Assembly (NCBI RefSeq): GCF_004343585.1
Contig: NZ_SLYW01000004.1
Span: forward strand, 62,001 to 126,000
Direction of reading: 5' to 3'
DNA from: Neorhizobium sp. JUb45
GTDB lineage: Bacteria > Pseudomonadota > Alphaproteobacteria > Rhizobiales > Rhizobiaceae
Length of the DNA stretch: 64,000 bases
Below, piece after piece: positions 1-64,000 of the stretch. Numbering within the stretch: position 1 is the stretch's first letter; each line of letters opens with the position of its first letter. Position numbers and translations under genes: made by a program. The notes under the pieces were generated by a model. It saw only the letters and a list, made by a program, of their open reading frames with translations. It searched no databases and was not told the origin of the DNA.

Positions 1-3
1 AGT

Positions 4-516
4 TCACGGGTTTGCACCTCCTGCAGGTGCCGGAGCGGCTGGTGCAGCAACGGGTGCTGTTGCAGGTACCGCGCCATCCTGGGCGGGAATTGGCGCGGGA
101 AGGCTTTCCAGCCCCACAAGCGCGATCTTCAGGTATCCGGCATCACGCAGAAGGTTCATCACCTCCATGAAGTGGCCGTAATCGACCATCTTGTCGGCGC
201 GCAGGAAAATGCGCGTATCGCGCTTGTTGCCCGTCAGCCGGTCGAGTGTGTTGGCGAGCTCTTCGCGTGCAACGGCATCGTTGCCGATGTTCAGCGACAG
301 GTCTTCCTTGACGGTCAGATACATCGGCTCTTGCGGACGCTCTGCCGGTTTGGCGGTTGATGCCGGCAGGTCGACATTGACATCGACCGTCGCCAGAGGT
401 GCCGCCACCATGAAGATGATCAGCAGGACCAGCATCACGTCGATGAACGGCGTGACGTTGATCTCGTGGTTCTCGGCCATTTCCTCGCCGTGATGTTCTC
501 GAATACCGCCAGCCAT
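4..516 (-). CDS. exbD: ExbD biopolymer transport protein
   Basis: Proton-channel subunit of the TonB-ExbB-ExbD complex, which energises outer-membrane siderophore and heme receptors from the inner membrane. The 170-residue protein has a short cytoplasmic N-terminus, one membrane segment at about residues 26-44 with the conserved channel aspartate at D26 (motif TPFIDVMLVLL), and a periplasmic domain. The last 30 residues are a Pro/Ala-rich tail that is not part of the usual domain. It lies 5 bp downstream of exbB on the same strand and is surely cotranscribed; tonB probably follows beyond the window edge (inference). The family call is secure. Confidence 0.95.
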   Translation of the reverse strand: MAGGIREHHGEEMAENHEINVTPFIDVMLVLLIIFMVAAPLATVDVNVDLPASTAKPAERPQEPMYLTVKEDLSLNIGNDAVAREELANTLDRLTGNKRDTRIFLRADKMVDYGHFMEVMNLLRDAGYLKIALVGLESLPAPIPAQDGAVPATAPVAAPAAPAPAGGANP

Positions 517-521
517 GGTTC

Positions 522-1778
522 TTACTCCCCGGCGACAAGCGAAACCGGCTTGACGCGGCCGCCCGGCGGGATTTTGCGGAAGTCGAGGTCACGGCTGACC
601 AGTCGCTCGACGCCGGCGGCTGCATCGGCCAGAAGCTGGCGGTAGCCGGTGACCGAGCGGGCAAACAGGTTGTAGATCACCACGGCCGGGATGGCGGCGA
701 CGAGGCCGATGGCGGTTGCCAGCAGAGCTTCTGCAATGCCGGGTGCGACGACGGCCAGATTGGTCGTGTTGGATTCCGAAATGCCGATGAACGAGTTCAT
801 GATGCCCCAGACGGTGCCGAACAGGCCGACAAACGGGCCGACGGAACCGATCGTTGCCAGAATGCCGGTGCCGCGTGCCATGCGGCGGCCGGCAAAGGCT
901 TCGATACGCGACAGCACGGAGGACACGCGTTCTTTCACGCCGTCACCTTCGGCGTGTTCGATGGCGGCTTCGGAAATCTCCATCTCTTCGGCAGCTGCGC
1001 GTAGCATGGCGGCTGCCGGGCCACCACGGCCCTCGGTCGCCTTGACGGCCTCAGTCAGCGTGCGCGCCTTGCGGATCGCCTTGATCGTCTTGTTGGCGCG
1101 GGCACGGGCGCCCGTCAGTTCCAGCGTCTTGGCAAACCAGACGGTCCAGGTCAGCAGCGACGCGATGGCGAGGCCGATCATGACGCCTTTGACGACCCAG
1201 TCGGCCTGCATGAACATGCCCCAGGGGGAAAGATCGTGAGGCAGGTCGGCGCGCGGTGCTTCCTCGTCGGTCGCAGGTGCGATGTCGGTTGCCTGCTCTG
1301 TGCCTGGCTGAGCAGGTGCGGCCGTGCCGGATGGCTCCGTGCTCTGCGCCCGCGCGGATTGCTCGGAGGCGGTCGGCGTCACGGGTGCTGCTGGGGCCGG
1401 TGAAGCGGCTGGAGCGGCATTGTTTTGCGCTGGTGCTGGCGCCGACTGTGCCGGTGTCGGCTGGCTGGCCGGTGCCGGGGTTGGCTGGGCCTGCTCAGGA
1501 GCAGCAGCCTGCGGCAGACGGCCTGTTGGCGCATTCGGTGCTGCCTGCGGCGGGGTGCTCGGCTGAACTGTTTCGGAAGGTGCGGGTGCGGTATTCTGAG
1601 TCGGAGCAACTGGAGTCGTCTGCGAAGGCGCGCTGTTCTGCGTCGTCGCTGCAGGCGTTTCCGCCGGCGGTGTCTGCGCATGGACGGATGCCGTCATCAG
1701 CGTCGCGGCAATGAGCGCCGTGCAGGATAGAAAGCCACGGCCACGGGTGGTCGAAATGCGATTTTTGGCTATGGACAT
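522..1778 (-). CDS. exbB: ExbB proton-channel protein with long N-terminal extension
   Basis: MotA/TolQ/ExbB family inner-membrane protein that forms the pentameric scaffold around ExbD. The 418-residue product is longer than enterobacterial ExbB because a signal peptide (to about residue 35, ending VHAQ) is followed by about 140 residues rich in Pro, Ala, Gln and Thr before the first core helix. Core membrane segments lie at about 194-216, 304-328 and 346-372. Rhizobial ExbB proteins commonly carry such a periplasmic extension. First gene of exbB-exbD; the ATG at 1778 opens directly into a signal peptide. Confidence 0.94.
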
Positions 1779-1910
1779 TCAGAAATTCTCCGGACTCGAA
1801 ACAGGCTTGCACGATGCATCCGATCGTGTGCCATGCCCGGGAGAATGCTTTTTGCATTCAATCCGCCAGCGAACATGCCTCAGGCGACGCTCGTACCGTT
1901 CGGTTACCCG

Positions 1911-1939
1911 ATAGTAAACTTGACTGCGCTTGGCAACAA
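1911..1939 (-). promoter_or_regulatory. Candidate exbB promoter
   Basis: On the minus strand TTGTTG (1934-1939) is followed by a 17-bp spacer and TACTAT (1911-1916), a plausible housekeeping promoter about 130 bp upstream of the exbB ATG. An imperfect inverted repeat (1933-1950, arms GCAACAAT and ATTGCTGC, 7 of 8 positions paired) covers the -35 element and could be an operator. The rest of the 321-bp exbB-infB gap holds only the infB terminator; I see no gene in it. Confidence 0.45.
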
Positions 1940-2042
1940 TAAATTGCTGCGACACGGTAAAATACGCGTGCTGGACTCAAGTTTGAGTTTATCGCGTTAT
2001 GGGTGATCGATGCCGGAAAAAGTGATGGTCTATCGCGCAAAA

Positions 2043-2080
2043 GAAAAGCCGCCCGTGAAAAAAATCACGGGCGGCTTTTC
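2043..2080 (-). terminator. Rho-independent terminator of the rimP-infB operon
   Basis: Perfect 16-bp inverted repeat (arms 2043-2058 and 2065-2080) with a six-base loop. It starts 20 bp beyond the infB stop and is followed on the minus strand by TTTTGCG. The arms begin and end with A/T runs, so it may work in both directions. Confidence 0.9.
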
Positions 2081-2099
2081 TGTTTCTAGCCCCGTCGGC

Positions 2100-4817
2100 T
2101 TAGAGCGTACGGGTGATGTGTTCCACGCGGAAGCACTCGATGACGTCGCCAGCGCGAATGTCTTCGTAGTTCTCGAAGGCCATACCGCATTCCTGACCCA
2201 TCGGCACTTCCGAGACTTCGTCCTTGAAGCGCTTGAGCGTCTTGAGCTTGCCTTCGTGGATGACGACGTTGTCGCGCAGCAGGCGGACACCTGCACCACG
2301 CTCCACCTTGCCCTCGACGACACGGCAACCCGCGACCTTGCCGGTCTTGGTTATGTTAAACACTTCCAGGATTTCGGCATTGCCGAGGAAGGTTTCGCGA
2401 CGTTCCGGCGAAAGCAGACCCGACATCGCCGCCTTCACGTCATCCACCAGATCGTAGATGATGTTGTAGTAGCGAAGCTCGATACCGCCACGTTCGGCGG
2501 CCGTACGGGCCTGTGCGTTGGCACGGACGTTGAAGCCGATGATCGCGGCGTTGGACGCTTCGGCAAGCGAAAGGTCCGATTCCGTGATGGCACCTGCGCC
2601 CGAGTGAACGATGCGCGCACGCACTTCGTCGGTGCCGAGCTTGTCGAGCGACGCGATGATCGCCTCGACGGAACCCTGCACGTCGCCCTTGATGAGCAGC
2701 GGGAATTCCTTGTAGCCGGTGTTCTGCAGCTTGCTCATCATCTGTTCGAGCGAACCGCGCTGACCGGACTGGCGGGCAACCGCCTTGTCGCGAGCAAGAC
2801 GCTGGCGATATTCGGAAATCTCGCGTGCACGGCTTTCGTTTTCGACGACAGCGAAGCGGTCACCGGCAGCAGGCGTACCCGACAGGCCGAGGATCTCGAC
2901 CGGCATGGCAGGTCCCGCTTCCTTGACGTGATCGCCCTTGTCGGTGACGAGGGCGCGAACACGGCCCCACTGGTCGCCGGCAACGATGATCTGGCCTGGC
3001 TTCAGCGTACCCTTCTGGACGAGGACGGTCGCAACCGCACCACGACCGCGGTCGAGCTGGGCTTCGATGACGATACCTTCAGCGGTACGGACCGGGTCAG
3101 CCTTGAGGTCGAGAATTTCGGCCTGCAGCAACACGGCTTCGAGCAGCTTGTCGAGGTTCGTCTTGTTCTTGGCCGAAACTTCGACGTCGAGCACTTCACC
3201 GCCGAGCGATTCAACGAAGACTTCGTGCTGCAGAAGCTGCTGACGGACCTTGTCCGGGTTGGCTTCGTGCTTGTCGATCTTGTTGATCGCCACGATGATC
3301 GGTACACCGGCAGCCTTGGCATGGCTGATGGATTCGATCGTCTGCGGCATCACGCTGTCATCGGCTGCGACCACGAGGATCGCAATATCCGTTGCCTGTG
3401 CACCACGGGCACGCATGGCCGTGAAGGCGGCGTGACCGGGGGTGTCGATGAAGGTGATCTTCTGGCCGTTCTGTTCGACCTGATAGGCACCGATATGCTG
3501 GGTAATGCCACCGGCTTCACCAGACACGACGTTGGCCTGACGGATCGCATCAAGCAGCGAGGTCTTGCCGTGGTCGACGTGACCCATGATCGTCACGACC
3601 GGAGGACGCGAGATCATTTCGACGGCGTCGTCGGCAACGTCGAAGATACCTTCTTCAACGTCGGATTCCGAAACACGCTTGACGGTGTGACCGAATTCGC
3701 TGGCGATGAGTTCTGCAAGGTCGGCGTCGATGACGTCGCCCGGCTTCATCATCTGGCCTTCCTTCATTAGGTACTTGATAACGTCGACGGCGCGTTCGGA
3801 CATACGCTGCGACAGTTCCTGAATGGTGATGGTTTCCGGCAGGATGACTTCGCGGATAACCTTTTCACGGGTTTCCTGCATCTGGCTGCGGCGGAATTTT
3901 TCCTGGCGACGGCGCATGGCGGCCATCGAGCGGCCACGGTTGTTGCCGTCGTCGTCCGTGCTGGCAGCAGTGATCGTCAGCTTGCCCTGGCGGCGACCTT
4001 CGTCGGCCTTCGGACGTGCAGGTGCCTTTGCCGGAATGACGACCGGTGCCTTGCCACGGTTCGGAGCGCCACCACGCGGCGGGCCGCGACGGTCGTCTTC
4101 TTCCGTAACGTTGCGGCGGCCGGGAACGGCGGCAGCAGTGCCGGGAGCGGCAGGACGCGTCGACTGCGGACGGTTTTCCTGATTGCGATTACCGGCAGGT
4201 GCAGCGGCAGCCGGCTGAGCGGCCGGTGCTTCAACGACAGGTTCCGCAACAGGCTCGGGCTTCGGCAATGCGGCGATGCGCGCAGCTTCGGCTTCCGCCT
4301 CGATGCGGCGCTGTTCTTCCTCGACCTTGCGGCGGGCTTCGTCTTCTGCGCGCTTCTGGGCTTCAATAACTTCGCGAGCCTGAGCTTCTACCAGCGCGCG
4401 ACGGCGGGCGTCCATTTCGCTGGCCGAGAGGTCATGCAGCACGGCGCCGCGGGGGCGTTCGGGCTGGCGGACCTGCGTCGGCGCAGGGCGATGGGCCTGC
4501 GTCTGCTGGTGGACACGCGTCTGGGTCTGAGCCGGTGCAGGCGTCGGTGCTGCCGGGCGCGGTGCAGGTGTGGCTGTCGCAGCCGGAGCGGCGGCAACGG
4601 GTGCGTGCGTTTCAGCGCGCGGAGCCGGCGTTGCGATCGGGGTGATCGGCTTTTCGTCCTGTGGGCGGGTCGGGCGGCGTTTCACCGTTTCGACGACGAC
4701 CGACTTCGTACGGCCGCGCCCCATGTCCTGGCGCACGGTACCCTGGCTCATCCCTGAAGGCTTCAAGGTGAGGGTCTTTTTCACGCCGGCTGTCTTGTCG
4801 TCTTTGTTGTCCGTCAT
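2100..4817 (-). CDS. infB: Translation initiation factor IF-2
   Basis: GTPase that delivers fMet-tRNA to the 30S subunit and promotes subunit joining. The 905-residue protein has a long charged and Pro/Ala-rich N-terminal region, a coiled-coil stretch of Glu/Arg/Ala at about 140-190, the IF2-N domain at about 325-390, and the G domain with GHVDHGKT at about 412, DTPGH, NKID and SAK motifs, followed by domains II to IV. I chose the ATG at 4817 (MTDNKDDK) with AGGAACGG upstream; an in-frame start seven codons earlier lacks family support. Last gene of the rimP-nusA-ylxR-infB operon. Confidence 0.97.
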
Positions 4818-4918
4818 TCCGTTCCTGTTCCTTCGCACAGGACCGGATGAGGAACATCAGACCCTGTGTTTCAATACACGTCGTTCAATGCGGCAGCCGG
4901 CTTTTGCCGGTACCCGTG

Positions 4919-5611
4919 TCATGTCTCTGACCGGCCAGCGCCGCCATTTGCTCCGGAAGGACCGCCATGACGGTACGTTTCGAGCATGGTTGCGCGCTTC
5001 ACTACACCTTCACCCGCCTGGCCTGCAAGCGCCACGGCATGGATAAAAGCATTCTGGCCCATCAGTTCGTCCATTTCGGCCGAGGTAAACAGCCGGAAAG
5101 AAGGAATCTCCTCTTCCAGGCCGTTGCCCAGCCGCCAGGCCTTTCGGGCCTGGTCGATCTTGCGTATGCCGTCCGCGGCGGCGTCCGACGCGTGAAACAC
5201 GGCCAGAGCCTCGCCCGAACGGACAGCGGCATCCACTTTCGTTGCGCCGGTCACGAACTGGCCTGCCTTGCGGGCCATGTTCATCATGCCTGTCACCTGG
5301 GCGGCCAAAAGCGTGTCCACCAGGGCGACGAGTTCCGGCTCCGCACGCACCTCCTTGTTTTTCAGGGCGCGTGCAAAAATCTTGCGAGCCACGGCCTTTT
5401 CGACCAGAGCCCGTTCCGCCTTAACCCAGCAGCCGCGACCGGGCAGCTGGCGTTTCAGGTCGGGAACCACCGTCCCGTCAGGGCCGGCCACGAAGCGGAT
5501 CAGCGTTTCAGGCGATCCGGCTTCGCGTGTCACGATGCAGGTGCGGTCGTTGAAAACCTCGTCCGCAGCCTGATCTTCGTGATCACCGTTGGCAGAAGCC
5601 TCGGCAATCAT
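4919..5611 (-). CDS. YlxR-family RNA-binding protein (DUF448 plus L7Ae-like domain)
   Basis: Putative nucleoid or RNA-binding protein encoded between nusA and infB in most bacteria. Residues about 20-100 match DUF448/YlxR (motifs RTCIVTRE and PGRGCWV). Residues about 105-200 resemble an L7Ae/YlxQ fold (MNMARKAGQFVTGATKV), so two proteins that are separate in Firmicutes are fused here, as is usual in alphaproteobacteria. The ATG overlaps the nusA stop (ATGA), which implies translational coupling. The exact function is not established. Confidence 0.9.
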   Translation of the reverse strand: MIAEASANGDHEDQAADEVFNDRTCIVTREAGSPETLIRFVAGPDGTVVPDLKRQLPGRGCWVKAERALVEKAVARKIFARALKNKEVRAEPELVALVDTLLAAQVTGMMNMARKAGQFVTGATKVDAAVRSGEALAVFHASDAAADGIRKIDQARKAWRLGNGLEEEIPSFRLFTSAEMDELMGQNAFIHAVALAGQAGEGVVKRATMLETYRHGGPSGANGGAGRSET

Positions 5612-7227
5612 TCCTGTTCAGCGGCTTCCGCCTCCTCCGAGGTTTCGGCTTCTTCGGCCTCTTCAGCGGTCGCAAGGTCAGCCTCGGTGATCCAGCCGGC
5701 CAGAAGACGGGCCTGCACGATCATGTTCTCGGCTTCGACGCGGGAAACGTCGAACTTCGAGAACGTGCCCTCGAACTTCTTGGTTTCGTTGTCCTTGCGC
5801 TCCGACCAGCCGACCAGATCGTCTGCTGCGCAGCCGGCAAAGTCTTCGACCGTCTTGATGCCTTCTTCGCCGAGCGCCACCAGCATCTGGGCGGTGAGGC
5901 CGTCGATCTGCTTCAGCTCGTCCTGAACGCCGAGCGCCACGCGCTTGGCATCGTTTTCGGCTTCGATACGCTCCAGGAATTCCTTGGCGCGCGTCTGGAT
6001 CTCGTTGGCGGTGTCTTCGTCGAAACCATCGATCGAGGCGATTTCGTCGAGTTCGACGTAAGCCAGTTCCTCGACGGCGGCAAAACCTTCAGAAGCAAGC
6101 ACCTGGCCGACCATTTCGTCGACGTCCAGCGCTTCCATGAACAGGTTGGTACGCTCGTTGAATTCCTTCTGACGGCGTTCCGACTCTTCGGCCTCCGTCA
6201 TGATGTCGATATCCCAGCCGGTCAGCTGCGATGCGAGACGGACGTTCTGGCCGCGACGGCCGATGGCCAGCGACAGCTGCTCGTCCGGAACCACGACTTC
6301 GATGCGCTCTGCATCCTCGTCGAGAACGACCTTGGCGACTTCAGCCGGCTGCAGGGCGTTGACGATGAAGGAAGCCGGATCCTGGCTCCACGGAATGATG
6401 TCGATCTTTTCGCCCTGAAGCTCGCCGACAACGGCCTGAACGCGCGAACCACGCATACCGACGCAGGCGCCGACCGGATCGATCGACGAGTCGTTGGAAA
6501 TGACGGCGATTTTCGCACGCGAACCGGGGTCACGGGCAACCGACTTGATCTGGATGATGCCGTCGTAGATTTCCGGCACTTCCATGGTGAAGAGCTTCAC
6601 CATGAACTGCGGATGCGTACGCGACAGGAAAATCTGCGGGCCACGCTGTTCGCGGCGCACGTCGTAAACGTAAGCGCGGACGCGGTCGCCGTAGCGCATG
6701 TTTTCGCGCGGGATCATCTCGTCACGACGGATGATGCCTTCGCCACGGCCGAGATCGACGATCACGTTGCCGTATTCGACGCGCTTGACTGTACCGTTGA
6801 CGATTTCGCCCATGCGGTCCTTGAACTCGTCGAACTGGCGGTCACGCTCGGCTTCGCGCACCTTCTGCACGATGACCTGCTTGGCCGACTGGGCGGCGAT
6901 GCGGCCAAAGTCCATCGGCGGCAGCGGATCGGCGATGAAGTCGCCGATCTTGGCGTCGACATTGCGGTCGCGGGCGAGCGCCAGCGGGATCTGCGTGCCG
7001 TAGTCTTCGGCATGCTCGACCACTTCGAGAAGACGCTGAAGGCGGATTTCGCCGGTCTTCGAATTGATGTCGGCGCGAATATTGGTCTCAGAGCCGTACC
7101 GCGAACGTGCGGCCTTCTGGATCGCGTCGGCCATGGCGGCCAGAACGATTTCGCGGTCGATGACCTTTTCGCGCGCAACTGCATCTGCGATCTGCAGAAG
7201 TTCAAGCCGGTTCGCACTCACTGCCAT
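5608..7227 (-). CDS. nusA: Transcription termination/antitermination factor NusA
   Basis: RNA polymerase-binding factor that controls pausing, intrinsic termination and antitermination. The 539-residue protein shows the N-terminal polymerase-binding domain, an S1 domain, two KH domains ([11 protein letters not shown] and [13 protein letters not shown]), helix-hairpin-helix repeats at about 370-500 ([22 protein letters not shown] and a second copy), and an acidic Glu/Ala tail. Both the gene order and the 4-bp overlap with the next gene are typical. In enterobacteria NusA acts on its own operon leader, which is relevant to the hairpin at 7946-7966. Confidence 0.97.
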
Positions 7228-7285
7228 AGTCGTTGGTCTCCGTAGGTCGAAATGCTGACTGCCGTTTCAGGCAGGGTTTCGTTTG

Positions 7286-7882
7286 TTATTCTGCGTCTTG
7301 TTCGTCTTCGTCGTCGTTCTGGTTGGCCGCCTGCTTGGCAAGCTTGTCGGCTTTCAGAGCGTCACGGATCAGGTCGTCCGTCAGGATCAGCTTGCCCTCG
7401 GCCAAAGCCGAGAACGGAATGGTCACATGCGCTTCTTCGCCGGCAGCCACCTGGTCGCGCTCAAGCACAAAACCGTCTTCACTGGTCTCGCCGATCTTGC
7501 CACGGAAACGCTTCTTGCCGTCGACCAGGATCGAGGTCTCCAGCTTGATGAGATGGCCGGTCCAGCGCGCGAAATCGGACTTGCGCACCATGGGGCGATC
7601 GATGCCCGGCGACGACACTTCCAGATGATACTCCTTGTCGATGGGATCTTCCACATCGAGAACCGGCGAAATGGCGGTGGACACGGCCTCGCAGCCTTCG
7701 ACATCCATCGTGCCGTCTTCGCGCTCGGCCATGATCTGCAGTGTCATGCCGTTCTGGTTCATCATGCGGACGCGCACCAGACGGAAACCCATGCCGATTA
7801 GCGTGGGTTCGATGATTTCTGCGATCCTGAGGTCAAGGCCAGTCTCGACGATGAGACGCGGCTCCAGTTCGGTTGGCTGCAT
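7286..7882 (-). CDS. rimP: Ribosome maturation factor RimP
   Basis: Assembly factor for the 30S subunit and first gene of the rimP-nusA-ylxR-infB operon. The 198-residue protein carries the N-terminal alpha/beta domain and C-terminal SH3-like domain; recognisable segments are [18 protein letters not shown] and [13 protein letters not shown]. The C-terminal 20 residues are acidic and variable. It is followed by nusA after 58 bp. Confidence 0.95.
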
Positions 7883-7935
7883 GTTTTATCCGGCGTTTTA
7901 TCGCTCAAAAGCGAGGCTTGTCCCGCGACCGGCTA

Positions 7936-7970
7936 ATAAAAAAGAGCGGGTCCTTGCGGGCCCACCCTTC
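7936..7970 (-). promoter_or_regulatory. Hairpin plus U-run in the rimP leader (possible attenuator)
   Basis: Between the predicted start site near 7989 and the rimP ATG at 7882, the minus-strand transcript can form a GC-rich hairpin (about 7946-7966, GGGCCC against GGACCC with one mismatch, or a shifted seven-pair stem) followed at once by CUCUUUUUUAUU. This looks like a weak intrinsic terminator inside the leader. Whether it terminates is untested. Confidence 0.45.
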
Positions 7971-7995
7971 ATCAGACGATCAAGAATTTAAAGGC

Positions 7996-8024
7996 TATAT
8001 ACGCTCCGAGCCGTAGGATTGCAA
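7996..8024 (-). promoter_or_regulatory. Promoter of the rimP-nusA-infB operon
   Basis: Minus strand: TTGCAA (8019-8024), exactly 17 bp, then TATATA (7996-8001). This is a near-consensus housekeeping promoter, giving a leader of about 105 nt. Confidence 0.65.
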
Positions 8025-8146
8025 GGGTTGCGCAATCATGCCTTAGCGTCACCTAAACCATATCGGCATCGACCCGGTTTTCGGCTTGCCCTCGACAGGC
8101 ATGTCTCTAGGTTAGCGGGTAACAAGAATCATCCAGGAACAGCACA

Positions 8147-9778
8147 GTGCCCAACCGGGTGTCGCCTCTCGCGCCTTTCAGCCACCAGACATTCCGTACC
8201 GTCTGGCTCGCCAGCATCTCCTCCAATCTCGGCGGGTTGATCCAGGCGGTGGGTGCCGCCTGGATGATGACCTCGATCACCAGTTCGCAGGATATGGTGG
8301 CGCTGGTGCAGTCATCGACCACCCTGCCGATCATGCTGTTCTCGCTGATTTCGGGCGCGCTGGCCGACAATTACAATCGTCGCGGCATCATGCTGACGGC
8401 GCAGATCTTCATGCTCGTCGTCTCGTCGCTTCTGACGCTCTGCGCCTATCTCGACGTCCTGACGCCTTGGTCTCTTCTGACCTTCACCTTCCTGATCGGC
8501 TGCGGCGTGGCGCTCAACAACCCGTCCTGGCAGGCCTCGGTCGGCGACATGGTGCCGCGAGACGTGGTGCCGGCAGCCGTCACGCTCAACAGCGTCGGCT
8601 TCAATATCACCCGCAGCGTCGGCCCGGCCATCGGCGGTGCCATTGTCGCGGCGGCGGGTGCGGCAGCCGCCTTTGCCGCCAACACGGTCAGCTATCTGGC
8701 GCTGATCTACGCGCTGGTGCGCTGGCGCCCGCAATATATCAAGACCAAACTGCCGCGCGAAACCATGCTGCGCGCCATCTCGGCCGGTATCGGTTACGTG
8801 GCAATGTCGCCCAACATCCTCAACGTGATGTTGCGCTCCTGCGTTTTCGGCTTCTCCACCACCATCATCCTGGCGCTTCTGCCGATCGTTGCACGTGATC
8901 TGGTGGCTGGTGGCCCGCTCACCTATGGCATAATGCTTGGCGCCTTTGGTCTCGGCGCCATCGCCGGCGCCTTTTCTAATGCGTATTTACGCGAAGCATT
9001 TACGTCGGAAACCATCGTCCGCATTTCGTTTTGCGGTTTTGCCTTCAGCGGCGTGGTCATCGCCTTCAGCAGCAATGCATGGCTCACCACCGCCGTCATG
9101 CTCATTCCCGGCGCCTGCTGGGTCATGGCGCTGTCGCTGTTCAATGTCACCGTGCAGATGTCGACGCCGCGCTGGGTGGTCGGTCGGGCGCTGTCGCTCT
9201 ATCAGACAGCGGTTTTCGGCGGCATGGCGGCCGGCAGCTGGATCTGGGGTCTGGTGGCCGAAAACCACGGTGCGCCGTTTGCCTTTCTCTGTTCCGCCGC
9301 CGTCATGCTTCTGGGCGTGGCAATCGGTCTTCGCATGCGCCTGCCACAGTTTGAAAGCCTCAACCTCGATCCGCTCAATACGTTCAGCGAACCGTCGCTG
9401 CGCCTCGACCTGAAGGCGCGAAGCGGCCCGATCGTGTTGTTGATCGACTATACGATCGGCGAGAAGGACGTGCCAGAGTTTCTCGAGCTGATGTCGCAGC
9501 GTCGCCGCATCCGCATCCGCGATGGCGCCCGCCAGTGGACACTGATGCGTGATCTGGAAAACCCGGATATCTGGACGGAAACCTATCACACCGCCACCTG
9601 GGCCGATTACGTGCGCCACAACCAGCGCCGAACCCAGGCGGATGCCGATGTCTGGAAGCGCATTCGCGAACTGCATGTCGGCGAAGTCGGCCCGCGCGTG
9701 CACCGCATGATCGAACGTCAGGCCATCCCGCCGCGCGACGATATCTTTCACAAGGCGTCGATCGATCTGCATCATTGA
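8147..9778 (+). CDS. MFS exporter of the MFS_3 / EntS-like family
   Basis: Inner-membrane drug or siderophore-type efflux protein of the major facilitator superfamily. The 543 residues comprise about 12 hydrophobic segments (to about residue 405) and a soluble C-terminal domain of about 130 residues that is typical of the MFS_3 family and contains an RRRRIRIRDG-like basic stretch. The start is GTG at 8147, preceded by AGGAAC. The gene is monocistronic, divergent from rimP and convergent with the transglycosylase. The substrate cannot be told from sequence. Confidence 0.85.
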   Translation: MPNRVSPLAPFSHQTFRTVWLASISSNLGGLIQAVGAAWMMTSITSSQDMVALVQSSTTLPIMLFSLISGALADNYNRRGIMLTAQIFMLVVSSLLTLCAYLDVLTPWSLLTFTFLIGCGVALNNPSWQASVGDMVPRDVVPAAVTLNSVGFNITRSVGPAIGGAIVAAAGAAAAFAANTVSYLALIYALVRWRPQYIKTKLPRETMLRAISAGIGYVAMSPNILNVMLRSCVFGFSTTIILALLPIVARDLVAGGPLTYGIMLGAFGLGAIAGAFSNAYLREAFTSETIVRISFCGFAFSGVVIAFSSNAWLTTAVMLIPGACWVMALSLFNVTVQMSTPRWVVGRALSLYQTAVFGGMAAGSWIWGLVAENHGAPFAFLCSAAVMLLGVAIGLRMRLPQFESLNLDPLNTFSEPSLRLDLKARSGPIVLLIDYTIGEKDVPEFLELMSQRRRIRIRDGARQWTLMRDLENPDIWTETYHTATWADYVRHNQRRTQADADVWKRIRELHVGEVGPRVHRMIERQAIPPRDDIFHKASIDLHH

Positions 9779-9801
9779 GATCGAGCAAGCTGAAACTCAG
9801 C

Positions 9802-11043
9802 CTATCGCAACTTGCCCTTCAACGAGGCATCCGGATAACAGGTCTGCGCGATACCGCTCTTGGCCTGCCAGTCGCCCAGTGAACGACGCGTCTTGAAACC
9901 TGGCAATCCATCGACATTGCCGACATCATACCCCTTGGCGACCAGCGCCTTCTGCATGGCCAGCACGTCGGAGCGCAGCATCTTACCGACATCGCCCCAT
10001 TGTGACTGGAAAGGTCCCGCCCCATAGGCGATGCGATCGGCCAGATTGCCGATGAACAGCGCATAGAGGTCGGAATTGTTATATTCCTTGATGACGTAAA
10101 AATTCGGCGTCACCAGAAATTCCGGCCCGCCGCGCCCGGCCGGTACCAGCATCATGCCATCGGCCTTCAGGTCGGCCGAGGGAAACGCCTTGCCGGTGAT
10201 CCGCTCGATGCCGATGCCGGCCCAGGCGGACACCGGCTTGGCCAGATCCGGCCCTTCCTGTGCGCAGGAAACATTTTGCGGAATGCTGACTTCAAAACCC
10301 CAGTCGCGGCTGCGCTGCCAGCCTTCCTTTTGCAGGTAATGACCGATCGAGGCGAGCGCATCCGGCACCGAATTCCAGATATCGGCGCGGCCATCGCCGT
10401 CGAAATCAACGGCATATTTCAGATAGCTGGTTGGCATGAATTGCGGCTGTCCCAGCGCGCCGGCCCATGATCCCTTCATGGTCGCGGCATCGACATCGCC
10501 ACGCTGGATCATCTGCAAAGCCGCAATCAATTCTTCGCGGAACATGTCCTTGCGGGTCGACATGAAGGCTTTTGTCGCCAGAACCTGCACGGCGGAATAG
10601 GGCATGCGCGCCTTGCCGAAACCGGATTCCCGGCCCCAGATGGCAACGATCACTTCACCCGGAACGCCATAGGCGGCTTCGATCTTCTTCAGCGTCGAAC
10701 CATAGGTGCTGGCCAGCCCGCGGCCGGTCGTCGCCAGTCCCTGCAGGCGCTTTTCGTTGAAGTAAGCGCCCGGCGAGGAAAACTCTGCCTGGCTCTGGTC
10801 CTGTTTCTTCGGAGGCGTGGTGCCCGGCGGCACCAGATCCGGCAGGTCCCAGTTCAGCGAAACTCCGTCGAAGGCAGCCATGATTGTGCGCTCGGAAACG
10901 CCGGCCTTTCTGGCGGCAGGAGAAAGATCGCTGGCGATCCATCGCTGGAACTGTTTTTCGACATCCGGCTTGTTCTGGGCAAGGGCGGGCAGGGGGAGGA
11001 AGGCGAGAGCGCTGGTCAGTAGTGCGGCCAGTTTCGTTTTCAT
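9802..11043 (-). CDS. Lytic murein transglycosylase, MltB-like
   Basis: Periplasmic peptidoglycan lyase that cleaves the MurNAc-GlcNAc bond to yield 1,6-anhydro-MurNAc. A signal peptide occupies residues 1-22 (ends ALA-Q, no lipobox). The SLT_2/MltB domain spans about 25-330 with the catalytic glutamate at E139 in WGRESGFG and the family motif GALGQPQFMPTSY. A peptidoglycan-binding_1 domain is at about 345-405. I moved the start to ATG 11043 because it has GAGGAGGAA upstream and begins the signal peptide. Confidence 0.93.
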   Translation of the reverse strand: MKTKLAALLTSALAFLPLPALAQNKPDVEKQFQRWIASDLSPAARKAGVSERTIMAAFDGVSLNWDLPDLVPPGTTPPKKQDQSQAEFSSPGAYFNEKRLQGLATTGRGLASTYGSTLKKIEAAYGVPGEVIVAIWGRESGFGKARMPYSAVQVLATKAFMSTRKDMFREELIAALQMIQRGDVDAATMKGSWAGALGQPQFMPTSYLKYAVDFDGDGRADIWNSVPDALASIGHYLQKEGWQRSRDWGFEVSIPQNVSCAQEGPDLAKPVSAWAGIGIERITGKAFPSADLKADGMMLVPAGRGGPEFLVTPNFYVIKEYNNSDLYALFIGNLADRIAYGAGPFQSQWGDVGKMLRSDVLAMQKALVAKGYDVGNVDGLPGFKTRRSLGDWQAKSGIAQTCYPDASLKGKLR

Positions 11044-11053
11044 GGCTTCCTCC

Positions 11054-11659
11054 TCAGATTGCCGTGCGTGCGCGCAGTGCTGCACTCAGCGTGCCTTCGT
11101 CGAGATAATCCAGCTCACCGCCCACCGGCACGCCATGCGCCAGCCGGGTGATGGCAACACCGAGATCGGCCAGCCGATCGGTAATGTAATGCGCCGTCGT
11201 CTGTCCCTCGACGGTGGCATTCACCGCAATGATGATTTCCTTGATCCCGCCCTCGCTCACCCGGTCGATCAGACCCTTGATGTTGAGATCATCCGGCCCG
11301 ACGCCATCGAGCGGCGAAAGCGTGCCGCCGAGAACATGATAGGCGGCGTTCATCACGGCGGCCCGTTCCAGCGCCCAAAGGTCGGACACGTCCTCAACGA
11401 CAATAATGACGGATTGATCGCGGCGGTCGTCGGTGCACACCGTACAGGGGTCGATCGTATCGACATTGCCGCAGCGCGAGCAGACTTTCACCTTGTCATA
11501 GGCCTCGCCCATGGCGGCCCCGAGCGGACCCAGCAACTGGTCCTTCTTCTTGATCAGGTGAAGCGCTGCCCGTCGGGCGGAGCGGGGGCCCAGTCCCGGC
11601 ACTTTCGCCAGAAGCTGGATGAGTTTTTCGATTTCAGGACCGGTAACGCGTTTTGCCAT
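11054..11659 (-). CDS. recR: Recombination mediator RecR
   Basis: Ring-forming DNA-binding protein that works with RecF and RecO to load RecA on gapped DNA; recF is in this same window. The 201 residues contain a helix-hairpin-helix ([12 protein letters not shown]), a four-cysteine zinc finger (C60, C63, C72, C75) and a Toprim domain ([12 protein letters not shown]). In many bacteria it follows ybaB; here MOSC and LysE genes lie between them. Confidence 0.96.
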
Positions 11660-11716
11660 GCGCAGCTTTTAGCCCATATGTGAGGCAAACGGAATCTCGG
11701 AAGGTGGTCTGATCGC

Positions 11717-12349
11717 ATGAAACTTCTCGCCGTCTGCCTCGGTCATGCGGAAAAACTGCCGGGCAAATCCTACAAGACCGGCATCAACAAGCATGCCGTC
11801 AATTCATCCGTCATGATCGACCGCGAAGGCCTCGTCGGCGATGCAGTCTGCAACGGCAAATACCACGGCGGCCCGGAACAGGCAGTGCTTCTGGAAGGAT
11901 CGCTGACGATGGACTGGTGGTCGCATAAGCTTGACCGGCCTCTGCCACCCGGCACGTTCGGCGAAAATCTCGTGATCGAAGGCCTCGATAATCGCGACGT
12001 CAGCGCCGGCGATCGTTTCGTGTTCGAAAATGGCCTCGAATTGCAGGCGACCTCGGCGCGTACGCCCTGCGCCACGCTTGCCGCGCGTATGGGAGATCCG
12101 TCGATCGTGAAAACCTACAGGCAGGCCATGCGCCCCGGCATCTATTGCCGTGTTCTCAAACCCGGAATGGCCATGGCTGGCGATGGTGTCGAACACATTC
12201 GCCACGACGGCGCAAATGTGCCCATCCCGGAAATGCTGGAGAAATTCGGCAAGCGACTGGTCGAAGCCGATGCTGCACGTTTCCTTGACGCCCCCATCCA
12301 TGCGGATATGCGCGAAGCCATCATCGCCGGCAAACCGGCAAAGTTCTGA
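11717..12349 (+). CDS. MOSC domain protein (YiiM-like)
   Basis: MOSC domains bind molybdenum cofactor and YiiM-type members reduce N-hydroxylated bases. The 210 residues show the diagnostic GLVGDAVCNGKYHGGPEQAV and TFGENLVIEGL motifs and a conserved cysteine in SARTPCATLAARM. The gene starts 57 bp from the divergent recR ATG and ends 8 bp from the convergent LysE gene. The substrate is inferred from family only. Confidence 0.88.
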   Translation: MKLLAVCLGHAEKLPGKSYKTGINKHAVNSSVMIDREGLVGDAVCNGKYHGGPEQAVLLEGSLTMDWWSHKLDRPLPPGTFGENLVIEGLDNRDVSAGDRFVFENGLELQATSARTPCATLAARMGDPSIVKTYRQAMRPGIYCRVLKPGMAMAGDGVEHIRHDGANVPIPEMLEKFGKRLVEADAARFLDAPIHADMREAIIAGKPAKF

Positions 12350-12357
12350 TGTCGGCC

Positions 12358-12969
12358 TCAGCGCGTCGCAATCGCCGCCGCAGCCCCGGCCATGGTGCCG
12401 GCCGAAATCCGGTTGGCGATCTTTACAGCTCGTGGGCTTTTCAGAAACTGTCGTGCCTTTGCCGCCAGCGCCATCCACGCGACATCGACGGTTGCAAGAA
12501 CGATGACCATCGCCGCCACCAGTTCCGCCCAACCAACCAGGGTCACGCCGGCAAGGTCGATGATGGAAGGCAGAAGCGCCACGTAAAACATCATGATTTT
12601 GGGATTGCCGAGTGTCACCGTCAGGCCGGCCCCAAACATTTTTAGCGCCGAACGGCTTTCCGGCAGGTCTTCACCACCGACGTCGGCAGGGGCGAACCAC
12701 ATTTTCCAGGCCAGATAGAGAAGATAGGCAACGCCGATCCACTTGATCGCCACGAAAACCGGCTGAAAGCTTTCGGCAACGGCGGCAAGACCGGCCACGG
12801 CGAGCGACAGCCAGATCGCCTCGCCCACCCACATGGCGGCAATGAATGGCAGAACATTGCGCCATCCCTTGGAAAGCACGCGTGCCACAAGGGCTGCAAT
12901 GCTCGGGCCGGGAGAGCCTGCGGCTACAAACAGGGCGGCTGCGAAAACCAGAATGGATGTGAATGTCAC
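12358..12969 (-). CDS. LysE/RhtB family amino-acid exporter
   Basis: Inner-membrane exporter with about six hydrophobic segments and the family motif SPGPSIAALVARVL near the N-terminus. I prefer the GTG at 12969, preceded by GGAGGA at good spacing, giving 203 residues that begin in the first membrane helix; an upstream ATG (13014) would add 15 polar residues. The substrate (threonine, homoserine, lysine or other) is unknown. Confidence 0.85.
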   Translation of the reverse strand: MTFTSILVFAAALFVAAGSPGPSIAALVARVLSKGWRNVLPFIAAMWVGEAIWLSLAVAGLAAVAESFQPVFVAIKWIGVAYLLYLAWKMWFAPADVGGEDLPESRSALKMFGAGLTVTLGNPKIMMFYVALLPSIIDLAGVTLVGWAELVAAMVIVLATVDVAWMALAAKARQFLKSPRAVKIANRISAGTMAGAAAAIATR

Positions 12970-13041
12970 GGCCGCGCTCCTCCAAGCGTAAGTAAAATCG
13001 GGCGCATCCCACATGAGATGCGCCCGATCCTGTCGAAAGAA

Positions 13042-13365
13042 TCAGAACGGGAACTTCATACCCGGCGGGATCGGCAGGCCGGCGGTCAGTTCGCGGGTTT
13101 TTTCCGCGGTGGTTGCGTCGGCCTTGTCCTTGGCATCCTTGTGGGCGGCGATCAGCAGGTCCTCGAGGATCTCGACTTCCTCTTCCTTGAACAGGGAAGG
13201 ATCGATCTTCAGGCCGAGCATCTCGCCCTTGCCGTTCAGGCGCACGGTCACGAGACCGCCACCCGATGTGCCTTCGACTTCGAGAAGGGCGATATCCGCC
13301 TGCATCTTCTCCATCTTGGCCTGCATTTCCTTGACCTTGCCCATCATGCCCATGATGTCGCGCAT
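13042..13365 (-). CDS. YbaB/EbfC nucleoid-associated protein
   Basis: Small dimeric DNA-binding protein of the YbaB family, 107 residues, with the pattern [20 protein letters not shown] at the N-terminus and [14 protein letters not shown] in the C-terminal half. It is directly downstream of dnaX (12 bp), the usual dnaX-ybaB(-recR) arrangement, so it is probably cotranscribed. Confidence 0.93.
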
Positions 13366-13377
13366 CGGTAATCTTCC

Positions 13378-15264
13378 TTATTGATCGGTGTCGATGTCGT
13401 CGCCGGACAAAATATCGCCCTCGGCGGTTTCGATCACGGCCGGTGGGGCCGCTGTCTCGTCGTCGTCGGATGTGTCGTCAACGCGAATGCGCACGTCGAT
13501 AACCTTGGCGCCCGGAAACTGGCCGAGAATTGCCATGACATCGGGGTCGGAACGAGCGTCGGTAAGGCGCACTTCACGCGCCGAATTGTCGATTTCGACA
13601 AGCGTCGCCGAGCCCTCTTCGCGGCTGAGCGAGACGATCCAGTGAATACCGGTCCATTCCTTCAGCTTCACGCCGAGTTCACCGGGAAGCGAAGCGGGAC
13701 CGCCTTCGGTCAGGCGCATGTCCAGCCGACCGGGCTCCACCTTCACCAGTCGCACGAAATTGCGCACCAATGCCTTGAGTTTGGCGTCACGGTTTTTCAC
13801 GCACAGATCGACAATGTCGTTCAGCGAGCTGACGGAAACTTGCGGCGCAGCCTTTTCGGCCGGTTGCTGCTCGATCCGCCCAACCGGCATCTCCTGACGT
13901 TCCGGCATCGGCACAGAATGCAGGCGCGCCGTCGCGCCATTGCCGCCAATGCCCTGCGGCATGCCGATTGCGCGCGCGCTGGTCATCGGCGCAGATTGCA
14001 TAGCCTGCGATCCGCCGCCGCCATTACCGTTCGGCGCACCACGCGGAGCGGCACCTTCGCCACCGCCATTGGCTATATCCAGCATTCGTTTTGCGGCTTC
14101 TTCCGGTGAAGGAAGGTGGGCAGCATGCGTCAGGCGGATCAGCACCATTTCGGCAGCGCCGGCAGGCCGCGAGGAATTTTCCGCTTCCGGAATGCCTTTC
14201 AGCAGCATCTGCCAGATGCGTGACAGCGTGCTCACCGCTACCGATTGAGCGTAGTCTGCACCACGCGTGCGTTCCACTTCGCTGAGCGATGGATCGTTGG
14301 CGGCATCGGGAATATATTTGAAACGGGTGACGAGATGGGTGAAGTCGGCAAGATCCGTCAGCACCACGACCGGGTTTGCTCCGGCCTCGTATTGCGCCGT
14401 GAATTCGGAAAGCGCTGCCGTCACGTCGCCGGCCACGACATGGCCAAACAGGTCGACGATACGGGCGCGGTCGGCCAATCCCAGCATGCCGCGCACGGTA
14501 TCGGCATGCACGCTGCCGCCGCCATGTGCAATCGCCTGGTCCAGTAGCGAAAGGCCGTCACGCGCAGAACCTTCGGCCGCACGCGCGATCATGGCGAGTG
14601 CTTCTGGCTCGGCGGTAATGCCTTCCTTCTGCGCGATCGTGCCAAACAGGCCGACCAGATCGGCGGCACTGATACGGCGCAGGTCGAAACGCTGGCAGCG
14701 CGACAAAACGGTGATCGGAACTTTTCGGATTTCCGTCGTCGCAAAGATGAATTTCACATGTTCCGGCGGCTCTTCGAGCGTCTTCAAGAGGCCGTTGAAG
14801 GCCTGCGTAGACAGCATGTGCACTTCGTCGATGATGTAGACCTTGTAGCGCGCCGACACCGGACGGTAACGCACCTGTTCGATGATCTCGCGGATATCGT
14901 CGATACCGGTATGCGAGGCGGCGTCCATCTCGATCACGTCGACATGGCGGCCTTCCATGATCGCCTGGCAATGTTCGCCGGGTTCGCGCAGGTCGATGGT
15001 CGGGCGATCCATCTCGGCGGTCTTGTAATTGAGGCCGCGCGCCAGAATGCGGGCGGTCGTGGTCTTGCCCACACCGCGTACGCCGGTCAGCATGTATGCC
15101 TGGGCAATACGGCCGGTCTCGAATGCGTTGGTGAGGGTGCGGACCATCGGCTCCTGGCCGACCATCAGGTCCGAAAAATCCTTGGGGCGATATTTGCGCG
15201 CCAGAACCCTGTAGCCGCTGCCGGCCGGGGTGTTGCTCGCTGATGTGGACCCGCTATCGCTCAT
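13378..15264 (-). CDS. dnaX: DNA polymerase III tau/gamma subunit
   Basis: Clamp-loader ATPase and replisome organiser. Walker A is GVRGVGKT at residues 61-68, Walker B is IIDEVHML, and sensor 1 is FATTEIRKVP. The region that holds a four-cysteine zinc module in E. coli reads NYKTAEMDRPTIDLREPGEHC and keeps only one cysteine. A Gly/Pro-rich linker follows at about 385-475, then the C-terminal tau domains. The start is ATG 15264 (MSDSGSTS) with AGGATA upstream. I see no obvious A/T slippery heptamer for a gamma form. Confidence 0.96.
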   Translation of the reverse strand: MSDSGSTSASNTPAGSGYRVLARKYRPKDFSDLMVGQEPMVRTLTNAFETGRIAQAYMLTGVRGVGKTTTARILARGLNYKTAEMDRPTIDLREPGEHCQAIMEGRHVDVIEMDAASHTGIDDIREIIEQVRYRPVSARYKVYIIDEVHMLSTQAFNGLLKTLEEPPEHVKFIFATTEIRKVPITVLSRCQRFDLRRISAADLVGLFGTIAQKEGITAEPEALAMIARAAEGSARDGLSLLDQAIAHGGGSVHADTVRGMLGLADRARIVDLFGHVVAGDVTAALSEFTAQYEAGANPVVVLTDLADFTHLVTRFKYIPDAANDPSLSEVERTRGADYAQSVAVSTLSRIWQMLLKGIPEAENSSRPAGAAEMVLIRLTHAAHLPSPEEAAKRMLDIANGGGEGAAPRGAPNGNGGGGSQAMQSAPMTSARAIGMPQGIGGNGATARLHSVPMPERQEMPVGRIEQQPAEKAAPQVSVSSLNDIVDLCVKNRDAKLKALVRNFVRLVKVEPGRLDMRLTEGGPASLPGELGVKLKEWTGIHWIVSLSREEGSATLVEIDNSAREVRLTDARSDPDVMAILGQFPGAKVIDVRIRVDDTSDDDETAAPPAVIETAEGDILSGDDIDTDQ

Positions 15265-15340
15265 AAATATCCTGCCAGCCTGTACGGGCCATTCCGGCCG
15301 CAAGGTTTATGACCGGACCGGACGCTGACCAAGATGAGAG

Positions 15341-15442
15341 GGTGGGAGGCTGGCACGGCGACCCGTGCCTGGCTCGTTAGGGCTGCTTCCTTCCGGACCT
15401 GACCCGGTTGGCGAGTGGCTCGTCCACCACCAACCTCCCACC
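15341..15442 (-). ncRNA. ffs: Signal recognition particle RNA (bacterial small type, 4.5S)
   Basis: The minus strand carries the conserved domain-IV core GGUCAGGUCCGGAAGGAAGC (about 15380-15402), which binds Ffh. Terminal sequences GGTGGGAGG (15434-15442) and CCTCCCACC (15341-15349) pair perfectly to close the rod, giving about 102 nt. TTGCAT and GATATG 17 bp apart just upstream form a plausible promoter. The RNA lies next to dnaX, as in other Rhizobiaceae. Confidence 0.96.
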
Positions 15443-15549
15443 GCTCATATCGTCAATATCGCTGGTAAATGCAAGCCAAGCCTGTAAAAATCTGTAGACG
15501 TCATCGACCGCCCTCAGAAAAAGACTGAAAATACCGGAGGATTTACCCC

Positions 15550-15969
15550 ATGCCATCGTTGCAAAAGGCAGCGTTTGAACTGGACGAGCGGCTGGCCCGC
15601 GATACGGTGCTGGCCACGGTCACCGGCCTGTGTCAGTTGCGGATCATGAAGGATGGCCGATGGCCCTGGGTCATGCTGGTGCCGCAACGGCGCGGCATCA
15701 CCGAAACGTTCGAGCTGACCCCTCTTGATCAGGCCATGCTCACCTTCGAGACCAACATGGTGGCATCGGCGTTGAAGAAAGTCACGGGCGCGAAAAAGAT
15801 CAATGTCGGCGCGCTTGGAAACATCGTCAGCCAACTCCATGTGCATATCGTCGCGCGTTCCGAAGGCGACCCGAACTGGCCCGGCCCGATCTGGGGTTTT
15901 GGTTCGGCTGAACCACGCAACGAGGCCGACATGGAAAAGTTTATCAAGGCGCTGACGAAAGCGCTCTGA
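15550..15969 (+). CDS. HIT family hydrolase
   Basis: Histidine-triad nucleotide-binding protein, 139 residues, with the catalytic motif QLHVHIVAR at about 95-103 and an upstream GALGNIVSQ. Such proteins hydrolyse nucleoside phosphoramidates or dinucleoside polyphosphates. CCGGAGGA lies 7 bp before the ATG. It precedes nudC by 18 bp, so two nucleotide hydrolases probably share a transcript. Confidence 0.9.
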   Translation: MPSLQKAAFELDERLARDTVLATVTGLCQLRIMKDGRWPWVMLVPQRRGITETFELTPLDQAMLTFETNMVASALKKVTGAKKINVGALGNIVSQLHVHIVARSEGDPNWPGPIWGFGSAEPRNEADMEKFIKALTKAL

Positions 15970-15987
15970 TCCGACGCACGCAATCAC

Positions 15988-16953
15988 ATGAAGGCCGACA
16001 TGACAAAAACGCTGTTCGATACCGACGCTCCCCATCCCGAACCGGGCAGCCTGACGGCCTTTGCCGGCAACATGCTCGACCGTCAGGCCGAATACCGGGC
16101 GGATGATTGCGTGGAAAAGGCTTTTGCCATCGACGGCACGCATATCTTCGCGTTTTCCGGCGCAAAACTCATCCTCAAGCATGATGACCGCGTCCTCGAT
16201 CCGCTGTTTTCGGCCTATGAACTGTCGGACCTGCAGCCGGATTTCGATAATGCCATCCTGCTTGGCTACAAGGAAAGCGGCGAGCCGCGCATCGCCGTGC
16301 CCGTCGGCATCGCGGCGGATGAGCTCGCCGGCCATTTCAAGCCGGCCGATGCCCGCGCGCTGTATCGCGATGCGCTGCTGGAAGGCGAAATTCTCGGTGA
16401 GGTGGCGCAGGCCGTCAGCCTTTTGCAATGGAATGGCGCCAACCGTTTTTGCGGAAAATGCGGCGCACCGACGGAAACGAGGCTCGGCGGCTACAAGCGC
16501 GTCTGCACGGCCTGCGATCACATGATGTTCCCACGCACCGATCCGGTGGTGATCATGCTGACGGTGGATGTCGAAAAGGATCTCTGCCTGCTCGGCCGCA
16601 GTCATCATTTTCAGGAGGGCATGTATTCATGCCTCGCCGGTTTCGTCGAACCCGGCGAAACGATAGAGCACGCCGTGCGGCGGGAAACGTTCGAGGAAGC
16701 CGGCATCGAAACCGGTCGCGTGCGTTATCACGCCTCGCAGCCCTGGCCGATGCCGCATTCGCTGATGATCGGCTGTTATGCCGAGGCGACCTCGGAAGAA
16801 ATCAAGATCGATCCGCAGGAAATGTCGGACGTGCGCTGGTTCACCCGCGCCGAAGTGGCCACCATGCTCGATGCCGGGCAGGACAGCCAGTTTTTCGCCC
16901 CGCATCCCGGTGCCATCGCCTACAGGCTGATGCGCGACTGGATCGATTGGTAA
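15988..16953 (+). CDS. nudC: NAD(H) pyrophosphatase / RNA decapping hydrolase NudC
   Basis: Nudix enzyme that hydrolyses NADH to NMNH and AMP and removes NAD caps from RNA. The 321-residue protein has an N-terminal domain, a zinc ribbon (C155, C158, C173, C176), the Nudix box at about 218-240 (GFVEPGETIEHAVRRETFEE) and the NudC signature SQPWPMPHS at 250-258. An internal ATG at 16000 is an alternative start. It ends 6 bp before the WYL regulator. Confidence 0.95.
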   Translation: MKADMTKTLFDTDAPHPEPGSLTAFAGNMLDRQAEYRADDCVEKAFAIDGTHIFAFSGAKLILKHDDRVLDPLFSAYELSDLQPDFDNAILLGYKESGEPRIAVPVGIAADELAGHFKPADARALYRDALLEGEILGEVAQAVSLLQWNGANRFCGKCGAPTETRLGGYKRVCTACDHMMFPRTDPVVIMLTVDVEKDLCLLGRSHHFQEGMYSCLAGFVEPGETIEHAVRRETFEEAGIETGRVRYHASQPWPMPHSLMIGCYAEATSEEIKIDPQEMSDVRWFTRAEVATMLDAGQDSQFFAPHPGAIAYRLMRDWIDW

Positions 16954-16959
16954 ACTTCG

Positions 16960-17655
16960 ATGACGGTCGCCCGCTCGGAGCGTCTGCTGACACTTCTGCA
17001 GGTGCTGCGGCGCTATCGCCAGCCGGTCAGCGGCAAGATTCTGGCGCAGGAAACCGGCGTCAGCCTGCGCACGCTTTACCGCGATATCGCCAGTCTGCAG
17101 GCGCAGGGGGCTTTGATCGAAGGTGAAGCCGGTCTCGGTTATGTGCTGAAACCCGGCTTCATGCTGCCACCGATGATGTTTTCACCCGAAGAGATCGAGG
17201 CGCTGGTGCTCGGTTCCCGTTGGGTGGCAAAGATGGCAGACCCACGCCTTGCCGCCGGCGCCGTCGATGCGCTGGAAAAGATCGCCGCCGTCCTGCCGCC
17301 GGACCTGAGGCAGGAAATCGACAATTCCACCCTGCTGGTCGCCAATCCGCGCCGTCAGGAGGACAAGTCGGATCTGCTGCTGATCCGCAAGGCGATCCGC
17401 GCCGAACATATCCTTGACCTTGCCTATTCGGATGAAAAGGGCACGCCAACACAGCGCCATGTCTGGCCGTTTGCGCTCGGCTTTTTCGATAGCGTGCGGG
17501 TGATGATTGCCTGGTGCGAACTGCGCAACGGCTTTCGCCACTTTCGCACCGATCGTATCGCCTCTGCGGTCTCATTGGAAAAACGCTATCCGCGGCGGCG
17601 TGCAGCTCTCTTGAAGGAGTGGCGTGAAGCGGAAGGCATTCCTCCTGCAGTCTGA
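16960..17655 (+). CDS. HTH-WYL transcriptional regulator (YafY-like)
   Basis: DeoR/HTH_11-type winged helix at residues about 5-60 (QETGVSLRTLYRDIASLQAQG) followed by a WYL-type sensor domain at about 135-210 (ILDLAYSDEKG, HVWPFALGFF). 231 residues. It sits directly upstream of the VOC-domain gene, which is a usual partner for YafY-type regulators, so it may control that gene; this is inference. Confidence 0.85.
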   Translation: MTVARSERLLTLLQVLRRYRQPVSGKILAQETGVSLRTLYRDIASLQAQGALIEGEAGLGYVLKPGFMLPPMMFSPEEIEALVLGSRWVAKMADPRLAAGAVDALEKIAAVLPPDLRQEIDNSTLLVANPRRQEDKSDLLLIRKAIRAEHILDLAYSDEKGTPTQRHVWPFALGFFDSVRVMIAWCELRNGFRHFRTDRIASAVSLEKRYPRRRAALLKEWREAEGIPPAV

Positions 17656-17725
17656 TGCCGCTGCTGACAGGATTTGACAGCAGGTGCGCATAAGGTCCGC
17701 TCAGTCCCAACCAAGGAGCACTGAG

Positions 17726-18100
17726 ATGAACCACCCCGATTTTGTCATTCTCTACGTCGACAATACCTCTGCCAGCACCGGCTTTTACCGTGATCTGCTC
17801 GGCGCTGAACCGGTCGAAAATTCTCCCACCTTCTCGCTGTTCGTGCTGTCCACCGGCATGAAGCTTGGCCTTTGGTCGCGCCACACGGCGCTGCCGCAGG
17901 TAACGGGTCAGAGTGGCGGCTCGGAAATCGGTTTCCGCGTCGATACGGTCGCCGACGTCGATCGCATCTATGCCGATTGGACTGCTCGCGGCCTTCGCGT
18001 GCTGCAAACCCCGGTCAATGCGGATTTCGGCTACACATTCACCGTTACCGATCCGGACGGCCATCGCCTGCGCGTCTACGCCCGCGCCGTCTCGGAATAA
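17726..18100 (+). CDS. VOC / glyoxalase-superfamily protein
   Basis: Single vicinal-oxygen-chelate domain of 124 residues with the two beta-alpha-beta-beta-beta units (ILYVDNTSASTGFYRDLLGA and FTVTDPDGHRLRVYAR). Members include dioxygenases, drug-binding proteins and isomerases; the reaction is not evident. ATG 17726 is preceded by AAGGAG at ideal spacing, so the longer reading from 17684 is rejected. Confidence 0.85.
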   Translation: MNHPDFVILYVDNTSASTGFYRDLLGAEPVENSPTFSLFVLSTGMKLGLWSRHTALPQVTGQSGGSEIGFRVDTVADVDRIYADWTARGLRVLQTPVNADFGYTFTVTDPDGHRLRVYARAVSE

Positions 18101-18107
18101 AACGAAA

Positions 18108-18135
18108 GAAGGCGGCGTTTTGATACGCCGCCTTC
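18108..18135. terminator. Terminator between the VOC gene and pheA
   Basis: Perfect 11-bp inverted repeat (18108-18118 and 18125-18135). On the minus strand it is followed by TTTCGTTTTATT, which fits termination of the kdsB-pheA transcript; it may also stop the plus-strand VOC transcript. Confidence 0.75.
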
Positions 18136-18160
18136 CTCAGATCCGGTTATGCCGCCAGCC

Positions 18161-19012
18161 TTACAGCGTGCCCCGCATGGCATGGCCCTTGTAGACACCC
18201 AGAATGCGCACCTTTTCAGAGAAGAACCGCAGTTCTTCCAGCGCGCGGCGCAAAGCCGGATCGTCCGGATGGCCCTGCACGTCGGCATAAAACTGCGTGG
18301 CGATGAATTTGCCGCCGATCTGGTAGCTTTCCAGCTTGGTCATGTTGATGCCGTTGGTGGCAAAGCCGCCCAGCGCCTTGTAGAGCGCTGCCGGAATGTT
18401 GCGCACGTTGAAGACGAAAGTGGTGACGATCACCTCGGCCGGGTCCTCGCGGGTAGCCCATGCCTCGTCGCGCGACAGAATGACGAAGCGCGTCACATTG
18501 TTTTCCGAATCCTCGACATTTTCGGCAAGAATTTCCAGCCCATAGAGGTCGGCGGCCAGACGCGGCGCAAGGGCCGCCATCGAACGGTCACCCATTTCCG
18601 ACACCAGCTTGGCGGCACCGGCTGTGTCCCCGGCAACGACGGCCTTCCAGCCATTGCTGCGAATGATTTTTCGGCATTGGCCAAGCGCATGGATATGGCT
18701 GTGCACGGTGCGGATCTCGTCGCGTTGCACGCCCGGCATCACCATCAGCTGGAACCGGATCGGCATGAAATATTCGCCGATGATGTTGAGGCGCGATTCC
18801 GGCAGGAGGTGGTGGATGTCGGCCACGCGGCCGGCCAGCGTGTTTTCGATCGGGATCATCGCCAGATCGGCCTCGCCGTTTTCCAGTGCGTTGAACGCGT
18901 CCTCGAAGGTCGGGCAGGGCAGCGGTTCCATGTTCGGAAACATGTCGCGGCAGGCCATGTCGGAATTGGCGCCGTAATCGCCCTGGAAGGAAATGCGGTT
19001 GGTCACGGTCAT
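18161..19012 (-). CDS. pheA: Prephenate dehydratase
   Basis: Converts prephenate to phenylpyruvate in phenylalanine synthesis. This is a monofunctional PDT with an ACT regulatory domain and no chorismate mutase, as in other rhizobia. Catalytic-domain motifs are ISFQGDYGANSD, AMIPIENTLAGRV and ENNVTRFVILSR; the ACT part is near NINMTKLES-type sequence (GINMTKLESYQIGGKF). I favour the ATG at 19012 because AAGGA lies 7 bp before it; ATG 19018 or GTG 19027 are alternatives. It overlaps or abuts kdsB, so the two are cotranscribed. Confidence 0.94.
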   Translation of the reverse strand: MTVTNRISFQGDYGANSDMACRDMFPNMEPLPCPTFEDAFNALENGEADLAMIPIENTLAGRVADIHHLLPESRLNIIGEYFMPIRFQLMVMPGVQRDEIRTVHSHIHALGQCRKIIRSNGWKAVVAGDTAGAAKLVSEMGDRSMAALAPRLAADLYGLEILAENVEDSENNVTRFVILSRDEAWATREDPAEVIVTTFVFNVRNIPAALYKALGGFATNGINMTKLESYQIGGKFIATQFYADVQGHPDDPALRRALEELRFFSEKVRILGVYKGHAMRGTL

Positions 19013-19023
19013 TGTCATGTCCT

Positions 19024-19776
19024 TCACTTGGTACGGCCGGCGAGGATCGCCCGCGCCTTGTCGAGATCCGCGGGTGTGTCGACGCCCAGCGGCACCGAAT
19101 GCACGATTTCCACGTCGATACGCATGCCGGCTTCCAGCGCCCGCAGCTGTTCCAGTTTTTCGCGTTGCTCCAGCGCGGATGGCTTCATCGAAACGAAACG
19201 CGCAAGCGCAGCGCGGCGATAGGTATAAAGCCCAATATGGTGATAGAGCGGGCCGTCGCCATAAGGCGCGGTCGTGCGGGTAAAATAGAGCGCCTTCAGG
19301 CGTGTGTCGGAGATCGGCGAGCCGACCACCTTCACCACATGCGGGCTGGCCTTCTCATGCTCGTCGGTGATCTCGACCGTCAGCGTGGCGATATCCACGT
19401 CCGGGTTTTCCATCGGCTTCAGCGAAGCCTGCACCACTTCCGGCTCGATGGTCGGCAGGTCGCCCTGCACGTTGATGATGAATTCGGCCTTGGCATCCGG
19501 GTCCACAAGCTGCACGGCCTCGAAAATGCGGTCCGAACCGGACTGGTGATCGGCGCGGGTCATGACCACTTCGAAACCGGCTTGCTTCACCACGTCGAAC
19601 ACGCGCTGGTCGTCGACGGCAACGATGACGCGGCCGACATTGGCTTCCGTCGCGCGTTTCGCCACCTGGATGATCATCGGTAAGCCATTGATATCGGCGA
19701 GCGGTTTGTCCGGAAGACGGGTCGACGCCATGCGCGCCGGGATCAGAACCAACGTCTTGTCGGAAGCCAAAGTCAT
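19024..19776 (-). CDS. kdsB: CMP-KDO synthetase (3-deoxy-manno-octulosonate cytidylyltransferase)
   Basis: Activates KDO with CTP for lipid A-core assembly. 250 residues with the N-terminal nucleotide-binding signature [20 protein letters not shown], then DHQSGSDRI and [11 protein letters not shown]. First gene of kdsB-pheA. A good promoter sits in the gap upstream. Confidence 0.95.
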
Positions 19777-19832
19777 GGTGGTAAGCCCTTCAAATCTGGT
19801 GCGAATAGTGGCAAAACGTCTCAGTTGCGAGT

Positions 19833-19861
19833 GCTATATTCGGATTGCACGCGTGCTGCAA
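19833..19861 (-). promoter_or_regulatory. Candidate kdsB-pheA promoter
   Basis: Minus strand: TTGCAG (19856-19861), 17-bp spacer, TATAGC (19833-19838), about 57 bp upstream of the kdsB ATG in the divergent kdsB/cycM region. Confidence 0.55.
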
Positions 19862-19930
19862 AAGACATAGCTTTTCAGCGATTTCAAGATAGGCTGCTCG
19901 TATTGGGCGGTGAGGAGGAGGGTATTTGTC

Positions 19931-20506
19931 GTGAACCCCTATGTGAATATGGGCGTGGGAGCCCTGTTGGCCTCGGTCTTCGTTCTGATGTCGGTTTCGA
20001 TCGCGTCGGAAGGACTGTTCCATTCGCCAGCGCCGGAAAAACCCGGCTTCGAGATCGTCGCGGAAGAAGCAGCAGCCGGAGGCGGCGGGGAGGCCGCAGC
20101 AGCGGCAGCCGTGCCGATCGCACAGCTTCTCGCCAGTGCCGATGCCAAGGCCGGTGAAACCGTCTTCAAGAAGTGTCAAAGCTGTCATGACGCGACCAAG
20201 GGAGGGCCCAACAAGGTTGGTCCCAATCTCTTCGGTCTCGTCAATCGCCCGATCGCCACGCATGAGGGCTTCAGCTACTCGGCTGCCATGAAGGATTATT
20301 CCAAGGGTGGCGAAGAAAAGTGGACCTACGATCACCTCAGCCACTTCCTTACCGCGCCGAAGGCCTACATCGCCGGAACCGCCATGGGCTTTGCCGGCAT
20401 CAAGAAGGATGAGGAGCGCGCCAACCTGATCGCCTATCTGCGCACGCTGGCCGATACGCCCGAGCCTCTGCCGGATCCGGCGGCACCGCCGCCGGCCACC
20501 AACTGA
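19931..20506 (+). CDS. cycM: Membrane-anchored cytochrome c (CycM type)
   Basis: Electron carrier held in the inner membrane by an uncleaved N-terminal helix (about residues 8-30), linking the bc1 complex to an aa3-type oxidase in rhizobia. An Ala/Gly/Glu-rich linker follows, then a class I cytochrome c domain with heme site C82-x-x-C85-H86 and the axial methionine in GTAMGFAG. A Pro-rich tail ends the 191-residue protein. The GTG at 19931 is preferred because GAGGAGGAG lies just upstream; an earlier GTG would place that motif inside the coding region. Confidence 0.93.
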
Positions 20507-20528
20507 TCATTTCGCTGAATATATATAT

Positions 20529-20556
20529 AAAGCCCGGTTCGAAGCCGGGCTTTTTT
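20529..20556 (+). terminator. cycM terminator
   Basis: Nine-bp inverted repeat (20529-20537 and 20545-20553) with a seven-base loop and a T6 run, 23 bp after the cycM stop. Confidence 0.88.
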
Positions 20557-20575
20557 CATGGTCTTTTGCGCGGGC

Positions 20576-21520
20576 TCAGCCGAGCAGCCACATCCAGAAG
20601 CTGACGGTCAGCACACCGAACAGTGTGGTGATGCTGATGGTGGAAGCCGCCATGCCCTGTCCCGCGCGAAAACGCATGGCGATCAGCCAGGCATTGATGC
20701 CGGTCGGCACGGAGGAGGTGATCACGATCGCCATCGTCCAGGCCGGAGAAAGTTCCAGCAGATGCGCCACCGCATACACGCAGGCCGGCATCAGCATCAG
20801 CTTCAGGCACGCGGTCACGGTGGCAAGGCCCAGATTGCCGCGGATCGGGTATTGCGTCAGCGTCATGCCGAGCGAGATGAGCGCCAGCGGTGCGGTGGTG
20901 GAGGCGATCTGGTCGACAAGGTTCTTGGCCAGAGACGGCAATGTCAGGCCGAGGCCGTTCATGATCAGGCCTGCAAACAGCGCGATGACAAGCGGATTGC
21001 GGATGAGGTTGGAGCCCACCTGTTTCAGCACGGCCATTATGCTCCGGCGCCCGCCGCCATCCACCTTGGCGGTCGCACTTTCCATCAATACCGTGCCCAC
21101 CACCATCATCAGCGGCAGGTGGATGGCAATCAGGATGGAGAGCGCCACGATCCCGTCATTGCCGACGGACAGGCCGACCAGCGGCAGGCCGATGAAAACA
21201 TTGTTGGCGAAGGCGGACGACATGCCGGCGATCACGCCGATCTTGGCATCGCGACCGAACAGATAACGGGCCGCCAGATGCCCCACCGTCCAGGTAATGG
21301 CGACACCGGTAAAATAGGCGATCCAGAGGCGGAAGGGCGAGGCTCCATGAAAATCCGCTTCGGCCAGCGTGCGAAAGATCAGGAGCGGCAATGGCAGCTT
21401 GAAGACGAATTCGCCTAGCGCATCGCCCACCTTGGCGCCGACGAATTTGGTTCTCGCGAGTGTCCAGCCCAGAAGAATGAGGAGGAAGACCGGGGCGACA
21501 TTCAGGAAGACAGCTGACAC
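20576..21520 (-). CDS. AEC family transporter (auxin efflux carrier type)
   Basis: Ten hydrophobic segments in 314 residues with the two-fold five-helix organisation of the AEC family. Conserved pieces are FANNVFIGLPLVGL and SVPTGINAWLIAMRF. Bacterial AEC proteins transport malate or other carboxylates; the substrate here is unknown. The start is GTG 21520 with a poor ribosome-binding site, so it is less certain. A strong minus-strand terminator lies 110 bp upstream of the gene (see 21631-21653). Confidence 0.87.
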   Translation of the reverse strand: MSAVFLNVAPVFLLILLGWTLARTKFVGAKVGDALGEFVFKLPLPLLIFRTLAEADFHGASPFRLWIAYFTGVAITWTVGHLAARYLFGRDAKIGVIAGMSSAFANNVFIGLPLVGLSVGNDGIVALSILIAIHLPLMMVVGTVLMESATAKVDGGGRRSIMAVLKQVGSNLIRNPLVIALFAGLIMNGLGLTLPSLAKNLVDQIASTTAPLALISLGMTLTQYPIRGNLGLATVTACLKLMLMPACVYAVAHLLELSPAWTMAIVITSSVPTGINAWLIAMRFRAGQGMAASTISITTLFGVLTVSFWMWLLG

Positions 21521-21623
21521 GGAGAAATGCTTTCGGGAGACGGGCGTATGATTGCGTCTAGCGCATATCGTCCATCACGACAAATGTATTGCCATCTATT
21601 TGGCGGGAAAGCGCAAATACGGA

Positions 21624-21800
21624 AAACAAAAAAGCGGGGGAAGCCCCCGCTTTCCGTCCCGATCCTGCCGGGTGTCCGGTTTAACTTCCGCCAGTACATC
21701 CGTGGTCGGGTGCAAAACCGGTAACGGCGGCTTTTCAGCCCTTGATGGCCATGCGTCGTGGCCTCCGTTGAAAACAAACGTATCCCTCTTTCATGACAGG
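21624..21800 (-). ncRNA. Structured minus-strand transcript ending in a terminator (leader or sRNA candidate)
   Basis: The 374-bp gap between the AEC gene and the PfkB kinase holds a minus-strand terminator (10-bp stem 21631-21640/21644-21653, then TTTTTTGTTTT). Upstream the transcript can form GGCCA/TGGCC and GGCU-GAAA-AGCC hairpins, and CCGGUUU/AAACCGG interleaved with CCGCC/GGCGG. A GGAGG precedes a five-codon ORF (MAIKG) at about 21735-21752. TTGACG with ATGAAA 17 bp away near 21790-21820 could be the promoter. It may be an attenuated leader of the AEC gene or a separate sRNA. Confidence 0.5.
21631..21653 (-). terminator. Terminator upstream of the AEC transporter gene
   Basis: Perfect 10-bp GC-rich stem with a three-base loop, followed on the minus strand by TTTTTTGTTTT. 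On the plus strand there is no useful T-run, so its orientation is clear. Confidence 0.85.
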
Positions 21801-21894
21801 CATATGACCTGCGTCAATCCTCCGGTTTTCTGCTTTCTTTCGGGTCAGAAATGGCTATGACGGGGGAACCCAGTCACGGAGAAAGCATCGGCAT

Positions 21895-22887
21895 ATGAGC
21901 AGGTTCGACGTCCTCACCATCGGTAACGCCATCGTGGATATCATCGCGCGCTGCGATGACCAGTTTCTCACCGACAACGGCATCACCAAGGCGGCCATGA
22001 ATCTGATCGACGCCGAGCGCGCCGAACTTCTCTATTCGCTGATGGGCCCGGCCCACGAAGCATCCGGCGGCAGCGCCGGCAATACGGCGGCGGGCATTGC
22101 CAATCTCGGCGGCAAGGCTGCCTATTTCGGCAAGGTCGCGGCCGACCAGCTCGGCGAAATCTTTCAGCACGATATCCGTGCTCAGGGCGTCCATTACGAA
22201 ACCAAGCCGGATGGCACATTTCCGCCAACCGCCCGCTCGATGATTTTCGTCACGCCCGACGGCGAGCGCTCGATGAACACCTATCTCGGTGCCTGCGTCG
22301 ATCTTGGCCCGGAACATGTCGAGGAAGACGTGGTGAAGGATTCGAAGGTCACCTATTTCGAAGGTTATCTGTGGGATCCGCCGCGCGCGAAAGAAGCCAT
22401 TCTCGAATGCAGCCGCATCGCCCATGAGGCCGGCCGCGAAGTGTCCATGACGCTGTCCGACCCGTTCTGCGTCGGCCGTTATCGTGATGAATTCCTGGAC
22501 CTGATGCGTTCCGGCAAGGTCGACATCGTGTTCGCCAACAAGCAGGAAGCCCTGTCGCTCTACGAAACCGACGATTTCGAATTGGCGCTCGACAAGATCA
22601 GCGCCGATTGCAAGCTGGCAGCCGTCACCATGTCGGAAGAAGGTGCGGTCATCGTGCGCGGCGACGAGCGGATCAAGATCCCGGCTCTGCCGATCCGCGA
22701 ACTGGTCGATACCACAGGCGCCGGCGATCTTTTCGCTGCCGGCTTCCTTGCCGCTTATACCAAGGATCGTTCACTGGAAGATTGCGGCAAGCTCGGTTGC
22801 CTTGCTGCCGGCATCGTCATCCAGCAGGTCGGTCCGCGGCCGCTGGAATCGATGCAGCCGCAGGCCTCGGCTGCAGGCCTTATTTAA
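21895..22887 (+). CDS. PfkB-family carbohydrate/nucleoside kinase (adenosine kinase-like)
   Basis: Ribokinase-fold kinase of 330 residues. The N-terminal substrate region includes ASGGSAGNTAAGIANLGG and the C-terminal PfkB signature is DTTGAGDLFAAGFLAAY, with the catalytic aspartate in TGAGD. Rhizobial members are annotated as adenosine kinases; ribose or other sugars remain possible. Its 3' end overlaps the convergent SH3 gene by 8 bp. Confidence 0.88.
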   Translation: MSRFDVLTIGNAIVDIIARCDDQFLTDNGITKAAMNLIDAERAELLYSLMGPAHEASGGSAGNTAAGIANLGGKAAYFGKVAADQLGEIFQHDIRAQGVHYETKPDGTFPPTARSMIFVTPDGERSMNTYLGACVDLGPEHVEEDVVKDSKVTYFEGYLWDPPRAKEAILECSRIAHEAGREVSMTLSDPFCVGRYRDEFLDLMRSGKVDIVFANKQEALSLYETDDFELALDKISADCKLAAVTMSEEGAVIVRGDERIKIPALPIRELVDTTGAGDLFAAGFLAAYTKDRSLEDCGKLGCLAAGIVIQQVGPRPLESMQPQASAAGLI

Positions 22888-23425
22888 AGGCTTCTCCGGG
22901 GTAGGCGCCCCAGATTTCGCCCTGGTTGACCCAACCCTCTGCCTCGCCGGCTTCGGCGTGGCACCAGTCGCCATTACATTCGCCGATGGTCAGAACCGCA
23001 CCCGGCTCGACCTTGGCGATGATGGCGCTCGAGCCTTCCGCCCTGCTGCGCATGTTGACGAAAACGTCGTCGCCCTTGCCGCGCATCCACGGGGCGGCCA
23101 CGGCAGTGCGGGTGCCGGAAAGCAGTGCCTGGTTGACCCAGCCTTCGGTGCCGTCGGCATCGCGCACGCGGCGCCAGTTTTCATATTCCTGAATGATTTC
23201 CATCGGCGTGCCGGCCTTCATATACATCCATGAAACGGCATAATCGGTGCTCGGGCCGATGCGGATATTCACTTTTCTCGATTTCAGGCTGGCGAAGCGG
23301 GGAAGCGGCAGGCCGCTGGCGCCCTTGCCCGCCCCTTGCGCAAGAACAGGTCCCACGAATACCGGTGCGGCAGCTGTGAGACAAAGCGTGATGGCAAGGA
23401 TGGAATTGCGAATGACGCGACGCAT
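22880..23425 (-). CDS. Exported SH3-domain protein
   Basis: 181 residues with a signal peptide at 1-30 (LTAAAPVFVGPVLAQ) and two bacterial SH3 (SH3_3/SH3_4-type) repeats, each ending in EGWVNQ. Such repeats bind cell wall or protein partners in the periplasm. The start ATG 23425 has AGGAC upstream; a longer reading from 23485 is unlikely. No enzymatic motif is visible. Confidence 0.85.
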   Translation of the reverse strand: MRRVIRNSILAITLCLTAAAPVFVGPVLAQGAGKGASGLPLPRFASLKSRKVNIRIGPSTDYAVSWMYMKAGTPMEIIQEYENWRRVRDADGTEGWVNQALLSGTRTAVAAPWMRGKGDDVFVNMRSRAEGSSAIIAKVEPGAVLTIGECNGDWCHAEAGEAEGWVNQGEIWGAYPGEAFK

Positions 23426-23576
23426 ATGTTTTTTAGTCCTAGATAGTTCGGAAGCCGCGTGTGTTTCGCGATCTCGCAAGCGCATGACGAGTTTCGTTTG
23501 TCTTCGCCGAAGGGTCTGGTAGAAAACGCTTAACCCAGACAGGATCGCAAAACTTGGTTAAGGACCTCTGAACAGC

Positions 23577-24581
23577 ATGACCGCCAAGAAGAAGCCCCGG
23601 GTCTATCTGACGCGCAAACTGCCGGACGCCGTGGAAACCCGCATGCGCGAGCTTTTCGACGCCGAACTCAATATCGACGACACGCCGCGCACGCGCGAAC
23701 AACTGGCCGCCGCCATGGCGGAGGTCGATGTTCTGGTGCCCACCGTCACCGATCGTATCGATGCCGAGCTGATCGAAAAGGCAGGGCCGCAGCTAAAACT
23801 GATCGCCGGTTTTTCCAACGGTACCGACCATATCGATGTCGATGCCGCCGCGAAAAAGGGCGTCACCGTCACCAACACGCCGAACGTGCTGACCGAAGAC
23901 ACGGCCGACATGACGATGGCGCTGATCTTTGCCGTCATGCGCCGGCTGGTGGAAGGCTCGCAGGTGCTGATGGACAAGCCCGGCCACTGGGAAGGCTGGT
24001 CACCCACCTGGATGCTCGGCCGCCGTATCGGCGGAAAGCGCATCGGTATCATCGGCATGGGTCGTATCGGCACCGCCGTTGCCCGCCGCGCCAAGGCGTT
24101 TGGGCTTTCCGTGCATTACCACAATCGCGGGCCGATCAACCCGGCAACCGAAGCCGAACTCGAAGCCACCCACTGGGACAGCCTCGACCAGATGCTGGCG
24201 CGCGTCGATATCGTCTCGGTCAACTGCCCGTCGACACCGGCTACTTTCCATCTCCTCTCGGCCCGGCGCCTAGCGCTGATGCAGCCGTCGGCGATCATCG
24301 TCAACACCGCGCGCGGCGACGTCATCGACGAGGCCGCACTGATCCAGCTGCTGCGTGACGGAAAAATTGCCGGCGCCGGGCTGGACGTCTTTCAGAACGA
24401 GCCGGCCATCAATCCAAAGCTGCTGAAACTCGCCAAGGAAGGCAAGGCGGTGCTGTTCCCGCATATGGGCTCGGCAACGCTGGAAGGCCGCGTCGATATG
24501 GGCGACAAGGTGATCATCAACATCCGCGCCTATTTCGACGGGCATCGCCCGCCGAACCGGGTTCTTCCGGGGCGCGATTAG
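23577..24581 (+). CDS. D-2-hydroxyacid dehydrogenase (glyoxylate/hydroxypyruvate reductase type)
   Basis: NAD(P)-dependent reductase of 334 residues. The Rossmann motif is GMGRIG at 160-165 and the catalytic triad is R246 (NTARGDVIDE), E275 (DVFQNEP) and H296 (FPHMGSAT). The sequence most resembles GhrB/glyoxylate reductases that act on glyoxylate, hydroxypyruvate or 2-ketogluconate. It is transcribed alone and overlaps the convergent GNAT gene by 4 bp. Confidence 0.9.
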   Translation: MTAKKKPRVYLTRKLPDAVETRMRELFDAELNIDDTPRTREQLAAAMAEVDVLVPTVTDRIDAELIEKAGPQLKLIAGFSNGTDHIDVDAAAKKGVTVTNTPNVLTEDTADMTMALIFAVMRRLVEGSQVLMDKPGHWEGWSPTWMLGRRIGGKRIGIIGMGRIGTAVARRAKAFGLSVHYHNRGPINPATEAELEATHWDSLDQMLARVDIVSVNCPSTPATFHLLSARRLALMQPSAIIVNTARGDVIDEAALIQLLRDGKIAGAGLDVFQNEPAINPKLLKLAKEGKAVLFPHMGSATLEGRVDMGDKVIINIRAYFDGHRPPNRVLPGRD

Positions 24582-25051
24582 GCAAGCTGCTTCTGCATCT
24601 CGATGGATGTCGTGCGGTCAAAACCCGCATGGCGATTTTCCGCTGTCTTTTCAAAACCCCAGCGGCCGAACGTGGCATGGTTGCCGACAAGCTCGATACG
24701 GGTTTCCAGCCTGAGCGCCGGCAGTTTTCTGTCCCGCGCCACGTCCTCTGCCTTGGCCAGAAGCTTTCGGCCCAGCCCCTTGCCTTGAAAGGCGGGGGCA
24801 ATCGCCAGCTTGCCAACATACAGAAACTCGGCCTCCGGCTTGCAGAACACGCAGCCCACCAATTTTCCATCGTCTATCGCCACGAATGCAATCTCGTCTT
24901 TCGCCTTGTAGGCCAAAACCGCCAGTGTCAGCCGGTTGGCGGAGGAGGGCGGGTCAATCATGCCGTCCATATAGGCGAAAGAAGACAGGATCAGCGCCAG
25001 CAGTTCGTCCCAGCGCTGAAAATCGGCGCTGATAGGCACAATCTCGGTCAT
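24578..25051 (-). CDS. GNAT family N-acetyltransferase
   Basis: 157-residue acetyltransferase with the acetyl-CoA-binding motif APAFQGKGLGRKLLAKAEDVA and preceding strand FLYVGKLAI. The substrate is not evident. The ATG overlaps the stop of the MoeB/ThiF-like gene (4 bp), so they form a two-gene operon. Confidence 0.87.
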   Translation of the reverse strand: MTEIVPISADFQRWDELLALILSSFAYMDGMIDPPSSANRLTLAVLAYKAKDEIAFVAIDDGKLVGCVFCKPEAEFLYVGKLAIAPAFQGKGLGRKLLAKAEDVARDRKLPALRLETRIELVGNHATFGRWGFEKTAENRHAGFDRTTSIEMQKQLA

Positions 25052-25818
25052 TCGGCGGCGTCTTTCGTCTTGCGGCGTTTGTATCTGATCGTGTCGAACC
25101 GTGCCGACAGCGCGTCGTAAAGCATCAGGCGACCGATGAGCGGCTCACCGGTGCCGGTGATCACCTTGATCGCCTCCATGGCCATCAGCGTGCCGATCAC
25201 GCCGGTCAGCGCCCCGATCACGCCGGTCTCGGCACAGGCGGGCACCAGACCTTCCGGCGGCTTTTGCGGAAACAGGTCGCGGTAGGTTGGAAACAACACG
25301 CCATCCGGCCCGGTCTCATAGGGCTTCAGCACCGTCACCGAACCGTCGAAGCGGCCAACGGCACCGGTCACCAGCGGAATACGCGCCGCTTCCGCCGCAT
25401 CGGCCGCCATGTATCGGGTGTCAAAATTGTCGGAACCGTCGATCAGCAGATCAAAACCTTTGAGGTGATCGGCCGCCCAGACACTGGAAAAACGCTCTTC
25501 GAAGGTGATGACGCGCACATGCGGGTTCAACCGCGCAAGCGTTTTGCGCGCGCTCGCGGTCTTTTCCTCGCCCACCGTGCCGGTGTCGTGGATCACCTGC
25601 CGTTGCAGGTTGGAGAGCGACACATGGTCATCATCGGCAAAAGCCAGTGTGCCGATGCCGGCAGCGGCCAGATACAGCAGAACCGGCGCGCCCAGCCCCC
25701 CTGCGCCGATCACCATCACGCGGGCATTCTTCAGCATCTGCTGCCCCGTACCGCCGATTTCCGGCAGCAGAATATGGCGGCGATAGCGTTCGATCTCTTC
25801 GGTTGTCAGGGCGTCCAT
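25048..25818 (-). CDS. moeB: MoeB/ThiF-family adenylyltransferase
   Basis: E1-like enzyme that adenylates the C-terminal glycine of a sulfur-carrier protein (MoaD or ThiS). The 256 residues show RYRRHILLPEIGGTGQQ, the nucleotide loop GAGGLGAP at about 38-45, the catalytic DDDHVSLSNLQRQ and IDGSDNFDTRY, and a cysteine in VPACAETG. The paired CxxC zinc motifs of E. coli MoeB are absent. Whether it serves molybdopterin or thiamine synthesis cannot be decided here. Confidence 0.85.
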   Translation of the reverse strand: MDALTTEEIERYRRHILLPEIGGTGQQMLKNARVMVIGAGGLGAPVLLYLAAAGIGTLAFADDDHVSLSNLQRQVIHDTGTVGEEKTASARKTLARLNPHVRVITFEERFSSVWAADHLKGFDLLIDGSDNFDTRYMAADAAEAARIPLVTGAVGRFDGSVTVLKPYETGPDGVLFPTYRDLFPQKPPEGLVPACAETGVIGALTGVIGTLMAMEAIKVITGTGEPLIGRLMLYDALSARFDTIRYKRRKTKDAAE

Positions 25819-25857
25819 GGATCTATCCTAACACCGACACACCATTTGAATAGCGGC

Positions 25858-26979
25858 TCATCCCGCAATGCCGCCATGCTCGACGGTCAGGAACTGCGCC
25901 CGCTCGCCGAGCGCCGAAAACATCTCGCGGTCGGTGCCGGTCATGAAGGATTGTCCGCCGAGATCATGCACGAGATCAAACAGCGCCGCACGCCGGCCTT
26001 CGTCCAGATGCGCGGCAATCTCATCGAGCAGCAGAACGGGGGCAAATCCGGTCATGTTTGCGGTCAGTCGCGCATGCGCCAGCACAAGGCCCACGAGCAG
26101 TGCCTTCTGTTCACCTGTGGAACAGCGTGCCGCCTCCATGTTCTTGTCTCTGTGGCGTACCAGAAGATCGACCCTGTGCGGTCCGGAAAGTGTACGGCCG
26201 GCGGCGGCATCGCGACGCCGCCCTTCCTCCAGCATGAAGCAGAAATCCTCTTCGAGATCGGCAAACGGCCGGTCACCGGCCTCGTCCAGAAACCCGCTCA
26301 ATTGCAGATCGGGCGAAGGGAAGGGGGAAGCATCGCTTTCGGCAATCAGCGCTGTCAGAAGCCCCAGCATTTCCCGTCGCGCCGCCGCCATGGAAATGCC
26401 AAGCTCGGCCATCTGCACCTCGATGGCGGAAAGCCATGCCGGATCGAACCGGCCTTCCGAGAGCAGCCTGTTGCGGCTGCGCATGGCACGCTCGTAATCG
26501 GCGGCGCGTCGTCCGTGGGCGGGATCGAGCGACAGAACCAGCCGGTCGAGAAAACGTCGGCGGTCGGAGGAGGAGCCGGTAAACAGCCCGTCCATGGCCG
26601 GCGTCAGCCACAGCACATTCAGATGGTCGGTCAGTTCCTCGACGGAGCGTACCGGCGTGCCGTTCAGCCGTAGCCGCCGCGTCAGGCTTTCGCTGTCGCC
26701 ATCCAAGCCGGTGCCGATCGCAACCTCGCCCTCGCGGCCATCCACATCGGCAAACACGCTGAATCCGCCGGTCGCGCCGACACGGGTGACATCGGATAGC
26801 ACGGCGCGGCGAAGCCCGCGTCCCGGGGAAAGGAAGGAGACCGCTTCCAGCAGATTGGTCTTGCCGGCACCGTTATTGCCGGTCAGCACCACATGCCGCC
26901 CGTCGAGCGACAGCGACACTTCCGCATAGTTGCGGAAGTCGGTCAGCTTCAGACGGGACAGGGAGGTTTTTTCGGCCAT
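25858..26979 (-). CDS. recF: DNA replication/repair protein RecF
   Basis: SMC-like ATPase that with RecO and RecR directs RecA to gaps. The 373-residue protein has Walker A GNNGAGKT at 34-41, the signature STGEQKALLVGLVLAHA and Walker B LLLDEIAAHLD. I use ATG 26979 (MAEKTSLSRLKL), as the eight residues before it lack family support. It is not next to dnaA/dnaN/gyrB, which is normal in Rhizobiaceae. Confidence 0.95.
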   Translation of the reverse strand: MAEKTSLSRLKLTDFRNYAEVSLSLDGRHVVLTGNNGAGKTNLLEAVSFLSPGRGLRRAVLSDVTRVGATGGFSVFADVDGREGEVAIGTGLDGDSESLTRRLRLNGTPVRSVEELTDHLNVLWLTPAMDGLFTGSSSDRRRFLDRLVLSLDPAHGRRAADYERAMRSRNRLLSEGRFDPAWLSAIEVQMAELGISMAAARREMLGLLTALIAESDASPFPSPDLQLSGFLDEAGDRPFADLEEDFCFMLEEGRRRDAAAGRTLSGPHRVDLLVRHRDKNMEAARCSTGEQKALLVGLVLAHARLTANMTGFAPVLLLDEIAAHLDEGRRAALFDLVHDLGGQSFMTGTDREMFSALGERAQFLTVEHGGIAG

Positions 26980-27282
26980 CGCGATTCGTGCTTGTCGTTG
27001 CACAGGAGCTAAGGATTTCGAGGGGCAAAGGCAAGTTTTGTATTGGGCATAGCCTTTCCTTCACCACTCTCGCCACAAGGCCGGGTGACGCAAGATTCTA
27101 CCCAGCTGCAAAATGTGACCAGCCTTCAAGAAATACGCGCCAGCTAAAACAACAAGAACTCATAATTAACGAAAGGTCAGTATGCATGGCTAACAGCACG
27201 TTAATCAATCGCTCCCACAAATGGCGCCAGGGGCCGGCGTAACGGAACGATTGCATCACATTCATTCGATGGGGTATTTTTC
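26980..27282. other. Intergenic region recF / globin chemoreceptor
   Basis: A 303-bp divergent gap. It must hold both promoters, but I see no convincing -35/-10 pair. A short plus-strand reading of 18 codons (27186-27242, [10 protein letters not shown] start) lies 40 bp ahead of the receptor gene with a weak AAAGG upstream; it could be a leader peptide or chance. Confidence 0.3.
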
Positions 27283-28779
27283 ATGAGCGACCAGAAATCG
27301 GCACTGAACGAGCGTCTTGCTTTCGTGGGTTTGGGCACGGCCGAGCGCGGGCATCTCGCCAATGTGCGCCCGCTGGTGGCGAAGGCCGTGAATGGCGCGC
27401 TCGATACATTTTACGGCAAGGCCAAGGCGCATCCGCATACCGCAAAATTCTTCTCCAGCGATGCGCATATCGCCCACGCGCAGGAGCGCCAGGCCAGTCA
27501 TTGGGATGTAATCGCTTCGGGCCGTTACGATGACAGCTATGTCGAAGCGGTTTCCACCATCGGTCGCACCCATGCCCGCCTCGGGCTGGAGCCGCGCTGG
27601 TATATCGGCGGCTATGCAATGATCCTCGACGGCATCATTCGCGCCGTCATTCAGGATGAAATGAAAGGCTTCTTCGTGGAGAAGAAAGCCAAGGTCCTGT
27701 CCGAACATCTGTCGGCGGTCGTCAAGGCGGCCATGGTGGATATGGATTATGCGATCTCGGTTTATCTGCAGGTGCTCAGCGACGAACGCGCCAAGGTGGA
27801 AGCCGAACGTGCTGTTGCCAAGGCGGAGCAGGATGCGGCACTGAACGCGCTCGACACAGCGCTTAAGAACCTCGCCGATGGCGATCTGACCTCGGAAGTG
27901 CGTCAGGAACTGGCGGCCAATTTCGCGGTTCTGCGCGAAAACTACAATTCTTCTGTCGCTTCGCTTGATGCGGCGATGCGCAACATTTCCGGTTCGGTCG
28001 ATCAGGTTCGCGCCGAGGTCGGTGATATTTCATCCGCCGCCGATAACATGGCCAGACGCACGGAACAGCAGGCGGCGGCGCTGGAAGAGACGGCGGCTGC
28101 GCTCGAACAGATCACCGTTCTTTCCGGTCAGTCGGCAAAGCGCACCAGGGAAGTCCAGACGATCATCCGCGAATCGGCAATGGAGACCCAGAAAAACGGT
28201 CAGGTGGTGGAAGAAGCCGTCGCCGCCATGGGGGATATCGAACAATCCTCGCAGAAGATGACACAGATCATCGGCGCCATCGACGAGATCGCATTCCAGA
28301 CCAATCTTCTGGCGCTGAATGCCGGTGTCGAGGCCGCGCGTGCCGGCGAACAGGGCAAGGGATTTGCCGTCGTTGCCCAGGAAGTTCGCGAACTGGCCCA
28401 GCGTTCGGCTGCCGCCGCCAAGGAGATCAAGGAGCTGATCGACCGTTCGTCAGGTGATGTTCAACGCGGCGTCAATCTGGTCAACCGCGCCGGCGAGGCG
28501 CTGACCGGCATCGGCACGCGGGTCAAGGCGATCGACGAACATATCACCTCCATCGCCCAATCCGCACAGGAACAGGCATCCGGCATCGACGAGATCAACG
28601 CTTCGGTGCGCAGCATGGATCAGATCACTCAGCAGAATGCCGCGCTGATGGAAGAAACCAACGCTTCGGCCCAGAGCCTTGTCAGCATTTCCAACACGCT
28701 CGCTTCGCTGGTCGCCCGCTTCCGCACGCGCACCGGCCGGAATACGCAGCAGATGGAGCGGCCACGCCTTCGCGCCTGA
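27283..28779 (+). CDS. Globin-coupled soluble chemoreceptor (HemAT/IcpA-like)
   Basis: Cytoplasmic methyl-accepting chemotaxis protein for oxygen sensing. Residues about 1-170 form a protoglobin heme domain with the probable proximal histidine H97 ([14 protein letters not shown]). A linker helix follows, then the MCP signalling domain, whose hairpin tip is at about 340-380 ([22 protein letters not shown], shown in part). No membrane segment is present, so it signals from the cytoplasm to CheA/CheW. The C-terminus has no CheR pentapeptide. 498 residues. Confidence 0.93.
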
Positions 28780-29166
28780 CATGGGGCCGGCGAAAAGCCG
28801 GCCTGTCAAAACAAACCGATCAATAATCACATATTGCGAGTTTGGACCGATCAGCGCAAAGAAGGGCAGCGCGCCACGGCATATCCGGCGCCCAGCTGCA
28901 TTTTCATTAGAATTGTGAAAAATCCATCTTTCAGATCGGACCGATGTTTTGCGTTCTCCTTTGCCCAGACGCGGCAGACTGTTTCTGTCGCAACGTCTCA
29001 CGACGATATTTCGAACCGTTGTGGAAACTCTGCTCCAGCCTTTACATTGGATCACCTGTGGTCTCGCCATGTGTCTGGCGGTGGTGCTGGCCGGCACACT
29101 CATTCTCATCGAGCAGAAGGTAGCCCGAACCGGCCATGTCGGGCGACCGCCTGCAGCATGATCTGA
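28780..29166. other. Gene-poor, lower-GC gap after the chemoreceptor gene
   Basis: A 387-bp stretch with GC locally near 43 percent. It begins with a 7-bp inverted repeat (28785-28791/28797-28803) without a T-run, so termination there is doubtful. A weak hydrophobic reading (28949-29161, TTG start, one potential helix) is present but has no ribosome-binding site. I see nothing else that can be supported. Confidence 0.35.
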
Positions 29167-29646
29167 GAATATCGGTTTTCGGGCAAATACGGTATTGACG
29201 AGCGCCTTTCGATCGGCGCACCGCTTGCCCGCCATCTCGGCCTGTCGCGTATCGGCATTCACCACGAACGCCTGCCGCCTGGTCGCCGCACCTCCTTTCC
29301 ACATGCCGAAAGCCTGGAAGAGGAATTCGTGCATGTCATCGAAGGCACGCCGGATGTCTGGCTGGATGGCGAACTCCATCGTTTGCGGCCGGGTGATTCC
29401 GTCGGATTTCCGGCCGGGACGGGTCAGGCGCACACATTCATCAACAATTCCGACGCTGATGTCCGTCTTCTTGTCATCGGAGATGTTTCCAAACCGGAAA
29501 ACCGCATCTACTACCCAAGGCATGGCGAGATGCAGGCGTTTCGTCCGGACTGGTGGAGCGATCCGCCGCGCCGGCCGCTTGGAGATCATGACGGATTGCC
29601 GGATGCGCTTCGCGCCCGGCAATCGCAGACAAAAACAAGGGAATGA
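29167..29646 (+). pseudogene. Cupin-domain protein lacking a normal start codon
   Basis: The open frame after a TGA at 29164 encodes a good cupin: SIGAPLARHLGLSRIGIHHE, then PHAESLEEEFVHVIEGTPDVW, LRPGDSVGFPAGTGQAHTF and a C-terminal WWSDPP. Metal ligands H and E of motif 1 and H of motif 2 are present. No ATG, GTG or TTG occurs in frame before GTG 29329, which would remove the first third of the domain, including motif 1. Either the 5' end is lost, a rare start such as ATT is used, or there is a sequencing error upstream. slyX follows 4 bp later. Confidence 0.6.
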
Positions 29647-29650
29647 AGCC

Positions 29651-29857
29651 GTGAGCGACGAAACACGACTGGTGAAGCTTGAGGAACTGGCGGCCCATCA
29701 GGCCAAGGTGATCGAGGAGCTGTCGGATCAGCTGGCCGAACAGTGGAAAGTGGTCGAGCAGACCCGCGCCAAGCTGGACCGGCTCACCGAACGGTTTCTG
29801 ACGCTGGAGGAAAGCTCGCTCGACGCGCCCGCCATCACCCGCCCGCCGCATTATTGA
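29651..29857 (+). CDS. slyX: SlyX family protein
   Basis: Small coiled-coil protein of 68 residues with heptad-like pattern LVKLEELAAHQAKVIEELSDQ and the typical C-terminal PPHY. The function is unknown across bacteria. The start is GTG 29651. It follows the cupin frame closely and may share its transcript. Confidence 0.88.
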   Translation: MSDETRLVKLEELAAHQAKVIEELSDQLAEQWKVVEQTRAKLDRLTERFLTLEESSLDAPAITRPPHY

Positions 29858-29869
29858 GGTTGTTGCCGA

Positions 29870-31048
29870 TCACGCGGCATCGCGGCGAAAACGTTTCAGC
29901 GCCACATATTCCCAGATCGCCACCATCAGCAGCGTCAGGCTGGCAACGATCTGGATCATGAAATTGGCGGCGAACGGCACGATCAGAAAGCCGGCGACAA
30001 GAATGGCGATGCCGGCGCAATGCGACCACGGCATCACGCGCGACGACACTTTTTTCATCCACAGGATGCCGGCCAGATAAAGGATCGGTCCGCCCAGCAG
30101 CGCGATCGCGTGATTGTAGCCGCCTTTTTCGAACGGATGCGATAGCGAAAAATCCTCGCCGACAGCGGTGAAGATGATACCGGCGACGATCGGCAGGTGG
30201 CCGTAGGTGAAAAGGTGATCGGCCGTCGATTGCGGCTCGGCATTTTCTTCGGCCTTGTCGCTCGCGCGCTCCTGCCCGTCGTGGAAATAGATCCACCACA
30301 TCAGCACGGTCGACATGAAGGCACAGAACAGCACCAGCGGCGTCATGGCGCTGTCGAGATGGCTGGATGCCGTCTTGCCGGTGGTTAGGATTGTTTCGCC
30401 AAGCGCGATGATGACGAACAGCGCGCAGCGCTCAGCCAGATGTTCGCCGTTGACGTCGAGCGTTTCTTCGGGCGCCTGGCCAAGTCCCGGCAGCCAGTAT
30501 CGCAGCATCGGCGCGATATACTCGATGGCGAGAGCTGCGATCCACAGGATCACGCGCATCTCCCTGTCCAGAAGTCCACCGGCGATCCAGAAGGCGCAGG
30601 ATAGGGTCAGCCAGAGCGTGATGCGCAAAAACGTGCGGTAGGATTCGTCGTTGGTGCCGCGAAAGGCGTAAAGCGCAAACAGCGAGCGCGACAACTGCAT
30701 GCCGGAATAGGCCAGTGCGAAAACCAGCCCCATGTCGGAAAAGGCTTTCGGCAGCGCAATCGCCAGCACGATGCCGAAAAACATCAGCACGAACAGCAAA
30801 ATTCGCACCGGCTCGATCTCGGCATCCAGCAGGTTGGTGACCCATGTCGTGTGGATCCACACCCACCAGAGCGCAAAAATGAACAGCACCGCTTCGGCGG
30901 CAATTCCGAAGGAAAAATCCGAGGCCAGTGTTTCCGATAGCTGGATCAGGGCGAAGACGAAAACGAGGTCGAAGAACAGTTCCGGAAAACTGGCCTTGGT
31001 CGATTCCTTGTCGTCCTTGCGGAGCCAGTGCTGCGTGTTTTTGGCCAT
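29870..31048 (-). CDS. Low temperature requirement protein A (LtrA) family membrane protein
   Basis: Polytopic inner-membrane protein of 392 residues with at least ten hydrophobic segments and the family start FPELFFDLVFVFALIQLSE, plus FVIIALGETILTTG and YGHLPIVAGIIFTAVG. The family is defined by a Listeria gene needed for growth in the cold, but its biochemical role is unknown. ATG 31048 has GGAAAA upstream; the longer frame to 31201 is unlikely. Confidence 0.9.
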   Translation of the reverse strand: MAKNTQHWLRKDDKESTKASFPELFFDLVFVFALIQLSETLASDFSFGIAAEAVLFIFALWWVWIHTTWVTNLLDAEIEPVRILLFVLMFFGIVLAIALPKAFSDMGLVFALAYSGMQLSRSLFALYAFRGTNDESYRTFLRITLWLTLSCAFWIAGGLLDREMRVILWIAALAIEYIAPMLRYWLPGLGQAPEETLDVNGEHLAERCALFVIIALGETILTTGKTASSHLDSAMTPLVLFCAFMSTVLMWWIYFHDGQERASDKAEENAEPQSTADHLFTYGHLPIVAGIIFTAVGEDFSLSHPFEKGGYNHAIALLGGPILYLAGILWMKKVSSRVMPWSHCAGIAILVAGFLIVPFAANFMIQIVASLTLLMVAIWEYVALKRFRRDAA

Positions 31049-31253
31049 GAATGTTTTCCGGTGATGCGGCGGGCGCGGAAGGACCAATCTAGCGCGGGAA
31101 TGCGAAAGGGCAGGGGGCGGTGACTGATATAGATGAGGTCTGCGAAAGAATTCCGCCGGGTCGGGACATTGACCGATGTCAAGGCGATCGGCGGATGCCA
31201 TGTTAGGGCTGAAGGTGCCGGGCCGTGCCGGTGATCGATTTCAGGTTCCTGTC

Positions 31254-31838
31254 GTGACGCCGCTGCAATTCACCCTCGCCATCCTTCTTCTGCTCTGCAC
31301 GCCCGGCCCGACCAATACGCTGATGGCGCTCGGCGGATATGGGCGTGGATGGGCAAGGGCACTGCCGTTGATCGGCGGCGAACTTTGCGGCTATCTTCTG
31401 GTGATCGTGCCGGTGGCGACGCTGGCGGCGCCGTTTTTCGAAACCTATCCGCAGGCCGCGCTGATCGCCAAGATCGCCGCAGTGGTCTGGGTGCTCTATC
31501 TCAGCGTCCGGCTATGGGTATCGACGCAAAAGCCAGACGATGCCAGCGGCGATATTTCCGTCCGGCAGGTGTTTGTCACGACTGTCCTTAATCCCAAGGC
31601 ACTGATCATCGCATTGGTGATCATGCCGCATGGCGATCTGCCGATGCTTGCACCATGGCTGCTGTTGTTTTCCGGTCTCGTCCTGTTTGCCGCCAACGGC
31701 TGGATCCTGTTCGGACGGCTGATGCGCGGCGGTCGCGGCTTTACGGTCAAGCCGGTTGTCATCCGCCGTGTCGCCGCCGCCTGCCTGCTGCTGTTTGCGA
31801 TCATTCTCGCCGGATCGTCCATCCAGTCGCTGGCATAA
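31254..31838 (+). CDS. LysE/RhtB-family membrane protein
   Basis: 194 residues with about six membrane segments, TPGPTNTLMALGGYGRG near the N-terminus and LNPKALIIALVIMP in the middle, which are LysE-family hallmarks. The start is uncertain: GTG 31254 opens straight into the first helix, whereas upstream ATGs at 31176 and 31200 would add polar residues. It is only about 35 percent hydrophilic and has no partner gene nearby. Confidence 0.8.
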   Translation: MTPLQFTLAILLLLCTPGPTNTLMALGGYGRGWARALPLIGGELCGYLLVIVPVATLAAPFFETYPQAALIAKIAAVVWVLYLSVRLWVSTQKPDDASGDISVRQVFVTTVLNPKALIIALVIMPHGDLPMLAPWLLLFSGLVLFAANGWILFGRLMRGGRGFTVKPVVIRRVAAACLLLFAIILAGSSIQSLA

Positions 31839-31847
31839 AGGCCAACG

Positions 31848-31878
31848 AAAAAAGCCGCCCTTGCGAGGCGGCTTTTTT
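31848..31878. terminator. Bidirectional terminator between the LysE gene and dnaJ
   Basis: Twelve-bp inverted repeat (31848-31859/31867-31878) with A6 at one end and T6 at the other, placed between two convergent genes. Confidence 0.92.
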
Positions 31879-31895
31879 GCGGATCAGCTGATCGA

Positions 31896-33023
31896 TCAGT
31901 TGTCGAAAAATTCCTTCATCCGGGCAAAGAAGCCCGTCGATTCCGGATTGTTTTCCTTGGACGACAGTTCCTCGAATTCCTGCAGCAGTTCGCGCTGGCG
32001 CTTGGTCAGCTTCTGCGGGGTTTCGATACCGATCTGGATATAGAGATCACCCGTCTGCGACGAGCGCAGAACCGGCATGCCCTTACCCTTCAGACGGAAC
32101 TGTTTGCCGGCCTGCGTGCCTTCCGGCACCGTCACGCGCGATTTTGTGCCGTCGAGCGTGGTCACATCGAACGTGCCGCCAAGCGCTGCCGTCGTCATCG
32201 AGATCGGCACGGCGCAATAAAGGTCCGCTCCGTCACGCTGGAAGAACTGGTGCGGCGTGACAGACAGGAAGATATAGAGATCGCCCGACGGGCCACCACG
32301 AGCACCGGCTTCGCCTTCGCCCTGCAGGCGAATGCGGGTGCCGTCTTCGATGCCGGCCGGAATGTTGACCGACAGCGACCGTTCTTCGGTGACGCGGCCC
32401 TGGCCGTGGCACTTGCCGCAAGGGTCGCTGATCGTCTGACCACGACCGTGACAGGTCGGGCAGGTGCGCTCGACCGAGAAGAAACCCTGGCTGGCGCGCA
32501 CGCGGCCGGAACCCTGACAGGTGCCGCAGGTCTTTGGTTGCGTGCCGGGCTTGGCGCCCGAACCGGAGCAGACATCGCAGGTGATCGAGGTCGGAACCCG
32601 GATCTGCGCGGTCTTGCCCGCATAGGCCTCTTCGAGGCTGATTTCCATATTGTAGCGCAGGTCGGCGCCGCGTTCGCGACCGCCCGAAGAGCGACGCGCA
32701 CGGCCGCCACCCATCATCTCGCCAAAAATGTCTTCAAAGATGTCGGAGAAGCCACCGGCGCCACCGCCCATGCCACCACCGCCACCCATGCCGCCATGTT
32801 CGAAGGCTGCGTGGCCGAAGCGGTCGTAGGCCGCGCGTTTCTGCGGGTCCTTCAAGGTCTCGTAAGCTTCGCCGATCTCCTTGAACTTCTTTTCGGCTTC
32901 CGCGTCGCCCGGGTTCTTGTCGGGATGAAATTTCATCGCAAGTTTGCGGAAGGCGCTTTTCAGCTCCTTCTCGTCGGCGGTCCGCGCCACACCCAGCGTT
33001 TCGTAAAAGTCTGCTTTTGCCAT
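31896..33023 (-). CDS. dnaJ: Chaperone DnaJ (Hsp40)
   Basis: Co-chaperone that stimulates DnaK ATPase. The 375 residues have a J domain with HPD at about 33-35, a Gly/Phe-rich region with [12 protein letters not shown] repeats (about 75-115), four CxxCxGxG zinc motifs (about 145-210) and the C-terminal substrate domain. It lies 97 bp downstream of dnaK. Confidence 0.97.
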
Positions 33024-33050
33024 GGAGATTTAACCGGCTCCCGAAAGTAT

Positions 33051-33074
33051 TCCGGCTGCACTATGGCAGCCGGA
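33051..33074 (-). promoter_or_regulatory. Hairpin between dnaK and dnaJ
   Basis: Nine-bp inverted repeat with a six-base loop in the 97-bp dnaK-dnaJ gap. It has only a short, poor T-run on the minus strand. It could reduce dnaJ expression by partial termination or protect the dnaK message; both are inference. Confidence 0.45.
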
Positions 33075-33120
33075 TTTCGTGTCAACTATGCGTGCTTGTC
33101 TGCCAAAGGGCAAACACTCA

Positions 33121-35022
33121 TCAAGCCGACTTCTTGTCGTCCTTGACCTCTTCGTAGTCGGCATCGACGATATCGTCGTCCTTGCCGCCTTCGGAAGCGC
33201 CGCCTTCGGCCTGCTGGGCCTCATAGACGGCCTGGCCGAGCTTCATGGAGACTTCCATGAGGGTCTGGGTCTTGGCCTGGATGTCTTCGGCGTTCGGCTC
33301 GGAAGCCTCGACCGCACCCTTCAGCGCCGTGATGGCGTCCTGAATGGCAGCGCGATCGCTCTCGCCAACCTTGTCGCCATACTCGGCCAGCGACTTCTCG
33401 CTGGAGTGGATCAGGCTTTCAGCCTGGTTCTTGGCTTCCACGCCGGCGCGGCGGGCCTTGTCGGCTTCGGCATTGGCTTCGGCGTCCTTGACCATCTTTT
33501 CGATGTCGGCGTCGGACAGACCACCGGAGGCCTGGATGCGGATCTGCTGTTCCTTGCCGGTGCCCTTGTCCTTGGCCGAAACCTGGACGATGCCGTTGGC
33601 GTCGATATCGAAGGTGACTTCGATCTGCGGTACGCCACGCGGTGCCGGCGGCAGACCGACGAGGTCGAACTGGCCAAGCAGCTTGTTGTCCTGGGCCATT
33701 TCGCGCTCGCCCTGCGAAACGCGGATGGTGACGGCGGACTGGTTGTCGTCAGCGGTCGAGAAGGTCTGGCTCTTCTTGGTCGGGATCGTCGTGTTGCGAT
33801 CGATCAGACGTGTGAAGACGCCACCCAGCGTTTCGATGCCGAGCGACAGCGGGGTCACGTCGAGAAGCAGAACGTCCTTGACGTCGCCCTGCAGAACGCC
33901 GGCCTGGATGGCGGCGCCGAGTGCAACGACTTCATCCGGGTTGACGCCCTTGTGAGGCTCCTTGCCGAACAGCTGCTTGACGACTTCCTGTACCTTCGGC
34001 ATGCGGCTCATGCCGCCGACCAGAACGACTTCGTCGATTTCGGCAGCGGTGACGCCGGCATCCTTGAGGGCTGCCTTGCACGGTGCGATCGTGCGCTGGA
34101 CGAGATCATCGACCAGGCTTTCGAATTTCGCGCGCGTCAGCTTGAGCGTCAGGTGCTTCGGGCCGGAAGCGTCGGCCGTGATGAACGGCAGGTTGATTTC
34201 GGTCTGCTGCGAGGACGACAGTTCGATCTTGGCCTTTTCGGCAGCTTCCTTGAGGCGCTGCAGAGCAAGCTTGTCGTTCTTCAGGTCGATGCCCTGATCC
34301 TTCTTGAACTCGTTTGCGAGATATTCGACCAGACGCATGTCGAAGTCTTCACCGCCGAGGAAGGTGTCGCCGTTCGTCGACTTCACTTCGAAGACGCCGT
34401 CGCCGATTTCCAGAACCGAGATATCGAACGTACCACCGCCCAAGTCGTAAACGGCGATGGTCTTGCCGTCCTTCTTGTCGAGGCCGTAGGCGAGCGCTGC
34501 TGCGGTCGGCTCGTTGATGATGCGCAGAACTTCAAGACCTGCGATGCGGCCGGCATCCTTGGTTGCCTGGCGCTGGGCGTCATTGAAGTATGCCGGAACG
34601 GTGATGACGGCCTTTTCGACCTTTTCGCCGAGATAGGATTCAGCGGTTTCCTTCATCTTCTGAAGGATCATCGCGGAAATCTGGGCAGGCGAGTAGCCCT
34701 TGCCCTGTGCCTGTACCCATGCATCGCCGTTGTCACCCTTGACGATCTCGAACGGAACAAGAGCCTTGTCCTTTTCGACGGTCGGATCATCTGCGCGGCG
34801 GCCGATCAGGCGCTTGACGGCAAACAGGGTGTTGGTGGGGTTGGTGACCGCCTGGCGCTTGGCCGGCTGGCCGACGAGGCGTTCGCCATCGTCAGAAAAT
34901 GCGACCATGGAAGGAGTGGTGCGAGCGCCTTCGGCGTTCTCGATCACCTTTGCGTCCTTACCATCCATGATGGCGACGCAGGAGTTTGTCGTACCAAGGT
35001 CGATGCCAATAACTTTAGCCAT
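33121..35022 (-). CDS. dnaK: Chaperone DnaK (Hsp70)
   Basis: ATP-dependent chaperone, 633 residues. The three Hsp70 signatures are visible ([46 protein letters not shown]), with the substrate domain and a C-terminal tail ending [19 protein letters not shown] precedes ATG 35022. It heads dnaKJ. Confidence 0.98.
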
Positions 35023-35131
35023 GTTTTCTTCTCTCCTTTAAGCGAACCATCGGAACCCCGTTCAGGCATTCCACTGACAGTTCCTCGACTGGGATGGTTT
35101 TCCGCAGTCTGCGCTGCGGACATGCGGCGTA

Positions 35132-35160
35132 TATAAGGACGGGTTTTTCCGACTGCAAGG
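35132..35160 (-). promoter_or_regulatory. Heat-shock (sigma-32 type) promoter of dnaKJ
   Basis: Minus strand: CTTG (35157-35160), 18 bp, CTTATAT (35132-35138). This matches the alphaproteobacterial RpoH pattern CTTG-N17/18-CYTATNT. The leader to the dnaK ATG would be about 100 nt. No CIRCE element is present. Confidence 0.7.
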
Positions 35161-35232
35161 CGGGAATTCACGCGAATGTCAGCAAAAAGAGGAGTTTGCC
35201 GCGCCTGTACTTAACGGGGTGGGTAACGGAGG

Positions 35233-37869
35233 TTATTGCCCCGTCAGAATGTCGAAAAGCGTTGTCCGGCGCGGCATCGGATGCGGTTGTTCGTAACCGC
35301 GGTTATCGGGCGGGATATAACCGCCTTCACCGACATTGCCGGGCGGAACATAATTGCCGTAATCGCCGCCGACATCGCCCGGTGGTACGGGCACGCCGCC
35401 CTGGTCACCATAACCGCCGCGATATTCGCGGTAATCCCGAACCTCACGGTCGCGGGGACGGTATTCCGGCTCGTAAGCGGGCTGGTTTTCCGGGCGGTAT
35501 TCGCGCTGGTCATAGCGGTTCGCGGGCACATTGCCGGGCGGGACATAGCCACCGTCATTCGGTCGCACATTGGCCGGCACCGGAGCGCTTTGCTGTTGCC
35601 TTGGTTGCTGCTGTGGACGCGGCTGCGCTTGCTGAACAGGCTGCTGCGGGCGGGCCTGCTGTTGCTGTTGTGTTGGCTGGTTGGGCACCGGCTGGTTCTG
35701 TGGGTAGGGGTTTTGAACCGCCTGGTTTTGCTGAGGCTGAGCCGGCGTCGGTGCCGGCGGGAACTCGCCGGTGTCGTCTATCGGCGCGGGATCGCTGCCC
35801 ACACCCGGCAGCACGCCCGAGATCAGGTCGCCGAGCGTTGTCTGTTGCGGCGGCTGTTGTTCCGTTGCCGGCGGCAGCACGAAGCCGGCGCCGCTGCCGT
35901 AAAGCGGCGTCGGCGTGTAACCGCTCATCGCCGCCGTCATATATTCCTTCCAGGCCTTGGCCGGCAGACCGCCACCTGTAACCTTCTTCATTGGCGCGCC
36001 ATCATCATTGCCGAACCAGATGCCGGTGGTGAGGATGCTGGTATAACCGACGAACAGCGCATCGCGGAACGACTGGGTGGTGCCCGACTTGCCGGCCACC
36101 TGCCAGTTTTTCAGCCGCGCATTCTTGCCGGTACCTTCGAGTACGACGCGGCTCATCATGTTGTTCATGGTCGCGGCAACGGTCTCGCTCAGTACCCGCG
36201 GCGGGTTCTGGAATTCGGCCTGGTAAAGAACCTTGCCGTCCGGATCGGTGATACGCGTGATGATGTGCGGCGCGGCCTTGAAGCCGCCATTCATGAACGG
36301 GGCGTAGGACGAGGTGAGCTCGAGGAGCGAAACTTCCGATGTGCCGAGAGCGATCGAAGCATTCGACTGCAGCTCCGAGTCGATGCCGACGCGGTGGGCA
36401 AGCTGGATGACATTGGTAGGCCCGACCTGTGTCACCAGCTGCGCGGCGATCGTGTTGAGCGAATTGGTCAGTGCCGTCGAAAGCGTGACGGGGCCACGGT
36501 ATTTCTGGTCAAAGTTTTCCGGTGTCCAGTTGCCGATCTTCACCGGGCCGTCGTTATAGACGGTGTCCGGCCGCGCGCCGGCTTCGAGCGCTGCGGCATA
36601 CACGAACGGCTTGAAAGCCGAACCGGGCTGGCGCTTGGCCGTGACCGCGCGGTTGAACTGGCTTTCGGTATAATCCTTGCCGCCGACCAGCGCGCGGATG
36701 GCGCCGGTGGCATCGACAGAAACGAGTGCCGCCTGCGAAGCGTTGAGCTTGCTGCCCTCCTTCTGGAGGACGTCGGTCAATGCCTTTTCAGCTTTTTCCT
36801 CCAGCGAAAGATCGATCGTGGTCTCGACATTGACGTCGGTCTTGATGTCGCCGATCAGGCGCTTCACTTCATCGACCACCATATCGGCGGCATAATGCTG
36901 CGCGCCGGACCAATAGCGTTTTGCCTTGGTCGGTGGCTGAGACATCGCCGTCTTCAGGTCGCTTTCGGTAATATAGCCTTCCTGCTGCATGGTGCTGAGC
37001 ACGATCTGTGCGCGGGCTTCGGCTGCCTCAGGATCGCGCGCCGGCGAAAGGCGCGATGGGGCTTTCAAAAGGCCGGCAATCGTTGCCGCTTCACCCAGAT
37101 TGACGTCGCGCGCCGACTTGTTGAAGTAGCGCCGCGAGGCTGCCTCGACGCCATAGGCATTCGAACCGAAGAACATCCGGTTCAGATACATGGCGAGAAT
37201 CTGGTCCTTGGTGAATTTTGTTTCCAGCCAGAAGGAAAGCAGCACTTCCTGGATCTTGCGCTCGAAGGTGCGGTCCGGCGAAAGAAACAGGTTCTTGGCC
37301 AGCTGCTGCGTAATCGTCGAACCACCCTGGATCGGCTGGCCGGTCAGGTTGTTGACGAAGGCGCGGGCAAGACCGGCGGGATCGATGCCGAAATGCGAGT
37401 AGAAACGGCGGTCCTCGATGGAAATGACGGCCTGTGGCAGGTAAGGCGACATTTCTTCAAGCGCCAAAGCCTCGCCGCCGGTCGTGCCGCGGTTTGCGAT
37501 CACCTGACCATCGAGCGCGGTGATCTTGATGTTCGGCGGCCGGTCGGGGATTGTCCACGAGCTGGCGCTCGGCATTTTCGAGCCGTAATATATGACGAGA
37601 CCGCCGACGCCGATGCCGACCCAGATGCCGAGAACGATGCACCAATAAACGACGGAGCGGACGAAGCCGAAAAAGCCGCCGGATTGGCGCGGTTCTTTGG
37701 CTTTGTGGGAGGATTTTTTAGCTGGCGTCGCGGGCTTGATTTTGCCCTTGGCAGACTTGCCTCTGGCGGAAATCCGATCGTCGGCGTCCAGACGCAAGTC
37801 GGAATCCTGCTCTGCCTCGTCCCCGAAGGATGGCTCGACGCGTTCATTTGACTTTGATCTGGATGCCAT
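35233..37869 (-). CDS. Class A penicillin-binding protein 1A-type
   Basis: Bifunctional peptidoglycan synthase of 878 residues. A basic cytoplasmic N-terminus precedes one membrane helix at about 70-95. The GT51 glycosyltransferase has catalytic E152 in IEDRRFYSHFG; the transpeptidase has S417-x-x-K420 (GSAFK), SLN at 470-472 and KSGT at 594-597. About 210 C-terminal residues are rich in Pro, Gln, Tyr and Gly with repeats of VPPGNV type, which are not part of the standard enzyme. Confidence 0.94.
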   Translation of the reverse strand: MASRSKSNERVEPSFGDEAEQDSDLRLDADDRISARGKSAKGKIKPATPAKKSSHKAKEPRQSGGFFGFVRSVVYWCIVLGIWVGIGVGGLVIYYGSKMPSASSWTIPDRPPNIKITALDGQVIANRGTTGGEALALEEMSPYLPQAVISIEDRRFYSHFGIDPAGLARAFVNNLTGQPIQGGSTITQQLAKNLFLSPDRTFERKIQEVLLSFWLETKFTKDQILAMYLNRMFFGSNAYGVEAASRRYFNKSARDVNLGEAATIAGLLKAPSRLSPARDPEAAEARAQIVLSTMQQEGYITESDLKTAMSQPPTKAKRYWSGAQHYAADMVVDEVKRLIGDIKTDVNVETTIDLSLEEKAEKALTDVLQKEGSKLNASQAALVSVDATGAIRALVGGKDYTESQFNRAVTAKRQPGSAFKPFVYAAALEAGARPDTVYNDGPVKIGNWTPENFDQKYRGPVTLSTALTNSLNTIAAQLVTQVGPTNVIQLAHRVGIDSELQSNASIALGTSEVSLLELTSSYAPFMNGGFKAAPHIITRITDPDGKVLYQAEFQNPPRVLSETVAATMNNMMSRVVLEGTGKNARLKNWQVAGKSGTTQSFRDALFVGYTSILTTGIWFGNDDGAPMKKVTGGGLPAKAWKEYMTAAMSGYTPTPLYGSGAGFVLPPATEQQPPQQTTLGDLISGVLPGVGSDPAPIDDTGEFPPAPTPAQPQQNQAVQNPYPQNQPVPNQPTQQQQQARPQQPVQQAQPRPQQQPRQQQSAPVPANVRPNDGGYVPPGNVPANRYDQREYRPENQPAYEPEYRPRDREVRDYREYRGGYGDQGGVPVPPGDVGGDYGNYVPPGNVGEGGYIPPDNRGYEQPHPMPRRTTLFDILTGQ

Positions 37870-38059
37870 GCGGACCGGTAATACCCCAATTCTGTCGGGC
37901 GCCTGCCGGATGACAATGCGTCCGGCGGCGCGCGTCGTTCCTCGCCCGATATTTCCAATGAATTGTAAATGCGGCGATTTAACGAGGCATTAAGGGTGAT
38001 GATGCCCGTCCCGCAGAGCAGGAACGCAGCCCGGTCGGCTGCGCTCCCTGTCATTCAGA

Positions 38060-38467
38060 TCAGGCAGTTTTGGCAGTGCGGGCGCCAAAAAGCTTGGCGT
38101 CGAGGCTGAACGGTCCGGCGCCGGCGGCGACGAAATACAGGAAGACGAAGCAGTAGACCGCTGCCGCGCCACCACCGTTTTCAACCGGGAAGAAGCTCTT
38201 GGGGAAATGGCTGATGAAATAGGCCGACGCCATCAGGCCCGAGAGCAAGAAAGAGGCAATGCGCGTCTGGAAGCCGACAAGGAAGAGGAAACCGCAAATC
38301 AGTTCGAAAAGACCGGCGATCCAAGGAAGCGATCCGGCCGGCGGGGTGAAGTTGCCGGCCTGGAAGTGAAAGATCTTTGCCATGCCGAACGAGAAGATGA
38401 CGAGGCCGAGGGCGATACGCAGCGCACTGAGAAGAGCAGGCTGGGCGCTGTTGAGGCTGTTTTGCAT
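38060..38467 (-). CDS. DoxX family membrane protein
   Basis: Four-helix inner-membrane protein of 135 residues (LRIALGLVIFSFGMAKIFHF, IAGLFELICGFLFLVGF and two more). DoxX-like proteins are linked to quinone or thiosulfate redox and stress, with no firm role for this type. ATG 38467 has GGAG upstream. It is divergent from the stress-type gene at 38641. Confidence 0.85.
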   Translation of the reverse strand: MQNSLNSAQPALLSALRIALGLVIFSFGMAKIFHFQAGNFTPPAGSLPWIAGLFELICGFLFLVGFQTRIASFLLSGLMASAYFISHFPKSFFPVENGGGAAAVYCFVFLYFVAAGAGPFSLDAKLFGARTAKTA

Positions 38468-38580
38468 AAGCGGTGTACTCCGGGAGAAAATGATAACGAA
38501 TCCCTTTGTTTGCTGCACTTGCGAAAAGCAATGCAACTTCACCGCACGTCTTCGTGAAAGCGCATGCCGTGCCGTTGAGC

Positions 38581-38606
38581 GGAACCCAATCCGGTTTGCC
38601 TGTGTT
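38581..38606 (+). promoter_or_regulatory. Candidate EcfG (RpoE2-type) promoter of the 38641 gene
   Basis: GGAAC (38581-38585) and TGTT (TT at 38605-38606) with 19 bases between GGAAC and TT. This fits the rhizobial general-stress pattern GGAAC-N18/19-TT, 35 bp ahead of the ATG. Confidence 0.6.
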
Positions 38607-38640
38607 ACCCGATCGAGGTTGTTGGCAAAGGAGAATGGAT

Positions 38641-38883
38641 ATGGCGCGCAAATCACTGGATGCTGGTTTCACCGGCGATATCACGAACAGGGACCGGCCA
38701 ACGGCAAAGGCACGAAAGGCTGTTGATCGTGTCAGGGATGAGGCCGGCATGGTCGCGGCCCACGCGGCGGATCATCCTGCAGCGACCGGCTCGGCTCTGA
38801 TTGCTGTCGGACTTGCCGGCCTGGCGGTGGGCTATCTTCTGGGTTCGGCATCTGTCCCGCGCGATCATTCGTGGCGGCACTGA
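38641..38883 (+). CDS. Small ElaB/YqjD (DUF883)-like membrane protein
   Basis: 80 residues: a charged amphipathic N-terminal half (VDRVRDEAGMVAAHAADHPAA) and one C-terminal helix with glycine-zipper spacing (GSALIAVGLAGLAVGYLLGS). This is the layout of ElaB/YqjD ribosome- or membrane-associated stress proteins. AAGGAG lies 7 bp before ATG 38641, so the ATG at 38635 is rejected. A second member is at 39987. Confidence 0.75.
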   Translation: MARKSLDAGFTGDITNRDRPTAKARKAVDRVRDEAGMVAAHAADHPAATGSALIAVGLAGLAVGYLLGSASVPRDHSWRH

Positions 38884-38935
38884 TCCCGCCAAAAGGATGA
38901 AGATGACATATGATCCTTTTCTGGTGTTTTTCCTT

Positions 38936-38961
38936 GGAACCGATTAGGCTGCCAATGCGTT
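38936..38961 (+). promoter_or_regulatory. EcfG-type promoter of the DUF982 gene
   Basis: GGAAC (38936-38940), 17 bp, CGTT (38958-38961): an exact match to the EcfG/RpoE2 consensus, 28 bp ahead of the DUF982 start. Confidence 0.75.
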
Positions 38962-38989
38962 TAAGTCGGCTGTTAAAGGGGAGGGTCCG

Positions 38990-39247
38990 ATGCTCGACGT
39001 ACAGATTAGCAAGTCGCAATGGAATAAGCCCGTCTGTGTCGCTGTTGGTGAAGCAGACGAACAGTTGGTCAAGGGGCCACATGATGCCCTGGCTTTGATG
39101 ACAGAGAAGTGGCCGTTTCTACGTGGTGCAGAGTTCGTGCGTGCCCGCAGCCTTTGCCGGGCGGCGCTGGATGGACGGCGAACCGTCGAGGAAGCGCGCA
39201 TTCAATTTGAACAGGCCGTCAGCGAAGCGCGGGCTCATTCGAACTGA
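38990..39247 (+). CDS. DUF982 domain protein
   Basis: 85-residue soluble protein matching DUF982: ALALMTEKWPFLRG, the cysteine in RARSLCRAALDGRR and EEARIQFEQAVSEA. The family is almost confined to Rhizobiales, with many paralogs per genome and no known function. GGGGAGGG precedes the ATG. Confidence 0.85.
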   Translation: MLDVQISKSQWNKPVCVAVGEADEQLVKGPHDALALMTEKWPFLRGAEFVRARSLCRAALDGRRTVEEARIQFEQAVSEARAHSN

Positions 39248-39252
39248 TTTTG

Positions 39253-39278
39253 AAAAGGGGGCGCTAGTCCCCTTTTTT
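39253..39278 (+). terminator. Terminator of the DUF982 gene
   Basis: Stem AAAAGGGG/CCCCTTTT with an eight-base loop and T6, just after the DUF982 stop. Confidence 0.85.
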
Positions 39279-39541
39279 ATGGCTCAACATACAATTAAGA
39301 GTAAAATAATATGCTAAATCACATATGATTAGTTGTAGTTGCGTCGCTATCGATTTTAGCCTCAATAGTATTCCCGTGAAGGCTGTATTTATTGTTGAGA
39401 CTATCTCCGGTAAGCGGATCTGAGATCAGTCCAATTGGTGCCTTTATTTCGGGGAAAGGTAGCCAACGCCTCGCAGACGTTGAGAACGTATGCACTGTAG
39501 CCAACGCCCGGCAGGGGAAGCCGGGAGCGATGGAGATTTTC

Positions 39542-39751
39542 ATGCGCACACAAGTTCGACAGCCGGTCAATCCCGATCAGCTCAGCCTCCTTCAGCAGGT
39601 CTTCGATGATGCCTGCAACGAACACCGGATCAACAAGGATAGCCCTGATGGCGAGGCCCTTGCGCTGATTCTGGTGAATTCTCTGCAGAAGGGCATGAGC
39701 GAAAAAGAGGCTCTGTCGCATCTGGCAGAAACCCTGGCCCAAAGCCGCTAG
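39542..39751 (+). CDS. Hypothetical 69-residue protein
   Basis: Soluble, helical, acidic protein (LSLLQQVFDDACNEHRINKD, then EALALILVNSLQKGMSEKEA). I do not recognise a family. GGAG lies 6 bp before ATG 39542; ATG 39530 in frame is an alternative. A terminator follows. The upstream 39.28-39.42 kb is AT-rich and carries a palindrome AATCA-N4-TGATT (39317-39330). Confidence 0.65.
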   Translation: MRTQVRQPVNPDQLSLLQQVFDDACNEHRINKDSPDGEALALILVNSLQKGMSEKEALSHLAETLAQSR

Positions 39752-39846
39752 TCGTGCGCTGTTAGGGCTGCACTCACGCGTTGCTCATGCGGGGAATGAA
39801 AGCTGTTTTCAGCTTGAAAACATGGCCGGATTGCCGGCTTCGATTA

Positions 39847-39886
39847 CGGCGGAATCATGACTGATTCGGCCGTTTTGCTTTTTTGC
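39847..39886 (+). terminator. Terminator after the 69-residue gene
   Basis: Ten-bp stem with one mismatch (39847-39856/39863-39872), six-base loop, then TTTTGCTTTTTT. Confidence 0.8.
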
Positions 39887-39916
39887 ATCACATCATCCCC
39901 CTGGTTGCTGCGATCG

Positions 39917-39941
39917 GGAACCTATCCGCCGCTCATCAGTT
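39917..39941 (+). promoter_or_regulatory. Candidate EcfG-type promoter of the 39987 gene
   Basis: GGAAC (39917-39921), 18 bp, TT (39940-39941; local sequence AGTT). The fit to GGAAC-N18/19-TT is good, though the G before TT is preceded by A rather than C. It lies 46 bp upstream of the start. Confidence 0.6.
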
Positions 39942-39986
39942 GAGCATGCTCCGATACGTTGAACACAACCATGTTTGGAGATACCC

Positions 39987-40349
39987 ATGCCAGAGGCGAT
40001 TGGAATGAAGTCCCTACGCAAAGCCGACATCTCAAGCGACCTTACGAGCGAGGACCTCAACGACGGGTTCAAGAGCGAAGTCGCCAACCTGCGCGCCGAG
40101 ATTGCCACGATCCGCGAAAAGCTCGCTGAAAAAAGCGGCGAGGCATATGAAAATGTTTCACGCCGGGCCAGCAGTGCTGCGCATTATGTGCAGGATGAGG
40201 CTGTCTCCGCGGCCGGCGCCATTCGTGAGCATCCTGCGGCAGCCACCACTCTGTTTACGCTGATCGGTGCGATCGGCTTCGGTATCGGTTATCTGGTTGC
40301 CACGACAACGGCCGAGCAGAAGCAGGCCTGGTACCGCCGCTACTACTGA
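39987..40349 (+). CDS. ElaB/YqjD (DUF883)-like membrane-anchored stress protein
   Basis: 120 residues: a coiled coil at about 30-50 (EVANLRAEIATIREKLAEKS), an amphipathic linker, then one C-terminal membrane helix (FTLIGAIGFGIGYLVATT). In E. coli such proteins bind ribosomes at the membrane in stationary phase. GGAG lies 7 bp before ATG 39987. The 3' end overlaps the convergent YbaK gene by 7 bp. Confidence 0.8.
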   Translation: MPEAIGMKSLRKADISSDLTSEDLNDGFKSEVANLRAEIATIREKLAEKSGEAYENVSRRASSAAHYVQDEAVSAAGAIREHPAAATTLFTLIGAIGFGIGYLVATTTAEQKQAWYRRYY

Positions 40350-40834
40350 TCACTCTGTTCGGCAGGCTCTTTCGGCATGCCGCAGACATCGACCCAGGTG
40401 GCGGATACCAGCTCCGCCATCCTCTCAGGCGCAATTCGAACCGCAGAATTCGTGGCGCCTGCAGCCGGCACCACGATAGCGTGGTCCTTGAGCGATAAAT
40501 CGCAATAGATCGATAGCGGTGCGGCGAGGCCGAATGGGCAGACGCCGCCAATCGGGTGACTGGTCAGTTCCACCACATCTTCTCCACCCAGCATCCGCGG
40601 CTTGGCGCCAAAGTGATCACGAAACTTTCGATTGTCGAGGCGGCGTGTGCCCGCCGTCACAAGCAGCAGCACGGTTTCGCCGGCGCGCAGGCAGATGGTC
40701 TTGGCAATCTGGTCCGGCTCGACGCCATGAGCTTCGGCCGCAAGCGCAACAGTTGCCGAGCTAGCTTCGGTTTCGATGACCTGTATTTCGGGTGCGTGAC
40801 TGGCGAAGAAGGCCTGAACTGATTGAAGTGACAT
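40343..40834 (-). CDS. YbaK/EbsC-type aminoacyl-tRNA deacylase
   Basis: 163-residue trans-editing domain related to the INS domain of prolyl-tRNA synthetase. Recognisable parts are AKTICLRAGETVLLLVTAG, KFRDHFGAKPRML and the substrate-loop motif PIGGVCPFG. Members hydrolyse Ala- or Cys-tRNA(Pro) and related mischarged tRNAs; the exact specificity is unknown. Confidence 0.88.
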   Translation of the reverse strand: MSLQSVQAFFASHAPEIQVIETEASSATVALAAEAHGVEPDQIAKTICLRAGETVLLLVTAGTRRLDNRKFRDHFGAKPRMLGGEDVVELTSHPIGGVCPFGLAAPLSIYCDLSLKDHAIVVPAAGATNSAVRIAPERMAELVSATWVDVCGMPKEPAEQSDQ

Positions 40835-40950
40835 GAAGTCAGCCTAATCGCCAGGCACTGAGGCCGCAAGCCTGAAAGAGTTATGCGCAAAACGCATGGC
40901 TGCGCTGCGAAACTCTGTCTGTTTTTTGAGCGAATATGCCGTATCTTACA

Positions 40951-41075
40951 AACATCGAAGCGACGCACTCCTCCTCCCAGTGTCGCTCGATTGGACTGGC
41001 AACACCTCCTCCTCCCGGTTGCTAGTCAGTATTAAGAACCCGGCGCACCTCCTCCCGCGCCGGGTTTCTTATTTT
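40951..41075 (+). ncRNA. sRNA with three CCUCC-type anti-SD loops (alpha-r14 / cuckoo RNA type)
   Basis: Three consecutive hairpins each expose a CCTCC motif: 40959-40987 (AGCGAC/GTCGCT, loop with CTCCTCCTCCC), 40994-41027 (10-pair stem, loop ACCTCCTCCTCCCG) and 41037-41066 (perfect 10-pair stem, loop ACCTCCTCCC) followed by TCTTATTTT as terminator. This is the layout of the rhizobial alpha-r14 family, which includes NfeR1 of Sinorhizobium meliloti. The 5' end (about 40951) is estimated. Confidence 0.85.
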
Positions 41076-41155
41076 CGGTATTTGCCGACAGGGAAATTCA
41101 GTTGATGTTTCGAGTTTGGTGCAATTGAAGATTGCGCCTGCGGCATCTGTTTATC

Positions 41156-41184
41156 TTGACATCCCGCCTTCTCAAAGTTACCTG
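41156..41184 (+). promoter_or_regulatory. Candidate cspA promoter with long leader
   Basis: TTGACA (41156-41161), 17 bp, TTACCT (41179-41184). The -10 is weak, but the -35 is perfect. It would give cspA a 5' leader of about 135 nt, as is usual for cold-shock genes. Confidence 0.45.
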
Positions 41185-41324
41185 CCTCCGCATCGATATT
41201 TGTTTGCAAGCGGCACTAAGGCGTCCTTACGCTACGAGACCTTTCCTTCAAATACGAGAAATGACGCACATTGCCTTCATGAGGCAGTGAGCAAGCTTAT
41301 ATTTGCGACTGAAAGGACATCGTA

Positions 41325-41534
41325 ATGGCTACAGGTACCGTAAAGTGGTTCAACGCAACCAAGGGCTTCGGCTTCATCCAGCCTGACGACGGCGCACAGG
41401 ACGTCTTCGTTCACATCTCTGCTGTTGAGCGCGCTGGCATGAACGGCCTGAACGACGGCCAGAAGATCAGCTTCGAACTGGTTACCGACAAGCGTTCGGG
41501 CCGCGTTTCGGCTGACAATCTTCAGGCTGCCTGA
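41325..41534 (+). CDS. cspA: Cold-shock protein
   Basis: 69-residue OB-fold nucleic-acid chaperone with both RNA-binding motifs: KGFGFI (RNP1) and DVFVHIS (RNP2). AAAGGA precedes the ATG. It has a long leader and its own terminator, so it is monocistronic. Confidence 0.96.
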
Positions 41535-41568
41535 TCAGCTATTTATCCCTCGGGATCAGAAATATTGG

Positions 41569-41592
41569 ACGCGCCCTTCCGGGGCGCGTTTT
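41569..41592 (+). terminator. cspA terminator
   Basis: Eight-bp GC-rich stem (41569-41576/41582-41589) with a five-base loop and TTTT, 35 bp after the cspA stop. Confidence 0.85.
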
Positions 41593-41649
41593 GCGTTTCA
41601 GGACGCGGAAAGCCGAGGCCTGTGCTAATTCGAGATGCTGTTTTAGATG

Positions 41650-41665
41650 TTAACGAAATATTAAC
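41650..41665 (+). promoter_or_regulatory. CtrA-type box in an intergenic region
   Basis: TTAAC-N6-TTAAC, a full match to the CtrA site TTAA-N7-TTAA(C). Both flanking genes converge on this gap (cspA plus, M20 peptidase minus), so no coding gene starts here; the nearest downstream element is the RNA candidate at 41690-41803. Confidence 0.6.
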
Positions 41666-41689
41666 CATTTCAGCTTATCGTCATTTCAT

Positions 41690-41803
41690 AACCGCGGGTC
41701 AAAAGCCTGCGGAATTGAGAAGTGCCGATCCCGTTCGTTTGACCACGGATGTAATGGCAGGCTTGAAACGGGATACGAAAGGTCGGGCTTGCCCGGCCTT
41801 TTT
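41690..41803 (+). ncRNA. Candidate sRNA downstream of the CtrA box
   Basis: Predicted plus-strand RNA with a 7-pair hairpin (41692-41698/41706-41712), a long-range 8-bp stem ATCCCGTT/AACGGGAT (41728-41735/41767-41774), and a terminator (41778-41803; stem AAAGGTCGGG/CCCGGCCTTT with one G-U, tight loop, T5). The terminator has no upstream coding gene that needs it because cspA already ends at 41592. The remainder of the 41535-41875 gap has no supported ORF. Confidence 0.5.
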
Positions 41804-41875
41804 GGCGTTTTAGGGCATCGAAAACCTTACGATGTGCAGTGGCCCCGACGCAAAGTGCCGGAGCCACGGGAAAAA

Positions 41876-43267
41876 TTACCGTTTTGCAAGCGCATCTATA
41901 ATGCGTGCCCACGAGCGGATGCCCTTGTGGAACGACTTCAGTTCATACTTTTCGTTCGGAGAGTGAATGCGGTCGTCGTTGAGGCCAAAGCCGACCAGCA
42001 GCGAGTCCATGCCCAGCAAGGTCTGGAAATCACCGACGATCGGGATCGATCCGCCCATGCCGATGACGACGGCAGGCTTTGCCCATTCGTCCGACAGCGC
42101 GTTCTTGGCCGTCGTCAGGGCAGGTGAATCGTAGGACAGCTGGATCGCCGGAGAGGCGCCGTGCTCATGAAACTCAACCGAGCAATCGGCCGGGATCTGC
42201 GAACGCACGTAAGCGCGAAAACTCTCGCGAACCTTCTGAGGGTCCTGGGTGCCGACGAGGCGGAAAGAGATTTTTGCCGATGCCTTGGCGGCGATCACGG
42301 TCTTGAAGCCGTCGCCGGTATATCCACCCCAGATACCGTTGACCTCGCAGGTCGGGCGCGCCCAGGTCAGTTCCAGTACCGACCGTCCCTTTTCGCCAGC
42401 CGGTTCCGAGAGCCCGATCTCGCCAAGAAAGTTTGCCGAGGAGCGACCGAGCGTTTCCCAGCTTGCCTTGATGTTTTCAGGTGTTTCCTCGACGCCATCG
42501 TAAAAGCCATCAAGCGTGATGCGGCCGGTATCGTCACGCAGGCCGGCAATGACCTTGGTGAGGATGTGGATCGGGTTTGCGGCCGCACCGCCATACAGGC
42601 CGGAATGCAGATCGCGGTCGGCAGCCGTGATGGTGATTTCCTCGCCGACCAGGCCACGAAGGGCAGCAGCGATTGCCGGCGTATCGGTGTCCCACATGCC
42701 GGTGTCGCAAACGAGTGCGAATTCGGCCTTCAATTCTTCCGCATTGGCTTGCAGGAACGGTTTCAGCGACGGCGACCCCGACTCTTCTTCACCTTCGAAC
42801 AGAATGGTGACGCTGATCGGCAGCAAGCCATGCACGTCCTTGTAGGCGCGGCAGGCTTCCACGAAGGTCATCAACTGGCCCTTGTCATCGGCGGTGCCGC
42901 GACCGGTCAGTACCTTGCGGCCATTGCCGAGATCCTTGATCGCCGGTTCGAAAGGATCGTTTTCCCAAAGCTCGATCGGATCGACCGGCTGCACATCGTA
43001 ATGGCCGTAGAACAGAACGTGCGGGGCGTCAGGCGTGGAGGCGGCGTGGTGGCCGACAACCATCGGATGACCGGGTGTGGCGCGTACCGATGCGTCGAAG
43101 CCGAGCGAAGTCAGTTCCTTGGCCAGCCAGTCGGCGGCCTTGGCGCAATCTGCCTTGTAGGCAGGGTCAGTGGAGATCGACTTGATGCGGACAAGATCGA
43201 ACAGGCGGTCGAGCGCGGCCGGCAGGTTTTCGTCGGCGCGGGAAAGCACGGGGGAAAGATCGGTCAT
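41876..43267 (-). CDS. M20 family metallopeptidase (dipeptidase)
   Basis: Zinc-dependent amino/dipeptidase of 463 residues, close to the ArgE/DapE/CPG2 group. Metal-site motifs are VLFYGHYDVQPVD (His, Asp), GRGTADDKGQL (bridging Asp), FEGEEESGSPS (catalytic and ligand Glu), CDTGMWD, and a C-terminal histidine in RIHSPNEKYE. The dimerisation domain (ITAADRDLHSGLYGG) is intact. Probably cytoplasmic; the substrate is unknown. Confidence 0.93.
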   Translation of the reverse strand: MTDLSPVLSRADENLPAALDRLFDLVRIKSISTDPAYKADCAKAADWLAKELTSLGFDASVRATPGHPMVVGHHAASTPDAPHVLFYGHYDVQPVDPIELWENDPFEPAIKDLGNGRKVLTGRGTADDKGQLMTFVEACRAYKDVHGLLPISVTILFEGEEESGSPSLKPFLQANAEELKAEFALVCDTGMWDTDTPAIAAALRGLVGEEITITAADRDLHSGLYGGAAANPIHILTKVIAGLRDDTGRITLDGFYDGVEETPENIKASWETLGRSSANFLGEIGLSEPAGEKGRSVLELTWARPTCEVNGIWGGYTGDGFKTVIAAKASAKISFRLVGTQDPQKVRESFRAYVRSQIPADCSVEFHEHGASPAIQLSYDSPALTTAKNALSDEWAKPAVVIGMGGSIPIVGDFQTLLGMDSLLVGFGLNDDRIHSPNEKYELKSFHKGIRSWARIIDALAKR

Positions 43268-43367
43268 GGAAAAGATCCTGCATTCTTAAAGACTGGCCGG
43301 ACCCTAGACCCATTCGCAATGATTTGGAAACACCCTCGGATATTGTCCCTGAGGTCAGGTTCAGCCA

Positions 43368-43799
43368 TCAGAGCTTTCGCGCATTCTCCACCGCCATGCG
43401 CATGTATTCGAGCATAAGCTGCTTTTCAAAACTGCGAAATCCGTCGAGCAGTGCGCTTTCGGCCTCGGCCGCTGCACCAATTGCCTCGCTTTCAAGCGCC
43501 CTGCCACGCTCTGTCAGCGAGACGATCTGGGCGCGGCGATCGGTCGGGTGTGGTGTGCGTCCGACCAGTCCGTCGCGTTCCATGCGTGACAGTGTGTTGG
43601 CAAGAGTTGCCTGCTCGACATCGAGGCGATCAAGAATCTGCTTCTGGGTGAGGCCATCTTCCTGCCAGAGCTCGACGAGAACTGGGAACTGGCCGGGCGA
43701 AAACCCAAGCGTGACGGCGCGTTGGTGAAGTGATCGCGCAAACCCCTTGGCCAATTGGCCAGCCAGATAGGTCGCTGACTTGGAACGATCAAAGGCCAT
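43368..43799 (-). CDS. MarR-family transcriptional regulator
   Basis: 143-residue winged-helix repressor with the recognition region LTQKQILDRLDVEQATLANTL and the wing PTDRRAQIVSLTERG. The start ATG 43799 (MAFDRSKSATYL) follows GGAAGGA. No target gene adjoins it, so its effector and regulon are unknown. Confidence 0.9.
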   Translation of the reverse strand: MAFDRSKSATYLAGQLAKGFARSLHQRAVTLGFSPGQFPVLVELWQEDGLTQKQILDRLDVEQATLANTLSRMERDGLVGRTPHPTDRRAQIVSLTERGRALESEAIGAAAEAESALLDGFRSFEKQLMLEYMRMAVENARKL

Positions 43800-43918
43800 G
43801 GGCGAATCATCCTTCCGGATGCGAGGGCGCGGAATGGATCGGTTATATAGCCTGCCATGCTTTTGCGAAACCTGCGCAGGGTTATGTATGTGAATAAATT
43901 CTAAAGTTGATGCTGATG

Positions 43919-44072
43919 CCGAAAGCGAAACCGCCATGACCGGGAGGGGGATCGGTCATGGCGGCTCAGATAAGCGGCAAAGGCCCGGAGAGGGGGAAAG
44001 GCCCTTGCCCGATCTGAAGCGGCGGGGGACGAGCCAGCTTTCAGACGACGGCGTGATCAGGCGCCGTTGGTT
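43919..44072 (-). ncRNA. Candidate multi-hairpin sRNA with C-rich loops
   Basis: Reading the minus strand, four hairpins follow in order: 44048-44067 (ACGGCG/CGCCGT), 44013-44045 (TCTGAAAGC/GCTTCAGA, loop containing TCCCCCGCC), 43976-44009 (10 pairs with one G-U, loop TTTCCCCCTCTCC) and 43931-43964 (perfect 12-bp stem, loop ATCCCCCTCC) followed by TTTCGCTTTC. The repeated C-rich loops resemble cuckoo/alpha-r14 RNAs, but the motif is CCCCCTCC rather than CCTCCTCCC. It occupies the 426-bp MarR-polA gap, where no convincing ORF exists. A TTGAAA lies upstream near 44100. Confidence 0.6.
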
Positions 44073-44225
44073 TAGAAATGTGAGCCTGAATGCGGCTTTT
44101 CAAGGGAAGCAAGAATTACAAATCCGTAATAATACCCGGCGCCCCACTCGCAGGCGGCTTGCAAAGGCGGCGTATCCTGCCAAGTTTCATTGGACGCAAC
44201 CCACGTCACGCGATATCTCATGCCC

Positions 44226-47210
44226 ATGAAAAAAGGCGATCATCTCTTCCTAGTCGACGGCTCCGGCTTCATTTTCCGGGCCTTTCACGCGCTTCCCCCC
44301 CTGACCCGCAAGTCCGATGGGCTGCCGGTCGGTGCCGTATCGGGTTTCTGCAACATGCTGTGGAAGCTGCTGACTGATGCGCGCGACACTTCTGTCGGTG
44401 TCACGCCGACGCATTTTGCGGTCATCTTCGATTATTCCTCGAAGACGTTCCGCAAGGAAATCTATGATGCCTACAAGGCCAACCGTTCCGCGCCGCCGGA
44501 AGAACTGGTGCCGCAGTTCGGCTTGATCCGCCAGGCGACCCGCGCTTTCAATCTGCCTTGCATCGAGACGGAAGGTTTCGAGGCCGACGACATCATAGCC
44601 ACCTATGCACGACAGGCGGAAGCGACCGGAGCGGATGTCACGATCGTTTCCTCCGACAAGGATCTGATGCAGCTCGTGACGCAGATGGTCCACATGTATG
44701 ACAGCATGAAGGACAAGCAGATCAGTGTCCCTGACGTCATCGAGAAATGGGGCGTGCCGCCGGAAAAGATGATCGACCTGCAGGCGCTGGTCGGCGATTC
44801 GGTCGATAACGTGCCGGGCATTCCCGGTATCGGCCCCAAGACCGCCGCCCAGCTTCTCGAAGAATTCGGTGATCTCGACACGCTGCTCGCCCGTGCCGGC
44901 GAGATCAAACAGGTCAAGCGCCGCGAAAGCATCATCAATTTTGCCGATCAGGCCCGTCTTTCCAGGCAGCTGGTAGAGCTTCGCACCGACGTGCCGCTGG
45001 AGCTCGATCTGGATGCGTTGGTTCTTGAGCCGCAGGATGGTCCCAAGCTGGTCGCCTTCCTGAAAACCATGCAGTTCGGCACACTGACACGCCGCGTGGC
45101 GGCTGCCTGCGACTGCAATGCCGACGAAATCGAACCCGCTGAGGTCACTGTCGAGTGGGGTGACCTTGCCCGAGGTCCCGATCTCGATGCCGGAACCGCT
45201 GGAGATACCGTTCAGAGCGCGGGCGATGTGTCAGCAACGCCGGCAAAGGCGGCTGCTGCCAAGGGCAACGGCGAAGCCACGCCGGCATCGTTGGCCGAGA
45301 CGCGGATTGCCGCTTTCGGCAGTGCCAAGATCGATACGACCACTTACACGACGATCCGCGATGTCGAGGTACTCGACGACTGGATCAGGGCGGCGCGCGA
45401 AACCGGTCTCGTTGGTTTTGACACCGAGACCAATTCGCTTGATCCGATGCAGGCCGAACTGGTGGGTTTTTCGCTGGCGCTTGCCGACAACAAGGATAAT
45501 CCGTCGGGCCAGAAAATCCGGGCTGCCTATGTGCCGTTGACGCACAAGAACGGCGTCGGCGATCTTCTGGGCGGTGGTCTGGCCGAAAACCAGATCGCGC
45601 CGCGCCAGGCGCTCGACCGTTTGAAGGATCTGCTGGAAGATCCGTCGGTGCTGAAGGTCGCGCAGAACCTGAAGTTCGACTATCTGCTGATGAAACGCCA
45701 CGGCGTCACCGTCAGGAATTACGACGACACGATGCTGATGTCCTATGTGCTGGAAGCCGGCAAGGCGAACCACGGCATGGACGGGCTGTCGGAACGCTGG
45801 CTGAACCACAAGCCGATCGCCTTCAAGGAGGTCGCTGGCTCGGGCAAGAGCGGTGTTACCTTCGATCTGGTCGATATCGACAAGGCGACGGCCTATGCGG
45901 CGGAAGATGCCGACGTGACGCTGCGCCTGTGGATGGTGTTGAAGCCGCAGCTTGCCGCTGCTGGCCTCACCCGCGTTTATGAACGCCTGGAGCGGCCGCT
46001 GGTGTCGGTTCTGGCCGATATGGAAGAACGCGGCATCACCGTCGATCGTCAGATCCTCTCACGTCTTTCCGGTGAACTTGCCCAGAAGGCCGCAGCCTTC
46101 GAGGACGAAATCTACCAGCTGGCCGGTGAACGGTTCAACATCGGTTCCCCGAAACAGCTCGGTGACATCCTGTTCGGCAAAATGGGCCTGCCCGGCGGTT
46201 CCAAGACCAAGACCGGCCAGTGGTCGACCTCGGCCAGCGTGCTGGAGGATTTGGCGGCCGAAGGGGCGGAGCTGCCACGAAAGATCGTCGACTGGCGTCA
46301 ACTCACCAAGCTGAAATCCACCTATACCGATGCGCTGCCGGGCTACGTTCATCCTGAAACCAAGCGGGTGCACACATCCTATTCGCTGGCTTCGACCACG
46401 ACGGGACGTCTGTCCTCGTCGGAACCGAACCTGCAGAATATCCCGGTGCGCAATGCCGAAGGCCGCAAGATCAGGACGGCCTTCATCTCGACGCCGGGCC
46501 ACAAGCTGGTATCCGCAGACTACAGCCAGATCGAACTGCGTGTGCTGGCGCATGTCGCGGACATTCCGCAGCTGACCAAGTCTTTTGAAGACGGCATCGA
46601 TATCCATGCGATGACGGCATCGGAAATGTTCGGCGTGCCGGTGGAAGGCATGCCGTCAGAGGTGCGTCGCCGCGCGAAGGCGATCAACTTTGGCATTATC
46701 TACGGCATTTCGGCCTTCGGTCTTGCCAATCAGCTGTCGATCGAGCGCTCGGAAGCCGGCGAATACATCAAGAAGTATTTTGAGCGCTTTCCGGGCATTC
46801 GCGACTACATGGACAGCACCAAGGCAAAAGCTCGCGAGGATGGTTATGTCGAAACCATCTTTGGCCGCCGCATCAACTATCCAGAGATCAAGTCTTCCAA
46901 CCCGTCCGTGCGTGCCTTTAACGAGCGCGCGGCGATCAATGCTCCGATCCAGGGTTCGGCGGCCGATGTCATCCGCCGCGCCATGGTGCAGATGGAGCCC
47001 GCGCTTGCCGATGCAGGTCTGGGTGAGCGGGTGCGCATGCTCTTGCAGGTGCATGACGAACTGATCTTCGAGGTCGAGGACGCCGATGTCGACAAGGCGA
47101 TCCCGGTGATCGTGTCAGTCATGGAAAATGCCACCATGCCGGCGCTGTCCATGCGCGTGCCGCTGAAGGTGGATGCGCGTGCTGCCAGCAACTGGGATGA
47201 AGCGCACTGA
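44226..47210 (+). CDS. polA: DNA polymerase I
   Basis: Gap-filling and primer-removal polymerase, 994 residues, with all three activities. The 5' nuclease domain begins FLVDGSGFIFRAFHALP and contains FEADDIIATYA and SSDKDLMQLV. The 3'-5' exonuclease keeps its acidic residues (GFDTETNSLD, KFDYLLMKRHG), so proofreading is likely active. Polymerase motifs are ADYSQIELRVLAH, RRAKAINFGIIYG and VHDELIFEV. An insert rich in Ala/Gly (about 330-370) separates the first two domains. ATG 44220 is an equal alternative start. Confidence 0.97.
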   Translation: MKKGDHLFLVDGSGFIFRAFHALPPLTRKSDGLPVGAVSGFCNMLWKLLTDARDTSVGVTPTHFAVIFDYSSKTFRKEIYDAYKANRSAPPEELVPQFGLIRQATRAFNLPCIETEGFEADDIIATYARQAEATGADVTIVSSDKDLMQLVTQMVHMYDSMKDKQISVPDVIEKWGVPPEKMIDLQALVGDSVDNVPGIPGIGPKTAAQLLEEFGDLDTLLARAGEIKQVKRRESIINFADQARLSRQLVELRTDVPLELDLDALVLEPQDGPKLVAFLKTMQFGTLTRRVAAACDCNADEIEPAEVTVEWGDLARGPDLDAGTAGDTVQSAGDVSATPAKAAAAKGNGEATPASLAETRIAAFGSAKIDTTTYTTIRDVEVLDDWIRAARETGLVGFDTETNSLDPMQAELVGFSLALADNKDNPSGQKIRAAYVPLTHKNGVGDLLGGGLAENQIAPRQALDRLKDLLEDPSVLKVAQNLKFDYLLMKRHGVTVRNYDDTMLMSYVLEAGKANHGMDGLSERWLNHKPIAFKEVAGSGKSGVTFDLVDIDKATAYAAEDADVTLRLWMVLKPQLAAAGLTRVYERLERPLVSVLADMEERGITVDRQILSRLSGELAQKAAAFEDEIYQLAGERFNIGSPKQLGDILFGKMGLPGGSKTKTGQWSTSASVLEDLAAEGAELPRKIVDWRQLTKLKSTYTDALPGYVHPETKRVHTSYSLASTTTGRLSSSEPNLQNIPVRNAEGRKIRTAFISTPGHKLVSADYSQIELRVLAHVADIPQLTKSFEDGIDIHAMTASEMFGVPVEGMPSEVRRRAKAINFGIIYGISAFGLANQLSIERSEAGEYIKKYFERFPGIRDYMDSTKAKAREDGYVETIFGRRINYPEIKSSNPSVRAFNERAAINAPIQGSAADVIRRAMVQMEPALADAGLGERVRMLLQVHDELIFEVEDADVDKAIPVIVSVMENATMPALSMRVPLKVDARAASNWDEAH

Positions 47211-47246
47211 TTTTCTGCCTGCCGCGGAATAACCGGGGCAGGCGGG

Positions 47247-47537
47247 TCAATGGCCGGTCGGGTAAAGGGAAGACAGGGCCGTCGACAGCATTTGCTGGGC
47301 GTAACGCTCGGCCGATTGTGATGCCTCGGACGACAGGCCCATCTCCGAACAGCGTTGCTGTACGGTCTCGACGATCAATTCCATGATGCCACGCGCCTGC
47401 TCGGCATTTCCGTTTTCCGAAGTGTCGAGCGCCAGCGCAAGGCTGGTCATCGAAACGATCTCGAGCACGACCATGCGTGCCTCGATATCGAATGCGATTT
47501 CCTCTGCTTTCCTGGTCGTTCTGGCCGTCTGTTTCAT
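47247..47537 (-). CDS. Hypothetical 96-residue protein
   Basis: Soluble, mostly helical, no signal or membrane segment (EEIAFDIEARMVVLEIVSMT, then ARGIMELIVETVQQR). I do not recognise the family. AGGGGAA lies before the ATG and an AT-rich TATTATATT is just upstream, so the gene looks real and separately transcribed. It converges with polA. Confidence 0.7.
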   Translation of the reverse strand: MKQTARTTRKAEEIAFDIEARMVVLEIVSMTSLALALDTSENGNAEQARGIMELIVETVQQRCSEMGLSSEASQSAERYAQQMLSTALSSLYPTGH

Positions 47538-47648
47538 ATTGTGTTCCCCTAATATAATAGGAGAGCTAGAGCTTTGTCTGAAACTTTAAAGCGAGACGTG
47601 TGAAGATTTTTACACCTCACGTCGCTGTGAACCCAAGAATAGATGCCG

Positions 47649-48782
47649 TCAGGTGACGCGTTTTCCTTGCCGCCAGACAGCGCGGCAGACCGGTACACCG
47701 CTCGTCCGATGCACGCGCACAAGATCGGCACGCAGGCCTGTGGCGATCCGGCCGCGGTCGTTGAGGCCGATCGTGCGGGCTGGCGTAGCGCTGACCATGG
47801 CAATCGCCTGCGGCAGGCTGACGTTCTCGATCGTGTCTGCGAGGAGGAATGGAGCGTGCAGCAGGCTGAAGGGCACATAGTCCGACGACAGCACATCCAG
47901 CACGCCGAGACGGGCAAGGTCGCTGGCGGCAATGTTGCCGGAATGCGACTGACCGCGCACCACGTTCGGTGCCCCCATCAACACGCTGAGACCAGCCTTG
48001 TGCGAGGCTTCGGCGGCAGCGACGCTTGTCGGGAACTCAGCCAGCTTTACGCCGTGGCCGATCGATTCATCGACATGCTCAAGGGTCGCATCGTCATGGC
48101 TGGCAAGCGCGATGCCGACATCCGTGCAATGGGCGGCAAGCGCATCGCGATGCGGCGCCGCATAGCGCTCGGATGCCTCCAGACGGCGTGCGACGAAAGC
48201 ATCGAAAGCTTCATCGCTCAGGCCACGCTTGATCTTGTAGTAGAAGATGTACTGGTCCATCGTCTGGAACTGGCGCTGGCCGGGTGCATGGTCCATCAGT
48301 GAAACGAGCCGCACGGCCGGATCACCCTCGAAATCGGAGAACTGCTCGACCACGTCTGATGTCGAGACCTCGCAGCGCAGATGCAGGAGATGTTCCGAGC
48401 GCAGGCGACCCTCACGACCGGCCGCTTCGATCGAGTTTGCCAGTTCGCGCATCTCGCCCCGCGCAAAGCCGCCTTCCTCGCCCGATCCCATGCGCAGGCA
48501 ATCGAGAACGGTGGTGATGCCAGAACCAGCGATCTGGGTGTCATGCGCCTGAATGGCGGCAATCGCATTCCATTTCAGCCCGGCGCGGGGCGAAAAATGG
48601 GTTTCCAGATGGTCGGTATGCAGTTCCACCAGGCCGGGCAGCAGATAATCGCCTTCCAGGTCTTCACCGGCTTGGGATGTTCCCTCGGAAATGTCTGCAA
48701 TCAGGCCATCGCGGATCTGCACGCAACCCTGCAGGATGCTGTCTTCAAGAACGATGCGGGCATTGCTGAAAACCTGTTCCAT
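47649..48782 (-). CDS. phnM: Alpha-D-ribose 1-methylphosphonate 5-triphosphate diphosphatase PhnM
   Basis: Amidohydrolase-superfamily enzyme of the C-P lyase pathway that removes diphosphate from the ribosyl triphosphate phosphonate intermediate. 377 residues; metal motif LHTDHLETH, then SLMDHAPGQRQF, ASHDDATLEHV and a C-terminal NDRGRIATGLRADLV. The ATG at 48782 overlaps the stop of the upstream gene (TGATG); a TTG one codon earlier is not needed. Other phn genes are not in this window. Confidence 0.93.
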   Translation of the reverse strand: MEQVFSNARIVLEDSILQGCVQIRDGLIADISEGTSQAGEDLEGDYLLPGLVELHTDHLETHFSPRAGLKWNAIAAIQAHDTQIAGSGITTVLDCLRMGSGEEGGFARGEMRELANSIEAAGREGRLRSEHLLHLRCEVSTSDVVEQFSDFEGDPAVRLVSLMDHAPGQRQFQTMDQYIFYYKIKRGLSDEAFDAFVARRLEASERYAAPHRDALAAHCTDVGIALASHDDATLEHVDESIGHGVKLAEFPTSVAAAEASHKAGLSVLMGAPNVVRGQSHSGNIAASDLARLGVLDVLSSDYVPFSLLHAPFLLADTIENVSLPQAIAMVSATPARTIGLNDRGRIATGLRADLVRVHRTSGVPVCRAVWRQGKRVT

Positions 48783-49492
48783 CAAGCCACGGCCTCTTTT
48801 TTCTCACCAGACTTGAGCGGCGCACGATGCAGAACGGAAAACGGCTCGCCACGTTGCGGTTCGACGAACACCGTCAGCGCATCGATGCTGCGCGGCTTGC
48901 CGGTGAACGCGGCAAAGCGCTGTGTCAGCAGCGCGGCAATTGCCGCGCTGCGTTCCTCGACTACTGGCCCGGTCAGCGTCATGTGGAAGCGAAATTCTTC
49001 CATGACGTAAGGGTAGCCATATTGATGCAGATAGTTGCGCTGCGGCTCGCTCAGTTTTTCCGGCTTGCGGCGCGCGATATCGGCTTCGGAAAGCGGTGCA
49101 CGAAAGGGCTCGAACTGCTCCACGATGCTGCCCGCGAAAGCTTGAAGGATTGGGTCAGGTGCGCCCGGCACGAGCGCGAAGAAAGGCCCAAGGCCGGCGA
49201 CCACCAGTTCATGAATGTCGAAGGCGTCAGCCTGTGCGGCGAACCGATCGACTGCATCTATAAGGCCCGCTTCGTCCTTGCCGTCGGCCAGCGTAAACGG
49301 CGCCTTCAGCGTCGCATGAAAGGCGTAACGGCGCGGATCAGCCGTAATCGTCCTCCATTCGTCTTCTGAAAGACCCGTATCGGTGGGAGGGGTAAGATCG
49401 CGCCCTTCATAGGCATCACGGCCAAGCCAGACACTTGCTGCCTGCGTCAGCGGATCATCCTTGGCGGGGGTGAAATAGATCGCATAACGCAT
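48782..49492 (-). CDS. DUF1045 phosphonate-metabolism protein (2H phosphoesterase type)
   Basis: 236-residue protein found with phn genes. Two H-x-T motifs (H59-A-T61 in HATLKAPF, and HMTLTGPV near residue 168) mark the 2H phosphoesterase superfamily, members of which open cyclic phosphates. That chemistry would suit the 1,2-cyclic ribose phosphate made after C-P lyase, but this is inference. Its stop overlaps the phnM start. Confidence 0.87.
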   Translation of the reverse strand: MRYAIYFTPAKDDPLTQAASVWLGRDAYEGRDLTPPTDTGLSEDEWRTITADPRRYAFHATLKAPFTLADGKDEAGLIDAVDRFAAQADAFDIHELVVAGLGPFFALVPGAPDPILQAFAGSIVEQFEPFRAPLSEADIARRKPEKLSEPQRNYLHQYGYPYVMEEFRFHMTLTGPVVEERSAAIAALLTQRFAAFTGKPRSIDALTVFVEPQRGEPFSVLHRAPLKSGEKKEAVA

Positions 49493-49654
49493 GGTATCTC
49501 ATGTCCTTAAATTCGGTGTTCGACCAGGGATATAGGCCGTTGTCGCCGCGTTGTCGCGGTACCTTTTCACAGCCTCGTGACAAACCCGCGGCACGGTCGA
49601 TGAAACCTTTTCGACCCTTCGTACGTTTCCACAACGCAATAAGGAGACAGTACA

Positions 49655-49750
49655 ATGGAAGAAGCAAGCATCATGATCGGCACCGTCATGGCAGTCTTTG
49701 CGGCCAGCGGCGTATTGTCGGCCTATTGGTATTCCCGTCACCAGGATTGA
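49655..49750 (+). CDS. 31-residue single-helix membrane protein
   Basis: ATG 49655 follows AAGGAG at eight bases. The peptide has a short acidic N-terminus (MEEAS), one hydrophobic helix (IMIGTVMAVFAASGVLSAYW) and a polar, charged C-terminus (YSRHQD), consistent with an N-out or N-in single-pass small protein. A strong terminator follows. I know no named family; it resembles KdpF/CydX-type accessory peptides in size only. Confidence 0.65.
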   Translation: MEEASIMIGTVMAVFAASGVLSAYWYSRHQD

Positions 49751-49782
49751 TTGCCGATCTTTTTGGGAACATGTAATTTGAA

Positions 49783-49817
49783 CAGGAAGGGCCGCGTCAT
49801 CGACGCGGCCCTTCCTG
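49783..49817. terminator. Bidirectional terminator between the small ORF and gpmA
   Basis: Perfect 16-bp inverted repeat (49783-49798/49802-49817) with a three-base loop, placed between convergent transcripts. The flanking T-runs are short (CATTTC, TTCAAATT). Confidence 0.75.
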
Positions 49818-49839
49818 CATTTCAATGCTTGCCGTTGGC

Positions 49840-50475
49840 TCAGTGCGCGCCGGACATATCGCCCAGAACCGCCTTGGAAGCGACGGTGGAATCGGCGTTG
49901 ACCGTGTAGACGATCGGCACGCCGGTCGCGAGGTTGACGTCGAGGATCTGCTCCTTCGTCAGGCGGTCGAGAACCATGATCAGCGACCGCAGCGAATTGC
50001 CGTGGGCGGCTACCAGAACCTTCTCGCCTTTGAGAACGCGTGGCAAAATTTCCGTCAGGTAATAGGGCCAGACGCGGGCGCCGGTGTCACGCAGGCTTTC
50101 GCCACCCGGCGGCGGCACGTCGTAGGAACGGCGCCAGATATGGACCTGTTCCTCGCCCCACTTGGCGCGGGCATCGTCCTTGTTAAGGCCGGAGAGGTCG
50201 CCGTAATCGCGTTCGTTGAGCGCCTGGTTGCGGATCGTTTCGAGGCCGGACTGGCCAAGCTTTTCGAGCACGATCTTCAGCGTGTTCTGGGCGCGCTTCA
50301 GGTCGGAAGTGAAGGCGATGTCGAACTTAATGCCGGTTTCAGCCAGGGCCTTGCCACCGGCTTCGGCTTCCTCGATGCCAAGCGGGGTCAGGTCCGGATC
50401 GCGCCAGCCGGTGAACAGGTTCTTGAGATTCCAGTCGCTCTGCCCGTGGCGAACGAGGACGAGTGTACCGCTCAT
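49840..50475 (-). CDS. gpmA: 2,3-bisphosphoglycerate-dependent phosphoglycerate mutase
   Basis: Interconverts 3- and 2-phosphoglycerate. 211 residues with the phospho-histidine motif VRHGQSDWN (H10), [10 protein letters not shown] and the second histidine in [11 protein letters not shown]. Last gene of the minus-strand run mgsA-glk-ABC-dapB-gpmA, 37 bp after dapB. Confidence 0.95.
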
Positions 50476-50512
50476 GTAGTGATTACCTCCAGTATGTGCC
50501 GATATTTATTTG

Positions 50513-51349
50513 TCAGTTCGAAAGCCCAAGCACGTCGAGCATGGAATAGAAACCCGGTTTCTTGTCGCGGGCCCAAAGTGCCGCAGCAACGCCGCCGCGC
50601 GCAAATATGCTTCGGTCTCTGGCGGTGTGCGACAGCGTCAGCATTTCTCCCTCGCCGGCGAAAAGGACCGAATGATCGCCAACGATGGAGCCGCCGCGCA
50701 GCGTCGCAAAGCCGATCTTGCCGGCTTCGCGCGCGCCGGTATGGCCATCGCGTACCCGTACCGAATTGCTGGCCAATGCGATGTCGCGGCCACGCGCGGC
50801 AAACTCGCCGAGCAGGAGGGCGGCGCCGGAAGGCGCATCAACCTTGTGCTTGTGGTGCATTTCAACGATTTCGATGTCCCAGCCGGCTGGTGGCAGGGCT
50901 TTCGCGGCCTGCTCCACGAGCACACCAAGAAGATTAACGCCGAGGCTGGTATTGGCGGATTTCACGACGCGCGCATGACGGCCGGCGGCAACGATCTTTT
51001 CGTTGTCGGCTTCGGAGCAACCCGTCGTGCCGACCACATGTACGATACGTGCCTGGGCGGCAAGACCGGCATATTCGACCGAGGTTGCCGGTGTGGTGAA
51101 ATCCAGAACGCCATCGGCATGCAGGAAGGCCTGCAGCGGGTCGGTCGTCAGGGCAACGCCGAGAAAGCCGACGCCGGCGAGTTCGCCGGCATCCTTGCCG
51201 ATGAACGGCGAGCCTTCGCGTCCGATGGCCGCGTGCAGGCGCACGCCTTCGGTTTCCTGAATGATGCGGATCAGCGATTGCCCCATTCTGCCGGCTGCAC
51301 CCACGACCACGAGCTTCATGTCGGTTTCGGTCTTGGACGTTGCAGGCAT
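50513..51349 (-). CDS. dapB: 4-hydroxy-tetrahydrodipicolinate reductase
   Basis: NAD(P)H-dependent step of lysine and diaminopimelate synthesis. 278 residues; nucleotide motif [23 protein letters not shown], and the catalytic [18 protein letters not shown] 51349 is used, though ATG 51319 (MKLVVVGA) is also possible since neither has a strong ribosome-binding site. Confidence 0.96.
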
Positions 51350-51374
51350 TCAGGCAGGCTCCGTATTGATGCGG

Positions 51375-53186
51375 TCAGTCTTCGGTCGCAGGCGCTTCCA
51401 CCGGAGCGCCCTGCAGATTGTTGAGGCGAGCGTAGAGGCCGTCAGGGCGCTTAGCAAGCTCCTCGTGCGAGCCCTGCTCGATCACATGGCCCTCGTTCAT
51501 CACCACGATCTTGTCCGCCTTGACGACGGTCGAGAGGCGATGTGCGACGACGACCACGGTGCGGCCCTTCATGGCGACATCGAGTGCCTTCTGCACGGCA
51601 GCTTCCGACTCGTTGTCGAGGGCGGAGGTCGCTTCGTCGAGCAGCAGGATCGGTGCATTGCGAACAAGCGCGCGGGCAATCGACAGACGCTGGCGCTGCC
51701 CACCCGAAAGCGTGATGCCGTTTTCGCCGACCGGGGTGTCGTAACCCTTGGGTTGGGCGAGGATGAAGTCGTGCGCATGGGCAAGACGAGACGCTTCCTC
51801 GATCTCCGCATCGGTCGCTTCGGGGCGGCCATAGCGGATATTGTCGCGGATCGAGCCTTCGAAAAGATAAGGCTGCTGCGAAACATAGGCGAGCTGGCGG
51901 CGCAGCGAGGATTTGGTAACCGTTGAAATATCCTGTCCGTCGATCAGGATTGCCCCCTCGGTCGGGTCATAGAAGCGTGGGACAAGTGCAATGATCGTCG
52001 ACTTGCCGGCGCCGGACGGGCCAACCAGAGCGGTGGTCTTTCCACCCTCGGCAACGATATCGACACCTTTGAGGATGGCTGCACCTTCGCCATAGGCAAA
52101 GCCGACGCCCTTCAATTCGATGCGGGCCTCGGTGACCACGAGATCAGCTGCATCCGGCACTTCGCGTTGCTGCGGCTGCAGGTCGAGCAGGGCGTAGATC
52201 ATGCGAGCGTTGACGACGGCGCGTTCGATCTGCACCTGCAGCTTGGCGAGACGCCGGGCCGGATCGTAGGCCATCAGCAGGGCGGTGACGAAGGAGAAGA
52301 AGGCGCCAGGCGGTACGTTGTCGTAGATCGAGCGGAAAGCGGCATAGGCGAGAACGCTGGCAATCGCCAAGCCCGCGAAGGATTCCGTCAGCGGCGAGGT
52401 GCGCTCGGACAGGCGGGCGATGCGGTTCGAGCGCTTTTCTGCCGTCTCGATGATGCTTGCCACCTTGTTGTCGAGCTGCTGCTCCATCGTGAAGGCTTTT
52501 ACGATCGCAATGCCCTGTATGGTTTCCTGCATGGCGCCCAGCACGTGGCTGTTGACCTCAATGGATTCCTTGGTGGCGGTGCGCAGCCGGCGCGACACGT
52601 AACGCAGCGCATAAATCAGCGGCGGTGCGACGGCAAAAACGATCAGCGACAACACCCAGTCCTTGCTGATCATGACGCCGATCAAGGCAATAAGCGTCAG
52701 GAAATCGCGGGCGGTCGAGGTAACCGTCAGGTTCAGGACATCGCGAATACCGGTGACGTTCTGGCTGATCTGGGCGGCCAGATGCGAGGAGCGTGCTTCA
52801 CTGAAATAACCGACCGACAGGCTCATGAGGTGGGTGTAGAGGCGACGCTGGTATCGCGCGACAATGTTATTGCCGATCTTGGCCAGCGTAACCGCTTCGC
52901 CATAACTGGCAAAACCGCGCAGCACAAAGACGCCGAAGATGGCGCTGCAGATCAGGATGACGAGATCGGCGCGCTTGTTGGCAAAAGCCTCGTTGACGAC
53001 GGCTTCCATGATCCATGCCGTGAAGGCGGTGCTGCCGGCAACCAGGATCAGACAGGTGATGGCAAAGGCGTAACCGCCAATATGGTCGCGGCCATTCTCG
53101 GCGATGACACGCTTCAGCGTGCCGGCGACAGTTGAGGAACTGACCTCGGATTTTCTGTTCTTGTGCGCTTTCAACAAGCCTTCCAA
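51375..53186 (-). CDS. ABC exporter, MsbA/multidrug type (fused TMD-NBD)
   Basis: 603-residue half-transporter. Six membrane segments fill about residues 35-330 and the nucleotide-binding domain has Walker A GPSGAGKST, Q-loop, signature LSGGQRQRL, Walker B ILLLDEATSALD and the H-loop VVVAHRLSTV. It would act as a homodimer in the inner membrane. Candidate cargoes are lipids or drugs; MsbA itself cannot be assigned from sequence. Confidence 0.9.
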   Translation of the reverse strand: MEGLLKAHKNRKSEVSSSTVAGTLKRVIAENGRDHIGGYAFAITCLILVAGSTAFTAWIMEAVVNEAFANKRADLVILICSAIFGVFVLRGFASYGEAVTLAKIGNNIVARYQRRLYTHLMSLSVGYFSEARSSHLAAQISQNVTGIRDVLNLTVTSTARDFLTLIALIGVMISKDWVLSLIVFAVAPPLIYALRYVSRRLRTATKESIEVNSHVLGAMQETIQGIAIVKAFTMEQQLDNKVASIIETAEKRSNRIARLSERTSPLTESFAGLAIASVLAYAAFRSIYDNVPPGAFFSFVTALLMAYDPARRLAKLQVQIERAVVNARMIYALLDLQPQQREVPDAADLVVTEARIELKGVGFAYGEGAAILKGVDIVAEGGKTTALVGPSGAGKSTIIALVPRFYDPTEGAILIDGQDISTVTKSSLRRQLAYVSQQPYLFEGSIRDNIRYGRPEATDAEIEEASRLAHAHDFILAQPKGYDTPVGENGITLSGGQRQRLSIARALVRNAPILLLDEATSALDNESEAAVQKALDVAMKGRTVVVVAHRLSTVVKADKIVVMNEGHVIEQGSHEELAKRPDGLYARLNNLQGAPVEAPATED

Positions 53187-53301
53187 TCACCAAAACTCTG
53201 ACGCAAAAACGCCCTTGTCGGACGCGCGTCTTAACCAGTTGGTAGCGTTTTGGCTAGCCGAGCCAATAGATTCGGAGGCCTTGTTGCATTTGTGCAGGCC
53301 G

Positions 53302-53327
53302 GTCGGGCACAAAACAGAGTGCCCGAC
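53302..53327 (-). terminator. Stable hairpin downstream of glk
   Basis: Perfect 9-bp inverted repeat (53302-53310/53319-53327) just after the glk stop on the minus strand, without a T-run. It may stabilise the message or act with Rho. Confidence 0.4.
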
Positions 53328-53338
53328 AGTGCCTGATA

Positions 53339-54361
53339 TTATCGTTGCCAGCGGCGCTCGTCCATCGATACGCCATAGGCTGAAGGCCTGCGGGCAAAGC
53401 TCGCAAGGCCAGCCAGGGCTGCCTGCGGGTGGGTAACCACGAAGGTCGGGATGGTGGCGAGCAGTTCGGTGTGCGGCGCTTTGTCCTCGAAAGCGGCGCG
53501 GAATTCCGGTTTCCGCAGTGCCGCGATGATCTTTTGTGAAATGCCACCGGCCAGATAAACGCCGCCGCGCGCCATGAAGATCAACGCCATGTCGCCCGCA
53601 ACGCGACCGAGATATGTACAGAACAGAGAAAGCGTTTCCACTGCCTGCGCATTGGAGCCGTCCAGGCCCGCGGCGGTAACGTCGGCGGGATCTTGTAACG
53701 CAGCTTCGATACCATCAGCCTTGCAGATCGCCTGATAGATGTTGACAACGCCGCGCCCACTGAGAATTTCTTCGGCCGACACGCGGCCTTCGATGCGCTT
53801 TAGGTGCGGGAAGATCGCAAAGTCGCGGTCCGAGCGCGGTCCGACATCGACATGGCCGCCTTCGCCGGGAACCGGGAACCACATGTCGCGGGCATGCAGC
53901 AGACCGGCAACGCCAAGACCTGTGCCGGGGCCAAGCACGACGCGTGACGCCACATGCGGTTCGCCTTCGGCCCCGAGTGTTTCGCGATTTTCCGGGCCGA
54001 GTTCGGAAGCGGCAAGCGCCTGTGCCTCGAAATCGTTGACGACGAGAACATCATCGAAGCCGAGATCGGAAATCATCTTTTTAGGGCGCACCACCCAGTC
54101 GCAATTGGTGAGATCAATCTCATCGCCATCGATCGGGCCGGCAACAGCCAGAATGGCCGACCGGGGTTTTACATCGCTGCCATCCAGCACGACCTTTTGA
54201 ATGGCATCATCGATCGTATCGTAATCGGCCGTCTTCACGCTGACGAACGGCGTCGCTTCCGCTGTCGCATCGGCAAGGACGGAAAAGCGGGCATTGGTGC
54301 CGCCGATGTCGCCGAGGAGAATGGGAAAGGGGAGTGCGTCGGTCTTCATGCTGTCGGCCAT
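53339..54361 (-). CDS. glk: Glucokinase (Glk, ROK-independent bacterial type)
   Basis: ATP-dependent phosphorylation of glucose. 340 residues with the phosphate-1 loop [41 protein letters not shown] and [11 protein letters not shown]. It lies 8 bp after mgsA on the same strand, so the two are cotranscribed. Confidence 0.95.
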
Positions 54362-54369
54362 AAGAAACG

Positions 54370-54750
54370 TCAGTCCTTCTGGAAATCGATAAATTTTTCG
54401 GCGGTCGCGCGGTTAAGCGCCATCGGGATGTCATAGACGGTCGCAAGCCGGGTCAGCGCCTTGACGTCGACATCATGGGGAAGCGCTGACAGCGGATCGA
54501 TAAAGAAGATCAGCATGCTGACTTCGCCGGTCGCGATCATCGCGCCGATTTGCTGGTCACCGCCAAGCGGGCCGCTTTTCAGGCGGGTAACATCGAGGTT
54601 TGGAGCGGCATCCTGTACCCGGCCACCGGTCGTTCCGGTGGCCACGATCCTGAATCGCGCCAGCGATTCCTGATGGCTGCTGGCGAAATCCGCCATGTCG
54701 TCCTTTTTCAGGTCATGCGCGATCAGCGCAATGCATTGTCTGTCCGACAT
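54370..54750 (-). CDS. mgsA: Methylglyoxal synthase
   Basis: Converts dihydroxyacetone phosphate to methylglyoxal, a bypass that relieves sugar-phosphate stress. 126 residues with [41 protein letters not shown] and the catalytic aspartate region [15 protein letters not shown]. Pairing with glk suggests joint control of glycolytic entry and overflow (inference). Confidence 0.95.
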
Positions 54751-54875
54751 GGTGTCTCCTCGCCCGGGAATTTATAGGGCTTTTGCCTGCGATTTCCATA
54801 GCGCTTTCCGAGCTTTGGAAAGACGTCACAGATTTCTAGACTGGAGATCAGCTTCTTGCCAACAGGCTTCGTCGC

Positions 54876-55922
54876 CTAGTTGGCGGGGCGAGCGCGTGGC
54901 AGGGGTACGTCGGCCGGGGGCGCATTGACGATTGCGGCCGCACCACCATCCGGCTGGACTGCCGAGGGGCGGGGTGCGACGCGCGTATTGCCACTCGTGA
55001 CCGCGGCAATCGCCGGGTCTGCAGGTGCGGAAAGCACGGCAGCGCAGGCCTTAGGCAGGTCCGACAGCATCACCTGGCGCGGCTTGACCGGTTTTTCGCT
55101 CGGATCCTTCTTCGGTTTGGCCCAGGGCTCCGGGGTGAACCACCATGCGAGCGATTTGTCGCAGCCGTCTCCGGCCGGTACCGATGTCTGCGGCCGGCAG
55201 TTCGCATCACCGGTCGGGCAGCGCATGCGGATGTGAAAGTGCTCGTCGTGACCGTATATCGGCCTGACCTTGCCCAGCAGCGAACGGCTGCCGGTCCAGG
55301 TCTCGCACAGCTTCTTCTTGATGGCGGGGTTGACGAAAATCCGCTCCACATCCGGATAGCTTGCCGCCTGCATGACCAGCTTGGCATGGGTAAACGTCCA
55401 GCGTCGTTGATCGACGGTCAGGAACTTGCTCTTGTCGAGCATCGAGGTGAAAGGCAGGGTTTCGCGCTCTGCCGCCGTCATGTGACGTTCCGGCATCGGC
55501 GTGAACCAGATGTCGGCATCGAGCCCGATCTGGTGAGAGGCATGACCGGTCAGCATCGGCCCGCCGCGTGGCTGCGAAATGTCGCCGATCAGGATGCCCG
55601 ATCCCCATCCGAGACGTGCCGCATCCATGGAAAAGCGCTGCAGCAAAGCCACCAGTTGCGGCTGGCCCCAGCGGCGGTTGCGCGAAAGGCGCATGGCCTG
55701 CCATGTCGGTCCATCCTCAGGCATGGCGACAGCGCCCATCTGGCAGCCCTTGGCATAGGAGCCGATCGGGGTGGATGCCCCATCGGAGGGAAGTGCAACA
55801 TTGCCGAACAGCTGTTTTGCAGGTGTTCCCTCCTGAGCGGTGACAGGCTCCGCAAGCGCTGCGCCTATCATTACTGCCGCCGTCAGAGCCCAAACACTCC
55901 GGGAAATCGCTGTCATGGTCAT
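54876..55922 (-). CDS. mepA: Penicillin-insensitive murein endopeptidase
   Basis: Periplasmic LAS-family metallopeptidase that cuts D-Ala-mDAP cross-links. Signal peptide to about residue 30 (AALAEPVTAQ). Zinc motifs are GHASHQIGLDADIWF and GHDEHFHIRMRCP; cysteines typical of the family are present. The C-terminal 60 residues are Pro/Ala-rich. ATG 55922 is preferred to the TTG at 55931. Confidence 0.94.
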   Translation of the reverse strand: MTMTAISRSVWALTAAVMIGAALAEPVTAQEGTPAKQLFGNVALPSDGASTPIGSYAKGCQMGAVAMPEDGPTWQAMRLSRNRRWGQPQLVALLQRFSMDAARLGWGSGILIGDISQPRGGPMLTGHASHQIGLDADIWFTPMPERHMTAAERETLPFTSMLDKSKFLTVDQRRWTFTHAKLVMQAASYPDVERIFVNPAIKKKLCETWTGSRSLLGKVRPIYGHDEHFHIRMRCPTGDANCRPQTSVPAGDGCDKSLAWWFTPEPWAKPKKDPSEKPVKPRQVMLSDLPKACAAVLSAPADPAIAAVTSGNTRVAPRPSAVQPDGGAAAIVNAPPADVPLPRARPAN

Positions 55923-56101
55923 CCGTCGCAAATCACTCAGTTGATTTGGTTTTACCGTGAAACCGGATTTTGGTGAAATGGAGATGCAAGATGCCTGAAT
56001 TTATCTCGGCGATAATACGCTTGTGAGGGGAGCGCTCCTGTTTTTCGCCCTGTTTTGCCCTATGCTTCGCTGCAACAGAGCAATGTAAGCAGAGGTTTCG
56101 A

Positions 56102-57949
56102 ATGGCTTGGTCCCGGCAAAAGACAGGTTTGGCAATCGCGATAATGGCGGCGGTCGTGGCGGTGTCGGGTGTGCAGGCGCAGGATTCGGGGCAAGGGGCG
56201 AAATGGCGGCATGGCATGGCTGTCATCGGCGATCTGGAATTGCCCGCCGATTTCAAGCAACTTCCTTATGTCGATCTGGACGCCCCGAAGGCCGGCCAGT
56301 TGCGGCTGGCGGCGGAAGGCACATTCGACAATCTCAATCTGGTGATTGACCGCGGTTCGCCCGTTCTTGGCCTCGGCATGATCTATGATACGCTGATGAA
56401 GCGTTCGGAAAACGAGGTTTTTGGAACATACGGGCTTCTGGCCGAGGCTGTGTCCTATCCGGACGACATGTCATCGGCGACCTTTCGCCTGAGAACCGAG
56501 GCGAAATGGGCGGATGGCAAGCCGGTGACGCCGGACGACGTGATCTTCAGCATGGAAAAGCTCAAGGAATTGAGCGCCATGTATTCTGGCTATTATCGTC
56601 ATGTCGCAAGCGTTGAAAAAACAGGTGATCGCGACGTCACTTTCCGTTTCGACGAAAAGGATAACAAGGAGCTGCCGTCGATCGTCGGCGATTTTCCGAT
56701 CCTGCCCAAACACTTCTGGGAAGGACAGGATACGCAGGGCAAACAGCGCGATATTTCCAAGACGACACTCGATGCCGTCATGGGATCCGGCCCCTACAAG
56801 GTTGCCGCCATCCAGCCCGGAGCCTCGATCCGTTATGAACTCCGCGATGACTACTGGGGCAAGGACCTGCCGATCAATCTCGGCCAGAACAATTTTCGTA
56901 CGATCAGCTACACCTACTTCGCCGATGCCGATGTGGAGTTCGAAGCGTTTAGGGCCGGCACGATCGATTACCGTCAGGAAAACAGCTCAAGCCGCTGGGC
57001 AACCCGCTACGATTTCGATGCCGTCAAAGATGGGCGGGTTAAACGCGAAGCACTGACCAATCCGTTCAAGGCGACCGGCGTGATGCAGGCAATGGCGCTG
57101 AACACAAGGCGGGAAATCTTCAAGGATGCCCGCGTTCGGGAAGCGCTCAACTATGCCTTCGATTTCGAGGATATGAACCGCAGCCTCGCTTATGGTGGAC
57201 TAAAGCGCGTCGACAGTTTCTTCTGGGGGACCGAACTGGCGTCCTCGGGTCTGCCGCAGGGGCGCGAGCTCGAATTGCTGCTGGAACTGAAGGATAAGGT
57301 TCCGCCACGTGTTTTCGATACGCCCTATACCAATCCGGTCGGCGGTGATCCGGCAAAGGTGCGCGATAACCTGCGCAAAGCGGTCGGTCTGTTCAAGGAA
57401 GCGGGCTGGGAGCTGAAAGGCAATCGCATGGTCAATTCCAAGACCGGCCAGCCGATGAGTTTTGAAATTCTGCTGAACAGCGCTTCGATGGAGCGGTCGG
57501 TCAACCCGTTCGTTGCCAGCTTGAAAAAGATCGGTATCGACGCTCGCATCCGCACTGTCGATGGTTCGCAATATATCAACCGTACCCGCAGTTTCGACTA
57601 TGATGTCATATGGTCGGTCTGGGCGCAGACAATGAATCCGGGCAACGAGCAGGTGGAATACTGGGGCTCGCAATCGGCCGAGCGGCAGGGGTCAAGAAAC
57701 TATGTTGGGATTGCCGATCCGGCTGTCGATGCCTTGATCCGCAAGATCATTTTTGCTCCCAATCGTGACGAACAGGTCGCCGCAATCAAGGCGATGGACC
57801 GTGTTTTGCTCGCCAATCATTATGTCATGCCGCTGTTTTATGCGGGTGAGGCCAAGGTGGCTTACTGGAACCGCATCACGCATCCAGCCACCCTGCCTGA
57901 ATATGGGATCGGTTTCCCCGACATCTGGTCGGAAAAGCAGACAAAGTGA
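56102..57949 (+). CDS. yejA: Oligopeptide/microcin-type ABC transporter, periplasmic binding protein
   Basis: Solute-binding protein (SBP_bac_5) of the YejABEF system. 615 residues, signal peptide 1-26 (VSGVQAQD), then the family regions DLDAPKAGQLRLAAEGTFDN and WADGKPVTPDDVIFSMEKL. YejABEF imports peptides, including microcin C in E. coli and nodule peptides in Sinorhizobium. First gene of the operon; yejB follows after 130 bp. Confidence 0.93.
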   Translation: MAWSRQKTGLAIAIMAAVVAVSGVQAQDSGQGAKWRHGMAVIGDLELPADFKQLPYVDLDAPKAGQLRLAAEGTFDNLNLVIDRGSPVLGLGMIYDTLMKRSENEVFGTYGLLAEAVSYPDDMSSATFRLRTEAKWADGKPVTPDDVIFSMEKLKELSAMYSGYYRHVASVEKTGDRDVTFRFDEKDNKELPSIVGDFPILPKHFWEGQDTQGKQRDISKTTLDAVMGSGPYKVAAIQPGASIRYELRDDYWGKDLPINLGQNNFRTISYTYFADADVEFEAFRAGTIDYRQENSSSRWATRYDFDAVKDGRVKREALTNPFKATGVMQAMALNTRREIFKDARVREALNYAFDFEDMNRSLAYGGLKRVDSFFWGTELASSGLPQGRELELLLELKDKVPPRVFDTPYTNPVGGDPAKVRDNLRKAVGLFKEAGWELKGNRMVNSKTGQPMSFEILLNSASMERSVNPFVASLKKIGIDARIRTVDGSQYINRTRSFDYDVIWSVWAQTMNPGNEQVEYWGSQSAERQGSRNYVGIADPAVDALIRKIIFAPNRDEQVAAIKAMDRVLLANHYVMPLFYAGEAKVAYWNRITHPATLPEYGIGFPDIWSEKQTK

Positions 57950-58079
57950 ACCGCCGCCGCCGGGGCTTGCTTCCCGCAAGCCCAACTGGTCCAAATGGCC
58001 CGATGATTCGCATGTACACCGCAATGCCGTGTTCACCAAAGTCTGGTGAAATGCACACAACGACGATCAGGGAGCGCTG

Positions 58080-59159
58080 ATGGGCGCCTATATTTTCCGC
58101 CGCCTGCTTTTGATGATCCCGACGCTGATCGGCATCATGGCGGTCTCCTTCATCGTCATCCAGTTCGCACCCGGAGGTCCGGTCGAGCAGGTTATCGCGC
58201 AATTGCAGGGTTCGGATGCCGGCGATCGTCTCTCCGGCGGTGGCAACGATCTTGCCACGCAGGGCGGCGACGAAGGCCAGTATCGCGGCGCGCAGGGGCT
58301 TGATCCGGAATTCATCAAGAAGCTCGAGCAGCAGTTCGGTTTCGACAAGCCGCCGCTGACGCGTTTCCTCGACATGATGTGGAACTATGCGCGTTTCGAT
58401 TTCGGCGAAAGTTTCTTCCGCAACACGCCCGTCATCGATCTCATCCTCGACAAGCTGCCGGTATCGCTGTCTCTGGGCGTCTGGATTCTGTTGTTTTCCT
58501 ATATCATTTCCATCCCGCTCGGCATCCGCAAGGCCGTCACGGACGGATCGGCCTTCGACGTCTGGACCTCCGGCATCATCATCATCGGTTACGCGGTGCC
58601 CAGTTTTCTGTTCGGCATCCTGCTGATCGTCCTGTTTGCCGGCGGGTCGTTTTTCGACTGGTTCCCTTTGCGCGGCCTCGTATCCGACAATTTCGATGAC
58701 CTGTCCTGGTGGGAAAAGATCATCGATTATTTCTGGCACCTGACATTGCCGCTGATCGCCTTGTCCTTGTCGGCATTCGCCACCACGACGCTGCTGACCA
58801 AAAATTCGTTCATCGACGAGATCAAGAAACAGTATGTGACGACGGCCCGCGCCAAGGGGCTGAACGAACGGCAGGTTCTGTATGGCCACGTTTTCCGCAA
58901 TGCGATGCTGATCGTCATCGCCGGTTTTCCGGGTGCCTTCATCTCGGCTTTCTTCACCGGATCGCTTCTGATCGAGAACATCTTTTCGCTCGATGGCCTT
59001 GGCCGTCTCGGTTATCTCGCCATCATCAACCGCGATTACCCGATCGTGTTCGGCACGCTCTACATCTTCTCGCTGATGGGGCTGATCATCAGCCTCGTCT
59101 CCGACCTTATCTATACCTGGATTGACCCGCGTATCGATTTCGAGCGGAGGGACGTCTGA
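58080..59159 (+). CDS. yejB: YejB peptide ABC transporter permease
   Basis: Inner-membrane permease of 359 residues with six helices and a large periplasmic loop after the first (about 30-100). The EAA loop is [22 protein letters not shown] in part. The stop overlaps the yejE start (TGATG). Confidence 0.95.
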
Positions 59160-60307
59160 TGGCCGACGCGTCCGTGACGACCGCTGCCGCACAGGCTTCC
59201 ACACCGCCAAAAGGTTTCTGGTCACCCACCAGCCTGCGCCGCTGGCAGAATTTTCGCGCCAATGGCCGCGGTTTCTGGTCCTTCTGGATTTTTCTGGTGC
59301 TGTTCTTTGCCAGCCTGATGGCGGAATTCATCGCCAATGACCGGCCGATCATCGCCTCCTACAAGGGCGAGATCCTTTATCCGGTGCTGGTGGATTACCC
59401 GGAGGAAAAGTTCGGCGGCTTCCTGGCGACGACGGATTATCGCTCGGAGTTCATCACCCAGGAGATCGAAGCCAATGGCTGGATGATCTGGCCGCCGATC
59501 CGCTACTCCTACCAGACGGTCAATTCGCAGATTCCGCATTCGGCGCCGACCGAACCTTTCTGGCTGATGGACAAGGCAGATCGCTGCAGCGCCTATCCTC
59601 AAAAGGATGCCGATCCGAATTGTTCTTTCGGCAATCTCAACTGGCTTGGCACCGATGATCAGGCGCGCGATGTCGCCGCGAGGCTGATCTACGGGTTCCG
59701 TATTTCCGTGCTGTTCGGCCTGGCTCTGACCGCCGCCTCGGCTGTCATCGGCGTTCTGGCCGGTGCCGTGCAGGGCTATTTCGGTGGCTGGACCGATCTT
59801 CTGATGCAGCGTTTCATCGAGATCTGGTCGGCCATGCCGGTCTTCTACATCCTCTTGATCATCGCCGCGATCCTGCCGCCCGGCTTCTTCATCCTGCTCG
59901 GCATCATGCTTCTGTTTTCCTGGGTGAGTTTCGTCGGCGTGGTGCGTGCGGAATTTTTGCGCGCCCGCAATTTCGAATATGTGCGGGCAGCGCGTGCGCT
60001 CGGCGTCGGCAACTGGACGATCATGCATCGGCACCTTTTGCCGAATGCGATGGTGGCGACCCTTACCTTCCTGCCCTTCATCCTGTCCGGCTCGATCGCG
60101 ACTCTGACCTCGCTCGATTTTCTCGGCGTCGGCATGCCGCCTGGCTCGCCGTCGCTCGGTGAAATGATCGCGCAGGGCAAGAACAACCTGCAGGCACCCT
60201 GGTTGGGGCTGACGGCGTTCATGGCCATGTCGGTGATGATGTCGCTGCTGATTTTTGTCGGCGAGGCGGTGCGCGATGCCTTTGATCCGCGAAAGGCGTT
60301 CCGGTGA
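59159..60307 (+). CDS. yejE: YejE peptide ABC transporter permease
   Basis: 382-residue second permease. A long cytoplasmic N-terminus with SLRRWQNFRANGRGFWSFW precedes the first helix, a periplasmic domain at about 60-165 follows, and the EAA loop reads VRAARALGVGNWTIMHRH. In most Rhizobiaceae yejF comes next; here a toxin-antitoxin pair intervenes. Confidence 0.95.
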   Translation: MADASVTTAAAQASTPPKGFWSPTSLRRWQNFRANGRGFWSFWIFLVLFFASLMAEFIANDRPIIASYKGEILYPVLVDYPEEKFGGFLATTDYRSEFITQEIEANGWMIWPPIRYSYQTVNSQIPHSAPTEPFWLMDKADRCSAYPQKDADPNCSFGNLNWLGTDDQARDVAARLIYGFRISVLFGLALTAASAVIGVLAGAVQGYFGGWTDLLMQRFIEIWSAMPVFYILLIIAAILPPGFFILLGIMLLFSWVSFVGVVRAEFLRARNFEYVRAARALGVGNWTIMHRHLLPNAMVATLTFLPFILSGSIATLTSLDFLGVGMPPGSPSLGEMIAQGKNNLQAPWLGLTAFMAMSVMMSLLIFVGEAVRDAFDPRKAFR

Positions 60308-60371
60308 GCAGGGTTCGTCAAATGATCGGATCTGCGCTAACATGCCGGCAGAAATCACGGGGCAAGAAGCC

Positions 60372-60632
60372 ATGAACAGGATCGTTCGAGAGCATTACCC
60401 GGTTGCCAATCTTCCCGAAGACTTGCGGGAAGGGCTGGATGCGGACGCCATGGTGCGCGTGGTGGTGGAGGTTGCGCCTGCACGGTTCGACGATATTTTG
60501 TCGAATAAGCCGCTCAAGCCGGAAGACATTATGGAAATCCGCCGCCGGTTATTTGCGGATGGCCGCCCGTCCGTGTCTGCCGAAGAAGCGGTTGCCCGTA
60601 TTCGCGAGCTGCGCGACGAATGGGATTATTGA
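60372..60632 (+). CDS. Putative antitoxin of a PIN-type pair
   Basis: 86 residues, acidic, with a beta-rich N-terminal half (MNRIVREHYPVANLPEDL, VRVVVEVA) and a helical C-terminal half ending SAEEAVARIRELRDEWDY, as in antitoxins that wrap their toxin. No known DNA-binding motif is clear. An in-frame ATG at 60342 is an alternative start. Its stop overlaps the toxin start (TGATG), the typical coupling of such pairs. Confidence 0.72.
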   Translation: MNRIVREHYPVANLPEDLREGLDADAMVRVVVEVAPARFDDILSNKPLKPEDIMEIRRRLFADGRPSVSAEEAVARIRELRDEWDY

Positions 60633-61105
60633 TGGGTGGCGTAGGGCGCATCTATCTGGACACGAACCTCTTCATCACTGCGTTTGAAACGCAGAGTGGT
60701 GTGGTGGGAAAGGTTGCTTTGCTGCTGGGCGGTCCCGTTCATAAACCACAGCGATTCGTGACGAGTGAACTCACCTTGGCTGAATTGCTCGTATTGCCAT
60801 ATCGCAATGCGGACGCAGCATTGATCGATCTCTACGACAAACTGCTTTCCAACAGCCCTTGGCTCGATGTTCGGCAGGTGTACCGGGATATTATGCCGGG
60901 TGCCGCGCGGCTGCGAGCCGCAAACCTTGGCCTCAAACTCCCCGATGCCATTCATCTGGCCACCGCTGTCGATGCTGGTTGCACGTACTTCCTGACCTAT
61001 GACCTTGGTATCGCGAAAGTGAAATTGCCATCGGACAGCACCTTGACGATCTTGCGTCCTGACGAAGCCACGCTCACCTCCCTTCTTGAAAGCCTTGCCG
61101 AATGA
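60632..61105 (+). CDS. PIN-domain toxin (VapC-like ribonuclease)
   Basis: 157-residue PIN nuclease with the acidic active-site residues visible: D10 in YLDTNLF, the Glu in LTLAELLV, the Asp in LPDAIHLAT and the Asp in LTYDLGI. GC is about 53 percent against about 62 percent for yejE, suggesting later arrival. The 3' end overlaps the yejF start by ATGA, so it is translationally coupled to yejF. Confidence 0.88.
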   Translation: MGGVGRIYLDTNLFITAFETQSGVVGKVALLLGGPVHKPQRFVTSELTLAELLVLPYRNADAALIDLYDKLLSNSPWLDVRQVYRDIMPGAARLRAANLGLKLPDAIHLATAVDAGCTYFLTYDLGIAKVKLPSDSTLTILRPDEATLTSLLESLAE

Positions 61106-62730
61106 CTGCACCGCTTCTCTCCGTAAAAGACCTGTCGGTGGCCTTCCATCAGGGCGGCAAGACCTCGCTGGCTGTCGATCGTGTCTCCTTCGATATCGCA
61201 CCGGGTGAGGTGATGGCGCTTGTCGGTGAATCCGGCTCCGGCAAGTCGGTCACCGCCAATTCGGTTCTGCGGCTACTGCCTTATCCGGCGGCAAGCCACC
61301 CGTCCGGTGAAATCCTGTTCGACGGCAAGGACATGCTGAAGGCGAGCGATGGCGCGCTGCGAAAAGTGCGTGGTGACGACATCACCATGATCTTTCAGGA
61401 GCCGATGACCTCGCTCAATCCGCTGCATTCGATCGAGCGGCAGATCGGCGAAATTCTCGCCCTGCATCAGGGCATGAATGTTGCCTCGGCGCGTGTCCGT
61501 ACGCTTGAGCTTCTGAACGAAGTTGGAATTCGCGAGCCGGAAAAACGCTTGAAAGCCTTTCCGCATGAGCTGTCGGGTGGCCAACGTCAGCGTGTGATGA
61601 TCGCAATGGCGCTTGCCAACCGGCCAAAACTGCTGATCGCCGACGAGCCGACGACGGCGCTCGATGTCACCGTGCAAGCACAGATTCTTGAGCTGTTGAG
61701 CCGGTTGAAGGTCGATTACGGCATGTCGATCCTGTTCATCACCCATGATCTCGGGATTGTCCGCAAATTTGCAGACCGTGTCTGCGTGATGACCAAAGGC
61801 AAGATCGTCGAAGCGGGGACTGTCGAAGAGGTCTTCGAGGCGCCCAAGCACGAATATACCCGTCATCTTCTGGCATCGGAGCCGAGAGGCGAACCGCCAT
61901 CGACCGATGCAAGCCGGCCTGTGGTGATCGAAGGCAAGGACGTCAAAGTCTGGTTTCCGGTCAAGGCCGGTTTCTTCCGCAAGGTGGTCGATCATGTGAA
62001 AGCGGTCGATGGTGTCGACCTGACGCTGAGGGCCGGCGAGACGCTTGGCGTCGTCGGCGAATCGGGTTCGGGCAAGACGACCCTAGGGCTTGCTCTTGCG
62101 CGGTTGATTTCCTCCAAGGGTCGTATCAGCTTTATCGGCAACCAGATCGACGGTCTGTCTTTCAAGGGCATGTTGCCTTATCGAGACCGGCTGCAGGTTG
62201 TGTTTCAGGATCCTTACGGCTCGCTCAGCCCACGCATGTCGGTGGGTGACATCATCGCCGAAGGCCTCAAAGTGCATGAAAAATCACTGTCATCGGCACA
62301 GCGTGATCAGCGCGTCGCTGCAGCGCTGGATGAAGTCGGTCTCGATCCGGCGACACGCTGGCGTTACCCGCACGAATTTTCCGGTGGCCAGCGCCAGCGT
62401 ATCGCCATTGCCCGCGCCATGGTCCTCAAACCGCGTTTCGTCATGCTCGACGAGCCGACATCGGCGCTCGACATGACGGTGCAGGCGCAGGTGGTCGATC
62501 TGTTGCGCGACCTGCAGCAGAAGCACCAGCTGGCCTATCTGTTCATCAGCCACGACCTGAAAGTGGTGAAGGCGCTGGCCAACGAGATGATCGTCATGCG
62601 GCTCGGCAAGGTGATGGAATCAGGCCCCTCAGAACAGATTTTTCGCGCACCGCAGAATGAATATACGCGGGCACTGATGGCCGCCGCCTTCAAGATCGAG
62701 ACGGCCGAAATCGGTGCGATCAGCCAGTAA
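61102..62730 (+). CDS. yejF: YejF ATPase of the peptide ABC transporter
   Basis: Two fused nucleotide-binding domains in 542 residues: Walker A GESGSGKS at about 38 and again at about 317, signatures LSGGQRQRV and FSGGQRQRI, Walker B LLIADEPTTALD and FVMLDEPTSALD, each followed by an oligopeptide C-terminal segment. It powers YejB/YejE. It starts inside the end of the PIN gene. Confidence 0.96.
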   Translation: MTAPLLSVKDLSVAFHQGGKTSLAVDRVSFDIAPGEVMALVGESGSGKSVTANSVLRLLPYPAASHPSGEILFDGKDMLKASDGALRKVRGDDITMIFQEPMTSLNPLHSIERQIGEILALHQGMNVASARVRTLELLNEVGIREPEKRLKAFPHELSGGQRQRVMIAMALANRPKLLIADEPTTALDVTVQAQILELLSRLKVDYGMSILFITHDLGIVRKFADRVCVMTKGKIVEAGTVEEVFEAPKHEYTRHLLASEPRGEPPSTDASRPVVIEGKDVKVWFPVKAGFFRKVVDHVKAVDGVDLTLRAGETLGVVGESGSGKTTLGLALARLISSKGRISFIGNQIDGLSFKGMLPYRDRLQVVFQDPYGSLSPRMSVGDIIAEGLKVHEKSLSSAQRDQRVAAALDEVGLDPATRWRYPHEFSGGQRQRIAIARAMVLKPRFVMLDEPTSALDMTVQAQVVDLLRDLQQKHQLAYLFISHDLKVVKALANEMIVMRLGKVMESGPSEQIFRAPQNEYTRALMAAAFKIETAEIGAISQ

Positions 62731-62757
62731 TCGCCGGTTCGGCCAGCGTGTCGTGCA

Positions 62758-62782
62758 GGAACATTCGCCGGCAATGCTGGTT
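62758..62782 (+). promoter_or_regulatory. Candidate EcfG-type promoter of the 62836 gene
   Basis: GGAAC (62758-62762), 18 bp, TT (62781-62782; local GGTT). It matches the GGAAC-N18/19-TT pattern about 54 bp before the start. Confidence 0.45.
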
Positions 62783-62835
62783 CTTCTCCCATGAATGTCG
62801 CCGTTTTCCGGCGGCAGACCCAGAAGGAGGAGACG

Positions 62836-63138
62836 ATGAACAGCCGTTTCGATCCCAAGGATGCACGACCGATCGATACCCTTCCGCCACGCTTTGGCAC
62901 GCGTGACACGGTGAAGGAGATAGAGCAGCCTCTGACCACGACGGATGCCCGACAGGGCGCCAGGGGCACGCCGGTGCTGAAGGTGCTGCTTGCCGGCATC
63001 GTGCTGGCGCTGCTGGCCTGGGGTGGCGCCGAATGGTGGGGTGCGCAAACTGCTCCGCCGGCGGAACAGACGGCAACGCCGCCCGCTGGCCCCATGGAAC
63101 CTGCCACTCCGGATGCAACGCCGTCCAGCACGCCGTAA
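62836..63138 (+). CDS. Hypothetical single-pass membrane protein
   Basis: 100 residues: a charged cytoplasmic N-terminus (RFDPKDARPIDTLPPRFGTR), one membrane helix at about 48-66 (VLKVLLAGIVLALLAWGG) and a Pro/Ala/Thr-rich periplasmic tail. AAGGAGG precedes ATG 62836 ideally. I do not recognise a family. It is not part of the yej operon by spacing (105 bp) and may be stress-controlled. Confidence 0.75.
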   Translation: MNSRFDPKDARPIDTLPPRFGTRDTVKEIEQPLTTTDARQGARGTPVLKVLLAGIVLALLAWGGAEWWGAQTAPPAEQTATPPAGPMEPATPDATPSSTP

Positions 63139-63155
63139 AGCTTTTAGCTTCAATA

Positions 63156-63197
63156 CAGATGCAGGACGCATCAATCGATTTGATGGTCCTGCATCTG
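63156..63197. repeat. Long inverted repeat upstream of pncB
   Basis: Arms CAGATGCAGGACGCATCAA and TTGATGGTCCTGCATCTG pair over 18 positions with one bulged G and a five-base loop. It lies 18 bp after the preceding stop and 112 bp before pncB, with no T-run next to it. It may be a Rho-independent-like stabiliser or a mobile repeat copy. Confidence 0.6.
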
Positions 63198-63309
63198 GAC
63201 TTTGCCGACTGTTTTGCCGATAAATTGCGCTTCGGGCGTGAAAACACGCTCTTACCTTAGGCAGGCAAGGGCGTTTCTCCTGATTTCAGGACACGCCGCA
63301 GGGGCAGGC

Positions 63310-64000
63310 ATGACCAAGACCGATATCGCAACCCGGGTCTATAACCACGCCTTCAAGCTCGATCCCATCATACGCAGTCTGATCGATACCGATTTCTACA
63401 AGCTGCTGATGCTGCAGATGATCTGGAAACTGTATCCGCAGACGGATGCGACGTTTTCCCTCATCAACCGGACAACGCGTGTGCGGTTGGCGGATGAGAT
63501 CGATGAGGGTGAGTTGCGCGACCAGCTGGATTATGCCCGGTCACTGCGTCTCTCCAAGAAGGAAATGATCTGGCTGGCGGGTAACACGTTCTATGGCCGC
63601 AAGCAGATCTTTGAACCGGAGTTTCTGACCTGGCTCGCCGCCTATCAGCTGCCGGAATACGAATTGTCGAAGCGCGATGGCCAATATGAACTGACGTTTC
63701 ATGGCCGCTGGGTTGATACGACCATGTGGGAAATTCCCGCACTTGCGATCATCAACGAGCTGCGCTCGCGTGCTGCCATGCGCTCGCTCGGCTATTTCAC
63801 CCTCGATGTCATCTATGCCCGTGCAAAGGCAAAAATGTGGGAAAAGGTGGAGCGCCTGCGTGAACTGCCAGGCCTGCGCATCTCCGATTTCGGCACCCGC
63901 CGCCGTCACAGTTTTTTATGGCAACGCTGGTGCGTCGAGGCGCTCAAGGAAGGCATAGGTCCGGGCTTTACCGGCACCAGCAACGTTCTGCTCGCTATGG
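63310..64000 (+). CDS. pncB: Nicotinate phosphoribosyltransferase (5' part, runs off the window)
   Basis: First step of NAD salvage from nicotinate. The 230 codons present begin [19 protein letters not shown] and include [16 protein letters not shown], the phosphohistidine-region strand and [15 protein letters not shown], then [10 protein letters not shown] at the edge. Length so far fits a family protein of about 430 residues. The frame is open to the last base. Confidence 0.94.

What the first reader, a model, noticed from the sequence alone, without database searches (positions are those of the whole stretch)
43919..44072. Four-hairpin RNA with repeated C-rich loops between marR and polA
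Three of four consecutive minus-strand hairpins expose a run of five cytosines (TCCCCCGCC, TTTCCCCCTCTCC, ATCCCCCTCC), each closed by a long stem, the last perfect over 12 bp and followed by a T-rich tail. Chance is unlikely to place the same loop motif on three stems in 130 bp. It resembles the cuckoo/alpha-r14 anti-SD RNAs but with a different motif, and no ORF explains the gap. An anti-Shine-Dalgarno riboregulator is the natural hypothesis.
Basis: partly seen in the sequence, partly recalled or inferred. Interest (0 to 1): 0.75.

Follow-up and report, generated by a model that had tools for sequence, protein, structure and literature searches.

The report
Known rhizobial small RNA ar7
The four hairpins are a copy of ar7, a small RNA already known from rhizobia, whose C-rich loops probably pair with mRNAs; the new part is that a second RNA, beside the general-stress genes of the same genus, carries two of the same loops.

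Summary
The feature is real and already named. Window 44069-43925 (minus strand) matches Rfam RF02342, ar7, at 97.9 bits (cut-off 60). It is the counterpart of S. meliloti SmrC7/sra03/SmelC023, published between polA and SMc02851 as a 148-150 nt transcript plus a 106 nt processed form, about 13-fold up in nodules (PMC2780559). The polA/marR position, four hairpins and constant loops on varying stems are published too (PMC3927594). One correction: the third loop's conserved core is CCTCC (108 of 110 loci); its run of five C is in 24 of 110. The anti-Shine-Dalgarno reading is plausible but untested; the one target I saw predicted in print, a zapA operon, is not supported in this genus. New here: in the window's genus a different small RNA, at the general-stress locus and behind an exact EcfG promoter motif (52 of 52 loci fetched), carries ar7's loop 1 and the core of loop 2 on other stems (50 of 57 genomes). 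It has the position and promoter of R. etli ReC64 and the proposed GsrN-like RNAs. Two stress systems may share one set of mRNA targets.

The parts
43925..44069 (-). ar7 sRNA gene (RF02342), about 145-150 nt
   Evidence: cmscan 97.9 bits, E 7.5e-18, model 1-145 complete
44048..44067 (-). hairpin P1, the variable 5' hairpin
   Evidence: 80.7% of cells paired, 3 of 6 pairs with double changes in 44 sequences
44012..44046 (-). hairpin P2 with loop 1 GTCCCCCGCC at 44030-44021
   Evidence: 95.5% of cells paired; GTCCCCCGC in 109 of 110 loci
43976..44009 (-). hairpin P3 with loop 2 CCCCCTCTCC at 43996-43987
   Evidence: 99.8% of cells paired, 7 of 10 pairs with double changes; CCCCTCTCCGGG in 109 of 110 loci
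43931..43964 (-). hairpin P4, terminator-like, loop 3 ATCCCCCTCC at 43952-43943, conserved core CCTCC
   Evidence: 98.5% of cells paired, 9 of 12 pairs with double changes; CCTCC in 108 of 110 loci, C5 in 24 of 110
44099..44104 (-). CTTGAA, conserved -35-like element (the label RpoH-like is recalled)
   Evidence: CTTGAA upstream of ar7 in 109 of 110 relatives and in the window's own copy
44116..44129 (.). palindrome TTAC-N6-GTAA, possible regulator site between polA and ar7
   Evidence: present in 107 of 110 loci; binder unknown
43368..43799 (-). marR-family regulator downstream of ar7
   Evidence: Pfam MarR PF01047, E 5.5e-15
44190..47210 (+). polA (DNA polymerase I), divergent neighbour; its true start may lie downstream of the TTG listed
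   Evidence: 1006 aa ORF; Pfam DNA_pol_A E 3.3e-156 and 5'-3' exonuclease domains

Best explanation
This is the ar7 (SmrC7/SmelC023) sRNA gene of a Neorhizobium-like bacterium: an independently transcribed RNA of about 148 nt ending in its own terminator-like hairpin. It most likely acts in trans. Rigid stems present three conserved C-rich loops (GUCCCCCGCC; CCCCCUCUCC; a loop with CCUCC) that pair with G-rich stretches of mRNAs, mainly ribosome-binding sites of the AGGGGGA or GGAGG type, and so block translation, with little or no help from Hfq. Shown here: family membership, covarying stems, fixed loops, conserved promoter elements, synteny. From print for S. meliloti: transcription, a processed 106 nt form, induction in nodules, no Hfq CoIP signal. 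Inferred: pairing with mRNAs, repression as the outcome, and that the window's copy is transcribed.
For: ar7 97.9 bits. ar7 at E <= 0.001 in 166 of 199 family genomes, over the cut-off in 134 of 199. TCCCCCGCC within 420 nt upstream of marR in 79 of 80 named loci fetched with marR, not with ar7. 95.1% of stem cells paired against 85.4% shuffled; 22 of 34 pairs with double changes; slid controls 29-48% paired. In 44 sequences loop 1 TCCCCCG has 7 of 7 columns invariant and CCCCCTCTCCGGG 9 of 13, against 0-2 invariant columns per stem arm. Loop 1 and the core of loop 2 recur on other stems in a second RNA, which points to the loops as the working part. AGGGGGA lies 2-14 nt before ATG in the own genome in 67 matches (63 sites, one of them ar7's own antisense strand) against 10 for the reversed pattern, so such sites exist; G-rich Shine-Dalgarno sites alone would also give an excess. 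Print, passages only: expression (PMC2780559); no Hfq CoIP signal (PMC2848018); NfeR1 of the ar14 family silences ntrB through anti-SD loops and is Hfq-independent (PMC10746234).
Against: No target has been tested, by me or in the passages I read. The one predicted in print, from loop 2 to the leader of an operon with zapA (PMC2245857, passages), is not supported here: in 900 nt upstream of zapA in 30 of the 57 genus genomes the longest exact complement of the family's loop 2 averages 6.3 nt, shuffled 6.9, reversed 6.7. Loop 1's full 10-nt complement occurs in the own genome at five places besides ar7, none convincingly just before a gene start, two of them the GSR-type RNA genes themselves. 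An 11-nt complement of loop 2 occurs at one other place, 18 nt before an ATG of a 138-codon frame of doubtful reality. Of the 30 candidate rows fetched (28 sites) only about a third look like true gene starts (my reading). The lack of an Hfq signal could be weak binding, as its authors say. Two loci, L089 and L099, lack CCTCC in the last hairpin.
Confidence: 0.7

Rival explanations
1. Same RNA, opposite sign: the C-rich loops bind G-rich stretches in 5' leaders or elsewhere in mRNAs and raise their stability or translation, as GsrN does for katG and PmaR for most of its targets.
For: GsrN's C-rich 5' loop pairs with the katG leader and increases KatG (PMC5869019, passages). [quoted passage not shown] The second RNA that shares ar7's loops has the position and promoter of the proposed GsrN-like RNAs.
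Against: Loop 3 keeps CCTCC in 108 of 110 loci, the classic anti-SD core; NfeR1, the closest studied sRNA by architecture, represses.
Confidence: 0.22
2. A protein-binding decoy: the repeated loops titrate an RNA-binding protein.
For: Similar loops on stable stems, and conservation of loop 2 into its closing stem.
Against: I know of no binder; the three loops are not the same motif across the family; Hfq was not detected on SmrC7.
Confidence: 0.05
3. A cis element: a marR leader or polA-marR boundary structure with no trans role.
For: It lies just upstream of marR in the 80 marR loci fetched (loop 1 exact in 79).
Against: Published as a separate 148-150 nt transcript with its own start and terminator; the A. 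tumefaciens C58 member is not next to polA; conserved -35-like element.
Confidence: 0.03

Closest known systems
ar7, RF02342 (SmrC7 / Smr7C / sra03 / SmelC023; ReC06 in R. etli; C2 in A. tumefaciens)
   Same: Score over cut-off, loops, stems, polA-marR position, length
   Different: Nothing essential; the window's loop 3 has C5 before CC, which most relatives lack (24 of 110), and loop 2 is preceded by TT where 84 of 110 relatives have ATCCCCCTC
ar14, RF02344 / cuckoo RNAs (NfeR1)
   Same: Several hairpins exposing C-rich, anti-SD-like loops on variable stems
   Different: ar14 loops are CCUCCUCCC; model score 49.4 below the 58.8 cut-off; nine ar14 matches in this genome, one ar7
ReC64 / GsrN-like general-stress sRNAs
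   Same: In the window's genus they carry GUCCCCCGCC and (A)UCCCCCUC loops as ar7 does
   Different: EcfG promoter, beside a HWE kinase and phyR, different stems; model R1 of the second RNA gives the window's ar7 only 13.4 bits
CcsR1, RF02791
   Same: C-rich loops
   Different: 18.3 bits against a cut-off of 65.3
PmaR (A. tumefaciens)
   Same: Functional C-rich loop
   Different: Reported only from Agrobacterium and one Rhizobium strain; mostly positive regulation; not anti-SD by its authors. I did not compare sequences

Membership tests
ar7 (RF02342) | Score over the curated cut-off of 60 bits | tested here: met
   97.9 bits, whole model
ar7 (RF02342) | Position between polA and a marR gene in Rhizobiaceae | tested here: met
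   MarR, DNA polymerase I; print: PMC3927594
ar7 (RF02342) | Conserved loops on stems that change by compensation | tested here: met
ar7 (RF02342) | Primary transcript 148-150 nt and processed 106 nt | not testable with these tools
   Known for S. meliloti; no transcript data for this genome
ar14 (RF02344) | Score over 58.8 bits | tested here: not met
   49.4 bits
ar14 (RF02344) | CCUCCUCCC in each of three loops | tested here: not met
   Loops are GUCCCCCGCC, CCCCCUCUCC, AUCCCCCUCC; motif definition
CcsR1 (RF02791) | Score over 65.3 bits | tested here: not met
   18.3 bits
GsrN/ReC64-like GSR sRNA, for the window RNA | EcfG promoter GGAAC-N16-CGTT | tested here: not met
   Absent upstream of the window's ar7 and in 0 of 110 relatives
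GsrN/ReC64-like GSR sRNA, for the second RNA (G000:C1) | EcfG promoter GGAAC-N16-CGTT | tested here: met
   52 of 52 fetched loci; motif from PMC3892343
GsrN/ReC64-like GSR sRNA, for the second RNA (G000:C1) | Lies at the phyR/kinase/ecfG locus | tested here: met
   Kinase beside it in 49 of 52 loci by tblastn; HWE kinase and PhyR by Pfam in L192 and L194, an ECF sigma factor in L195
GsrN/ReC64-like GSR sRNA, for the second RNA (G000:C1) | Common descent with ReC64, shown by sequence and structure | tested here: inconclusive
   R1 gives L203/L204 31 bits, but its own antisense strand scores 30.1 and a place without C-rich loops (L291) 32.2
GsrN/ReC64-like GSR sRNA, for the second RNA (G000:C1) | Needs EcfG for expression | not testable with these tools
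   none

The most novel reading that the evidence does not exclude
In Neorhizobium and close kin two transcripts with different stems and promoters, ar7 (CTTGAA, marR-polA gap) and the sRNA of the general-stress locus (EcfG motif), carry the same seed loops (GUCCCCCGCC and (A)UCCCCCUC). The seeds were copied into, or fixed by selection in, a second scaffold, so that heat-shock/housekeeping and general-stress sigma factors control one shared set of mRNAs with G-run ribosome sites, and the loops rather than the whole RNAs are the unit of selection.
Probability: 0.35. Interest if true: 0.6.

Novelty: already known. Interest (0 to 1): 0.33.

Why it matters
ar7 has been in print since 2007 with nodule induction; in the listings and passages I saw it has no tested target, only a predicted one (zapA operon). 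The same seed loops under an EcfG promoter motif offer a concrete handle: mRNAs that change under general stress only when those loops are intact would be the first ar7-type targets. It also gives a clean case for asking whether C-rich loops behave as exchangeable seeds between sRNA scaffolds.

Tried and rejected
A new family related to ar14: rejected, the ar14 and CcsR1 models score below their cut-offs. A complementary 'sponge' RNA for ar7: the complement hits in L122 and L127 looked like one for a moment. Read on the other strand they carry ar7's own loops and end in a long hairpin, so they are a second C-rich sRNA. A plain paralogue of ar7: not my first description, because the second RNA sits at the general-stress locus with an EcfG motif, and sRNA-like C-rich sequences with an EcfG-like motif lie at the same place in other genera. 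I first leaned on model R1 for this; it is weak. R1 scores L198 at 35.3 and L203/L204 at 31 bits, the best ar7 locus among those given at 25.5 and the window at 13.4, but it also scores its own antisense strand at 30.1 and, in the 199-genome scan (12 of 199 genomes matched, the two Rhizobium genomes of L203/L204 not among them), places that show no C-rich loops such as L291, 32.2 bits. The published zapA prediction: not supported in this genus. Long full-loop complements as target sites: few. A first scan for ar14 beside marR returned 0 of 80 because of a fault in my spacing rule (exposed); the corrected scan is. Whether PmaR is related was not tested by sequence.

Rows left out: A1 holds the window plus 43 of the 110 loci L002-L111. 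The plus-strand loci were thinned at 88% identity to 35; of these the divergent L089 and L099 were left out before the covariation count. Of the 12 minus-strand loci besides L001, which were not thinned, 10 were used and L024 and L031 not. Of the 110 loci 30 were fetched with ar7 itself and are its best scorers; the counts for the 80 fetched with marR alone are in the full report. A2 holds 22 of the 27 rows. One of the 53 places of the second RNA (that of G220) was not fetched. In one search the matches outside the genus were compared with the ar7 places by eye; eight more were checked by cmscan and are ar7 below cut-off; the matches in G020 and G023 were not.

Full report
What is there. The window's minus strand at 44069-43925 is a full-length match to Rfam RF02342, ar7, at 97.9 bits against a cut-off of 60. 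The own genome shows one ar7 and nine matches to ar14. The fold is much more stable than shuffles, z = -6.2, and this is the only place in the 64 kb window with three runs of five C within 130 bp on one strand.

What print says (passages seen, unless stated). SmrC7 of S. meliloti lies between polA and SMc02851, starts at residues 201679/201681, is 148-150 nt with a stable 106 nt product cut at 201723, and rises about 13-fold in nodules (PMC2780559). It was found independently as sra03, with three long hairpins and covarying outer stems; there its 15-nt central loop is said to be complementary to the leader of an operon holding a zapA gene, data not shown (PMC2245857). It was seen again in strain 2011 (PMC2573895) and by deep sequencing (PMC2873474). 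It gave no signal in an Hfq co-immunoprecipitation, which its authors read as no binding or weak binding (PMC2848018); a later Hfq method paper lists primers for it, but in the passages I saw reports no result (PMC5928592). A review table lists RpoD and RpoH1/2 for it (PMC7143759). The 2011 survey describes the family RFMSmelC023: next to polA in all but the A. tumefaciens C58 member, a MarR gene beside the 14 Rhizobiaceae members, four hairpins, conserved loops on changing stems (PMC3927594, passages and part 1 of section 19). I saw no tested target. The library lacks most subscription papers.

Tests made here. ar7 is present at E <= 0.001 in 166 of 199 genomes of the family, over the cut-off in 134. 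Eighty named loci were fetched with the MarR protein, not with the RNA; the closest are Neorhizobium huautlense DS1307 (92% identity) and Endobacterium cereale (91%). TCCCCCGCC lies within 420 nt upstream of marR in 79 of the 80. On 44 aligned sequences (omissions in Tried and rejected) 95.1% of stem cells pair against 85.4% in shuffles; 22 of 34 pairs have changes on both sides; sliding the partner by 1-3 columns drops pairing to 29-48%. Over 110 loci GTCCCCCGC is kept in 109, CCCCTCTCCGGG in 109 and CCTCC of the last loop in 108, but five C in the last loop in only 24; upstream, CTTGAA is in 109 and the palindrome TTAC-N6-GTAA in 107. In the 80 loci fetched with marR alone these are 79, 79, 78, 11, 80 and 78. 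Reading CTTGAA as an RpoH-type -35 is recalled; it agrees with the review's sigma listing.

A reading of the processed form (inference). If position 1 of the Rfam model is the S. meliloti start 201681, the cut at 201723 is model position 43, just after the C run of loop 1 (model order read), and the remainder up to about position 148 is 106 nt. Processing would then remove loop 1's C run from hairpins 3 and 4. I did not fetch the S. meliloti sequence to check this.

The second RNA. Searching the own genome for the complement of loop 1 led to two more places of this kind. Read on the other strand they are small RNAs with GTCCCCCGCC and ATCCCCCTC loops on stems unlike ar7's. The window's own ar7 has TTCCCCCTC in loop 2; 84 of 110 relatives have ATCCCCCTC. 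Rfam gives one of the two 26.6 bits for ar7, far below the cut-off, and the other no ar7 match at E <= 0.5. In the genus 52 of 57 genomes match the two-loop pattern, whose control (pattern reversed) matches in none. By my count of its rows, borne out plus the one place not fetched, 50 of 57 carry the second RNA, three of them twice (G000, G202, G211). In the wider family (199 genomes, 84 with a match; reversed pattern three matches) the only matches that are not ar7 are in the three members of this genus, as far as I checked (and comparison by eye). Stems of the second RNA covary: 97.3% of cells paired against 88.8% shuffled, 15 of 29 pairs with double changes; but the number of further pair types does not exceed the shuffles (141 of 500 reach it), and its second hairpin never varies and so says nothing.

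What the second RNA is. All 52 fetched loci (49 genomes) have exactly GGAAC-N16-CGTT starting 48-52 nt upstream of loop 1; base-shuffled upstream sequence gives it 3 times in 10,400. That is the EcfG1 motif reported for R. etli (PMC3892343, passages). In 49 of the 52 a relative of the kinase lies beside it (the three without are the second copies). PhyR and a HWE kinase were confirmed by Pfam in L192 and L194 and an ECF sigma factor in L195. That is the position and promoter of R. etli ReC64 and of the GsrN-like RNAs proposed for Rhizobiaceae, described as having an exposed C-rich loop (PMC5869019, passages). Of 17 loci with the closest kinase relatives in other genera (L197-L213), I count 8 with an EcfG-like motif (spacer 15-19) followed by C-rich hairpin sequence near the kinase (my reading); their loops differ from ar7's, the nearest being GTCCCCGCC in L198. 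A covariance model of the second RNA scores L198 at 35.3 and L203/L204 at 31 bits, ar7 loci at 25.5 or less; since its own antisense strand scores 30.1 and a place without C-rich loops 32.2, these scores near 31 bits are not proof of common descent. Of 16 named genomes 14 match at E <= 0.001, all 14 at 125 bits or more, including N. galegae, N. vignae, N. huautlense and Endobacterium cereale; R. johnstonii 3841 and R. phaseoli JHI366 do not. Several of these are the same assemblies as, judged by their coordinates, so they add names rather than independent cases. Of the 16 best matches there, all 16 have the EcfG motif and GTCCCCCGCC and 15 the exact second hairpin; the exception is Pseudorhizobium tarimense.

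How it likely works. Two scaffolds with different stems and different promoters share two loops, which makes the loops the likely working part of ar7. They are C-rich; loop 3 holds CCTCC, the anti-Shine-Dalgarno core. The own genome has AGGGGGA 2-14 nt before ATG in 67 matches at 63 sites (one of them ar7's own antisense strand) against 10 for the reversed pattern; such an excess is expected of G-rich ribosome sites in any case, and of the 28 sites fetched about a third look like gene starts, so it shows only that suitable sites exist. The published zapA idea found no support: upstream of zapA in 30 of 57 genus genomes the longest complement of the family's loop 2 is on average 6.3 nt, against 6.9 in shuffles. 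The most likely mechanism is translational repression by pairing at ribosome sites, as shown for NfeR1 (PMC10746234, passages). Activation in the manner of GsrN or PmaR remains open. Neither has been tested for ar7.

Verdict. What I add is the sharing of two seed loops with the EcfG-motif RNA of the general-stress locus in the window's genus. I saw no mention of it in the listings and passages; I did not search for it under other names, so I claim no more than that.

Noticed in passing
window 40950-41072 (+): An ar14 copy (114 bits) lies 3 kb from ar7 on the other strand. In the 80 named marR loci a triple CCTCCTCC cluster lies 2.77-3.13 kb past the marR start on the opposite strand in 18, and at 5.5-6.3 kb in 4 more, so the proximity is conserved in part of the group.
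   Followed up: partly
G000:C12:67376-67762 (L193, L114): A second copy of the GSR-type RNA, with its own EcfG motif but no C run in the terminator loop, sits head to head with an ar14 copy.
   Followed up: partly
window 44116-44129: Palindrome TTAC-N6-GTAA kept upstream of ar7 in 107 of 110 loci, at a varying distance from the ar7 -35 element. Its binder, and whether it serves ar7 or polA, are unknown.
   Followed up: no
window 43937-43800 (-): The marR frame is open up into the ar7 terminator stem (ATG at 43937); gene callers may start marR too early. An overlap of this kind was noted in S. fredii.
   Followed up: no
L136, L137, L139, L140, L142, L148, L149, L150: ar7 members in some genera fall just below Rfam's cut-off (43-58 bits in 8 of 8 given, which I had picked as doubtful), so the Rfam cut-off undercounts the family.
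   Followed up: partly
window 15342-15438 (-): Bacterial small SRP RNA, 63.5 bits.
   Followed up: no
L127:173-281 (G000:C12): Atu_At1 sRNA family match, 101 bits, about 1.2 kb from the second copy of the GSR-type RNA.
   Followed up: no
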